Positions 1 through 35,124 of a stretch of 35,124 bases of DNA are shown here, piece after piece. The translations under genes and the position numbers were made by a program. Origin of the DNA: Actinomycetes bacterium (GTDB lineage Bacteria; Actinomycetota; Thermoleophilia; UBA2241). A model generated the notes under the pieces. The model had not been told where the DNA came from and made no database searches. It was given only the letters and a program-made list of their open reading frames with translations. How positions within the stretch are numbered: the stretch's first letter is position 1; every line of letters begins with the position of its first letter. The stretch lies in contig JAKPOQ010000073.1 of the NCBI GenBank assembly GCA_029547745.1, positions 1 to 35,124 on the forward strand, in the 5' to 3' direction.

Positions 1-26
1 CTCGTGTCAGATCTGGCGCCCATCAC
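1..26 (-). CDS. Possible first codons of a further gene, cut by the window edge
   Basis: Downstream of the LarC-like gene, a GTG followed by ATG (codons beginning at 26 and 23) opens a frame that stays open to the window edge. A GGAAGG Shine-Dalgarno-like run lies about 10 bases upstream of the GTG. A competing ATG at 33 sits closer to the same GGAAGG but closes after eight codons. Only eight residues are visible, so no function can be named. If real, the gene would be the third member of the operon holding the unknown 593-residue protein and the LarC-like protein. Confidence 0.2.
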
Positions 27-51
27 CCGTCATCGTCCTTCCGCCGACACT

Positions 52-549
52 CTACGACAGTCTGACCTCGACCGCGGTCGCCTCCGGTCGGGTCCGCAGC
101 TCGTGCTCGAGCAGAGCGCGCACCGTCTCGCTCGCGCAGACGTCCTCACCTTCGCGGATGAAGGCCTGCACGGCTTCGACGTCCGCCCGCTCGACCTTCA
201 CGCGCAGCAGCTTCCCCTCGAGGCTGAAGAATTTGACCGTCATCGTGAACGTCGCGCGGCGCGCGCCGCAGACGACGGTCACGGCGCGCTCACGGGCCTC
301 GACATCGAAGTGCCGGTGCTCGGCGGCGACGACGTGATAGCCCCACGCGCCGAGCTCGGCGGCCAGATAGACGGCGACCGCCCGTTCGAGCTCAGGCTCC
401 AGGTCGACCAGCAGCACCATCCCGGGGCGCCCCTTCTTGGTGTGCGAGGTCAGCAACTGCACGTTGTGCACACCCAACGCCGTGAGCTCCTCGAGCGCAT
501 GCCCGAGCACCTCTCCGGAACGGTCGTCGATCTGGGTCAGCAGCAGCAC
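52..549 (-). CDS. LarC C-terminal-domain-like protein (nickel-pincer cofactor family)
   Basis: This 165-residue protein resembles the C-terminal part (DUF111, LarC2) of LarC. LarC is the CTP-dependent cyclometallase that inserts nickel into the pyridinium thiocarboxylate cofactor of lactate racemase. The family-like stretches are QIDDRSGEVLGHALEEL near the N-terminus, TKKGRPGMVL at about 37-46, and a conserved-looking tail around VKFFSLEGKLLRVKVE. The N-terminal LarC1 half is absent, so this is a stand-alone LarC2-type protein. The start is taken as GTG at 549, because GGGAGG lies six bases upstream and the family similarity begins there; a GTG at 612 would add 21 dull residues inside a hairpin. 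The upstream neighbour is an unrecognised 593-residue protein, and no larA, larB or larE is visible. Family membership is fairly likely, but the function in nickel chemistry is inference. Confidence 0.7.
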   Translation of the reverse strand: MLLLTQIDDRSGEVLGHALEELTALGVHNVQLLTSHTKKGRPGMVLLVDLEPELERAVAVYLAAELGAWGYHVVAAEHRHFDVEARERAVTVVCGARRATFTMTVKFFSLEGKLLRVKVERADVEAVQAFIREGEDVCASETVRALLEHELRTRPEATAVEVRLS

Positions 550-575
550 GGCGCGCCTCCCGCGGCGTAGGGCCA

Positions 576-654
576 CCGGCGCGCCGCTCGTCCCGCGGCC
601 GGCGGGCACCACGGCACAGCCGTGTGCCCGCCGGCCGCGGGAGCGGCGCGCCGG
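576..654 (-). repeat. Long bulged inverted repeat between the 593-residue gene and the LarC-like gene
   Basis: The two arms pair over 36 bp in three runs: 6 bp (610-615 with 619-624), 18 bp (591-608 with 625-642) and 12 bp (576-587 with 643-654). They are interrupted by a 1-base bulge at 609 and a 3-base bulge at 588-590, and the loop is three bases. The hairpin starts about 36 bases after the stop of the upstream gene and ends about 15 bases before the ribosome binding site of the downstream gene. No T-run follows on the minus strand, so a classic terminator is not supported. RNA processing, 3'-end protection or attenuation of the second gene are the options. Confidence 0.8.
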
Positions 655-690
655 CGTTGATCCGACCCTCGCGGACCGGACCCTCGTTCC

Positions 691-2472
691 TCAGTCCCCG
701 AGGTCCTGCATGATGCGCTGGGCGAGCGCCGCCACCTCGCGCACCGTCCCCTTGACGCCGGGGATCGCCGCCGTGATACGAGCGCCCTTCTCGGCGACCG
801 AACCGGCGTCCTTCACCGAGTACTTGCCCATCGTCGCGGCCAGCACGCCAGGCACCACGGCGTCGATCGTGCAGCAGCCGATGTACATGAGCTCCTGGGA
901 GATCGCCGCGGCGACGGTGATCGGCAGGGAGAGCTCCGACTTCTTGTTCAGGACGGCGTCAGGGATCACGTTCTGCGTCAGGCCCTCGAAGCGGAACTCC
1001 TGACCGTCGACCGTCACGACCGCGTCGATGTCGGAGTCGAAGCCCCAGTAGTTCCGGGCGAACGCATCCGCGCGCCGCGCGCCCCCCTGGAGCTTGGAGA
1101 ACGCGATCGTGATGTCCTTGCCGAAGAAGGCGCTCATCACCTTCCCGGCATTGGCCTCCACTTTCGCCTTGCGACGCGCGTCGAGAGCGCCACAGACCTC
1201 CTCCAGTGACTTGCCTGCGCTGAGCTCGTCCCACGCGTACTGCGCCCGCCAGCGCAGAGCGTTGGCGCGGATCCCGTCGGTGGCGGTGATGACCGTCGCC
1301 GTGACAGGGCCGCGGCGCACCTGCTCGGCCTTGCGGGCGACCGTGTTGATCGAGAACGCCGCGATCTCGGGGTCGATCCACTGCGTGAGCTTGACTTCGC
1401 GCAGAGCGTCGGCGGAGGCGGCCACATCCCCCTGGTTCGCGATGAGCAGGTTCATCGCCACGACGAAGTCGCTCACGAGGTGGGCGAGTGGCGGATTGAC
1501 GGGACCTCCGCTGAAACCGGCGCCGATCATCGGCGCCTCGGCGAACGCGGCGAGGATCTCGTTGAGGGTCATCATGCCGATGACCGAAGGAGCCCCCACG
1601 TCCTTGAGGATCATGCCCAGTCCGCCTATCAGACTGGCGGTGTCGTACTCCTTGTTCGTGCCCCTGAGGTGCAACTTCTCCGGCAGGCCGGCCGCCTCGG
1701 CCGCACCCTTGCCCGCCAGGTAGCCGGTGCCGTGCACGAAGAAGGCGCCGTACTCCGGACCGATCATGCCGTCGGGATTGACGACCTCGAGGACCGCCGC
1801 AGCACCCAACATCGCGCATTGGATGGGACTTGGGCAGATGCCCGCCCCGCGATACGCCTTCAGCATCGCGTCGACGGCGATCTTCGTGCCTTTCGTGCAC
1901 AGGTCGACATACACCATGTCCTCGCCGAGCACGCTATGACCCATCGGCGCGCCGCCGGCGACGAACGCCGGGACATCGCCGCCGTCGATGCGCACGACTT
2001 CACCACGCTCCATGGCCTGGTACAGCGCCTGCACGGCGGCGAAGCCGGAGAGCTTGTTGGTGAGCTTCGAGGTCGGGATGGCAGCGACCCCCGCCCGGTC
2101 CGCCCCGGCCTTGATCCGCGCCATCGCCCCAAGCTTGCGGTTCCCGGCCGGCACGCCGGCCCGGGAATCGGTGCCGGCGATCAGCAGCAGCGCCGCCGCG
2201 ATCAGGGCGGCGTTGGCGCCGTCGGCGCCCGCCTCCTTGGCCGCCTTCACGCCGACCTCCACCACGTAGTCGAGAGAGAGCTCGGCGAGGTTCGCATCGG
2301 AGATCCTGGTGTCCCGCCCGCGAAGGATCTCGTCGGTGATCGCGTTGGCCGCCCCGGCCGCCGCGAGCGACAGCATGCCGTGACCTTTGGTCAGCGCTTC
2401 GATGCGGTCGCTGGTGGAATGCTCGGGCCTGGACGCCAGGGCCATGATGGTGGCGTAGATCTCTTTCTCCAT
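691..2472 (-). CDS. Uncharacterised 593-residue protein, partner of the LarC-like gene
   Basis: I do not recognise this family. The start is ATG at 2472, with AGGAG five bases upstream; an upstream extension to 2523 would run through a leader hairpin. The protein looks soluble and mostly alpha-helical, rich in Ala and Gly, with no signal peptide or clear membrane segment. Conserved-looking stretches are [17 protein letters not shown] at 100-116, [13 protein letters not shown] at 174-186, [20 protein letters not shown] at 248-267 and [16 protein letters not shown] at 321-336. Cysteines sit at 192, 213, 219, 427 and the pair 533/534; 213-219 (CPSPIQC) and the CC pair are possible metal or Fe-S ligands, which is inference. 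It follows the ftsY terminator hairpin and has its own promoter-like box and about 230-base leader. Its only visible partner is the LarC2-type gene, so a link to nickel or a metallocofactor is a hypothesis. Confidence 0.85.
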
Positions 2473-2486
2473 CGTGTCTCCTCTCA

Positions 2487-2509
2487 GCCGAGACGTCTTC
2501 CGTCTCGGC
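2487..2509 (-). promoter_or_regulatory. Leader hairpin next to the ribosome binding site of the 593-residue gene
   Basis: A perfect 9-bp stem (2487-2495 with 2501-2509) closes a five-base loop. It stands only a few bases upstream of the AGGAG of the 593-residue gene. The 300-base gap 2473-2772 holds this hairpin, an 18-base palindrome at 2597-2614, a TATACT box at 2705-2710 and the end of the ftsY hairpin; I see no gene in it. The hairpin could tune translation, but no riboswitch family is recognised. Confidence 0.45.
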
Positions 2510-2596
2510 CCAGGACCGTGCACGCATCGGGCCCTACGTCGTGCGGGCCGCTCTCCCTGGTCTATGCCGGGCCGCGACCCGCGCCGACGTCCCTGA

Positions 2597-2614
2597 CGGA
2601 CCAGGCGTGGTCCG
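2597..2614. promoter_or_regulatory. 18-base palindrome in the leader (possible operator or hairpin)
   Basis: CGGACCAGGCGTGGTCCG has two 7-base inverted arms around four bases. It lies about 90 bases downstream of the candidate -10 box and 125 bases upstream of the start of the 593-residue gene. It could be a repressor site or an RNA hairpin; no known regulator consensus is recognised. Confidence 0.35.
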
Positions 2615-2704
2615 ATCGCGCGCAGCCCCCTGTGGGATCATGCGGAACTGACTCTACGACACGGGCGCCCCCCTTCCGACTCCAGGCAACGACCGACCAT
2701 TGCG

Positions 2705-2710
2705 AGTATA
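2705..2710 (-). promoter_or_regulatory. Candidate -10 box for the 593-residue gene operon
   Basis: The minus strand reads TATACT, the same hexamer seen before dxs and pyrG in this window, immediately after the ftsY terminator-like hairpin. A TTGACG at 2734-2739 is 23 bases away, which is too far for a normal -35, so only the -10 is proposed. The implied leader is about 230 bases. Confidence 0.45.
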
Positions 2711-2752
2711 TGCCCACTATCCCCGTGTTCGTACGTCAACAAGACAGTCGTG

Positions 2753-2793
2753 GGCGAGGAGGAGGGCGACCTTCAGTCGCCCTCCTCCTCGCC
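2753..2793 (-). terminator. Hairpin with the ftsY stop codon in its loop, probable terminator
   Basis: A perfect 18-bp stem (2753-2770 with 2776-2793) encloses a five-base loop that contains the ftsY TGA at 2773-2775. The stem therefore includes the last ftsY codons (acidic tail EEEGD). On the RNA it is followed by a moderately U-containing stretch (CUGUCUUGUUG) rather than a true U-run. It sits at the end of the plsX-to-ftsY run and just before a new promoter-like box, so transcription termination is the simplest reading. Confidence 0.6.
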
Positions 2794-3786
2794 GTCGCCG
2801 AAGATCGCCCGCGCGAACGCCTCGGGCTCGAAGGGGCGCAGGTCCTCGAGCTTCTCGCCCACGCCGATGAGCTTGATGGGGATGCCGAGCGTCTCGCGGA
2901 TGGCGACGACGATGCCGCCCTTGGCCGTGCCGTCGAGCTTGGTGAGGACGATCCCCGTCACATCCACGGCCTGCTTGAACTCCTGCGCCTGGCGAAGGCC
3001 GTTCTGGCCCGTCGTGGCGTCGAGTACGAGCAGGGTCTCGTGCGGGGCGCCGGGCATCTGTCGTTCGATGACCCGGCGCACCTTCTCGAGCTCGCGCATC
3101 AGGTTGACCTGCGTGTGCAGGCGCCCGGCGGTGTCGATGATGACGACGTCGGCTCCCCGGGAGCGCGCCGCGGCGAGGCCGTCGTAGACGACCGCCGCCG
3201 GGTCGCTCCCCTCGTCCTGCTTGACGATCTCGCAGCCCACGCGGCCGGCCCATTCCGCGAGCTGCTCGACGGCGGCGGCACGGAAGGTGTCGGCGGCGAC
3301 GACGAGCGGCGTCTTCCCGAGCTGCTTCAGCCGGTGGGCGAGCTTGCCGATGGTGGTCGTCTTGCCGGTCCCGTTGACGCCGACGACGAGGATCACGCTC
3401 GGGTCGGCGCTCACGTCGATGCGCTGCTCGTCGGGGTCGTCGGGCGCCAGCGTCTGTGCGACGACCGTGGCGAGCTCTTCCAGGAACGGCTCGCGGGACT
3501 CGATCTTCTTCGCCGTGCAGCGGCGCTCGAGCTCGTCGACGATCTTGATCGTGCCGTCGACGCCCACGTCGGCGGCGATCAGCGTCTCCTCGACCTGCTC
3601 GAACAGACGGCGGTCGACGCCCACGTACAGGGCGCTCCTGAGGCCGTCGCGCACGGCGTGACGCGCCTTGCCGAGGTTACGGCGCAAGCGACGGAAGAGG
3701 CTCTTGCGCTCCTCCCGTTCTTCCTCGAGGACCGCCGGCGGCACATCGGCCTCGGCCACGCCCTTGAACACTTCGTGCCATTCCAT
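2773..3786 (-). CDS. ftsY: Signal recognition particle receptor FtsY
   Basis: FtsY is the SRP-receptor GTPase that docks ribosome-nascent chain complexes at the membrane. Counting from the ATG at 3786 (337 residues), the N domain begins near KSLFRRLRRNL (28-38). The G domain shows the P-loop GVNGTGKTT (136-144), the DTAGR motif (218-222) and TKLDG (282-286), and the C-terminus is acidic. The ATG at 3786 has GAAGGG about nine bases upstream and gives a compact acidic N-terminus; ATG 3849 and GTG 3876 are in frame and would add a basic Gly/Arg-rich extension. The long acidic A domain of E. coli FtsY is missing, as usual in Gram-positive lineages. It follows smc, the classical smc-ftsY pair, and ends in a hairpin around its stop codon. 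Confidence 0.97.
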   Translation of the reverse strand: MEWHEVFKGVAEADVPPAVLEEEREERKSLFRRLRRNLGKARHAVRDGLRSALYVGVDRRLFEQVEETLIAADVGVDGTIKIVDELERRCTAKKIESREPFLEELATVVAQTLAPDDPDEQRIDVSADPSVILVVGVNGTGKTTTIGKLAHRLKQLGKTPLVVAADTFRAAAVEQLAEWAGRVGCEIVKQDEGSDPAAVVYDGLAAARSRGADVVIIDTAGRLHTQVNLMRELEKVRRVIERQMPGAPHETLLVLDATTGQNGLRQAQEFKQAVDVTGIVLTKLDGTAKGGIVVAIRETLGIPIKLIGVGEKLEDLRPFEPEAFARAIFGDGEEEGD

Positions 3787-3928
3787 CTGGTCCAGCCCTT
3801 CGTCGTCTTCGCCGCCGCTTCGCCCTCGACGCCGGCCGTTCGTCCCCATCGACCGTGGCAGACAGGCTGCCGACACGACCCCGCGGCACGCCCGACCGAC
3901 GTGCTCAGCCCGTCCTTCGCGGCGCGCT

Positions 3929-3992
3929 CAGCTCTTCTTCTGCCCGCGCTCCTCGCGGGTTTTCAGCTCTTCCCCTGCCCGCGCTCCTCGCG
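3929..3992 (-). repeat. 35-base imperfect tandem duplication of the smc 3' end including the stop codon
   Basis: The 29 bases at 3964-3992, which encode the end of SMC and its TGA, recur at 3929-3957 with two mismatches. The period is 35 bases (2 modulo 3). A second TGA therefore lies at 3928-3930. Starting from a CTG that overlaps the smc TGA, the second copy encodes (M)KTREERGQKKS, close to the SMC tail. CTG starts are rare, so this is not claimed as a gene. Confidence 0.75.
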
Positions 3993-6900
3993 CTCGATCT
4001 CCTCTTCGGCCATGCGCGCACTGACGACGGCGGACCCTCCATCGGGGCCCATGGTCACGCCGTACAGCACGTCGGCGGCCTCCATCGTCCGCTTCTGGTG
4101 GGTGATGATGATGAACTGCGTGCGTTCGCGGTAGGCGCGCAGGAGCTTGACGAGGCGGGCGATGTTGATGTCGTCGAGGGCCGCCTCGATCTCGTCGAGG
4201 ATGTAGAAGGGGCAAGGGCGCGCGAGGACGAGGGCCATGAGAAAGGCGATCGCCACCAGCGCACGCTCGCCACCGGAGAGCAGTTGCAGCTTCTTGCCCA
4301 GCTTGCGCGCCGGCTTCACCTCGACGACGACGCCGCCGGGCTCGTCCTCCGACACCGGCTCCTGCAGCAGCAGGCGACCGCGGCCGCCGGGAAAGAGCAC
4401 TTCGACCATGTGGGCGAAGTGCTCTTGCACGGCGGCGAAGGTCTCGGCGAACTCGGCGTCTATGCGCGCCGTCAACTCGGCGATCAGCGCCTCGAGGTCC
4501 GCGACCGACTTCTCGAGGTCGCGGCGCTGATCGCGCAGAAAGGCGGCGCGCTCCCCGAGCTCGGCGCACTCGGCCTCGGCCAGGGGGTTCACTGGTCCGA
4601 TGCGCTCGCGACGGCGTTCGAGGCGCTCGAGCTCGCGGCGCAGCTCCGCCGCCTCGTCCTCGTCCGCCGGCGGCGCGAACGCCGCCTGCTCGAGCGCCTC
4701 CGAGACCGCGTCCAGCTCAGCGGCGAGCTCGTGACGGCGGTCCTCGAGGCGCGCGAGGCCGAGCTGTGCCTCGCCGCGGCGCTCGCCGGCGCGGTCGAGC
4801 GCCTGGCGCAGCTCCGCCTCGCGCACGGCCAGCGCCTGCAGCTCGCCCCGTCCGGGGACGTCGGCGTCCTCGTCGCCGTCCTCGAGGCCGGCGACGAGAG
4901 CCGCGGCGCGCTCGCGCAGCGCCGTGAGGCGCTCGACGAGGGCTGCGCAGGCCTCGCGGACGACCGGCAACGACGTCAGGCGTGCCTCCAGCTCGGCGAG
5001 GCGAGTGCGCGCGGCTGCGGCCCGCTCGCGCGCCCGACGCTGCTCCTCGGCCGCCCGCGCAAGCACCGCACGACGTTCCTCGAGCTCGACCCGGCAGCGC
5101 GTGACGGCCGCCAGCGACGTCGAGTACTCGCTCTCGGCGGCGGCCACCGCCGCCTCGGCCGCGGCGAGCTCGGGCTTGAGGCGCTCGCCGGCGGCGAGGG
5201 CGGCCGCAGCCGCCTGGTCGGCCTCTTCCTTAGCCGCCTGCGCCTCGGCGGCCTCGGCGGCCAGCGCCTCGGACGCCCGACGAGACTGGTCGCGCGTCGC
5301 CTCGATGTCGCGCAGACGCGACGTGAGCGTCGCCAGCTCCCGTTCAGCCGCCTCAGCGGCGATGCGCGCTGCGCGCTCGTCCTGCTCCGCGGCACGGCGC
5401 GCCGCCACCGCCTCCTCGCGTCCCCGTTGGGCCTTGCTCAGGGCGGCCACGCCGCGCGCCTCACGGGCGCGCACAGCGTCAAGCCGTTGGCGCAGCCCCT
5501 CGAGGGCGGCGCGGCGTTCGAGGAGCAGCCCCGCCGGCAGTCCCGCGGCGAGACCCAACTGCCCCGCGGACGGCCGGTAGAACTCGCCCTCCCGCGTGAC
5601 AGCGAGCCCCGGGAAGCCGTCGGGCACCGCGCGCAGGTCATCGACGATGACGACGTCAGAGAGTGCCGCCGCGAGTTCGTCATGCTCCCCCACACTCACC
5701 TTGTCGAGCAGCGGCGCCGCGCCCGGGAACGCCGTCGGCGCATGCCGGCGACGCGGCGCGACGATCAGGCGCACGAGGCCGATCCCCGCCTGTTTCAGCG
5801 CGTCCAACAACGACCACTGGTCCACGTCAGACGGCACCGCGAGGGCGCCCGACACCTGCGACAGCGCCGCCGCAAGGGCGCGCTCATAGCCCGGCTCGCA
5901 AGCCAGCGCCGCCGTCAGCGCGACCGCGCCCGGGAACGTCTCCGCGACCTCGAGGACGTCGCCGGCGACGTCCTCGAGGTCGCGGAGCGACGCCTCCAGG
6001 TGACGCAGCTCTGCCTCGGCGGCGGCGAACTCACCGGCCGCAGCGTGCCGTTCCTCGGCGGCCTCGTTCAGGGCGGCGTCGGCCGCCGCCGCCGCAGCGG
6101 CCGACGCCGCCGCCCGGGCCTCGGCTCCCTGTAACGCGGCGCGCGCTTCGACCTCCGCGCGCTCGGCCTCGGCGCGCGTCGCCGACTTCTCGTCGGCCTC
6201 GCGCTCGAGGGCGGTGAGTCGGCGCCGCAGGCGCTCCTGCTCCCCGTCCAGGGCGCGGAGCCGGCGCTCCAGGCGCGCCGACCCGGCGAGCGCGTTCTCG
6301 CGCTCGCCGGTGAGGCGCGCCGCCGCGGCGCGCCGCTCGGCGAGCGCAGCGCGCGCCCCCTCGAGCTGAGCCGTGGCGGACGCATGGACCGCCTCGGCGG
6401 CCGCGAGGTCCGCTGCCAGCCGGGCCTCGTCCGCGACGTCGGCGGAGGTCACTTCCGCACCTGCCGTCAGCTCGGCGACCAGCCGCTCACGCTCGGCGGC
6501 GGCGGCCCGCGCGACTTCGTCGAGCAGGCGCAGGCGCTGCGCCGTGAGGCGGGCGACACTCTCCAGACGGCCGTCGAGGGCGCGCGCCCTGAGGTGTCGC
6601 CGCGCCCGCCGCTCGCGGTCCGCGAGGCGGCGCGCGAAGCGCTCCTCTTCGGCAGCGCGCCGCGTGGCCAGCTCAGCGAGCCCCTCGTCGCAGCGCGCCC
6701 GCTCGGCGTCGATCGCGACCACCTCCGCGCGCCGCTCGGCAAGCTGGGCCTCGAGGGTCGCCAGCTCGCCGGCAAGGAGGCGTCCGCGCACGGCGGCGAT
6801 CTCCGCCTCGACAGCCCGCATCTGCTCGGCGGCGCTCGCCTGGCGTCGCAGCGGCGCCAACTGGCCACCGACCTCGCGTTCGAGGAGCTCGACGCGCTCC

Positions 6901-7463
6901 ACGTTGCGCCGGACCTCGCGGAGCTTGAGCTCGGCCCGCTCGCGGCGCCGCTTGTAGGCGCCGAGGCCGGCAGCCTCCTCGATCTGGTCGCGACGGTCCT
7001 CTGGCTTGCCGGCGAGGAACGCCTCGACGCGCCCCTGACCGATGATCGAGTGCAGCTCGCGCCCGAGCCCGACGCCCGCCATGAGCTCGACCACGTCGGT
7101 CAGGCGGCAGGGCGAATGGTTGATGAAGTAGTGCGAACCGCCGTCGCGGCCGACGCGGCGCATGATGCTGACCTCGTCCGCCGGCAGGGGCAGGGCGCCG
7201 TCGCCGTTGTCGAACACGAGCTCGACCTCGGCCGCGGCGCTGGCCCGGCGCCCGTCGCTGCCGGCGAAGATGACGTCCTGCATCGTCGCCCCGCGCACGG
7301 TGCTCGGGCTCTGCTCGCCGAGGGCCCAGACCACGGCGTCGACGAGGTTGCTCTTGCCGCTGCCGTTGGGGCCGATGATCACGGCCACGCCGGGCTCGAA
7401 GACGAGCTCGGTCTGCTTCGGGAACGACTTGAAGCCGCGGACGCGCAGACGCTTGAGGTACAC
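3963..7463 (-). CDS. smc: Chromosome segregation ATPase SMC
   Basis: SMC forms the ring ATPase of condensin (with ScpA and ScpB, not seen here) that compacts and resolves the chromosome. The 1166-residue length is typical. The N-terminal head has Walker A GPNGSGKS (31-38). Long Ala/Glu/Arg-rich coiled coils flank a hinge at roughly 505-630 (from about TFPGAVALTAAL). The C-terminal head has the signature LLSGGERALVAIAF and Walker B FYILDEIEAALDD. The start is GTG at 7463, three bases beyond the rnc stop. Residues 493-508, just before the hinge, are encoded by a perfect 48-base palindrome, and the 3' end is tandemly duplicated after the stop. The rnc-smc-ftsY order is conserved in many Gram-positive bacteria. 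Confidence 0.98.
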   Translation of the reverse strand: MYLKRLRVRGFKSFPKQTELVFEPGVAVIIGPNGSGKSNLVDAVVWALGEQSPSTVRGATMQDVIFAGSDGRRASAAAEVELVFDNGDGALPLPADEVSIMRRVGRDGGSHYFINHSPCRLTDVVELMAGVGLGRELHSIIGQGRVEAFLAGKPEDRRDQIEEAAGLGAYKRRRERAELKLREVRRNVERVELLEREVGGQLAPLRRQASAAEQMRAVEAEIAAVRGRLLAGELATLEAQLAERRAEVVAIDAERARCDEGLAELATRRAAEEERFARRLADRERRARRHLRARALDGRLESVARLTAQRLRLLDEVARAAAAERERLVAELTAGAEVTSADVADEARLAADLAAAEAVHASATAQLEGARAALAERRAAAARLTGERENALAGSARLERRLRALDGEQERLRRRLTALEREADEKSATRAEAERAEVEARAALQGAEARAAASAAAAAAADAALNEAAEERHAAAGEFAAAEAELRHLEASLRDLEDVAGDVLEVAETFPGAVALTAALACEPGYERALAAALSQVSGALAVPSDVDQWSLLDALKQAGIGLVRLIVAPRRRHAPTAFPGAAPLLDKVSVGEHDELAAALSDVVIVDDLRAVPDGFPGLAVTREGEFYRPSAGQLGLAAGLPAGLLLERRAALEGLRQRLDAVRAREARGVAALSKAQRGREEAVAARRAAEQDERAARIAAEAAERELATLTSRLRDIEATRDQSRRASEALAAEAAEAQAAKEEADQAAAAALAAGERLKPELAAAEAAVAAAESEYSTSLAAVTRCRVELEERRAVLARAAEEQRRARERAAAARTRLAELEARLTSLPVVREACAALVERLTALRERAAALVAGLEDGDEDADVPGRGELQALAVREAELRQALDRAGERRGEAQLGLARLEDRRHELAAELDAVSEALEQAAFAPPADEDEAAELRRELERLERRRERIGPVNPLAEAECAELGERAAFLRDQRRDLEKSVADLEALIAELTARIDAEFAETFAAVQEHFAHMVEVLFPGGRGRLLLQEPVSEDEPGGVVVEVKPARKLGKKLQLLSGGERALVAIAFLMALVLARPCPFYILDEIEAALDDINIARLVKLLRAYRERTQFIIITHQKRTMEAADVLYGVTMGPDGGSAVVSARMAEEEIEREERGQGKS
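5940..5987. repeat. Perfect 48-base palindrome inside smc
   Basis: Bases 5940-5963 are the exact reverse complement of 5964-5987, with no spacer. The palindrome encodes SMC residues 493-508 (LRDLEDVAGDVLEVAE), at the border of the coiled coil and hinge. In mRNA it could fold into a 24-bp stem minus a minimal loop; in DNA it could extrude as a cruciform. Confidence 0.97.
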
Positions 7464-7465
7464 CC

Positions 7466-8308
7466 TCAGCCGGCCTCCGTCCGGACGGCCTCCGTCGGTC
7501 GCTCGCCATGGTGCGGCGCGCCCTCGCCGCAGTCTCGCGACGCGCCCTCTCCGGCCGACTCGTCCCCGGGCGTCGCGTCCGGCTGAGCGGGCTTGCGCCG
7601 TTTGCGCAGGCGCGCGCGCCGCGCCTTGCGCCGGGCGCGCGCCTGCAACTCGCGCAGCGCCTCCTCGGCGGCCTCCTGCTCGGCGCGTTTCTTGCTGCGC
7701 CCGACGCCGTGCCCGACGACCTCGCCGTCGACCGCCGCCTCGATCTCGAAACGGCGGTCGTGCGGCGGCCCGATCACGTCCACCACGCGGTAGGACACGC
7801 TCTTGCCGCTCTTGGCCAGGCCCTCCTGCAACTCGGTCTTGTGGTCGACGTAGCTGCTCTCGGCGAAGTCGATGTGCTCGCTGAACGCCTCGACCACCGC
7901 CGGGCGCACGGCCTCGAAGCCGAAGCTGACGTAGAGGGCGCCGATGAGAGCCTCGGTGAGGTCGGCAAGGACGTTCTGGTTGACCATGAGGGCGGCCACC
8001 TCACCGTCGTCGTGGCCGCGGCCGGCGAGCTCGCGCAGCATCGTCCCGAGCCCGAGTCTCGTGGCTACCTTGGCACAAGTGGCCCGGCTGACGATGTAGG
8101 CGCGCAGCCGCGCCAGATGACCCTCGTCGTAGCCCGGGAAGCGCCGGTACAGCTCGGTGGTGATGCACAGGCTTAGCACGCTGTCGCCGAGGAACTCGAG
8201 CCGCTCGTAGGAGCGGCTGCGCTCCACGGTCAACGACGAGTGCGTGAAGACCTGGTGAAGCGTCGCCTCGTCGAGATGGTCGGCGAGGCTCAGTATACGG
8301 TCGCCCAT
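7466..8308 (-). CDS. rnc: Ribonuclease III
   Basis: RNase III cuts double-stranded RNA, maturing rRNA and regulating mRNAs. The protein has 280 residues. The catalytic domain carries the signature ERLEFLGDSVLSL (35-47) and the second acidic cluster DLTEALIGALY (116-126). A double-stranded RNA binding domain follows at about 153-222 (HKTELQEGLAKSG to EQEAAEEALREL). A C-terminal tail of about 58 residues is first Arg/Lys-rich (222-240) and then low-complexity, longer than most family members. The start is ATG at 8308, with only a weak GAGTGAG upstream. A 19-bp perfect hairpin ends 13 bases before the start, suggesting self-regulation by RNase III cleavage of its own leader, as known for E. coli and Streptomyces rnc. 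The acpP-rnc-smc order is conserved. Confidence 0.97.
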   Translation of the reverse strand: MGDRILSLADHLDEATLHQVFTHSSLTVERSRSYERLEFLGDSVLSLCITTELYRRFPGYDEGHLARLRAYIVSRATCAKVATRLGLGTMLRELAGRGHDDGEVAALMVNQNVLADLTEALIGALYVSFGFEAVRPAVVEAFSEHIDFAESSYVDHKTELQEGLAKSGKSVSYRVVDVIGPPHDRRFEIEAAVDGEVVGHGVGRSKKRAEQEAAEEALRELQARARRKARRARLRKRRKPAQPDATPGDESAGEGASRDCGEGAPHHGERPTEAVRTEAG

Positions 8309-8321
8309 CTGCTCACTCGGG

Positions 8322-8364
8322 CGGCGAGGGGAGGCCCCCCTCGACGGGGGGCCTCCCCTCGCCG
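8322..8364 (-). promoter_or_regulatory. 19-bp perfect hairpin in the acpP-rnc gap, immediately upstream of rnc
   Basis: Arms 8322-8340 and 8346-8364 pair perfectly over 19 bp around a five-base loop. The hairpin lies 45 bases after the acpP stop and 13 bases before the rnc ATG. No T-run follows on the minus strand, so a simple terminator is less likely. A long perfect duplex in front of rnc is a plausible RNase III self-cleavage site or an acpP mRNA 3' stabiliser. Confidence 0.75.
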
Positions 8365-8409
8365 TCTCATCCGTCGCGGGTGTCGTCAGGCGGGGGCCGG
8401 ACCCATGCC

Positions 8410-8652
8410 TCAGCCCGCGACCTTGAGGACGAAGTCGACGGCGTCGCCGACGGTCTTGATCTCGGCGGCCTCTTCGTCGCTGATCTTGATGCCGAACTTC
8501 TCTTCCATCGTCATCACAAGCTCGACGAGGTCGAGGGAGTCGGTCTCGAGATCCTCCTGGAAGCGCGCCGCCTCCGTCACCTTGTCGTCGTCGACACTCA
8601 GGGTATCGACGAGGATGGCCTTGACCTGCGCGAACACCTCTTCCCGCGTCAT
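8410..8652 (-). CDS. acpP: Acyl carrier protein
   Basis: ACP is an 80-residue acidic protein that carries growing acyl chains on 4'-phosphopantetheine. The attachment serine is Ser39 in the motif DSLD, preceded by a typical helix I and followed by the acidic recognition helix [17 protein letters not shown] at 8652 is preceded by GGGAGG at good spacing. It lies between plsX and rnc, the common fatty-acid arrangement, and ACP feeds the PlsX reaction. A TAGACT box overlapping the plsX stop could give acpP its own promoter, which would suit the high ACP demand; this is weak evidence. Confidence 0.98.
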
Positions 8653-8682
8653 GCAGTGACCTCCCGGTGGTTTTTTCGCAGT

Positions 8683-9771
8683 CTACAGAATGGTCGCCGG
8701 CGGAGAAACCGTCTCGGCGCCGAGCTCGCGGGCGATCGTCGGCAAGAGGTCGCTGGCCACACCCCGGGCGCCCTGACGCACGGCGTTGGCGATCCCCCGG
8801 GCGCCCGAGCTGCCGTGGGCGATGATCACCGGCGCCTGCATGCCGACGAGGAAGGCGCCGCCGTACTCCTCGGGGTCGAGGGCGTCGCGGATGCGGTAGA
8901 GCTCGGAGCGCAGGAGGAGGCCGCCGATCTTCGTCACCGGGTTCGCGTCGACAGCGTTGCGCACGGCCATGAGGACCGCCTTGGCCGTGCCCTCGATGGT
9001 CTTGAGGGTGACGTTGCCGGTGAAGCCGTCGGTGACGACGACGTCGACGGCGCGCCTCATGACGTCGCGGCCCTCGACGTTGCCGTAGAAGTGGAGGCGC
9101 GGGTCGGCGGCCATGAGCCGGTGGGCCTCGATGACGTTCGCCGTGCCCTTCGACTCCTCCTCGCCGATCGAGAGCAGACCGACCTGCGGCTCGGCGATGC
9201 CCATGACCTCGCGGGCGAAGGCCTGGCCCATGACGGCGAACTGGCGCAGATGTTCGGGGCGGCACTCGGCGTTGGCGCCGATGTCGAGCATGGCGAGCGG
9301 CGAGGGCACGGCCGGCATGATGGAACAGATGGCCGGCCGCTGCACGCCGCGGATGCGGTGCACATACAACAGGCTGGCGGCGACGACCGCACCGGTGTTG
9401 CCGGCGCTCACGAACGCGTCGGCCCTTCCCTCGCGGACGAGCTTCATGCCCACGACGAGCGACGAGTCGGTCTTCTTGCGCGCCGCCGCCACCGGCTCGT
9501 CGTGGAAGCTGACGACGTCGGGGGCGTGGACGAGCTCGATGTGGCGCGCGTCCGGCGGCAGGAGCCGCCCCACGCGCGCCTCGTCCCCGACCAGCACCAC
9601 CTCGAGGCGTTCGCCCGCCGCCCGCAGCGCGCCCTTCACGACCTCGTCCGGCGCGTGGTCGCCGCCCATGGCGTCGAGGGCCACGCGCACGGTCCGGTCG
9701 GACGGACCGGCGCTCCAGGCAGCCGTGACCTCGTGCGGCGAGACGTACCGCCCGGATGCCGTTCGGTTCAC
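8683..9771 (-). CDS. plsX: Phosphate acyltransferase PlsX
   Basis: PlsX converts acyl-ACP and phosphate into acyl-phosphate, the first step of phosphatidic acid synthesis with PlsY/PlsC. The family start VALDAMGGDHAPDEVV lies at residues 30-45 if translation begins at GTG 9771. Other family motifs are FVSAGNTGAVVAASL, LDIGANAECRPEHL, VTDGFTGNVTLKT and GGAFLVGMQAPVIIAHGSS. Total length is 362 residues from that GTG, about 30 longer than usual at the N-terminus. A GTG at 9690 (coding for VRVALDAMGG) would give the standard length but has no convincing ribosome binding site, so the start is uncertain. The stop overlaps a TAGACT box for acpP. It follows the DRTGG protein instead of directly following rpmF, which is the usual order. 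Confidence 0.96.
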   Translation of the reverse strand: MNRTASGRYVSPHEVTAAWSAGPSDRTVRVALDAMGGDHAPDEVVKGALRAAGERLEVVLVGDEARVGRLLPPDARHIELVHAPDVVSFHDEPVAAARKKTDSSLVVGMKLVREGRADAFVSAGNTGAVVAASLLYVHRIRGVQRPAICSIMPAVPSPLAMLDIGANAECRPEHLRQFAVMGQAFAREVMGIAEPQVGLLSIGEEESKGTANVIEAHRLMAADPRLHFYGNVEGRDVMRRAVDVVVTDGFTGNVTLKTIEGTAKAVLMAVRNAVDANPVTKIGGLLLRSELYRIRDALDPEEYGGAFLVGMQAPVIIAHGSSGARGIANAVRQGARGVASDLLPTIARELGAETVSPPATIL

Positions 9772-9785
9772 GACGCAGCCGGGCC

Positions 9786-10847
9786 TCAGGACAGGTCGGC
9801 GATCAGGCGGTCGAGATCGACGCACTCGTCGATCAGGCCGACGATCAGGTCGATCTTGGCCGGCTCCTTCACGCGCAGCCGGCCGAAGAGACGACGCAGA
9901 CCGTCGGCCGCCGTGACCGTGTCGCACTCGACGGAGATGAGCGGCACGCCCGCCTCTTCGGCGCGCTCCAACACCGCCGGACTGGGCACGAAGTCGCCGG
10001 TGAGCACGACGGCCGTCGTCGGCGTGTCGAGCGCCGTGAGGACGATCTCGGCGCGGTCGCCGCCCACGATCACGACCTTGTTGGGCGTGAGCTGGAAGTA
10101 GCGCAGGGCGTGCTCGGGGCTCATGGCGCCGATGAGGTACGTCTCGACCAGTCGCTGGCCGTGCTCCTCGCCGCAAACGTACGCGCCGCTGAGCGCCTCG
10201 ACGATCTCGTCCACGGAGACGGCCGCCAGACGCGTGTTCGACGGAAGGACGCCGTAACTGGGCACGCCGTGCTTCTCGAGGAAGGCGGTGTACTCGTGGC
10301 GCACGACCTTGAGGCGCGTCTCGGGCACCATGTTGAAGAGGACCCCCAGCAGGTGCTCCTTGAGGGCGTCCTTCACGTAGATGATGTCGTCCAGGAGGCG
10401 CGCCCCGGCGAACTTGCCCACGAGCAGCGTAGCAAGATCGAGGCGCCGGACGACGTCGGCGCCGCTGGTGCGCAGGAAGCGTCCCTGCCAGATCTCGCCG
10501 AGACCCTCGCACACCACGATGTCCTTGCCGGCGGCGATGCGCCCGTACGCCGCCTCGACGCGCGCCATGGCGTCGACCTCGGAGCCCGAGAGGACGTCGT
10601 GCAGGGCCTCCTCGTCGAGGACGACCGGGCAGATGTCCGTCGGGTCGTCGGTCAGCCCCAGGAGCCCGGCGACGAACGCGGCGTCCTCGTCGAGGACCGT
10701 GCCGCCGCTGGGCGCGGCCAGGGTGCCGACCGGTTTGAAGTAGCCGACCTTGTAGCCCCGGCCACGCAGCGCCAGGCAAAGGCCGACGGCGATGGTCGTC
10801 TTACCGCCGCTCCCCTGGGTGGAGGCGATGTACAGAGACGTGAGCAC
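9786..10847 (-). CDS. BioD-like P-loop plus DRTGG-domain protein (phosphotransacetylase-associated family)
   Basis: This 353-residue protein begins with a dethiobiotin-synthetase-like P-loop, STQGSGGKTTIAVGL (residues 9-23). A BioD/cobyrinate-synthase-type ATPase fold follows to about 200. The C-terminal part, VSVDEIVEALSGAYVCG to about 315, matches the DRTGG regulatory domain. The same two modules form the N-terminus of long bacterial phosphotransacetylases, but the catalytic phosphotransacetylase domain is absent here. Stand-alone versions are annotated as 'phosphotransacetylase family protein' and their role is not settled; sensing nucleotides or acetyl-CoA flux is plausible. Its position between rpmF and plsX, in the middle of the fatty acid/phospholipid genes, suggests a link to acyl-phosphate or acetyl-CoA metabolism (inference). 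The start is GTG at 10847, 18 bases after the rpmF stop, with GGTGAG upstream. Confidence 0.8.
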   Translation of the reverse strand: MLTSLYIASTQGSGGKTTIAVGLCLALRGRGYKVGYFKPVGTLAAPSGGTVLDEDAAFVAGLLGLTDDPTDICPVVLDEEALHDVLSGSEVDAMARVEAAYGRIAAGKDIVVCEGLGEIWQGRFLRTSGADVVRRLDLATLLVGKFAGARLLDDIIYVKDALKEHLLGVLFNMVPETRLKVVRHEYTAFLEKHGVPSYGVLPSNTRLAAVSVDEIVEALSGAYVCGEEHGQRLVETYLIGAMSPEHALRYFQLTPNKVVIVGGDRAEIVLTALDTPTTAVVLTGDFVPSPAVLERAEEAGVPLISVECDTVTAADGLRRLFGRLRVKEPAKIDLIVGLIDECVDLDRLIADLS

Positions 10848-10865
10848 CGCTCACCGCCCGAAGGG

Positions 10866-11048
10866 TCACTCCGCTTCGAGGACGATGACCTCGCGGCCCT
10901 TGTAGGTGCCGCACTTCGGGCAGGCGCGATGCGGCAGCTTGGGGCTCTTGCACTGCGGGCAGATGCTCGCCGTCTCGACGCTCAGTTTGTGTTGAGACCG
11001 GCGCATGTCGCGCTTCGCCTGCGAGGTCTTCTTCTTGGGGACGGGCAT
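10866..11048 (-). CDS. rpmF: Ribosomal protein bL32
   Basis: bL32 is a small zinc-ribbon protein of the large ribosomal subunit. The 60-residue sequence begins [20 protein letters not shown], the standard family start. It keeps two CxxC pairs (CPQC at 30-33 and CPKC at 43-46) for zinc, so it is the zinc-binding (C+) form. ATG at 11048 has GAGGAG upstream. A TAGAGT box 30 bases upstream suggests its own promoter. It lies downstream of DUF177, the conserved yceD-rpmF pairing, and upstream of the DRTGG protein and plsX. Confidence 0.98.
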
Positions 11049-11078
11049 GCGAGTTCTCCTCGGTTCGACCGGAGCCGT

Positions 11079-11084
11079 ACTCTA
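11079..11084 (-). promoter_or_regulatory. Candidate -10 box for rpmF
   Basis: The minus strand reads TAGAGT (TAnnnT type) 30 bases before the rpmF ATG, in an otherwise extremely GC-rich 132-base gap. No convincing -35 is visible. The leader would be about 25 bases and contain the GAGGAG ribosome binding site. Confidence 0.4.
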
Positions 11085-11173
11085 GCACAGGTGCGCGGCG
11101 GCGCGCGTCCCGGGCAGCGGCGGGGGCGGCGGCGCGCGCGAGGACGGCTGCTGTCTGGGCGGCGGCGCGCCTC

Positions 11174-11190
11174 GGGCGCCTCAGGCGCCC
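11174..11190 (-). repeat. Hairpin with the DUF177 stop codon as its loop
   Basis: GGGCGCC-TGA-GGCGCCC on the minus strand is a 7-bp stem whose three-base loop is exactly the stop codon of the DUF177 gene (11181-11183). It resembles the larger ftsY stop-codon hairpin. Two 15-bp inverted arms (11120-11134 and 11198-11212) lie outside it. No T-run follows. Confidence 0.5.
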
Positions 11191-11723
11191 TCGCCCTCGC
11201 CGCCGCCCCCGCGCGCACTGCCCGCGTCGCCGCCCGCTCGCTCGTCCTCGCTCCCGACACTGTCGTGCCGATGGCCCGGTTCGGCGTTGAGGTCGGCGCC
11301 GCACACCGGGCAGAGCCCGGCGCAGTCGTCGCGGCAGAGGAGCTGGACAGGCAGCGCGGCGGCGATCAGGTCGCGCGCCCAGCGCTCGACGTCGACGGAG
11401 TAAGCGCTCGTGTAGACGTCGCCGCCGTCCTCGTCGCCGACCTCTGAATCGCCGCGCAAGACCGAATCGAGGCCGCGCGCCACGACGTGGACACGCGCGG
11501 CCTCGAGGCAGCGCTGGCAGGGGCCGTCGAGCTCGGTGGCGAGACTCGCCGTGAGGGTGAGACGGTCGCCGACCCGGGCGGCGTGCAGCTCGAGCTCGAC
11601 GACGCCGCCGGGCACGACGTACTCGAGCCCGCCGAACACGAAGGGCGCCACCTCGACGGGGACGCTGCGCCAAGTCTCGTCCTCGTCGGGAAAACGTAGG
11701 GAACGCAGGTCGAAACGACGCAC
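11181..11723 (-). CDS. DUF177 / YceD family protein, probable large-subunit rRNA accumulation factor
   Basis: The YceD/DUF177 family is encoded next to rpmF in most bacteria and is linked to 23S rRNA accumulation. This copy has 180 residues. It shows the family zinc-finger-like motif CRDDCAGLCPVCGADLN near 128-144 and an earlier C-rCL pair (GPCQRCLEAA) near 67-76. The final 30 residues are a low-complexity Gly/Glu tail (AGGDAGSARGGGGEGEGA). The start is GTG at 11723, with GGGAGACACGACC upstream. The order SepIVA-like, DUF177, rpmF matches the mycobacterial neighbourhood. The stop codon lies in a small hairpin. Confidence 0.9.
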   Translation of the reverse strand: MRRFDLRSLRFPDEDETWRSVPVEVAPFVFGGLEYVVPGGVVELELHAARVGDRLTLTASLATELDGPCQRCLEAARVHVVARGLDSVLRGDSEVGDEDGGDVYTSAYSVDVERWARDLIAAALPVQLLCRDDCAGLCPVCGADLNAEPGHRHDSVGSEDERAGGDAGSARGGGGEGEGA

Positions 11724-11765
11724 GGTCGTGTCTCCCGGTCCGGAGCGGCGACGGACGCGCGCCCC

Positions 11766-12233
11766 TTACGGCTGCAGGCTCTCGTCGCCGCCGGGAGCCT
11801 GCAGACGCTCACGGCCGCGGCGCACGGCGGCGAGGAACTTCTCGAGGTTCGTCTCGAGGTTGGCGAGCACGCTGTCGGCATAGTCCTCGGCGCTCAGGCG
11901 CATCTCGCGCTCGGCGTCGCGGGCGTCTTCCATGATCTGCTGGGCGTTCTTCTCGGCAAGACGCACCACCTCGCTCTCGGAGGCGAGGCTCTCGGCCCGC
12001 GCTTGCGCCTCGGCGAGCAGGCGTTCCGCCTCCTGCTTCGCCTCGGTGAGCATCTCCTGACGCTCCTTGACTATCCAGCGCGCCTGCTTGATCTCTTCGG
12101 GGATCGTCGACCGCATCTGGTCGAGGATGTCGTAGATCTCCTCGCGGTCGATCATCACGCTGTCGGTCAGAGGCACCGACCGGGCGTTATGGATCAAGTC
12201 GTCGAGCTTGTCGATGAGAACGAGGACGTCCAT
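11766..12233 (-). CDS. SepIVA/DivIVA-like coiled-coil protein
   Basis: This 155-residue protein starts MDVLVLIDKLDDLIHNARSV. Residues 1-45 resemble the N-terminus of mycobacterial SepIVA, a DivIVA-domain septation factor (pattern: short hydrophobic helix, ARxVPLT, then DREEIYDILDQM). Residues 45-125 are a long amphipathic coiled coil (KQARWIVKERQEMLTEAK onward), followed by a short basic end. ATG at 12233 is used because AAGGAGGG lies 10 bases upstream; the TTG at 12242 is too close to it. It is shorter than mycobacterial SepIVA, mainly in the coiled coil. The position between coaD and DUF177/rpmF is the SepIVA position in Mycobacterium. A role in polar growth or septation is inferred from family and context. 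Confidence 0.8.
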   Translation of the reverse strand: MDVLVLIDKLDDLIHNARSVPLTDSVMIDREEIYDILDQMRSTIPEEIKQARWIVKERQEMLTEAKQEAERLLAEAQARAESLASESEVVRLAEKNAQQIMEDARDAEREMRLSAEDYADSVLANLETNLEKFLAAVRRGRERLQAPGGDESLQP

Positions 12234-12257
12234 CGTCAGCAACCCTCCTTGGGGAGC

Positions 12258-12755
12258 CTACGCGCGCGGGGGGTAGAGCTCCCGCAGGCGCCGCGCCACG
12301 ACCGTCGGCACCAGGTCGTCGACCGGGCCGCCGAAGGCGGCGATCTCTTTCACGCCGCTCGAGCTGAGGAAGCTGTGCTCGGGCGAAGCCATCATGAACA
12401 CGGTTTCGATGTCCGGGGCCAGCTTCCTATTGAGTTGCGCCATGGCGAACTCGTACTCGAAGTCCGAGATGGCGCGCAGGCCTTTGAGGATGACATGTGC
12501 CTCCCAGCGCCGAGCGAACTCGACGACGAGACAGTTGAAGCGGTCGACCTCGACGTTCGGGATGTCCTGGAGCGCCTCACGGAGGAAGTACTCACGCTCG
12601 TCGGCGTCGAACAGGTGGCTCTTGCGCAGCGGGGTCTCAACAAGGCCGACCACCACGCGTCCGAACTTGCAGGCGCCCCGCCTGACGATGTCGATGTGTC
12701 CGACGGTGACGGGGTCGAAGGTCCCCGGGACGATCGCGGTCACGTTGCTCGGCAT
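12258..12755 (-). CDS. coaD: Phosphopantetheine adenylyltransferase
   Basis: CoaD joins ATP and 4'-phosphopantetheine to make dephospho-CoA, the penultimate step of CoA synthesis. The 165-residue length is normal. The nucleotidyltransferase motif TVGHID (17-22, His20) follows PGTFDPV. The substrate loop FDADEREYFLREAL, the KGLRAISDFEYEFAMAQLNR segment and the C-terminal LSSSGVKEIAAFGGPV all match the family. ATG at 12755 has AAGGAGGGG upstream. rsmD lies immediately upstream, the classical rsmD-coaD pair. Confidence 0.98.
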   Translation of the reverse strand: MPSNVTAIVPGTFDPVTVGHIDIVRRGACKFGRVVVGLVETPLRKSHLFDADEREYFLREALQDIPNVEVDRFNCLVVEFARRWEAHVILKGLRAISDFEYEFAMAQLNRKLAPDIETVFMMASPEHSFLSSSGVKEIAAFGGPVDDLVPTVVARRLRELYPPRA

Positions 12756-12776
12756 GTACCCCTCCTTCCCTGCCCG

Positions 12777-13472
12777 TCAGGCGGCCACCATAAAGGTGAC
12801 CTTCGTGTCGCCATACGTCTTGACCCGCACCGAGAGCCATGGGAGCACGACGTCCTCCCTAAGGGAGGTCTCAAGGACGATCACCGCCTGCGGGGCGAGC
12901 ACCGGACCGAGCAGGCGGGAAAGCACGTCCTGCGCGTCGGCACATGCGGCGTAGGGCGGGTCTGCAAGCACGAGAGTATACATACACCCGGCGCGGGCGT
13001 CAGCCTGCAGGGCGCGGGCGACGGGGAGGGCGGCGACGCGCGCCGCAGGCGCCGCGTCGCCGCCCCTGACGTCGCCGGGAGCGCCGGGCGTCGCCGCCCT
13101 CGCCGCTTCACTCGCCCTGCCTCCCGCCGCTTCACTCGCCCTGTCCCTGCCCGCTTCGCCCGCCCTGCCTCCCGCCGCGACGACGGGCACGCCCAGCGCG
13201 GCGAGGTTGCGGCGCAGGGCGGCGAGGGCGGCGCGGTCGCGCTCCACGAACGTGCAGGCGTCCGCGCCGCGCGAGAGCGCCTCGATGCCGAGGGCTCCAC
13301 TGCCGGCGTAGAGGTCGAGGACGGACTGGCCGGCGAGCGAGGCGCCGCTCTGGGGGAGCGTCTGCAGGACGTCGAACACGGCCTCGCGGACCCTGTCGGC
13401 GGTCGGGCGCGTGGCGCGGCCGGGCGGCGCTACGAGCGGCCGGCCCTTCCACGCGCCCCCGACGACCCTCAT
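12777..13472 (-). CDS. rsmD: 16S rRNA (guanine966-N2)-methyltransferase RsmD
   Basis: RsmD methylates G966 of 16S rRNA. The N-terminus MRVVGGAWKGRPL is the family start. Motif I VLDLYAGSGALGIEALSRGA (51-70) binds SAM, and DPPY (171-174) is the catalytic motif for exocyclic amino methylation. Between them, residues about 99-150 form a low-complexity insertion built from repeats such as GGRASEAA, encoded by imperfect 24-base tandem repeats. This makes the protein 231 residues instead of about 185. The ATG at 13472 is reached through two upstream micro-ORFs with ATGA overlaps, described separately. coaD follows directly. Confidence 0.96.
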   Translation of the reverse strand: MRVVGGAWKGRPLVAPPGRATRPTADRVREAVFDVLQTLPQSGASLAGQSVLDLYAGSGALGIEALSRGADACTFVERDRAALAALRRNLAALGVPVVAAGGRAGEAGRDRASEAAGGRASEAARAATPGAPGDVRGGDAAPAARVAALPVARALQADARAGCMYTLVLADPPYAACADAQDVLSRLLGPVLAPQAVIVLETSLREDVVLPWLSVRVKTYGDTKVTFMVAA

Positions 13473-13495
13473 GCCGTCCTCCTCCGCCTGCTCAT
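13469..13495 (-). CDS. Micro-ORF 2 of the deoA-rsmD junction (8 residues)
   Basis: ATG at 13495 encodes MSRRRRTA and its TGA overlaps the rsmD ATG as ATGA. A strong GGAGGAGG lies inside the micro-ORF and also serves as the ribosome binding site of rsmD. The unit is an imperfect 23-base copy of the preceding micro-ORF. It is proposed as a translational coupling step, not as a functional peptide. Confidence 0.45.
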   Translation of the reverse strand: MSRRRRTA

Positions 13496-13518
13496 CCCTC
13501 CGTCTTCCTGGCGCTCAT
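13492..13518 (-). CDS. Micro-ORF 1 of the deoA-rsmD junction (8 residues)
   Basis: ATG at 13518, with AAGGGG upstream, encodes MSARKTEG. Its TGA overlaps the ATG of the next micro-ORF as ATGA. The start codons at 13518, 13495 and 13472 are exactly 23 bases apart. The remaining gap back to the deoA stop (13519-13597) shows no gene. Confidence 0.45.
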   Translation of the reverse strand: MSARKTEG

Positions 13519-13597
13519 CCCGACCCCTTCCTGCCGGACCCAGGCCGACCCCTCGCGCGTCGGCCCGACCGCCGTCCCACCGCTCTGCGCCGCGCAC

Positions 13598-14887
13598 CTA
13601 CTCCCGGCCCAACACGACGGGCCCCACGACGGGTGCTTCGTCGGCGAGCGTGAAGGCCGGCGCCAGCACGGCGGCGGCGCGTTCGCGGCGGCCGGCGTCG
13701 CGGGCGTAGACCGTCGCCAGGAGGTCGCCGGCGGCGACCTCCTGGCCGACGACCGCGGCGAGGACGACGCCGGCCGCCGGGTCGACGGCGTCGTCGACCG
13801 TGCGCCGGCCGGCGCCCGAGACCTGCGCCGCGCGACCCACGGCGAAGGCGTCGACGGCGGCGACAAAGCCGGCCTCCGGCACCCGCACCTCGCGTCCCGC
13901 CAGGCGATGGAACTCGCCCGGCTTCCATGTCCCGCCCTGCACGTAGCACCAGCGCTCGAAGTGCTGGGCGGCGCGGCCGTCGGCGAGCGCCGCCTCGGCG
14001 CGCCGCCGGCCCTCGCCTTCGTCCACGCCGAGGTCGGACAGCGCCAGCAGCATCGCCGCGATCGTCAGGGCGACCTCACGCACGTCGTCCGGGCCACCTC
14101 CCGTCAGCACGTCCCAAGCCTCCTCGACCTCGAGGCGGTTGCCCACGGCGCGCCCGAGCGGCGCGTCCATCGCCGTGTACACGCAGCTCACCGGACGCGA
14201 GAACGCCTCGCCGATCAGACGGCAGCGGCGGGCGAGGTCGCGGGCGTGCTCCAAGTCCTTGACGAAGGCGCCCCTCCCCACCTTGACGTCGAGCACCACG
14301 GCGGAGGTCCCGCTGGCGACCTTCTTGCTCATGATACTGGCGGCGATGAGGCCGTCCTCCTCGACCGTGGCCGTCACGTCGCGCAACGCGTACAGGATGC
14401 GGTCGGCCGGCACCAGGCGGTCGCTCTGGCTGACCACGGCGACGCCGATGCGCTCGAGCTGACGGAGGAACTCACCCTGCGGCAGACGGACCCTGAACCC
14501 GGGGATGGATTCCAGCTTGTCGAGCGTCCCGCCGGTGTGGCCGAGCCCACGGCCCGACATCTTGCCGAACACGGCGCCGCACGCCGCGACGAGCGGGGCG
14601 AGCACGAGGGTGACCTTGTCGCCGACGCCGCCGCTCGAGTGCTTGTCGAGCACCGGACGGCGCAGGGCGCTCAAGTCGAGGGTCTTGCCGCTCGCCACCA
14701 TGGCGCGGGCGAGGGCCACGGTCTCGGCGTCAGACAAGCCACGGAGGACCATCGCCATGAGCAGGGCGCTGGCCTGGTAGGCAGGGATACTGCCGTCGAC
14801 GACCCCGGCGACGAACGCGTCCATGCGCGCGGCATCAAGCTCGTGACCGTCGCGCTTCCAGGCGATGATGTCGTTGACGACGTCCAT
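13598..14887 (-). CDS. deoA: Pyrimidine-nucleoside (thymidine) phosphorylase
   Basis: The enzyme cleaves pyrimidine nucleosides with phosphate to give base and (deoxy)ribose 1-phosphate. The 429 residues include the family signature region MSGRGLGHTGGTLDKLESIPG and the phosphate-binding DKHSSGGVGDKVTLVLAPLVAACG. The SIMSKKVASGTSAVVLDVKVGRGAF segment also matches family VI transferases. The C-terminal lipoyl-like domain (PEAGFVAAVDAFAVGRAAQ to the end) is complete. ATG at 14887 has GGAGG upstream. It follows deoB and punA, so the three enzymes funnel nucleosides into pentose phosphates. Whether uridine or thymidine is preferred cannot be read from the sequence. Confidence 0.96.
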   Translation of the reverse strand: MDVVNDIIAWKRDGHELDAARMDAFVAGVVDGSIPAYQASALLMAMVLRGLSDAETVALARAMVASGKTLDLSALRRPVLDKHSSGGVGDKVTLVLAPLVAACGAVFGKMSGRGLGHTGGTLDKLESIPGFRVRLPQGEFLRQLERIGVAVVSQSDRLVPADRILYALRDVTATVEEDGLIAASIMSKKVASGTSAVVLDVKVGRGAFVKDLEHARDLARRCRLIGEAFSRPVSCVYTAMDAPLGRAVGNRLEVEEAWDVLTGGGPDDVREVALTIAAMLLALSDLGVDEGEGRRRAEAALADGRAAQHFERWCYVQGGTWKPGEFHRLAGREVRVPEAGFVAAVDAFAVGRAAQVSGAGRRTVDDAVDPAAGVVLAAVVGQEVAAGDLLATVYARDAGRRERAAAVLAPAFTLADEAPVVGPVVLGRE

Positions 14888-14899
14888 GCGACCTCCGTG

Positions 14900-15784
14900 T
14901 CAGTCAGACGGAAGAGGGGTCGGTCGGCGCGGGGAACGTCGGCGCCGCGAGCACGTCGGCGCCGCGAGCACGTCGGCGAGCTCCGGCCAGCGGGCGGCGA
15001 GCACGGCGGCGAGGGCGGCGCCGATACGGGTGCGAAAGCGCGCCGCCGTCGCCAGCACCTCCTCGTGCGAGCCGACCGCGGCGGAACGGTTGACGCACAG
15101 CGACAGCAGGCAGACCGAGGCGCCGGCGCGCGCGGCAGCGCGCACTTCCGGCGCCGTGGACATGCCGACGACGTCGCCGTGGCGACCCAGCCAGGCCGCC
15201 TCCGCCGGCGTCTCGTACTGCGGCCCGGGCACGGCGACGTACACCCCGGGCCTTGCCGACAGCGACGGCCCGAGGGCCGCCGCGACGCGCGCCGCCGCGG
15301 CAGCGTCGCAGACCGGCAGCCGCGGCGGCGTGTCCCGCGGCGGCTTCTGCAGGTCGACGACCTCCGTCCCGACCACGACGTCGCCGATGTCGACGCCCGC
15401 GGCGAGCGCCCCACAGGCGTTCAACAGCAGGAACCGGCGCACGCCCCACGAGGCGAGGTCAGCCACCGCCCGCTCGAGCTCAGCCTCGCTCCAGCCCTCG
15501 TACAGATGCGGACGCCCCGGGATGAGGGCGAGACGGGCGCCTCCGAGCGCGCCCGCGCCGGGACGCCCGCCCGTCGCCGCGGGCGTCCCTGCCCCGCGCG
15601 ACGCGCCCTCGGCGCCCCCGAGGCGCGCTAGGACGAGCGTGCCGCCGTGACCGGCCACGGCCGGCGCCGGCCAGCCGAAGTGGGCCAGCCTGTACTGGCG
15701 TTCGATCAGGGCGCCGTCCGGCACGGCCGCAAGTCCGGACCCGAACACGACGGCGACGTCGGCGCCGACCGCCGCCGGCCTCAC
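14900..15784 (-). CDS. punA: Purine-nucleoside phosphorylase (trimeric type)
   Basis: PNP converts purine nucleosides and phosphate to base and (deoxy)ribose 1-phosphate. Family motifs are VVFGSGLAAV near the start, PGRPHLYEGWS (89-99), LLNACGALAAGVDIGDVVV, VPGPQYETPAEA and VGMSTAPEV. GTG at 15784 overlaps the deoB stop as GTGA. Residues 56-83 are a Gly/Ala-rich insertion (GGAEGASRGAGTPAATGG) not expected in the family. The C-terminus is altered: a 17-base duplication at 14938-14971 shifts the frame, replacing a likely ending APTFPAPTDPSSV with an Arg/Pro-rich tail that stops four bases further on. MTA phosphorylase is a close alternative, but the GMSTAPEV context and the deoB/deoA neighbours favour PNP. 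Confidence 0.9.
   Translation of the reverse strand: MRPAAVGADVAVVFGSGLAAVPDGALIERQYRLAHFGWPAPAVAGHGGTLVLARLGGAEGASRGAGTPAATGGRPGAGALGGARLALIPGRPHLYEGWSEAELERAVADLASWGVRRFLLLNACGALAAGVDIGDVVVGTEVVDLQKPPRDTPPRLPVCDAAAAARVAAALGPSLSARPGVYVAVPGPQYETPAEAAWLGRHGDVVGMSTAPEVRAAARAGASVCLLSLCVNRSAAVGSHEEVLATAARFRTRIGAALAAVLAARWPELADVLAAPTCSRRRRSPRRPTPLPSD
14938..14971 (-). repeat. 17-base perfect tandem duplication at the 3' end of punA
   Basis: GTCGGCGCCGCGAGCAC (plus strand) occurs at 14938-14954 and again at 14955-14971, followed by a partial third copy. Because 17 is not a multiple of three, the duplication changes the reading frame of the last residues of punA. Confidence 0.95.
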
Positions 15785-16935
15785 GCGATCACCTCGCCGG
15801 CGAGCGGCGGCTCCTCGCCGGTGAGCCGCCAGAAGGCGGTCGCGCCGACGTCCTCGAGAGCGCCGTCCCAGCGCCCCGGGCGCAGCCCCAGGGCGAGCAA
15901 CGGCGCGTACTCGCGGGAATGGTCGGTGCTCGCCGTCGTCGGGTCCACGCCGTGGTCGGCGCAGACGATCATGGCGTCACCGGGCCGCAGACGGCGTTCG
16001 AACCCGGGCAGCGCGGCGTCGACCTCGGCGAGCCCGCCGGCGAAGCCGTCGACGTCGTTGCGATGACCCCAGGTCTGATCGAAGTCGACGAGATTGGCGA
16101 ACAGGAGACCGTCCTCCATCTCGTCCAAGTGATGAAGGCAGGCGGCGATGGCGGCCGTGTTCCCCGTCGCGTGGTCGTCCACGTCCACCCCGCGCTGGGC
16201 GAAGATCTCGCCGATCTTCCCCACCCCGACGACGGGGACCCCCCGTTCGTGGAGAAGGTCGAGGTAGGTCGTCCCGGTCGGCGGCAGCGAAAAGTCGCGA
16301 CGCCGCGGCGTGCGGGTGTACGAGCCGCTGCTCCCTATGAACGGCCGCGCGATGACGCGCCCGACGGCGTGCTCGCCCTGCAGGATGCCGCGCGCGATGC
16401 CGCACCAGCGGTACAGCTCGGGGACCGGCACGACGTCCTCATGGCAGGCGACCTGGAAGACGGAATCCGCCGAGGTGTAGACGATCGGCCGTCCCGTCCT
16501 CACGTGCTCGTCGCCGAGCTCCGCGATGATCGCCGTGCCGGAAGCGGGCCGGTTGCCGAGCACGGCTCGACCGACGGCCCGCTCGAACGGTCTGATCACC
16601 TCAGGAGGGAAGCCCCGTGGATACGTCGGGAACGGACGTTCGAGGACGAGGCCCATCATCTCCCAGTGACCCGTCGTGCTGTCCTTGCCGGCGCCGCGCT
16701 CGAGCAGGCGACCGTAGGTCGCCTCCGGGCGCGGCGCCCCGAGGGTGCTCCCGTCCGCGCGGCGCAGCGGGCCGACCACGGCGCCAAGGCCCAGGCCCTC
16801 GAGGTTGGGCAGCGGGACGGCGGTGCGCTCGAGGACGTGCTGCAGCGTCGCCGAGCCGACGTCGCCGTAGGCGGCGGCGTCGGGCAGCTCGCCGGCTCCG
16901 ACGCCGTCGAGGACGCAGACGAAGACCAGCGTCAC
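15781..16935 (-). CDS. deoB: Phosphopentomutase
   Basis: DeoB interconverts (deoxy)ribose 1-phosphate and 5-phosphate, connecting nucleoside breakdown to the pentose phosphate pool. The 384 residues show the alkaline-phosphatase-fold metal motif VLDGVGAGELPDA near the N-terminus, DSTTGHWEMMGL with the phosphorylated threonine region, the STADSVFQVACHED-type segment (YTSADSVFQVACHEDVVP), FANLVDFDQTWGHRND and CADHGVDPTT. GTG at 16935 is reached by a ladder of two micro-ORFs from the xerD stop. The stop overlaps the punA start. With punA and deoA it forms a nucleoside salvage operon. Confidence 0.97.
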   Translation of the reverse strand: MTLVFVCVLDGVGAGELPDAAAYGDVGSATLQHVLERTAVPLPNLEGLGLGAVVGPLRRADGSTLGAPRPEATYGRLLERGAGKDSTTGHWEMMGLVLERPFPTYPRGFPPEVIRPFERAVGRAVLGNRPASGTAIIAELGDEHVRTGRPIVYTSADSVFQVACHEDVVPVPELYRWCGIARGILQGEHAVGRVIARPFIGSSGSYTRTPRRRDFSLPPTGTTYLDLLHERGVPVVGVGKIGEIFAQRGVDVDDHATGNTAAIAACLHHLDEMEDGLLFANLVDFDQTWGHRNDVDGFAGGLAEVDAALPGFERRLRPGDAMIVCADHGVDPTTASTDHSREYAPLLALGLRPGRWDGALEDVGATAFWRLTGEEPPLAGEVIA

Positions 16936-16967
16936 GGCGCGCCCCTCTTCGAGCGGCGCGCCCTCAT
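16932..16967 (-). CDS. Micro-ORF 2 of the xerD-deoB junction (11 residues)
   Basis: ATG at 16967 encodes MRARRSKRGAP. Its TGA overlaps the deoB start as GTGA. GAAGAGG inside the unit is the ribosome binding site for deoB. It is an imperfect copy of the preceding 32-base unit and of the xerD 3' end. Confidence 0.5.
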   Translation of the reverse strand: MRARRSKRGAP

Positions 16968-16999
16968 CGCCCCGTCCTCTTCGTGGGGCCCACCCTCAT
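16964..16999 (-). CDS. Micro-ORF 1 of the xerD-deoB junction (11 residues)
   Basis: ATG at 16999 overlaps the xerD stop as ATGA and encodes MRVGPTKRTGR. Its TGA overlaps the ATG of micro-ORF 2. The peptide resembles the XerD C-terminus RRTKRTRP, showing that the unit arose by duplication of the xerD end with its coupling site. Confidence 0.5.
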   Translation of the reverse strand: MRVGPTKRTGR

Positions 17000-17931
17000 G
17001 GCCTGGTCCTCTTCGTGCGCCGCGCCCGCGGGTGCGTCTCGAGGAAGACCTCGCGCAGGTGCTCGACGGTGACGTGCGTGTAGAGCTGCGTCGTCGCCAC
17101 GTTCGCGTGGCCGAGCATCTCCTGCACGCTGCGCAGGTCGGCCCCGGCGGCGAGCAGATGAGTGGCGAACGAGTGGCGGAAGGTATGGGCGCTGGCCTTG
17201 CCCTCGAGGTCGACCTTGCGCAGGGCGCGACGCAAGACGTAGTCGAGTCCCTGGCGGGTGAGCGGCGTCCCGCGGGCGTTGAGGAAGAGCTGGGGGCGGC
17301 GGCGGCCGCGCTGCAGCGCGCGGCGCCCGTCGCGCAGGTAGCGCTGCAGCGCGGCCGCCGCCGCCCCTCCCATCGGCACGACGCGCTCCGTGTCGCCCTT
17401 ACCGATGCAGCGCACGAGACCCGCCTCGAGGTCGACGTCGCCCTCGCGCAGGCCGAGCAGCTCGGACGCGCGCAGGCCGCAGCCGTAGAGCAGCTCGAAC
17501 ATCGCCACGTCGCGCTGGCCCAGCGGCCCGGCCGGGGCGACGCTCGCAAGCAGGGCGAGGACCTCGTCGACGGACAGCACACGGGGCAGGTCCTGCCTGC
17601 GCTTCGGCGTCCGCAGACGGGCCGTCGGGTCGGCCGTGAGGAACTCCTCGCGCACGAGGTAGCCGTAGAGCCCCCGCAAGCTGGCGACGCGACGCGCGAC
17701 CGTGGCCGCGGCGCCGCCGCCCCCGGGGCCGGCGAAGTAGTCGTCGACGTCCGCTTCGCCGGCCGTCAGCACGGCGGCGCCGCGGCCCTCGAGAAAGGCC
17801 TGGTAGCGGGCGAGGTCCCGCCCGTACGACGTCACCGTGTTCGCGCTCAGACCGCGCTCGTAGCGCAGGTGATCGAGGTATTCGGCGATCATGGGGTCGA
17901 CGTCCACGGCGACGACTCCCGACGGCCTCAC
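16996..17931 (-). CDS. xerD: Tyrosine recombinase XerD-like
   Basis: XerC/XerD-type recombinases resolve chromosome dimers at dif. The 311-residue protein has the SAM-like N-terminal core-binding domain (about 14-100, LDHLRYERGLSANTV) and a complete catalytic domain. Catalytic residues are R154 (GLRASEL), K178 (GKGD), H249 and R252 (HTFRHSFATHLL), H275 (LGHANVATTQ) and Y284 (LYTHV). GTG at 17931 overlaps the stop of the M20 peptidase as GTGA; ATG at codon 14 is an alternative start. Residues 189-213 are encoded by a perfect 27-bp inverted repeat. No integrase-type neighbours or att sites are seen, so this is the housekeeping enzyme. XerC versus XerD cannot be fully separated by eye. Confidence 0.93.
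   Translation of the reverse strand: MRPSGVVAVDVDPMIAEYLDHLRYERGLSANTVTSYGRDLARYQAFLEGRGAAVLTAGEADVDDYFAGPGGGGAAATVARRVASLRGLYGYLVREEFLTADPTARLRTPKRRQDLPRVLSVDEVLALLASVAPAGPLGQRDVAMFELLYGCGLRASELLGLREGDVDLEAGLVRCIGKGDTERVVPMGGAAAAALQRYLRDGRRALQRGRRRPQLFLNARGTPLTRQGLDYVLRRALRKVDLEGKASAHTFRHSFATHLLAAGADLRSVQEMLGHANVATTQLYTHVTVEHLREVFLETHPRARRTKRTRP
17293..17367. repeat. Perfect 27-bp inverted repeat inside xerD
   Basis: Bases 17293-17319 are the exact reverse complement of 17341-17367, separated by 21 bases. The arms encode residues 189-213 of XerD, and ALQR appears on both sides (ALQRYLRDGRRALQR). In mRNA it would form a 27-bp duplex, long enough for RNase III. Confidence 0.97.
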
Positions 17932-19052
17932 CCGGCGCGGGCGCCGGCGGCGCGCACCAGAGCGTGAGCGAGCTCGTATACCTGCTCAAGGCGGGCGAGG
18001 GCGATCGACTCGCGCACCGAGTGCACGTCCTCGAAGCCGACGCCGAGGTTCACGGCCGGCAGCCCCCGCAGGTTGAAGACGTTGGCGTCCGAGCCGCCCC
18101 CGGTGGCGATGTGGACGGGTTCGACGCCGATCGCCGCGAGCGCGGCGGCGGCGAGAGCGACGGCAGTGTCCCCGGCCGTCAGCGTGAAGCCGACGAAGTC
18201 GTCGTCGACCGTCACGGAGACGTCGACCCCCGCCTCGGCCGCGGCCACGTTCACGGCCTCGATCATGCGCTCAAGCTGCGCCGCGAGGGCGTCGCGGTCG
18301 TGGCTGCGGGCCTCGCCCTCGAGGCGGCAGCGTTCGGGGACCACGTTGGTCGCGCTGCCGCCCGTGATGACACCCACGTTGGCCGTCGTCCGCTCGTCGA
18401 TGCGTCCGAGCGGCATGGCGGCGACGGCCCGGGCCGCCGCGACGACGGCCGAGCGCCCCTTCTCGGGCTCGATGCCGGCGTGCGCGGCGCGGCCGTGGAA
18501 GTCGGCGGTGAAGAGGCTCAGCGACGGCGCCGTAAGGACCACGGTCCCCACCGGGCCCTCGCTGTCGAAGACGAACGCCGCCTCCGCCCGGAGGGCGCTC
18601 ACGTCGAGCTCCTTGGCGCCGCGCAGACCCACCTCCTCGGAGGTCGTGAAGACGAGCTCGACGCCGGCTGCCGGCGGCTCGGCCGCCAGATCGCGCGCCA
18701 GCGCGACCAGGGCGGCGACGGCCGCCTTGTCGTCGGCCCCGAGGATCGTGTCGCCGGCGCTGCGCGCGACCCCGTCCGCGATCCGCACCCGCACCTCGCC
18801 CTCGACGGGCACGGTGTCCATGTGGGCGCAGAGGGCGACCGGCGTGCCGGCGCCGCGTCCCGGGATGCGAGCGACGAGGTTCCCGGCGGCGGCGCCGGTG
18901 CGCGGCGCCGATTCGTCCTCGCTGACGTCGACCCCGCAGGCGCGCAGCTCGGCCGTGATGAGGTCGGCGACGCCCCGTTCGCGGCCGGACGGCGAGGGCG
19001 TCTCGGCAAGACGCACGAACAACGCCGTGAGCTCGTCAAGGGTAGCGGTCAT
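17928..19052 (-). CDS. M20 family metallopeptidase (PepT-like)
   Basis: M20 enzymes are two-zinc peptidases; the PepT group removes N-terminal residues from tripeptides. The 374-residue protein shows metal and catalytic motifs in order: CAHMDTVP (74-81), GADDKAAVAAL, TTSEEVGLRGAKEL with the catalytic glutamate pair, FDSEGPVG and a C-terminal GGGSDANVFNLRGLPAVNL with LGVGFEDVHSV. The lid/dimerisation domain (about 180-290) carries HGRAAHAGIEPEKG. ATG at 19052 has GGGAGG upstream. It follows pyrG by 58 bases and overlaps xerD. No signal peptide is seen, so it acts in the cytoplasm. The exact substrate is uncertain. Confidence 0.88.
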   Translation of the reverse strand: MTATLDELTALFVRLAETPSPSGRERGVADLITAELRACGVDVSEDESAPRTGAAAGNLVARIPGRGAGTPVALCAHMDTVPVEGEVRVRIADGVARSAGDTILGADDKAAVAALVALARDLAAEPPAAGVELVFTTSEEVGLRGAKELDVSALRAEAAFVFDSEGPVGTVVLTAPSLSLFTADFHGRAAHAGIEPEKGRSAVVAAARAVAAMPLGRIDERTTANVGVITGGSATNVVPERCRLEGEARSHDRDALAAQLERMIEAVNVAAAEAGVDVSVTVDDDFVGFTLTAGDTAVALAAAALAAIGVEPVHIATGGGSDANVFNLRGLPAVNLGVGFEDVHSVRESIALARLEQVYELAHALVRAAGARAG

Positions 19053-19110
19053 CGTTCCTCCCGGCGTCCGTGTGACGTCCCTCCGCCCGCCGCCGTCGTC
19101 CAGCCTGCGG

Positions 19111-20772
<1,662 letters not shown>

Positions 20773-20790
20773 TCAGTCGCCGCCGCAGAC

Positions 20791-20835
20791 CGGCGGGCGC
20801 CCGCCGCCCGTCGCCGGGCGGGCGCCCGCCCGGCG
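20791..20835. repeat. Two adjacent perfect palindromes in the pyrG leader
   Basis: A 16-base perfect palindrome (20791-20806) and a 24-base perfect palindrome (20812-20835) share the core GCGGGCGCCCGC. Their centres are 25 bases apart, about two and a half helical turns. They lie 40-85 bases upstream of the pyrG start. They could be paired hairpins in the leader RNA or a double operator. Confidence 0.8.
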
Positions 20836-20962
20836 GCTCAGGCACGGCACGACGACGCCGCTACGGATTCGCGAAGGGTTTTGCGGGGGCCGGGTCCTGC
20901 CCGTAGCACGATGACGGGCGGGCACAACTGGACGACCGGCGGGCCCACGGATCACGGCGGCA

Positions 20963-20990
20963 AGTATAGCAGACAGACGGCCGCCGTCAG
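20963..20990 (-). promoter_or_regulatory. Candidate pyrG promoter overlapping the recN stop
   Basis: The -10 TATACT (20963-20968) and a CTGACG -35-like hexamer (20985-20990) are 16 bases apart. The -35 includes the recN TGA. Transcription would start about 200 bases upstream of pyrG. The TATACT hexamer is exact and stands out in GC-rich DNA; the -35 is weak. Confidence 0.55.
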
Positions 20991-22654
20991 GCGCGCCCGG
21001 CGCGCTCCAGCAGGCCCTGGGCGTGCTGCCGCGCGGCCTCATCGTCGGCGGCGGCGCCGAGCATGCGGCAGAGCTCCGCCAGCCGCTCCCCGCCCTCGAC
21101 CCGGGCGACGACGGTCTCGGTCGTCGCGGCGACCGGGTCGCTGCGTTTGACGATGGCGAACTGCCGCTCGGCGTGGGCCGCGACCTGGGGCAGGTGCGTG
21201 ATGCAGACGATCTGGCGGCGCTCGGCGAGGCGCGCGAGGCGTTCGCCGAGCGCCGCCGCCGTCACGCCGCCGATGCCGGCGTCGACCTCGTCGAAGATCA
21301 GGGTCTCGACGTCGTCGCCGATCGTCACCATGCCGCGGATGGCGAGCATCACCCGCGAGAGCTCGCCGCCCGAGGCCGTGTCGCGCAGCGGCCGTGGCGG
21401 CACGCCGGGGTTGGCGCTGAAGAAGAACTCGACCTCGTCGCCGCCGCGCGGCCCGAGGGCGGCGAACCGCTCCTCGGGTGTCGCCGCCCCTTTGCCGCGC
21501 GCCGTCAGCCGGACCTCGAAGGTCGCGTGGGGCATCGCCAGGTCGGCGAGCTCGTCCGTGACCCGGCGGGCGAACTCGGGGGCGAGGCGACGCCGAGTCT
21601 CGCCCAGGGCGGCGGCGGCGGCGAGCGCGGCCTGTTGCGCCGCCGCCGCCTCCGCCGCAAGCTCTCCCTCGTCGGCCGCGGCGCTCTCCAGGGCGGCGAG
21701 TCGCCGACGGGCATCCTCGGCATAGGCCAGCACCTCGTCGGCCGACGACCCGTACTTGCGCATCAGCACCGTGAGCTTGTCGTAGCGCAGCTCCAGAGCG
21801 TCGCGGCGGGCGGGGTCGATGTCGAGGCCCTCGACGTAAGCGCGCAGCTCCGCGGCCACGTCATCGGCCTCGGCGGCGAGGGCGTCGAGGCGCGTCGCCA
21901 GCAGCCCGAGGCCGGTGTCGGTCGCGGCGGCCTCGCTCACGAGCCGCTGCGCCACCCTCAGAGCGTCGAGGGCGGCGTGCTCGCCCTCGCCGGAGAGCAG
22001 GGCGAGGGCGCCGCCCGTCCGCTCGAGCAGCTTGCCGGCGTGGCGGGCGCGCTCGCGCTCCTGGGCGAGGCGCACGTCTTCGCCGGGCTCGACCGCAGCC
22101 GCCTCGATCTCGCCGATCTGGAAGCGCAGCATGTCGATCTCGCGTTCACGCTCGCGCCCGGCGCCGCGCAGCTCGTCGAGAGCGCGCACCAGCTCGTGGG
22201 CCCGGCGGTACGCGTCGGCGTACGTCGTGACGAGCGGCCCGACTTCCGCGGCGGCGAACCCGTCGAGGAGGTCGAGCTGGCGCTCGAGCTGCAGCAGACG
22301 CGTGTGCTCGAGCTGGCCGTAGAAGGCGAGGCGCACGCGCAAGGTCTCTTCGACCGCGGCGGCCGAGCTCAGAAGCCCGTTCATGAGGGCGCGCGAGCGA
22401 CCCCCGCGGGGCAGCTCGCGCGCCACCGCGAGCGTCTCGTCGCCGCTCGTGAACAGCGCCTGGACCAGAGCCCGCCGCGCCCCGGGCCGGATGAGCTCCT
22501 CCCCACCCTTCTGCCCGAGCAGCAGGCCGACCGCCTGCGCCAGCAGGGTCTTGCCCGCCCCGGTCTCGCCGCTGATCACGTTCAGCCCCGGGCTGAGCTC
22601 GAGGCGCGCCGCGGCGATAAGCACGAGGTCGTCGATGGCGAGCTCGGCGAGCAT
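20987..22654 (-). CDS. recN: DNA repair ATPase RecN
   Basis: RecN is an SMC-like protein that acts early in double-strand break repair. The 555-residue protein has Walker A GETGAGKT (29-36), a long coiled-coil middle (about 150-360) and the C-terminal head with the signature TASGGELSRVMLAIRG and Walker B TLIFDEVDAGIGG. The late motif ICITHLPQVAAHA also matches. ATG at 22654 lies 12 bases after the nadK stop. The tlyA-nadK-recN order is the common Gram-positive arrangement. The end of the gene overlaps the pyrG promoter. Confidence 0.98.
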   Translation of the reverse strand: MLAELAIDDLVLIAAARLELSPGLNVISGETGAGKTLLAQAVGLLLGQKGGEELIRPGARRALVQALFTSGDETLAVARELPRGGRSRALMNGLLSSAAAVEETLRVRLAFYGQLEHTRLLQLERQLDLLDGFAAAEVGPLVTTYADAYRRAHELVRALDELRGAGREREREIDMLRFQIGEIEAAAVEPGEDVRLAQERERARHAGKLLERTGGALALLSGEGEHAALDALRVAQRLVSEAAATDTGLGLLATRLDALAAEADDVAAELRAYVEGLDIDPARRDALELRYDKLTVLMRKYGSSADEVLAYAEDARRRLAALESAAADEGELAAEAAAAQQAALAAAAALGETRRRLAPEFARRVTDELADLAMPHATFEVRLTARGKGAATPEERFAALGPRGGDEVEFFFSANPGVPPRPLRDTASGGELSRVMLAIRGMVTIGDDVETLIFDEVDAGIGGVTAAALGERLARLAERRQIVCITHLPQVAAHAERQFAIVKRSDPVAATTETVVARVEGGERLAELCRMLGAAADDEAARQHAQGLLERAGRA

Positions 22655-22666
22655 ACGGCCGCCGGT

Positions 22667-23533
22667 TCAGCGCCCTTCGCGGTCGAAGAGCTTCTCCTCG
22701 ACGTTCTGGTAGAACGAGCTCTCGGCGCGGACCATGAGGCGGGCGCGTTCCTCCCCCGCCGTGATGCGCACTCGCTCGCCACAACACAGACGGCCGACCT
22801 CGCGCCCGTCAGCGAGCACCTCGCAGCGTTCCGAGGGCGACACGTTGCCGACGCTGATCTCGTGATCAGGGCGCAACACCATGGGACGGAAGGCCAGCGA
22901 ATGCGGGGCGATGAAGTTGAGGACGAGCACGCCGGCGTCCCACTCCACGATGGGCCCGTCACAGGACAGGTTGTACGCCGTCGAGCCGGTGGGCGTCGAC
23001 AGGATGAGGCCGTCGCAGAGCATGCGCCCTACGGTGACGCCCGAGACCTCGTATTCCAGGTGCAGCACGTGACGTGGCTCGACCCTGCTCAGGACGATGT
23101 CGTTCACGGCCGCGACCCTCGTCCCGTTCAACGTCGCGACGACAGTGAGGAGCTCGACGACGCGGTGCTCGCCGGCGACCATCGCACGCAGGCCGTCGAG
23201 CCAGTCGTCGTGCGGCAGGCCGGCGAGGAAGCCGACGTTCCCGTAGTTGACGCCCAGCGTGGGCACCGTCGACCCGAGCAGACGCCCAAGAGCCCGGAGG
23301 ATGGTGCCGTCGCCGCCGAACACAAGGCAGACGTCGGCGGCGCGCAGCCCCTCGTCGTCGACACACCGGAACCCGAGGGCCTCGACATCGCCATGCTTGA
23401 CGGCCTCGTCGGCCGGCATCACGAGCTCGACGCCGAGCATCTCGCGCGCCGCGCCGAGCTCGCCGAGGGCGCGGACGGCGTCGTCGTTGCGCCGACCCGT
23501 GAGCACGGCCACGGTGGTGAGACGGTCAGCCAT
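22667..23533 (-). CDS. nadK: NAD kinase
   Basis: NadK phosphorylates NAD to NADP. The 288-residue protein has the GGDGT motif in LVFGGDGTILRALGRL, the NVGFLAGL segment, NDIVLSR, and the NAD-binding STPTGSTAYNLSCDGPIV. The C-terminal APHSLAFRPMVL matches the family APHSLSNRPIVL-like stretch. ATG at 23533 overlaps the tlyA end by eight bases, so the two genes are translationally coupled. Confidence 0.98.
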   Translation of the reverse strand: MADRLTTVAVLTGRRNDDAVRALGELGAAREMLGVELVMPADEAVKHGDVEALGFRCVDDEGLRAADVCLVFGGDGTILRALGRLLGSTVPTLGVNYGNVGFLAGLPHDDWLDGLRAMVAGEHRVVELLTVVATLNGTRVAAVNDIVLSRVEPRHVLHLEYEVSGVTVGRMLCDGLILSTPTGSTAYNLSCDGPIVEWDAGVLVLNFIAPHSLAFRPMVLRPDHEISVGNVSPSERCEVLADGREVGRLCCGERVRITAGEERARLMVRAESSFYQNVEEKLFDREGR

Positions 23534-24341
23534 CGGCGCCCCCGTGGACGGCCGCGACGGCGCGCGCCGCGGCGGCGGCCGGGTCGACCCGGACCGCCGC
23601 CAGCGGCGCGCGCCCATCGCAGAAGTAGATGAAGTACTCCACGTTGCCCTTTGGTCCCGGATGCCCCGAATCGCACACGCCGAGCACCACCGCGCCGCGC
23701 TCCCCGAGCCACTCGGCGACCCGGCCCAGCACCTCACGGTGCACCGCCGGGTCGCGCACGACGCCGCCTTTGCCGACGCGCTCGCGGCCGGCCTCGAACT
23801 GCGGTTTCACGAGCACGAGGCCGCGGTAGCCGGCGCGCAGGCATTCTAGCACCGGCCCCAGGGCCACCGGCAGGGAGATGAACGACAGGTCGGCGGTGAC
23901 GAACGAGGGCTGGAACGGGAGACGTTCGGCCGTCAGGCGGCGCGCGTTGGTGCGCTCGAGCACCGTCACACGGGGGTCGCCACGCAGGCGCCAGTCGAGC
24001 TGGCCGTAGCCGACGTCGACGGCGGCCACGCGCGCCGCCCCTCCCTGCAGCAGACGGTCGACGAACCCGCCGGTCGAGCTGCCGAGGTCGACGACGTCCT
24101 CGCCCTCGACACCGACGCCCAGGACGCTCATGGCATGGTCGAGCTTGTCGCCGCCGCGCGAGACGAAGCGGGGCCGCGCGGCGACGGCGATCTCGGCGTC
24201 GTCGCTCACCGCCGTCCCGGGCTTGTCGACGACCGCCCTGCCGACCGTGACCTCGCCGGCGAGGACGGCGGCACGCGCCTGGGCCCGGCTCGCGAAGAGG
24301 CCCCGGTCGACGAGGATGCTGTCGAGTCGCCGACGCGGCAT
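23526..24341 (-). CDS. tlyA: TlyA family rRNA (cytidine-2'-O)-methyltransferase
   Basis: TlyA methylates C1409 of 16S and C1920 of 23S rRNA and affects capreomycin sensitivity in mycobacteria. The 271-residue protein begins MPRRRLDSILVDRGLFASR, the S4-like RNA-binding domain (about 2-60). A RrmJ-type methyltransferase domain follows with RFVSRGGDKLDHAM, motif I VVDLGSSTGGFVDRLL, and VLVKPQFEAGRERVGKGGVV. ATG at 24341 lies 13 bases after the dxs stop. The dxs-tlyA-nadK-recN order supports the assignment. The haemolysin label often attached to this family is historical. Confidence 0.96.
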   Translation of the reverse strand: MPRRRLDSILVDRGLFASRAQARAAVLAGEVTVGRAVVDKPGTAVSDDAEIAVAARPRFVSRGGDKLDHAMSVLGVGVEGEDVVDLGSSTGGFVDRLLQGGAARVAAVDVGYGQLDWRLRGDPRVTVLERTNARRLTAERLPFQPSFVTADLSFISLPVALGPVLECLRAGYRGLVLVKPQFEAGRERVGKGGVVRDPAVHREVLGRVAEWLGERGAVVLGVCDSGHPGPKGNVEYFIYFCDGRAPLAAVRVDPAAAAARAVAAVHGGADG

Positions 24342-24354
24342 GACCGCGCCCGGC

Positions 24355-26241
24355 CTAGCGCGCGTGCGCGAGCCCGACCGGGCGGCTGCACACCGTCGCG
24401 GCGACGGCGTCGGGAGTGAGCCCGACGTCGGCCAGCAGCCGCTCCCGGTCGCCGTGCGGCACGAAGGCATCGGGCAGACCGAAGCGGATGACCTCGACCC
24501 CGCGCCCCGCGACGCACTCCAGTACGGCGCTGCCGAAGCCGCCGGCGAGCACGTTCTCTTCGACCGTGACGAGACGCTCGTGGGTGCTCGCCAGGCGGTC
24601 CAGCAGCGCCGTGTCGAGCGGCTTGACGAAGCGCGCGTCGACGACGGTGGGCCGCAGACCCCGGGCACGCGCCTTCTGGGCCGCTTCGACGGCGATGCGC
24701 ACGCCCGTGCCGATGCCGATGAAGGCGACGTCGTGGCCCTCCTCCAGGACGCGCCCCCGGCCGAGCTCGAAAGTCTCGAGCTCGGCCGGGGGCGCGGACA
24801 CGGCGGCCATGCCGCGCGGATAGCGGATGGCCGCCGGACCGTCCAGGCTGAGCGCCGTGCAGAGCATGTGCTGCAGCTCGACCTGGCTCGACGGCGCCAT
24901 CACCGTCATGTTCGGGATGAGGCGCAGGTACGAGAGGTCGAAGGCGCCGTGGTGCGTCGGCCCGTCATCGCCGACGAGGCCGGCGCGGTCGACGGCGAAG
25001 ACGACGGGGAGCTTCTGTAGGCCCACATCCTGCACGAGCATGTCGAAGGCGCGCTGGAGGAAGGTCGAGTAGACGGCGACCACGGGACGCAGGCCGCCGA
25101 GGGCGAGACCGGCGGCGAAGACGACGGCGTGCTCTTCGGCGATGCCGACGTCGTACAAACGGTCCGGGAAGCGCTCTTCGAAGCGGTCGAGGCCCGTGCC
25201 CTGGGTCATCGCCGCGGTGATCGCGACGACGCGCTCGTCCCGCTCTGCGAGCCGCACGAGCGCGTCCCCGAACGCGTCGGTGTACGACGTCCCCTTGGCG
25301 GCCGTCTTGCTGTCGCCGTTCGAGAGATGGAACGGGCCGGTGCCGTGGAACTTGTCGGGACACTCCTCGGCGGGCTCGTACCCTTTGCCCTTGACCGTCT
25401 TCACGTGCACGAGCACCGGCCGGGGCGTGTCGACCGCCTGGCGGATAGCCTCGCGCAACGCCCTGATGTCGTGTCCGTCGACGACGCCGAGGTAGGCGAA
25501 GCCCAGCTCCTCGAAGAGCATGCCGGGGATGATGAGCGCCTTCATGGACTCCTTGAAGTCCTTGCCCAGCGCGTAGGCCCTCTCGCCGATGGCGGGGATG
25601 CGGGCGACGCCGCGCTCGATGTCTTCACGCAGCCTGGTCAGCGCCGGGTCGAGACGGAGACGGTTGAGGTAGAGCTGCAGGGCGCCGATGTTCGGCCGGA
25701 TCGACATCTGGTTGTCGTTGAGGACGACGACGACGGGCGTGCGCATCTGGCCGATGTTGTTGAGGGCCTCGAAGGCGACGCCGCCCGTGAGGGCGCCGTC
25801 GCCGATCACACAGACGACGGTGCCTTCCTGCTCGCCCGCCAGGCGGGCGGCCTCGGCCAGTCCGAGGCCGTAGCCGATCGACGTCGACGCATGGCCCGTG
25901 CCGACGATGTCGTGCTCGGACTCGGCGCGACAGGGGAAACCCGAGATGCCGCCGTACTGGCGGATGCCGGCGAAGCAATCGCGCCGGCCGGTGACGATCT
26001 TGTGGGCGTAGCACTGGTGGCCGACGTCCCAGATGATCTTGTCGCGCGGGCTGTGGAGGACGCTGTGGAGGGCGACGGTGAGTTCAACGGCGCCGAGGCT
26101 CGCGGCAAGGTGGCCGCCGACCTCGCTCACGCAGCCGAGGATGAGGGCGCGGATCTCGTCCGCAAGCAAAGTCAGCTCGAGCTCTGAGAACTGGTGCAGG
26201 TCGGAAGGCCCCGTGACCCGGCGCAGCAAGTCATCGGTCAT
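24355..26241 (-). CDS. dxs: 1-deoxy-D-xylulose-5-phosphate synthase
   Basis: Dxs condenses pyruvate and glyceraldehyde 3-phosphate, the first step of the MEP isoprenoid pathway and a source for thiamine and pyridoxal. The 628-residue protein has DVGHQCYAHKIVTGR (72-86), the ThDP motif GDGALTGG (147-154) to NDNQMSI (175-181), and the HVKTVKGKGYEPAE segment. The transketolase-type pyrimidine domain has EEHAVVFAAGLALGG and DRAGLVGDDGPTHHG. ATG at 26241 is chosen because the family sequence starts there (SDLHQFSELELTLLADEIR follows). A TATACT box ends only nine bases before the ATG, so the transcript could be nearly leaderless. The polyprenyl synthase gene upstream uses its downstream products. 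Confidence 0.98.
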   Translation of the reverse strand: MTDDLLRRVTGPSDLHQFSELELTLLADEIRALILGCVSEVGGHLAASLGAVELTVALHSVLHSPRDKIIWDVGHQCYAHKIVTGRRDCFAGIRQYGGISGFPCRAESEHDIVGTGHASTSIGYGLGLAEAARLAGEQEGTVVCVIGDGALTGGVAFEALNNIGQMRTPVVVVLNDNQMSIRPNIGALQLYLNRLRLDPALTRLREDIERGVARIPAIGERAYALGKDFKESMKALIIPGMLFEELGFAYLGVVDGHDIRALREAIRQAVDTPRPVLVHVKTVKGKGYEPAEECPDKFHGTGPFHLSNGDSKTAAKGTSYTDAFGDALVRLAERDERVVAITAAMTQGTGLDRFEERFPDRLYDVGIAEEHAVVFAAGLALGGLRPVVAVYSTFLQRAFDMLVQDVGLQKLPVVFAVDRAGLVGDDGPTHHGAFDLSYLRLIPNMTVMAPSSQVELQHMLCTALSLDGPAAIRYPRGMAAVSAPPAELETFELGRGRVLEEGHDVAFIGIGTGVRIAVEAAQKARARGLRPTVVDARFVKPLDTALLDRLASTHERLVTVEENVLAGGFGSAVLECVAGRGVEVIRFGLPDAFVPHGDRERLLADVGLTPDAVAATVCSRPVGLAHAR

Positions 26242-26250
26242 CGCCTGGCG

Positions 26251-26256
26251 AGTATA
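26251..26256 (-). promoter_or_regulatory. Candidate -10 box of a nearly leaderless dxs promoter
   Basis: The minus strand reads TATACT, ending nine bases before the dxs ATG. A start point six or seven bases downstream would leave a 2-3 base leader. No clear -35 is seen, and no strong Shine-Dalgarno precedes the ATG. Two short hairpins lie upstream in the gap after ispA (26280-26296, stem 7 bp; 26295-26308, stem 5 bp). Confidence 0.5.
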
Positions 26257-26334
26257 GCACCGCAGGCGCGGCGCTCCGACCGGCCCGCAGGGCCGGCGCA
26301 GAGGCGCCGCGCCCCGGAACCGAGGCACCCCGCC

Positions 26335-27231
26335 CTACGCGCGGCGCCGCAACATGTAGTCCGTCACCATCGCCAGCTCGTCCGTGTCGCCGGGCAGGGC
26401 GCTGAGGCGCGCCCGGGCCCGCGCGTGACTCTCGCGGGCCAGGCGGCGCGCCTCTTCAAGCCCGTAGCGCGACACGTACGTGACCTTCGCCTGGGCACGG
26501 TCCTTGCCGACGCTCTTGCCGAGCTCCTCCTCGTCGCCGGTCTCGTCGAGGATGTCGTCGACGATCTGGAAGAGGAGCCCGAGCTCGACGGCGAAACCGC
26601 GGTACGGGGCGAGCTCGGCGGCGGCCGCGCCGGTGAGGACCGCGCCGCAGACGACGGCAGCCTCGATGAGGCGCCCGGTCTTAAGGGCATGCAGGGCACG
26701 CAGGTCGTCGTCGTCGAAGGCCCGGCCGACGACGTCCATGTACTGGCCGCCGACCATCCCGCGCACGCCCGTGGCGCGGGCGACCTCGGCGGCCGTCGCA
26801 AGACGCGCCTCGGCGCTGCCCTGCTGTGTGACGAGCAGCAGGCTGAAGGCCTCGGCGAACAGGCCGTCGCCGGCCAGGATGGCGATGTCCTCGCCGAAGG
26901 CGACGTGACACGTCGGCCGGCCGCGGCGGAGGGTGTCGTCGTCGATCGCCGGCAGGTCGTCGTGGATCAGCGAGTAGGTATGGACGAGCTCCAGCGCGGC
27001 CGCCGCCGGCAGCACCGCCTCAGGGTGGGCGCCGCGGCTGCGCGCCGTCGCCAGCGCGAGCACCGGGCGGATGCGCTTGCCCCCCGCAAGCAGCGAGTAG
27101 CGCATGGCCTCGACGAGACGGCGGGCGCGCGGGTCGACGCCGAAGTCAAGCGCCTCGAGGTAGCCCTCGACCAGATGCTGGAGCGCGACCGGATAGGCCG
27201 GCTCGTCTCCAGGCGCCGATGCGAGGCTCAT
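26335..27231 (-). CDS. ispA: Polyprenyl (farnesyl/geranylgeranyl) diphosphate synthase
   Basis: The enzyme adds isopentenyl diphosphate units to allylic diphosphates to make C15 or C20 chains. The 298-residue protein has GGKRIRPVL (50-58), the first Asp-rich motif DDLPAIDDD (91-99), the GQYMDVVG segment, and the second Asp-rich motif FQIVDDILDETGD. The long DDxxxxD first motif is the bacterial FPP/GGPP type; chain length cannot be fixed by eye. ATG at 27231 is preceded by a micro-ORF whose ATG overlaps the xseB stop and whose TGA overlaps this start, in a 17-base tandem repeat. Its own Shine-Dalgarno is poor, so it probably depends on coupling. Confidence 0.94.
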   Translation of the reverse strand: MSLASAPGDEPAYPVALQHLVEGYLEALDFGVDPRARRLVEAMRYSLLAGGKRIRPVLALATARSRGAHPEAVLPAAAALELVHTYSLIHDDLPAIDDDTLRRGRPTCHVAFGEDIAILAGDGLFAEAFSLLLVTQQGSAEARLATAAEVARATGVRGMVGGQYMDVVGRAFDDDDLRALHALKTGRLIEAAVVCGAVLTGAAAAELAPYRGFAVELGLLFQIVDDILDETGDEEELGKSVGKDRAQAKVTYVSRYGLEEARRLARESHARARARLSALPGDTDELAMVTDYMLRRRA

Positions 27232-27248
27232 GTCGCCGGAAGGCTCAT
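27228..27248 (-). CDS. Micro-ORF of the xseB-ispA junction (6 residues)
   Basis: ATG at 27248 overlaps the xseB stop as ATGA and encodes MSLPAT. Its TGA overlaps the ispA ATG, again as ATGA. The two start regions share AGGCTCATGTCG (plus strand) with a 17-base period. GGGGAG stands before the micro-ORF, whereas ispA itself has only a weak site. Confidence 0.5.
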   Translation of the reverse strand: MSLPAT

Positions 27249-27427
27249 GTCGTCTCCCCGGCGAGACCCTCGAGCAGGCGGGCGGCCTCGTCGGCGAGCT
27301 CCGCGGCGCGCTCCAGGAGACTCATGTCGACCTCCGTCGAGGAAGACGTGCCGAGGCGCGTCGTGAGCTCGTCGAGCTGGTCGATCACGGCGCGCAGGCG
27401 CGCGAGGTCGTCGTTGCGGTCAGTCAC
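27245..27427 (-). CDS. xseB: Exodeoxyribonuclease VII small subunit-like protein
   Basis: XseB is the small helical subunit of exonuclease VII. This 60-residue frame (VTDRNDDLARLRAVIDQLDE to LLEGLAGETT) has the two-helix pattern of XseB, with the late helix ERAAELADEAARLLEGL. It is short and lacks the clear SGELPLEEAL-type linker. GTG at 27427 overlaps the nusB end by eight bases. The slot between nusB and ispA is where xseB is normally found, and this context carries much of the assignment. The large subunit gene xseA, usually adjacent, is absent. It could instead be an unrelated small helical protein. Confidence 0.55.
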   Translation of the reverse strand: MTDRNDDLARLRAVIDQLDELTTRLGTSSSTEVDMSLLERAAELADEAARLLEGLAGETT

Positions 27428-27971
27428 CCCGGCCGCCTCCTTCGCCGCGCGTCCCGTCCTTCGTCCCACGCGCCTCTCCGTCTGTGGCGGCGACGCCGCG
27501 CGCGCGGCCGGCGCCCTCGCGCGCGGCCGCGCTGGACTCGCGAATCTCGCCCCGGCCTTCGTGTGCCTCACGCTCGCGCGCGATGGCGCCGAGGATGCCG
27601 TTGACGAGTGCGCCGGCTTCGTCGCTCGCATACCGGCGCGCGAGCCGCACGGCTTCGTCGATCGCCACCTCCGGCGGCGTGAGACCGCTCTCGAGCTCGT
27701 ACAGGGCGAGGCGGAGCACGCTGCGCTCGAGGGGAGCCAGCCGCTCCAGCGGCCAGTCCGTGGCGTGCCCGCGGAGTCGCGCGTCGAGGTCGTCCAGGCG
27801 CTGCACCACGCCGGCGACGACGGCAAGCGTGAAGTCGTCGGGAGGGTAGCTCTCGCGCAGACGGTGGCCGGCGACGAGCTCGTCCAGCGGCCGCCCGGTG
27901 ACCTCACGCTGATAGAGGAGGAACAGCGCATCGCGACGCGCCTGCCTGCGGCTGGGGGACGCGGGCGTCAT
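27420..27971 (-). CDS. nusB: Transcription antitermination protein NusB
   Basis: NusB binds boxA RNA with S10 and supports rRNA antitermination. The ATG at 27971 gives 183 residues. Residues about 7-133 match the family: RRQARRDALFLLYQREVTGRPLDE, the LRLALYELESG helix, PEVAIDEAVRLARRYASDEA, and ALVNGILGAI. A C-terminal low-complexity tail of about 50 residues (rich in Glu, Gly, Arg, Ala) extends beyond the usual 140-residue domain. No Shine-Dalgarno is visible, and an imperfect hairpin ends one base before the ATG. It follows the carboxyltransferase-AccB gene and overlaps xseB. Confidence 0.94.
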   Translation of the reverse strand: MTPASPSRRQARRDALFLLYQREVTGRPLDELVAGHRLRESYPPDDFTLAVVAGVVQRLDDLDARLRGHATDWPLERLAPLERSVLRLALYELESGLTPPEVAIDEAVRLARRYASDEAGALVNGILGAIAREREAHEGRGEIRESSAAAREGAGRARGVAATDGEARGTKDGTRGEGGGRGD

Positions 27972-28028
27972 GCGAGGGCCGTCCGGCCGTGGACCTGCGC
28001 GGGGACGCTCACGGCCGACGCACCTCGC
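27972..28028 (-). promoter_or_regulatory. Imperfect hairpin abutting the nusB start codon
   Basis: Arms 27972-27991 and 28010-28028 pair over 17 bp in runs of 6, 4 and 7, with one internal mismatch pair and a bulge, around an 18-base loop. The base of the stem touches the nusB ATG, and no ribosome binding site is visible. It could block or present the start codon; the evidence is the pairing alone. Confidence 0.35.
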
Positions 28029-28044
28029 AGCGGCGTCCCGCGCC

Positions 28045-29934
28045 TCAGACCGGCTCGATCGCGAAGAGCGGCTGGCCATACTCGACGGTCGCGCCGTTCT
28101 CGACGAGGATCTCGCGCACGATGCCGCCGACATCGGCGGTCAGCTCGTTCATCATCTTCATCATCTCGAGGATGCAGAGCGTCTGCCCGGGAGCGACCGG
28201 GTCGCCGACCTCGACGAAAGCCGGTTCGGTCGGCGACGGCGACCGGTAGAACGTCGCCACCCACTTCGAGCGCACGATATGGTACCCGTTCGCCGACGCG
28301 TCGACGGCCGACGCGGGCTCGACGGCGCCGGACGGAGCCGGAGCAGCGGCCGTGGCCGGCGTCTTGGCGCCGGGCGAGGCCGGCGCGCCTTCGGGCGCGC
28401 CGGCCTCGCCCGGCGCCGCCCCCGCCTTGCGCACGGTCATGCGCAGCTCGCCCTCCTCGATCACGACCTCCTGAAGGTCGCTCTGCTCCACCAGCTCGAG
28501 GATGCGCGCGACCCGGTCGGCCGTCTGCTCTTCGACTGCGGCGCCGGCTTGCGCGCGCAGGTACTGCTCGTGCAGGCCGAAGACGTCGTTCTCGAGGCCG
28601 ACGCGGTGCCGTTCGAGGTACGCGCGCGCCGTCTGCGGGAACAGGCCGTAGCTCAGCAGGTCCTCCTCCGAGCGCGCGAGGTCGCCGATCTCGTCGCGGT
28701 AGTCCTCGAGGGTCTCATCGATGAGCTCGGCGGGACGCACGTCGATGGGCTCCTCGCCCTCGAGCACCCGGTCGCGGATGGTCTTCGACACCGGCCCCGG
28801 CGCCGCCCCGTACCGGCCGCGCAGGTATTGCTTCATCTCGTCGGGGACGATGTGCCAGCGCCGCCCGGAGAGCACGTTCAGCACGGCCTGCGTGCCGACG
28901 ATCTGCGACATCGGCGTCACCAGGGGCGGGAAGCCCACCTCGGCCCGCACGATGGGGATCTCCTGCAGCACTTCGGGCATGCGATCGAGGGCGTTCTGCT
29001 CCTTCAACTGGCTCTCGAGGTTCGAGATCATGCCGCCCGGCACCTGGTGCGAATAGACCTGCATGTGCGTGAGCGAAGTGACGCCGCGCTCGTGGCCGGT
29101 GCGCTGCCGCACGCCCTCGAAGTACTTCGCGACCTCGAAGAGCTTCTCGAGCTCGAGCTCGGTGTCGTAAGGGGTCCCGATGAGGGCCGTGACGACCATC
29201 TCGGTGGCAGGCTGCGAGTTGCCGAAGGCAAGCGGCACGGTGGCGGTGTCGATGACGTCCACCCCGCTCTCGATCGCCTTCAGGTATGTCATCGGAGCGA
29301 GCCCGCCGATGTAGTGACAGTGGAGCTGGATGGGGACTTCGATCTCGGCCTTGAGACGGCGGATGAGCTCCTCGGCGTAGAACGGGCTCAGCAGGGCGGC
29401 CATATCCTTGATGCAGATGGAGTCGGCGCCCATGTCGACCAGCTTATGAGCGACCTCCAGGTAGTGGTCGAGCGAATGCACGGGCGAGATCGTGTACACC
29501 ACGGCGGCCTGGAAGTGCTTGCCCGTCTCTTTGATGGCCGCGGCGGCGGTCTCGAAGTTGCGCACGTCGTTGAGGGCGTCGAAGACGCGGAAGATGTCGA
29601 CGCCGTTCTCCGCCGCCTTGTAGACGAAGCGGCGCACGATGTCGTCGCCGTAGTGGCGGTAACCGACGAGGTTCTGGCCGCGCAGCAGCATCTGCAGCGG
29701 TGTGTGCGCGACGTGCTGCTTGACGACGCGCAGACGTTCCCACGGGTCCTCGTCGAGAAAGCGCATCGCGGCGTCGAACGTGGCGCCGCCCCAGCATTCG
29801 AGCGAGTGGTAGCCCACCTCGTCCATGAGCTCGAGGATGGGCAGCATGTCGCTGGTGCGCATGCGCGTCGCCCAGAGCGACTGCTGCCCGTCCCTGAGGC
29901 TGGTCTCGGTGATGCCGACGCGTCTCGCTCTCAT
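28045..29934 (-). CDS. Pyruvate/oxaloacetate carboxyltransferase fused to a full AccB-type biotin carrier
   Basis: Residues 5-265 form the DRE-TIM carboxyltransferase barrel of pyruvate carboxylase/oxaloacetate decarboxylase. Visible are [11 protein letters not shown] (metal Asp15), CIKDMA (carbamylated-type Lys176) and HCHYIGG (metal His205 and His207). Residues 290-470 are the conserved PYC/OADA helical part. Residues 473-503 ([18 protein letters not shown]) match the N-terminal segment of AccB, not the usual PYC linker. Residues 506-550 are an Ala/Pro linker. Residues 551-629 are an AccB-type biotinyl domain ([20 protein letters not shown]) with acceptor Lys593 in EMMKMMNE, where Met replaces the usual Ala before MKM. 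The gene sits where accB normally lies, between efp and nusB. Its biotin carboxylase partner (accC) is not in the window. ATG at 29934 has GAGGAG upstream. The direction, carboxylating or decarboxylating, cannot be decided. Confidence 0.9.
28366..28417. repeat. Perfect 24-bp inverted repeat with a 4-base loop inside the carboxyltransferase-AccB gene
   Basis: Bases 28366-28389 are the exact reverse complement of 28394-28417, around the plus-strand loop TTCG. It encodes linker residues 506-523 ([18 protein letters not shown]). The mRNA hairpin would stand between the carboxyltransferase and biotin-carrier parts of the message. Confidence 0.97.
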
Positions 29935-29961
29935 CGCGTCTCCTCGCGGCCCGGTGCGCCC

Positions 29962-30528
29962 TCAGGCGCGGCTGAGGTACTCACCGCTGCGGGTGTCGAC
30001 CTTGATGCGCTCACCCTGCTCGATGAAGAGCGGGACCTGGATCGTGACCCCGGTCTCGAGCGTCGCAGGCTTGGATCCGCCTTGCGCCGTGTCGCCGCGC
30101 AACCCGGGCTCGGTGTGCGTGACGGTGAGCTCGACGGTGGTCGGCGGCTCGACGTCGAAGGGCACGCCGTCGAGGTAGAAGACCTGCACGTCCATGTTCT
30201 CGACGACCCACTTCATGGCCTCGGCCGCCATGGCCGGCGACACCGAGACCTGCTCGTAGGACTCGGGGTCCATGAGCACGACCTCGCTTTCGGTCGAGTA
30301 GAGGAACTGCAGGGTCTGCGAGCGCGTGTCGATACGGGTGAACTTCTCGCCCGCGCGGAAGGTCTTGTCGAGGACGTTGCCCGTCTTGATGTTGCGCACC
30401 CTGGTGCGCACGAAGGCGCCGCCCTTGCCGGGCTTCACATGCTGCGACTCGACGATGGTGTACGGTTCGCCGTCGATCTCGATCGCCATGCCGCTCTTGA
30501 ACTGGTTGGTGTTGACGACGTCAGCCAT
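29962..30528 (-). CDS. efp: Elongation factor P
   Basis: EF-P helps ribosomes form peptide bonds at polyproline stretches. The 188-residue protein has the three-domain family layout. The tip lysine is Lys35 in VKPGKGGAF, so it belongs to the lysine-tipped class; the genes for beta-lysylation (epmA, epmB) are not in view. The C-terminal signature VTHTEPGLRGDTAQGGSKPATLETG is standard. ATG at 30528 has GGGAGG 13 bases upstream, unusually far. A TATCAT box about 50 bases upstream may be its promoter. It lies between the M24 peptidase and the carboxyltransferase-AccB gene, as in many Gram-positive clusters. Confidence 0.98.
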   Translation of the reverse strand: MADVVNTNQFKSGMAIEIDGEPYTIVESQHVKPGKGGAFVRTRVRNIKTGNVLDKTFRAGEKFTRIDTRSQTLQFLYSTESEVVLMDPESYEQVSVSPAMAAEAMKWVVENMDVQVFYLDGVPFDVEPPTTVELTVTHTEPGLRGDTAQGGSKPATLETGVTIQVPLFIEQGERIKVDTRSGEYLSRA

Positions 30529-30576
30529 AGGTCGGTCGGGTCCTCCCGGGAATGGTGCCTGCGCGCGTGAGAGAAC

Positions 30577-30582
30577 ATGATA
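30577..30582 (-). promoter_or_regulatory. Candidate -10 box for efp
   Basis: The minus strand reads TATCAT in the 82-base gap after the M24 peptidase, about 50 bases before the efp ATG. No convincing -35 is seen. It is one of the few AT-containing hexamers between genes here. Confidence 0.35.
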
Positions 30583-30610
30583 CCTCAGGCGACGACCGGG
30601 AGCTCTTCTC

Positions 30611-31789
30611 TCACGAGACGACCTGGAGCTCCTTCGGGTAAAGCGTCAGGCGCTCGCAGCCGGTCGCCGTCACGAGCACAGTGTCCTCGATGCGCACGCC
30701 GGCGTCGCCCTCGATGTAGATGCCGGGCTCGACCGTGCACACCATGCCGGCGCCGAGGACGTCACCGACCGTACGTCCCAAGCTCGGCGCCTCGTGGATC
30801 TCGAGACCGACGCCGTGGCCGGTGCCGTGGCCGAAGCGTTCGCCGTGGCCGGCCGCCGCGATCACGGCGCGCGCGGCCGCGTCGACGTCGTCACGGCCGT
30901 GCGCGCCGGCACGTACGGCGGCCACGCCGGCGAGCTGCGCCTCGAGGACGACGTCGTAGATCCGCCGGTGCGCCCGCGAGACGCGACCGGCGGCGAACGT
31001 GCGCGTGACGTCGGAGCAGTAGCCGTCGACGCGGGCCCCGGTGTCGATCACGACCAGATCGCCGGCCTTGATGCGGCGCCGCCCGGGGACGGCGTGGGCC
31101 TGGGCGCCGTGCTCGCCGGCGGCGACGATGGCCGGGAACGACTCGCCCTCGGCGCCGCGGTCGTGGTACTCCTCGAGGAGGCGCCAGGCGACCTCGGCCT
31201 CCGTACGCCCGACGAGGCCTTCGCCGACGACCACGGCGAGGGCGAGGTCGACGATCGCCGCGGCGTGACGGACGGCCTCGACCTCGGCCGCCTCCTTGAC
31301 GACGCGCAGCCGCGTCACGCGGCTGCCGACGTCACGCAGGCGGCCGTCGTGGGCGCGACGCAGGGCGCGGTAACTGGCGTGGCTGACGGCGGCGGCCTGG
31401 TAGCCGAGCGTGCGGCCGCCGCCCATGCGCTCGCGCACGGCGGCGGCCGTGTCGGCGAGCAGGTCGACGCCGTCGCGGCGCACGAGCTCGAACCCGAGGA
31501 CCTCCTCGTGCACCTGCTCGACGAAGCGTGAGTCGGTCACGATGAGGGCGTCGTCGCGGCCGACGACGAGCGTCGCGTCCTCGCCTCTGAACCCGGAGAG
31601 GTAGCGCACGTCGGCGACGGCGCTGACGACGACCGCGTCGAGGCGCAGACGGTCGAGCAGGGCGCGGCAGCGGGCGAGGCGGTCGGGCGGGGCGGCCGCG
31701 CCCGGCGCCGCGCCGCTCGCCTTCGCCGCGCCGCTCGCCTTCGCCGCGCCGCCCGCCTTCGCCGCGCCTCTCACCTTCGCCGCGCTCAC
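30611..31789 (-). CDS. M24 family Xaa-Pro aminopeptidase/dipeptidase
   Basis: M24 enzymes remove N-terminal residues before proline using two metal ions. In the 392-residue protein the creatinase-type N-terminal domain spans about 35-150. The catalytic pita-bread domain keeps all five ligands: Asp in VIDTGARVDGYCSDVTRTF (two), His in FGHGTGHGVGLEIHEAP, Glu in VCTVEPGIY and Glu in VRIEDTVLV. The first 33 residues are a tandem repeat (GAAKAS-type units, 18 bases each) not expected in the family. ATG at 31789 overlaps the aroQ stop as ATGA. This aroQ-peptidase-efp order is common in Gram-positive bacteria. PepQ versus PepP cannot be told apart by eye. Confidence 0.93.
   Translation of the reverse strand: MSAAKVRGAAKAGGAAKASGAAKASGAAPGAAAPPDRLARCRALLDRLRLDAVVVSAVADVRYLSGFRGEDATLVVGRDDALIVTDSRFVEQVHEEVLGFELVRRDGVDLLADTAAAVRERMGGGRTLGYQAAAVSHASYRALRRAHDGRLRDVGSRVTRLRVVKEAAEVEAVRHAAAIVDLALAVVVGEGLVGRTEAEVAWRLLEEYHDRGAEGESFPAIVAAGEHGAQAHAVPGRRRIKAGDLVVIDTGARVDGYCSDVTRTFAAGRVSRAHRRIYDVVLEAQLAGVAAVRAGAHGRDDVDAAARAVIAAAGHGERFGHGTGHGVGLEIHEAPSLGRTVGDVLGAGMVCTVEPGIYIEGDAGVRIEDTVLVTATGCERLTLYPKELQVVS
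31694..31789 (-). repeat. 18-base in-frame tandem repeats at the start of the M24 peptidase gene
   Basis: About four imperfect 18-base units (minus strand GGCGCGGCGAAGGCGAGC) encode GAAKAS-like hexapeptides at residues 3-27. Each unit contains GCGAAGG, which resembles a Shine-Dalgarno sequence, so the true start might be further downstream. Confidence 0.75.
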
Positions 31790-32238
31790 CCCTGCACCCC
31801 GAGGCCGATGATGTCGGCGAGCGCGTCGCAGGCTTTGAAGTAGCCTTCTATGCCCTCCCCCGCCACACGCACGGCGACGATGTCGGCGATCACGGAGCGG
31901 CGGCGGAACTCCTCGCGGCCGCTCACGTCCGAGAGGTGCACCTCGGCGACCGGCGCCGTGACCATCTCGAGCGCATCACGGATGGCGTAGCTGTAGTGCG
32001 TCCAGGCGCCGGGGTTGATGACCACCGCCCCGGCGCCCTCGACGGCGATGCGGTGCAGTTCCTCCACCATCTCGCCCTCGAAGTTCGTCTGGAACGGCTG
32101 CACGGTGAACCCGTGCCGCTCGGCGTGGCGCGCCACCTGGCGCTCGAGCTCGCTCAAGGTGAGCGTGCCGTAGTGCGTCGGGTCGCGGCGCCCGAGCATG
32201 TCGAGGTTCACCCCGTGCAGCAGGCACAGGGACGTCAT
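31786..32238 (-). CDS. aroQ: Type II 3-dehydroquinate dehydratase
   Basis: AroQ dehydrates 3-dehydroquinate to 3-dehydroshikimate. The 150-residue protein starts MTSLCLLHGVNLDMLGRRDP, the family start, with the catalytic tyrosine in HYGTLTL. Further matches are QTNFEGEMVEELHR, the catalytic His in INPGAWTHYSYAIRDAL and HLSDVSGREEFRRRSV. ATG at 32238 overlaps the aroB stop as ATGA and is preferred to a GTG at 32253. The dodecameric type II form contrasts with the unrelated AroD. It lies in the aroC-K-B-Q operon. Confidence 0.97.
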   Translation of the reverse strand: MTSLCLLHGVNLDMLGRRDPTHYGTLTLSELERQVARHAERHGFTVQPFQTNFEGEMVEELHRIAVEGAGAVVINPGAWTHYSYAIRDALEMVTAPVAEVHLSDVSGREEFRRRSVIADIVAVRVAGEGIEGYFKACDALADIIGLGVQG

Positions 32239-33503
32239 TCCGCGCTCAGCCACGCGATCACCTCCTCGAGAACGACGGCCGGCACGTCCACGTGCAGACG
32301 GGGCCGCCCGAACCCTTCCAGCAGGACGAAGCCCACGCCCCCGGCGGCCGCTTCGCCGCCGGCGCCCCTCACACCGCCGGCGCCCGCCTCGGCGCCCCTC
32401 ACACCGCCGGCGCCCGCCTTCTTGTCGCGCGCGACCAGGTCGCGCACGTCATCTGGGCGGGCGCCGCGGAACCGTACCGGCAGACCGATGTCGTCGAGCA
32501 CGCCGAGGCCGCGCTCGACCTCCGCCCCCGAGAGCCCACAGAGTCGCTCCGACAGCCAGAGGGCCGCCCGCAAGCCCAGGCCCACCGCCTCGCCGTGGGT
32601 GTAGCGGCGGAAGGCGGTCGCTGCCTCGATGGCATGTCCGATGGTGTGACCGAGGTTCAGGACGGCGCGCGCGCCCGTCTCCTCGCGCTCGTCGCGGGCG
32701 ACGACGGCGAGCTTCTGGGCCACGCAAGCGGCGATGACCTCCTCGCCGATGCCGCACACCAGCGCGTCGCCCCCGTCGCGCCCGACGCCCTCTCCTTGTC
32801 CGCCGCTGACGCGCCCGCCGACGCCCTCTCCTTGTCCGCCGCCGTCGCGCCCGCCGCCGCTCTCGTCCTTGCCGCCGCGCGCCGCCCGCGCGAGCGCGTC
32901 CACGGCATCCAGTAGATCCCCGCCGGCGAGGAAGCCATACTTGACGACCTCGGCGGCGCCGCTGCGCACCTCTCGCGGGGGCAACGTGCGGAGTGCGAGG
33001 GGGTCCGCCACCACGAGCAGCGGCTGGTAGAAGGTCCCGACGTAGTTCTTGCCGCTGCGGAAGTCGACCGCCACCTTGCCGCCGATCGCGGCGTCGACCT
33101 GGGCGAGGAGCGTCGTCGGCACCTGGACGAGCCCCACGCCGCGCAGGAACGTCGCCGCCACGTAGCCCGCGAGGTCGCCGATCACGCCCCCGCCGAGGGC
33201 GACCACCACGTCCCGACGACGGATGCCGCGGTCGTACAGCACCCCGTACATCTCGGCGGCGCGGTCGAGGTTCTTCTCGGCCTCACCGGCCGGGACGACG
33301 AGCTGCGACACCAAAAGGCCGGCCTCGCGCAGCGCGACGTGCACCCGGTCAAGGTAAAGGGGAGCCACGTTCTCGTCGGTGCAGACGACGGCCTGGACGC
33401 CGGGACGAAGCGACGCGACCGCGGCGCCGACGCCGTCCAGAGCGCCGTCGGCGACGACGACGTCGTAGGCCCGCGAGGGCAGCTCGGCGCGCAGGCGCGG
33501 CAT
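32235..33503 (-). CDS. aroB: 3-dehydroquinate synthase with two repeat-built insertions
   Basis: AroB converts DAHP to 3-dehydroquinate using NAD and zinc. Family motifs are ALGGGVIGDLAGYVAATFLR (102-121), VPTTLLAQVDAAIGGK (128-143), the KNYVGTFYQP segment and NLGHTIGHAIE plus YTHGEAV with zinc histidines. At 422 residues it is about 60 longer than usual. The excess comes from two Gly-rich insertions: residues 209-246, built on a 36-base repeat (GGQGEGVG units), and residues 362-388, built on a 30-base repeat (AGAGGVRGAE units). Both are in frame and spare catalytic motifs, so the enzyme is probably active. The ATG at 33503 is the last of a ladder of duplicated start sites. Confidence 0.96.
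   Translation of the reverse strand: MPRLRAELPSRAYDVVVADGALDGVGAAVASLRPGVQAVVCTDENVAPLYLDRVHVALREAGLLVSQLVVPAGEAEKNLDRAAEMYGVLYDRGIRRRDVVVALGGGVIGDLAGYVAATFLRGVGLVQVPTTLLAQVDAAIGGKVAVDFRSGKNYVGTFYQPLLVVADPLALRTLPPREVRSGAAEVVKYGFLAGGDLLDAVDALARAARGGKDESGGGRDGGGQGEGVGGRVSGGQGEGVGRDGGDALVCGIGEEVIAACVAQKLAVVARDEREETGARAVLNLGHTIGHAIEAATAFRRYTHGEAVGLGLRAALWLSERLCGLSGAEVERGLGVLDDIGLPVRFRGARPDDVRDLVARDKKAGAGGVRGAEAGAGGVRGAGGEAAAGGVGFVLLEGFGRPRLHVDVPAVVLEEVIAWLSAE
32340..32420 (-). repeat. 30-base in-frame tandem repeat in aroB
   Basis: A 29-base match starting at 32361 recurs at 32391 (period 30). It encodes AGAGGVRGAE twice near residues 363-382 of AroB, followed by more Gly/Ala-rich sequence. Confidence 0.9.
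32766..32879 (-). repeat. 36-base in-frame tandem repeat in aroB
   Basis: GACGCCCTCTCCTTGTCCGC (plus strand) occurs at 32784 and again at 32820, a 36-base period. It encodes GGQGEGVG units within residues 209-246 of AroB, between the NAD-binding and metal-binding parts. Confidence 0.9.
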
Positions 33504-33568
33504 CAGCCCGTTCCTCGACGGTCGTGCGGCATCAGCCCGTTCCTCGACGGTCGTGCGGCATCGGCCCG
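33501..33568 (-). repeat. 29-base tandem duplication of the aroB ribosome binding site and start codon
   Basis: Two perfect 29-base copies (33501-33529 and 33530-33558) and the first bases of a third (33559-33568) each contain GAGGAACGGGCTGATG on the minus strand, that is Shine-Dalgarno, a TGA and an overlapping ATG. The last copy starts aroB. Confidence 0.97.
33503..33532 (-). CDS. Micro-ORF 2 of the aroK-aroB junction (9 residues)
   Basis: ATG at 33532 encodes MPHDRRGTG. Its TGA overlaps the aroB ATG by one base (TGATG). GAGGAACGG within it is the aroB ribosome binding site. Confidence 0.5.
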   Translation of the reverse strand: MPHDRRGTG

Positions 33569-33591
33569 CGCCGCCAATGTGCGCCCAGCAT
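33532..33591 (-). CDS. Micro-ORF 1 of the aroK-aroB junction (19 residues)
   Basis: ATG at 33591 overlaps the aroK stop as TGATG and encodes MLGAHWRRGPMPHDRRGTG. An internal in-frame ATG at 33561 would give a first MPHDRRGTG. Its TGA overlaps the next micro-ORF as TGATG, so the frames form an unbroken chain from aroK to aroB. Confidence 0.45.
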   Translation of the reverse strand: MLGAHWRRGPMPHDRRGTG

Positions 33592-34247
33592 CAGCCGGCT
33601 CCTTCAGGTCGAGGCGACGTCGGGCCGCCCTCGGGCACGCGTGGTGTCTGGACCCGCGCCTTCCGGACGCACTGGGCGATCGATGCGGCGACGTCGGCGG
33701 GCGGACGCCTTCCGTCGTTGACCACCTCGAACGTCGCCGCCTCGCGATAGAGCGGCAGGCGCTCGTCGTAGAGAGCGCGGAACGACGCCTCGTCGCGAGC
33801 CAGCGGGCGGCCACCGCCGCTGCACGCGGCGGCCCGGCGCACACGCTCCCACAGAGCGGCGACGGGCGCGGTGAGCCAGGCGACGCAGGGCGCGGCGCGC
33901 AGCGCCGCGCGCACGTCGCCGTCGCTCACCGCGCCCCCGCCCAGGGCGACGACCGCCGCCCGCGAGGGCAACGCCGCCAGCGTGGCGAGCACCACGCGCC
34001 GCTCGATGTCACGGAAGACGCGTTCCCCGTCACGGGCGAAGATCGTCGCGATCGGCCCCGCCTCGGCCTCGACGAGCGCGTCGGTGTCGATGAACGGCAG
34101 ACCGAGCTCGCCCGCGACGAGCCTGCCCACCTCGCTCTTGCCCGAGCCCATGAAGCCCACGAGGACGACGGCCGAGGCGCCCCCGCCAGCGGCTGCGCCC
34201 TCGGGCAGCCCGTCGTCTGTGCCCGGCGTTCCCGGCGCGGCGCTCAT
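33591..34247 (-). CDS. aroK: Shikimate kinase
   Basis: AroK phosphorylates shikimate to shikimate 3-phosphate. Walker A is GFMGSGKS, preceded by VVLV. Further motifs are PFIDTDALVEAEAG (shikimate-binding Asp region), IFARDGERVFRDIERRVV, VALGGGAV and the lid RPLARDEASFRALYDERLPLYREAA. The 218 residues include an Ala/Gly-rich N-terminal extension of about 22 residues and a Pro/Gly-rich tail. ATG at 34247 overlaps the aroC stop as ATGA and is preferred to a start four codons upstream. aroB follows through micro-ORFs. Confidence 0.97.
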   Translation of the reverse strand: MSAAPGTPGTDDGLPEGAAAGGGASAVVLVGFMGSGKSEVGRLVAGELGLPFIDTDALVEAEAGPIATIFARDGERVFRDIERRVVLATLAALPSRAAVVALGGGAVSDGDVRAALRAAPCVAWLTAPVAALWERVRRAAACSGGGRPLARDEASFRALYDERLPLYREAATFEVVNDGRRPPADVAASIAQCVRKARVQTPRVPEGGPTSPRPEGAG

Positions 34248-35124
34248 CGCCCCGCGCACCGTGCCTTGAACGCCTCTACGGCGGCGGCGACGTCGGCCAC
34301 CGTCGCGCCGCCGAACCGCTCCAGCAGGGCGTCGGCGAGAGCGAGGCTCACGACGGCCTCGAGAACGATACCGGCAGCCGGCACGGCGCAGACGTCGGCG
34401 CGCTCGTAGCGCGACTCGGTGGCGCGATGCGTGCCGAGCTCGACCGTCTGCAGCGCGTTCCTCAGCGTCGCGATCGGCTTCATGGCCGCACGGAGCACGA
34501 TCGGCTCGCCGGTCGAGATGCCGCCCTCGACGCCCCCCGCCCGGTCGCTCGTGCGATGGTACCCTCGGCGCTCGTCCCAGGCGATCGCGTCATGGACGCG
34601 CGAGCCTGGCAGACGCGCCGCGGCGAAGCCCATGCCGACCTCGACACCCTTCATCGCCGGCACGGTGAACACGGCCTCGGCGAGCCGCGCCGAGAGGCGC
34701 CGGTCACCCTGCACGTAGGAGCCGACCCCGGGCGGGAACCCGAAGGCGACCACCTCGACCACGCCGCCGAGCGTGTCGCCGGCCGCGGCGGCGGCGTCGA
34801 TGGCGGCACGCATCGGCGCCGCCGCCTCCGCGTCCAGACAGCGCACGGGGTCGTCGTCGGTCCGCTCGAGGTCGGCCGCGGTCAGCGTCGCGCCCGACTC
34901 GACCTCGCCGATCGCCACGACGTGACTGCCGACCACACAGCCCACCTCGGCGAGCAGCCGCCGCGCGACCGCGCCGCAGGCGACGCGCGCGGCGGTCTCG
35001 CGGGCGCTGGCACGCTCGATCACGTCGCGGATGTCGGTGTGGTCGTAGAGGAGGGCGCCGCCCAGGTCGGCGTGTCCGGGGCGCGGCACGGTCACGGGCC
35101 GCGCCCCGGCGCCGACATCGGCGC
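34244..35124 (-). CDS. aroC: Chorismate synthase, N-terminus cut by the window edge
   Basis: AroC makes chorismate from EPSP with reduced FMN. The visible 293 residues run from just before the family motif VTVPRPGHADLGG to the end. Motifs are the flavin/substrate region ASARETAARVACGAVARRLL, GVGSYVQGDRRLSARLAEAV, the SRVHDAI segment, and GGVEGGISTGEPIVLRAAMKPIATL. About 90-100 N-terminal residues lie beyond 35124; the GTG at 35095 is inside the conserved motif and is not a real start. The aroK gene follows with an ATGA overlap. It is the first visible gene of the shikimate operon. Confidence 0.97.
   Translation of the reverse strand, partial: ADVGAGARPVTVPRPGHADLGGALLYDHTDIRDVIERASARETAARVACGAVARRLLAEVGCVVGSHVVAIGEVESGATLTAADLERTDDDPVRCLDAEAAAPMRAAIDAAAAAGDTLGGVVEVVAFGFPPGVGSYVQGDRRLSARLAEAVFTVPAMKGVEVGMGFAAARLPGSRVHDAIAWDERRGYHRTSDRAGGVEGGISTGEPIVLRAAMKPIATLRNALQTVELGTHRATESRYERADVCAVPAAGIVLEAVVSLALADALLERFGGATVADVAAAVEAFKARCAGR

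Follow-up and report, generated by a model that had tools for sequence, protein, structure and literature searches.

The stretch of DNA analyzed here (the window, 35,124 nucleotides from an Actinomycetes bacterium) encodes a 593-residue protein that founds a new family; the system surrounding this family would be an operon of the lar type that serves another client. From its genomic context, we judge the family to be probably (at a probability of about 0.6) an enzyme that is unrelated to LarA, depends on the nickel-pincer nucleotide (NPN) cofactor, has a dedicated LarC2 partner, and serves one-carbon (C1) metabolism in a clade linked to tetrahydromethanopterin (H4MPT). NPN is one of the few organometallic cofactors in biology, and the only users of it that we know of so far are LarA-type racemases and epimerases. 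A 2024 study (PMC11796402) reports larB/larE/larC without larA in ~15% of genomes, and infers an NPN protein other than LarA. Co-inheritance with the NPN machinery, with no LarA alongside, makes the family described here a strong candidate for this predicted second kind of NPN enzyme.

The gene pair and its family

The gene for the 593-residue protein lies on the minus strand at 691–2472 (open reading frame from the ATG at 2472), with ftsY, an ordinary gene, as its upstream neighbor; at 52–612, on the same strand, lies a gene for a 186-residue stand-alone LarC2, the C-terminal half of nickel-inserting LarC. The initial annotation had described this pair, and both assignments stand. The LarC2 reading frame matches PF01969 (E 3.7e-14, 53.1 bits against a cut-off of 22.1), with residues 19–148 aligning to positions 243–363 of the 375-position profile and hence only to the C-terminal LarC2 half; it also passes, narrowly, the cut-off of the NCBIfam LarC2 model (NF052512, 56.6 bits against 50), and its best PDB relative by phmmer is 3c19 (E 4.9e-6), the known stand-alone LarC2-like protein MK0293. 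Judged by the curated cut-off, this is a genuine stand-alone LarC2, and sequence comparison reveals a D...KKxR...K core common to it and full LarC. In this frame, conservation sets in near a GTG at ~549, which suggests that translation starts there and not at 612. That both window genes are real is indicated by relatives in other phyla, which match the large protein from end to end at 62–79% identity.

A promoter-like box had also been proposed ahead of the operon. This proposal did not survive closer inspection: a sigma-70 scan returned no promoter upstream of the pair, and the 300-bp gap holds a TATACT but lacks a −35 box at the correct spacing. RNA folding places a perfect 10-bp hairpin at 2483–2512 (minus strand), just 5′ of the ribosome binding site of the large gene (region 2467–2540, −31.6 kcal/mol, z −2.4), which is possibly an operator or leader element.

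The suggestion that the 593-residue protein belongs to no known family was borne out. Searches of Pfam, PHROG, and PDB sequences gave no match, NCBIfam none above cut-off (the KdsC and thiazolyl peptide scores, 13.5 and 13.7 bits, are far under cut-off and are chance), and a 13-member alignment of the family used as query still retrieved no known family. Among the Pfam models left unmatched is PF08714 (Fae), and no homologue was found among the phages searched. AlphaFold models the window protein as mostly helical (pLDDT 69.7, pTM 0.77) and the Acetomicrobium sequence more poorly (pLDDT 62.3); with these two models, both of modest confidence, Foldseek found neither a PDB nor a viral match at E ≤ 0.001. 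As the lowest-confidence segments (residues 104–109, 124–142, 161–185, 294–298, and 313–328) overlap well conserved ones, the missing fold match is weak evidence for a new fold. We found no open-licence paper that names the family. Membership of a known family, as covered by these sequence and fold searches, was therefore rejected.

Scanning 84,980 species genomes by pattern yielded 12 loci with full-length homologues at 62–79% identity, from Chloroflexi, Desulfobacteraceae, Gracilibacter, and Synergistota, with the cultured Acetomicrobium hydrogeniformans among the holders. Further homologues have 34–57% identity; profile searches recovered divergent members in genomes G221, G351, G410, G412, G500, G523, and G667, and tblastn against plasmids recovered five Rhizobiaceae records at 42–43%. 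A short family remnant (residues 416–471) at G418:C1:927500–927667, in a Synergistota genome that retains Mch, suggests loss. Across 24 family sequences, 62 columns are invariant, many of them charged or His and mostly in loops (the set includes R112, K113, K136, H179, E184, D185, D234, K290, D291, H331, E369, K381, R467, and D479). Of the conserved Gly/Cys motifs proposed from the window protein, a 16-residue motif does fall in the best conserved stretch, whereas CPSPIQC and the CC pair are not conserved across the family, and we accordingly reject the Cys motifs as metal ligands.

NPN pathway genes and the H4MPT link

Conserved pairing of the two genes in other genomes had been put forward as a check, and the pairing is consistent: at all 24 further homologue loci whose flanks are intact, the cluster includes a stand-alone LarC2, encoded on the strand of the large gene (counted were L002–L013, L037, L038, L062, L063, L064, L066, L067, L068, and L071–L074, plus the window; L065 and L077 were left out because the sequence ends near the gene, and the LarC2 gene of L011 was identified by homology searches). 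These 25 loci are not independent cases, since some are close relatives or near-duplicates of each other, yet they span several phyla. Most commonly LarC2 lies 29–104 nt downstream of the large gene; L005, L038, and L064 have it on the upstream side, and in L037 it is one gene away. At several loci, the window included, LarC2 stands alone beside the large gene and the rest of the NPN pathway is not adjacent. Full LarC is usually found elsewhere in the holder genomes, and the stand-alone LarC2 is thus an additional copy. What sets the window-type LarC2 apart from LarC itself is that it is encoded separately, lacks LarC1, and always accompanies the new family.

HMM searches confirmed LarB, LarC1, LarC2, and LarE in family neighborhoods. 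Four Rhizobiaceae plasmids (L071–L074) carry an operon in the order large protein, LarC2, full LarC, LarE, LarB, all HMM-confirmed, followed in three of the four by a NixA/HoxN nickel permease; this is a complete set of NPN pathway genes with no LarA in the operon, a picture drawn from plasmid records. The lar operon, which serves PF09861 enzymes (nickel-dependent lactate racemase and the 2-hydroxyacid racemases and epimerases of the LarA superfamily), has a similar layout, in which LarB, LarE, LarC, and a nickel transporter are grouped with a single large gene that looks like an enzyme's, and the cofactor is probably the same; the new system differs in that its large gene shows no sequence relationship to LarA, a stand-alone LarC2 is always present, and LarA is missing from the cluster. 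We observe separately that LarE of R. tropici CIAT 899 (L071:15607–16413, plus strand) is annotated as two open reading frames where that of CCGE532 is one intact gene, which may compromise the plasmid's NPN pathway in CIAT 899. Many genomes of the H4MPT-linked clade also have LarB, LarC1, or LarE within the cluster. In L004, the order is LarE, LarB, LarC1, large protein, LarC2, MtdB, FwdD, FwdB, FhcA, FhcD, FhcC, Mch, and L067 is similar (LarE, LarB, LarC1, and LarC2 present); G221 has LarB in the cluster with no H4MPT genes nearby.

The link to H4MPT-dependent C1 metabolism goes beyond the single-window view of the initial annotation. Mch, whose gene marks this pathway, is present in all 13 genomes with close homologues, as against 2 of 396 in the window's phylum. 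Within Synergistota (188 genomes), it is found in 10 of 12 holders versus 13 of 176 others (Fisher p 5.5e-9, with shared ancestry ignored), the two holders without it being the divergent G500 and G523; the divergent holders G221 and G351 likewise have no Mch. In the family tree, one supported clade unites the H4MPT-linked members, and the Rhizobiaceae proteins and those of G221, G351, G500, and G523 fall outside it. On contig C89, the window's own genome carries a cluster of FwdD, FwdB, FhcA, MptA, FhcD, FhcC, and Mch, and in L002, L003, L004, L013, and L067, the pair lies directly 5′ of the gene for methylene-H4MPT dehydrogenase, a context that points to a C1 role in this one clade.

H4MPT genes are widely spread in bacteria, including Synergistetes and Chloroflexi (Chistoserdova 2016, PMC5020050), and the taxonomic spread of the window-type clade is similar. 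This clade co-occurs, and often co-clusters, with the genes of the bacterial H4MPT/methanofuran pathway (MtdB, Mch, FhcA/C/D, Fwd), but the 593-residue protein matches no known enzyme of that pathway. Fae is absent from nine of the 13 holders and present in four, all Chloroflexi or Anaerolineae; because of these four, a simple replacement of Fae would not be clean. A conceptual parallel, and only that, is offered by Hmd ([Fe]-hydrogenase), whose pyridinol organometallic cofactor acts on H4MPT; its metal and cofactor pathway are different, and the 593-residue protein has no Pfam or PDB fold match.

Several other neighborhood features were observed. A Synergistota genome encodes, at L062:4316–5854 (minus strand) between LarB and H4MPT/methanofuran genes, a DUF2193 protein (PF09959, E 3e-235), a type whose description has it conserved in archaea. 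This is a second uncharacterized protein tied to the pathway; its relation to the 593-residue family was rejected, hhalign giving a chance-level result. Two divergent homologues, at L077:1541–3452 (plus strand) and L064:12593–14315 (minus strand), have a URO-D-type methyltransferase and a corrinoid protein in their vicinity (immediately downstream in L077, ~6 kb off in L064), a methyl/C1 context without H4MPT genes. A DUF169 protein is encoded at L064:6846–7637 (plus strand), immediately 3′ of a divergent homologue. Close to the pair in several genomes (L007:962–5750, plus strand; L010:6871–7722, minus strand; L012:1102–4419, plus strand) are NUBPL/Mrp-type P-loop iron–sulfur carriers and small proteins that by eye resemble FeMo-cofactor-binding types, possibly metal-cluster maturation genes.

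Relation to LarA and alternative roles

The window protein matches neither PF09861 (Lar_N) nor any other LarA model (Pfam; NCBIfam above cut-off), and neither the A1 members nor the divergent homologues have a Pfam LarA match. A distant relationship was rejected by hhalign against the LarA proteins of the same genomes, which gave a probability of 0.6% where the control comparison of LarC2 with LarC gave 99.5%; at that value, the NPN-binding motif of LarA cannot be transferred to the 593-residue protein. LarA is also separate in location. It was not found in the 29 family neighborhood sequences (475 kb), and among 72,556 plasmids, five records carry the large protein; close relatives of its LarC2 occur in those five as well, and LarA in 19 different ones (a more distant LarC2 query added three weak matches in other genera). 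The absence of LarA, LarB, LarE, and LarC1 noted at the outset is correct for the window, but the genome has three LarA genes and a full LarC elsewhere, with no LarB or LarE beside them in the stretches examined.

Twelve of the 13 genomes with close homologues have LarA elsewhere, so that NPN from these clusters could serve LarA, and these genomes by themselves are no proof of LarA-free NPN use. A role for the 593-residue protein as an extra maturation factor, which together with LarC2 would modify, store, or deliver NPN or nickel to LarA-type racemases or to another enzyme elsewhere, draws on the same distribution, on the biosynthetic nature of its constant partner, and on the status of LarC2 as an extra copy beside full LarC. 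We consider such a role unlikely, as LarA is never in the neighborhood and never shares a plasmid record with the large protein, most LarA-bearing records are without the large protein, and the cluster partners of one clade are H4MPT genes, not LarA. If the large protein is instead a subunit of a LarC2 complex with a structural or accessory function, such as that of a nickel chaperone or regulator, and no enzyme at all, its mostly helical prediction and lack of an enzyme-like fold match would be explained; 62 invariant residues over 24 sequences is, though, a level more usual for a catalytic protein, and of the roles discussed here, this one seems to us the most improbable.

The strong co-occurrence with Mch, the clusters shared with MtdB/Fwd/Fhc genes, and the nine holders without Fae, the usual entry enzyme, would also be expected of an H4MPT/C1 enzyme that does not use NPN, whose LarC2-like neighbor was recruited for some other task, CTP-dependent or metal-binding, with the lar genes as passengers. 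Outside the H4MPT clade, however, LarC2 is kept (in Rhizobiaceae, G221, G351, and G500), LarB is kept too in Rhizobiaceae and G221, and three of the Rhizobiaceae plasmids have a nickel permease next after the operon; we regard an NPN-free enzyme as improbable, somewhat more so than a maturation factor. As for what had been envisaged from the window, a new metalloenzyme or a cofactor-handling partner, conserved pairing and the Rhizobiaceae NPN operons with their nickel permease favor it, even as the Cys ligands and promoter box have fallen away; a match to a known non-metal family, or a pairing confined to this genome, would have spoken against it, and the searches returned neither.

A candidate NPN-dependent enzyme

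Under the reading that we prefer, the 593-residue protein would be an NPN-dependent enzyme unrelated to LarA. LarB, LarE, and LarC would make the cofactor and the 593-residue protein would take the place of LarA as client of the pathway, which is the most economical interpretation of the operons. The stand-alone LarC2 would be its dedicated partner, either loading the cofactor into the large protein or tailoring it for that protein. By analogy with LarA, NPN may act as a bound hydride relay, and the invariant Lys and His residues (e.g. K113, K136, K290, K381, H179, and H331) are candidate attachment points or ligands. In the H4MPT clade, to which the window gene belongs, the enzyme would act in the C1 pathway, where the likeliest place for it is the entry step immediately ahead of methylene-H4MPT dehydrogenase; the Rhizobiaceae enzyme would act outside the H4MPT pathway.

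LarC uses CTP and cytidylylates the cofactor precursor (PMC11796402), from which one may speculate that a modified NPN is possible. A bolder proposal would make the family the first NPN enzyme that does not belong to the LarA superfamily, give it a new fold, and have it, in the H4MPT clade, pass a hydride or a C1 unit to or from H4MPT just before methylene-H4MPT dehydrogenase, while LarC2 makes or loads a modified, possibly cytidylylated, NPN; taken with all its parts, we hold this to be doubtful.

With its complete operons in Rhizobiaceae, the family offers, for some bacteria, a concrete candidate for the inferred NPN user other than LarA. Published co-expression systems and a homologue in the cultured A. 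hydrogeniformans make a direct test feasible. If the assignment is true, nickel-pincer chemistry would reach beyond the racemization of hydroxyacids to other reactions, perhaps in one-carbon metabolism.
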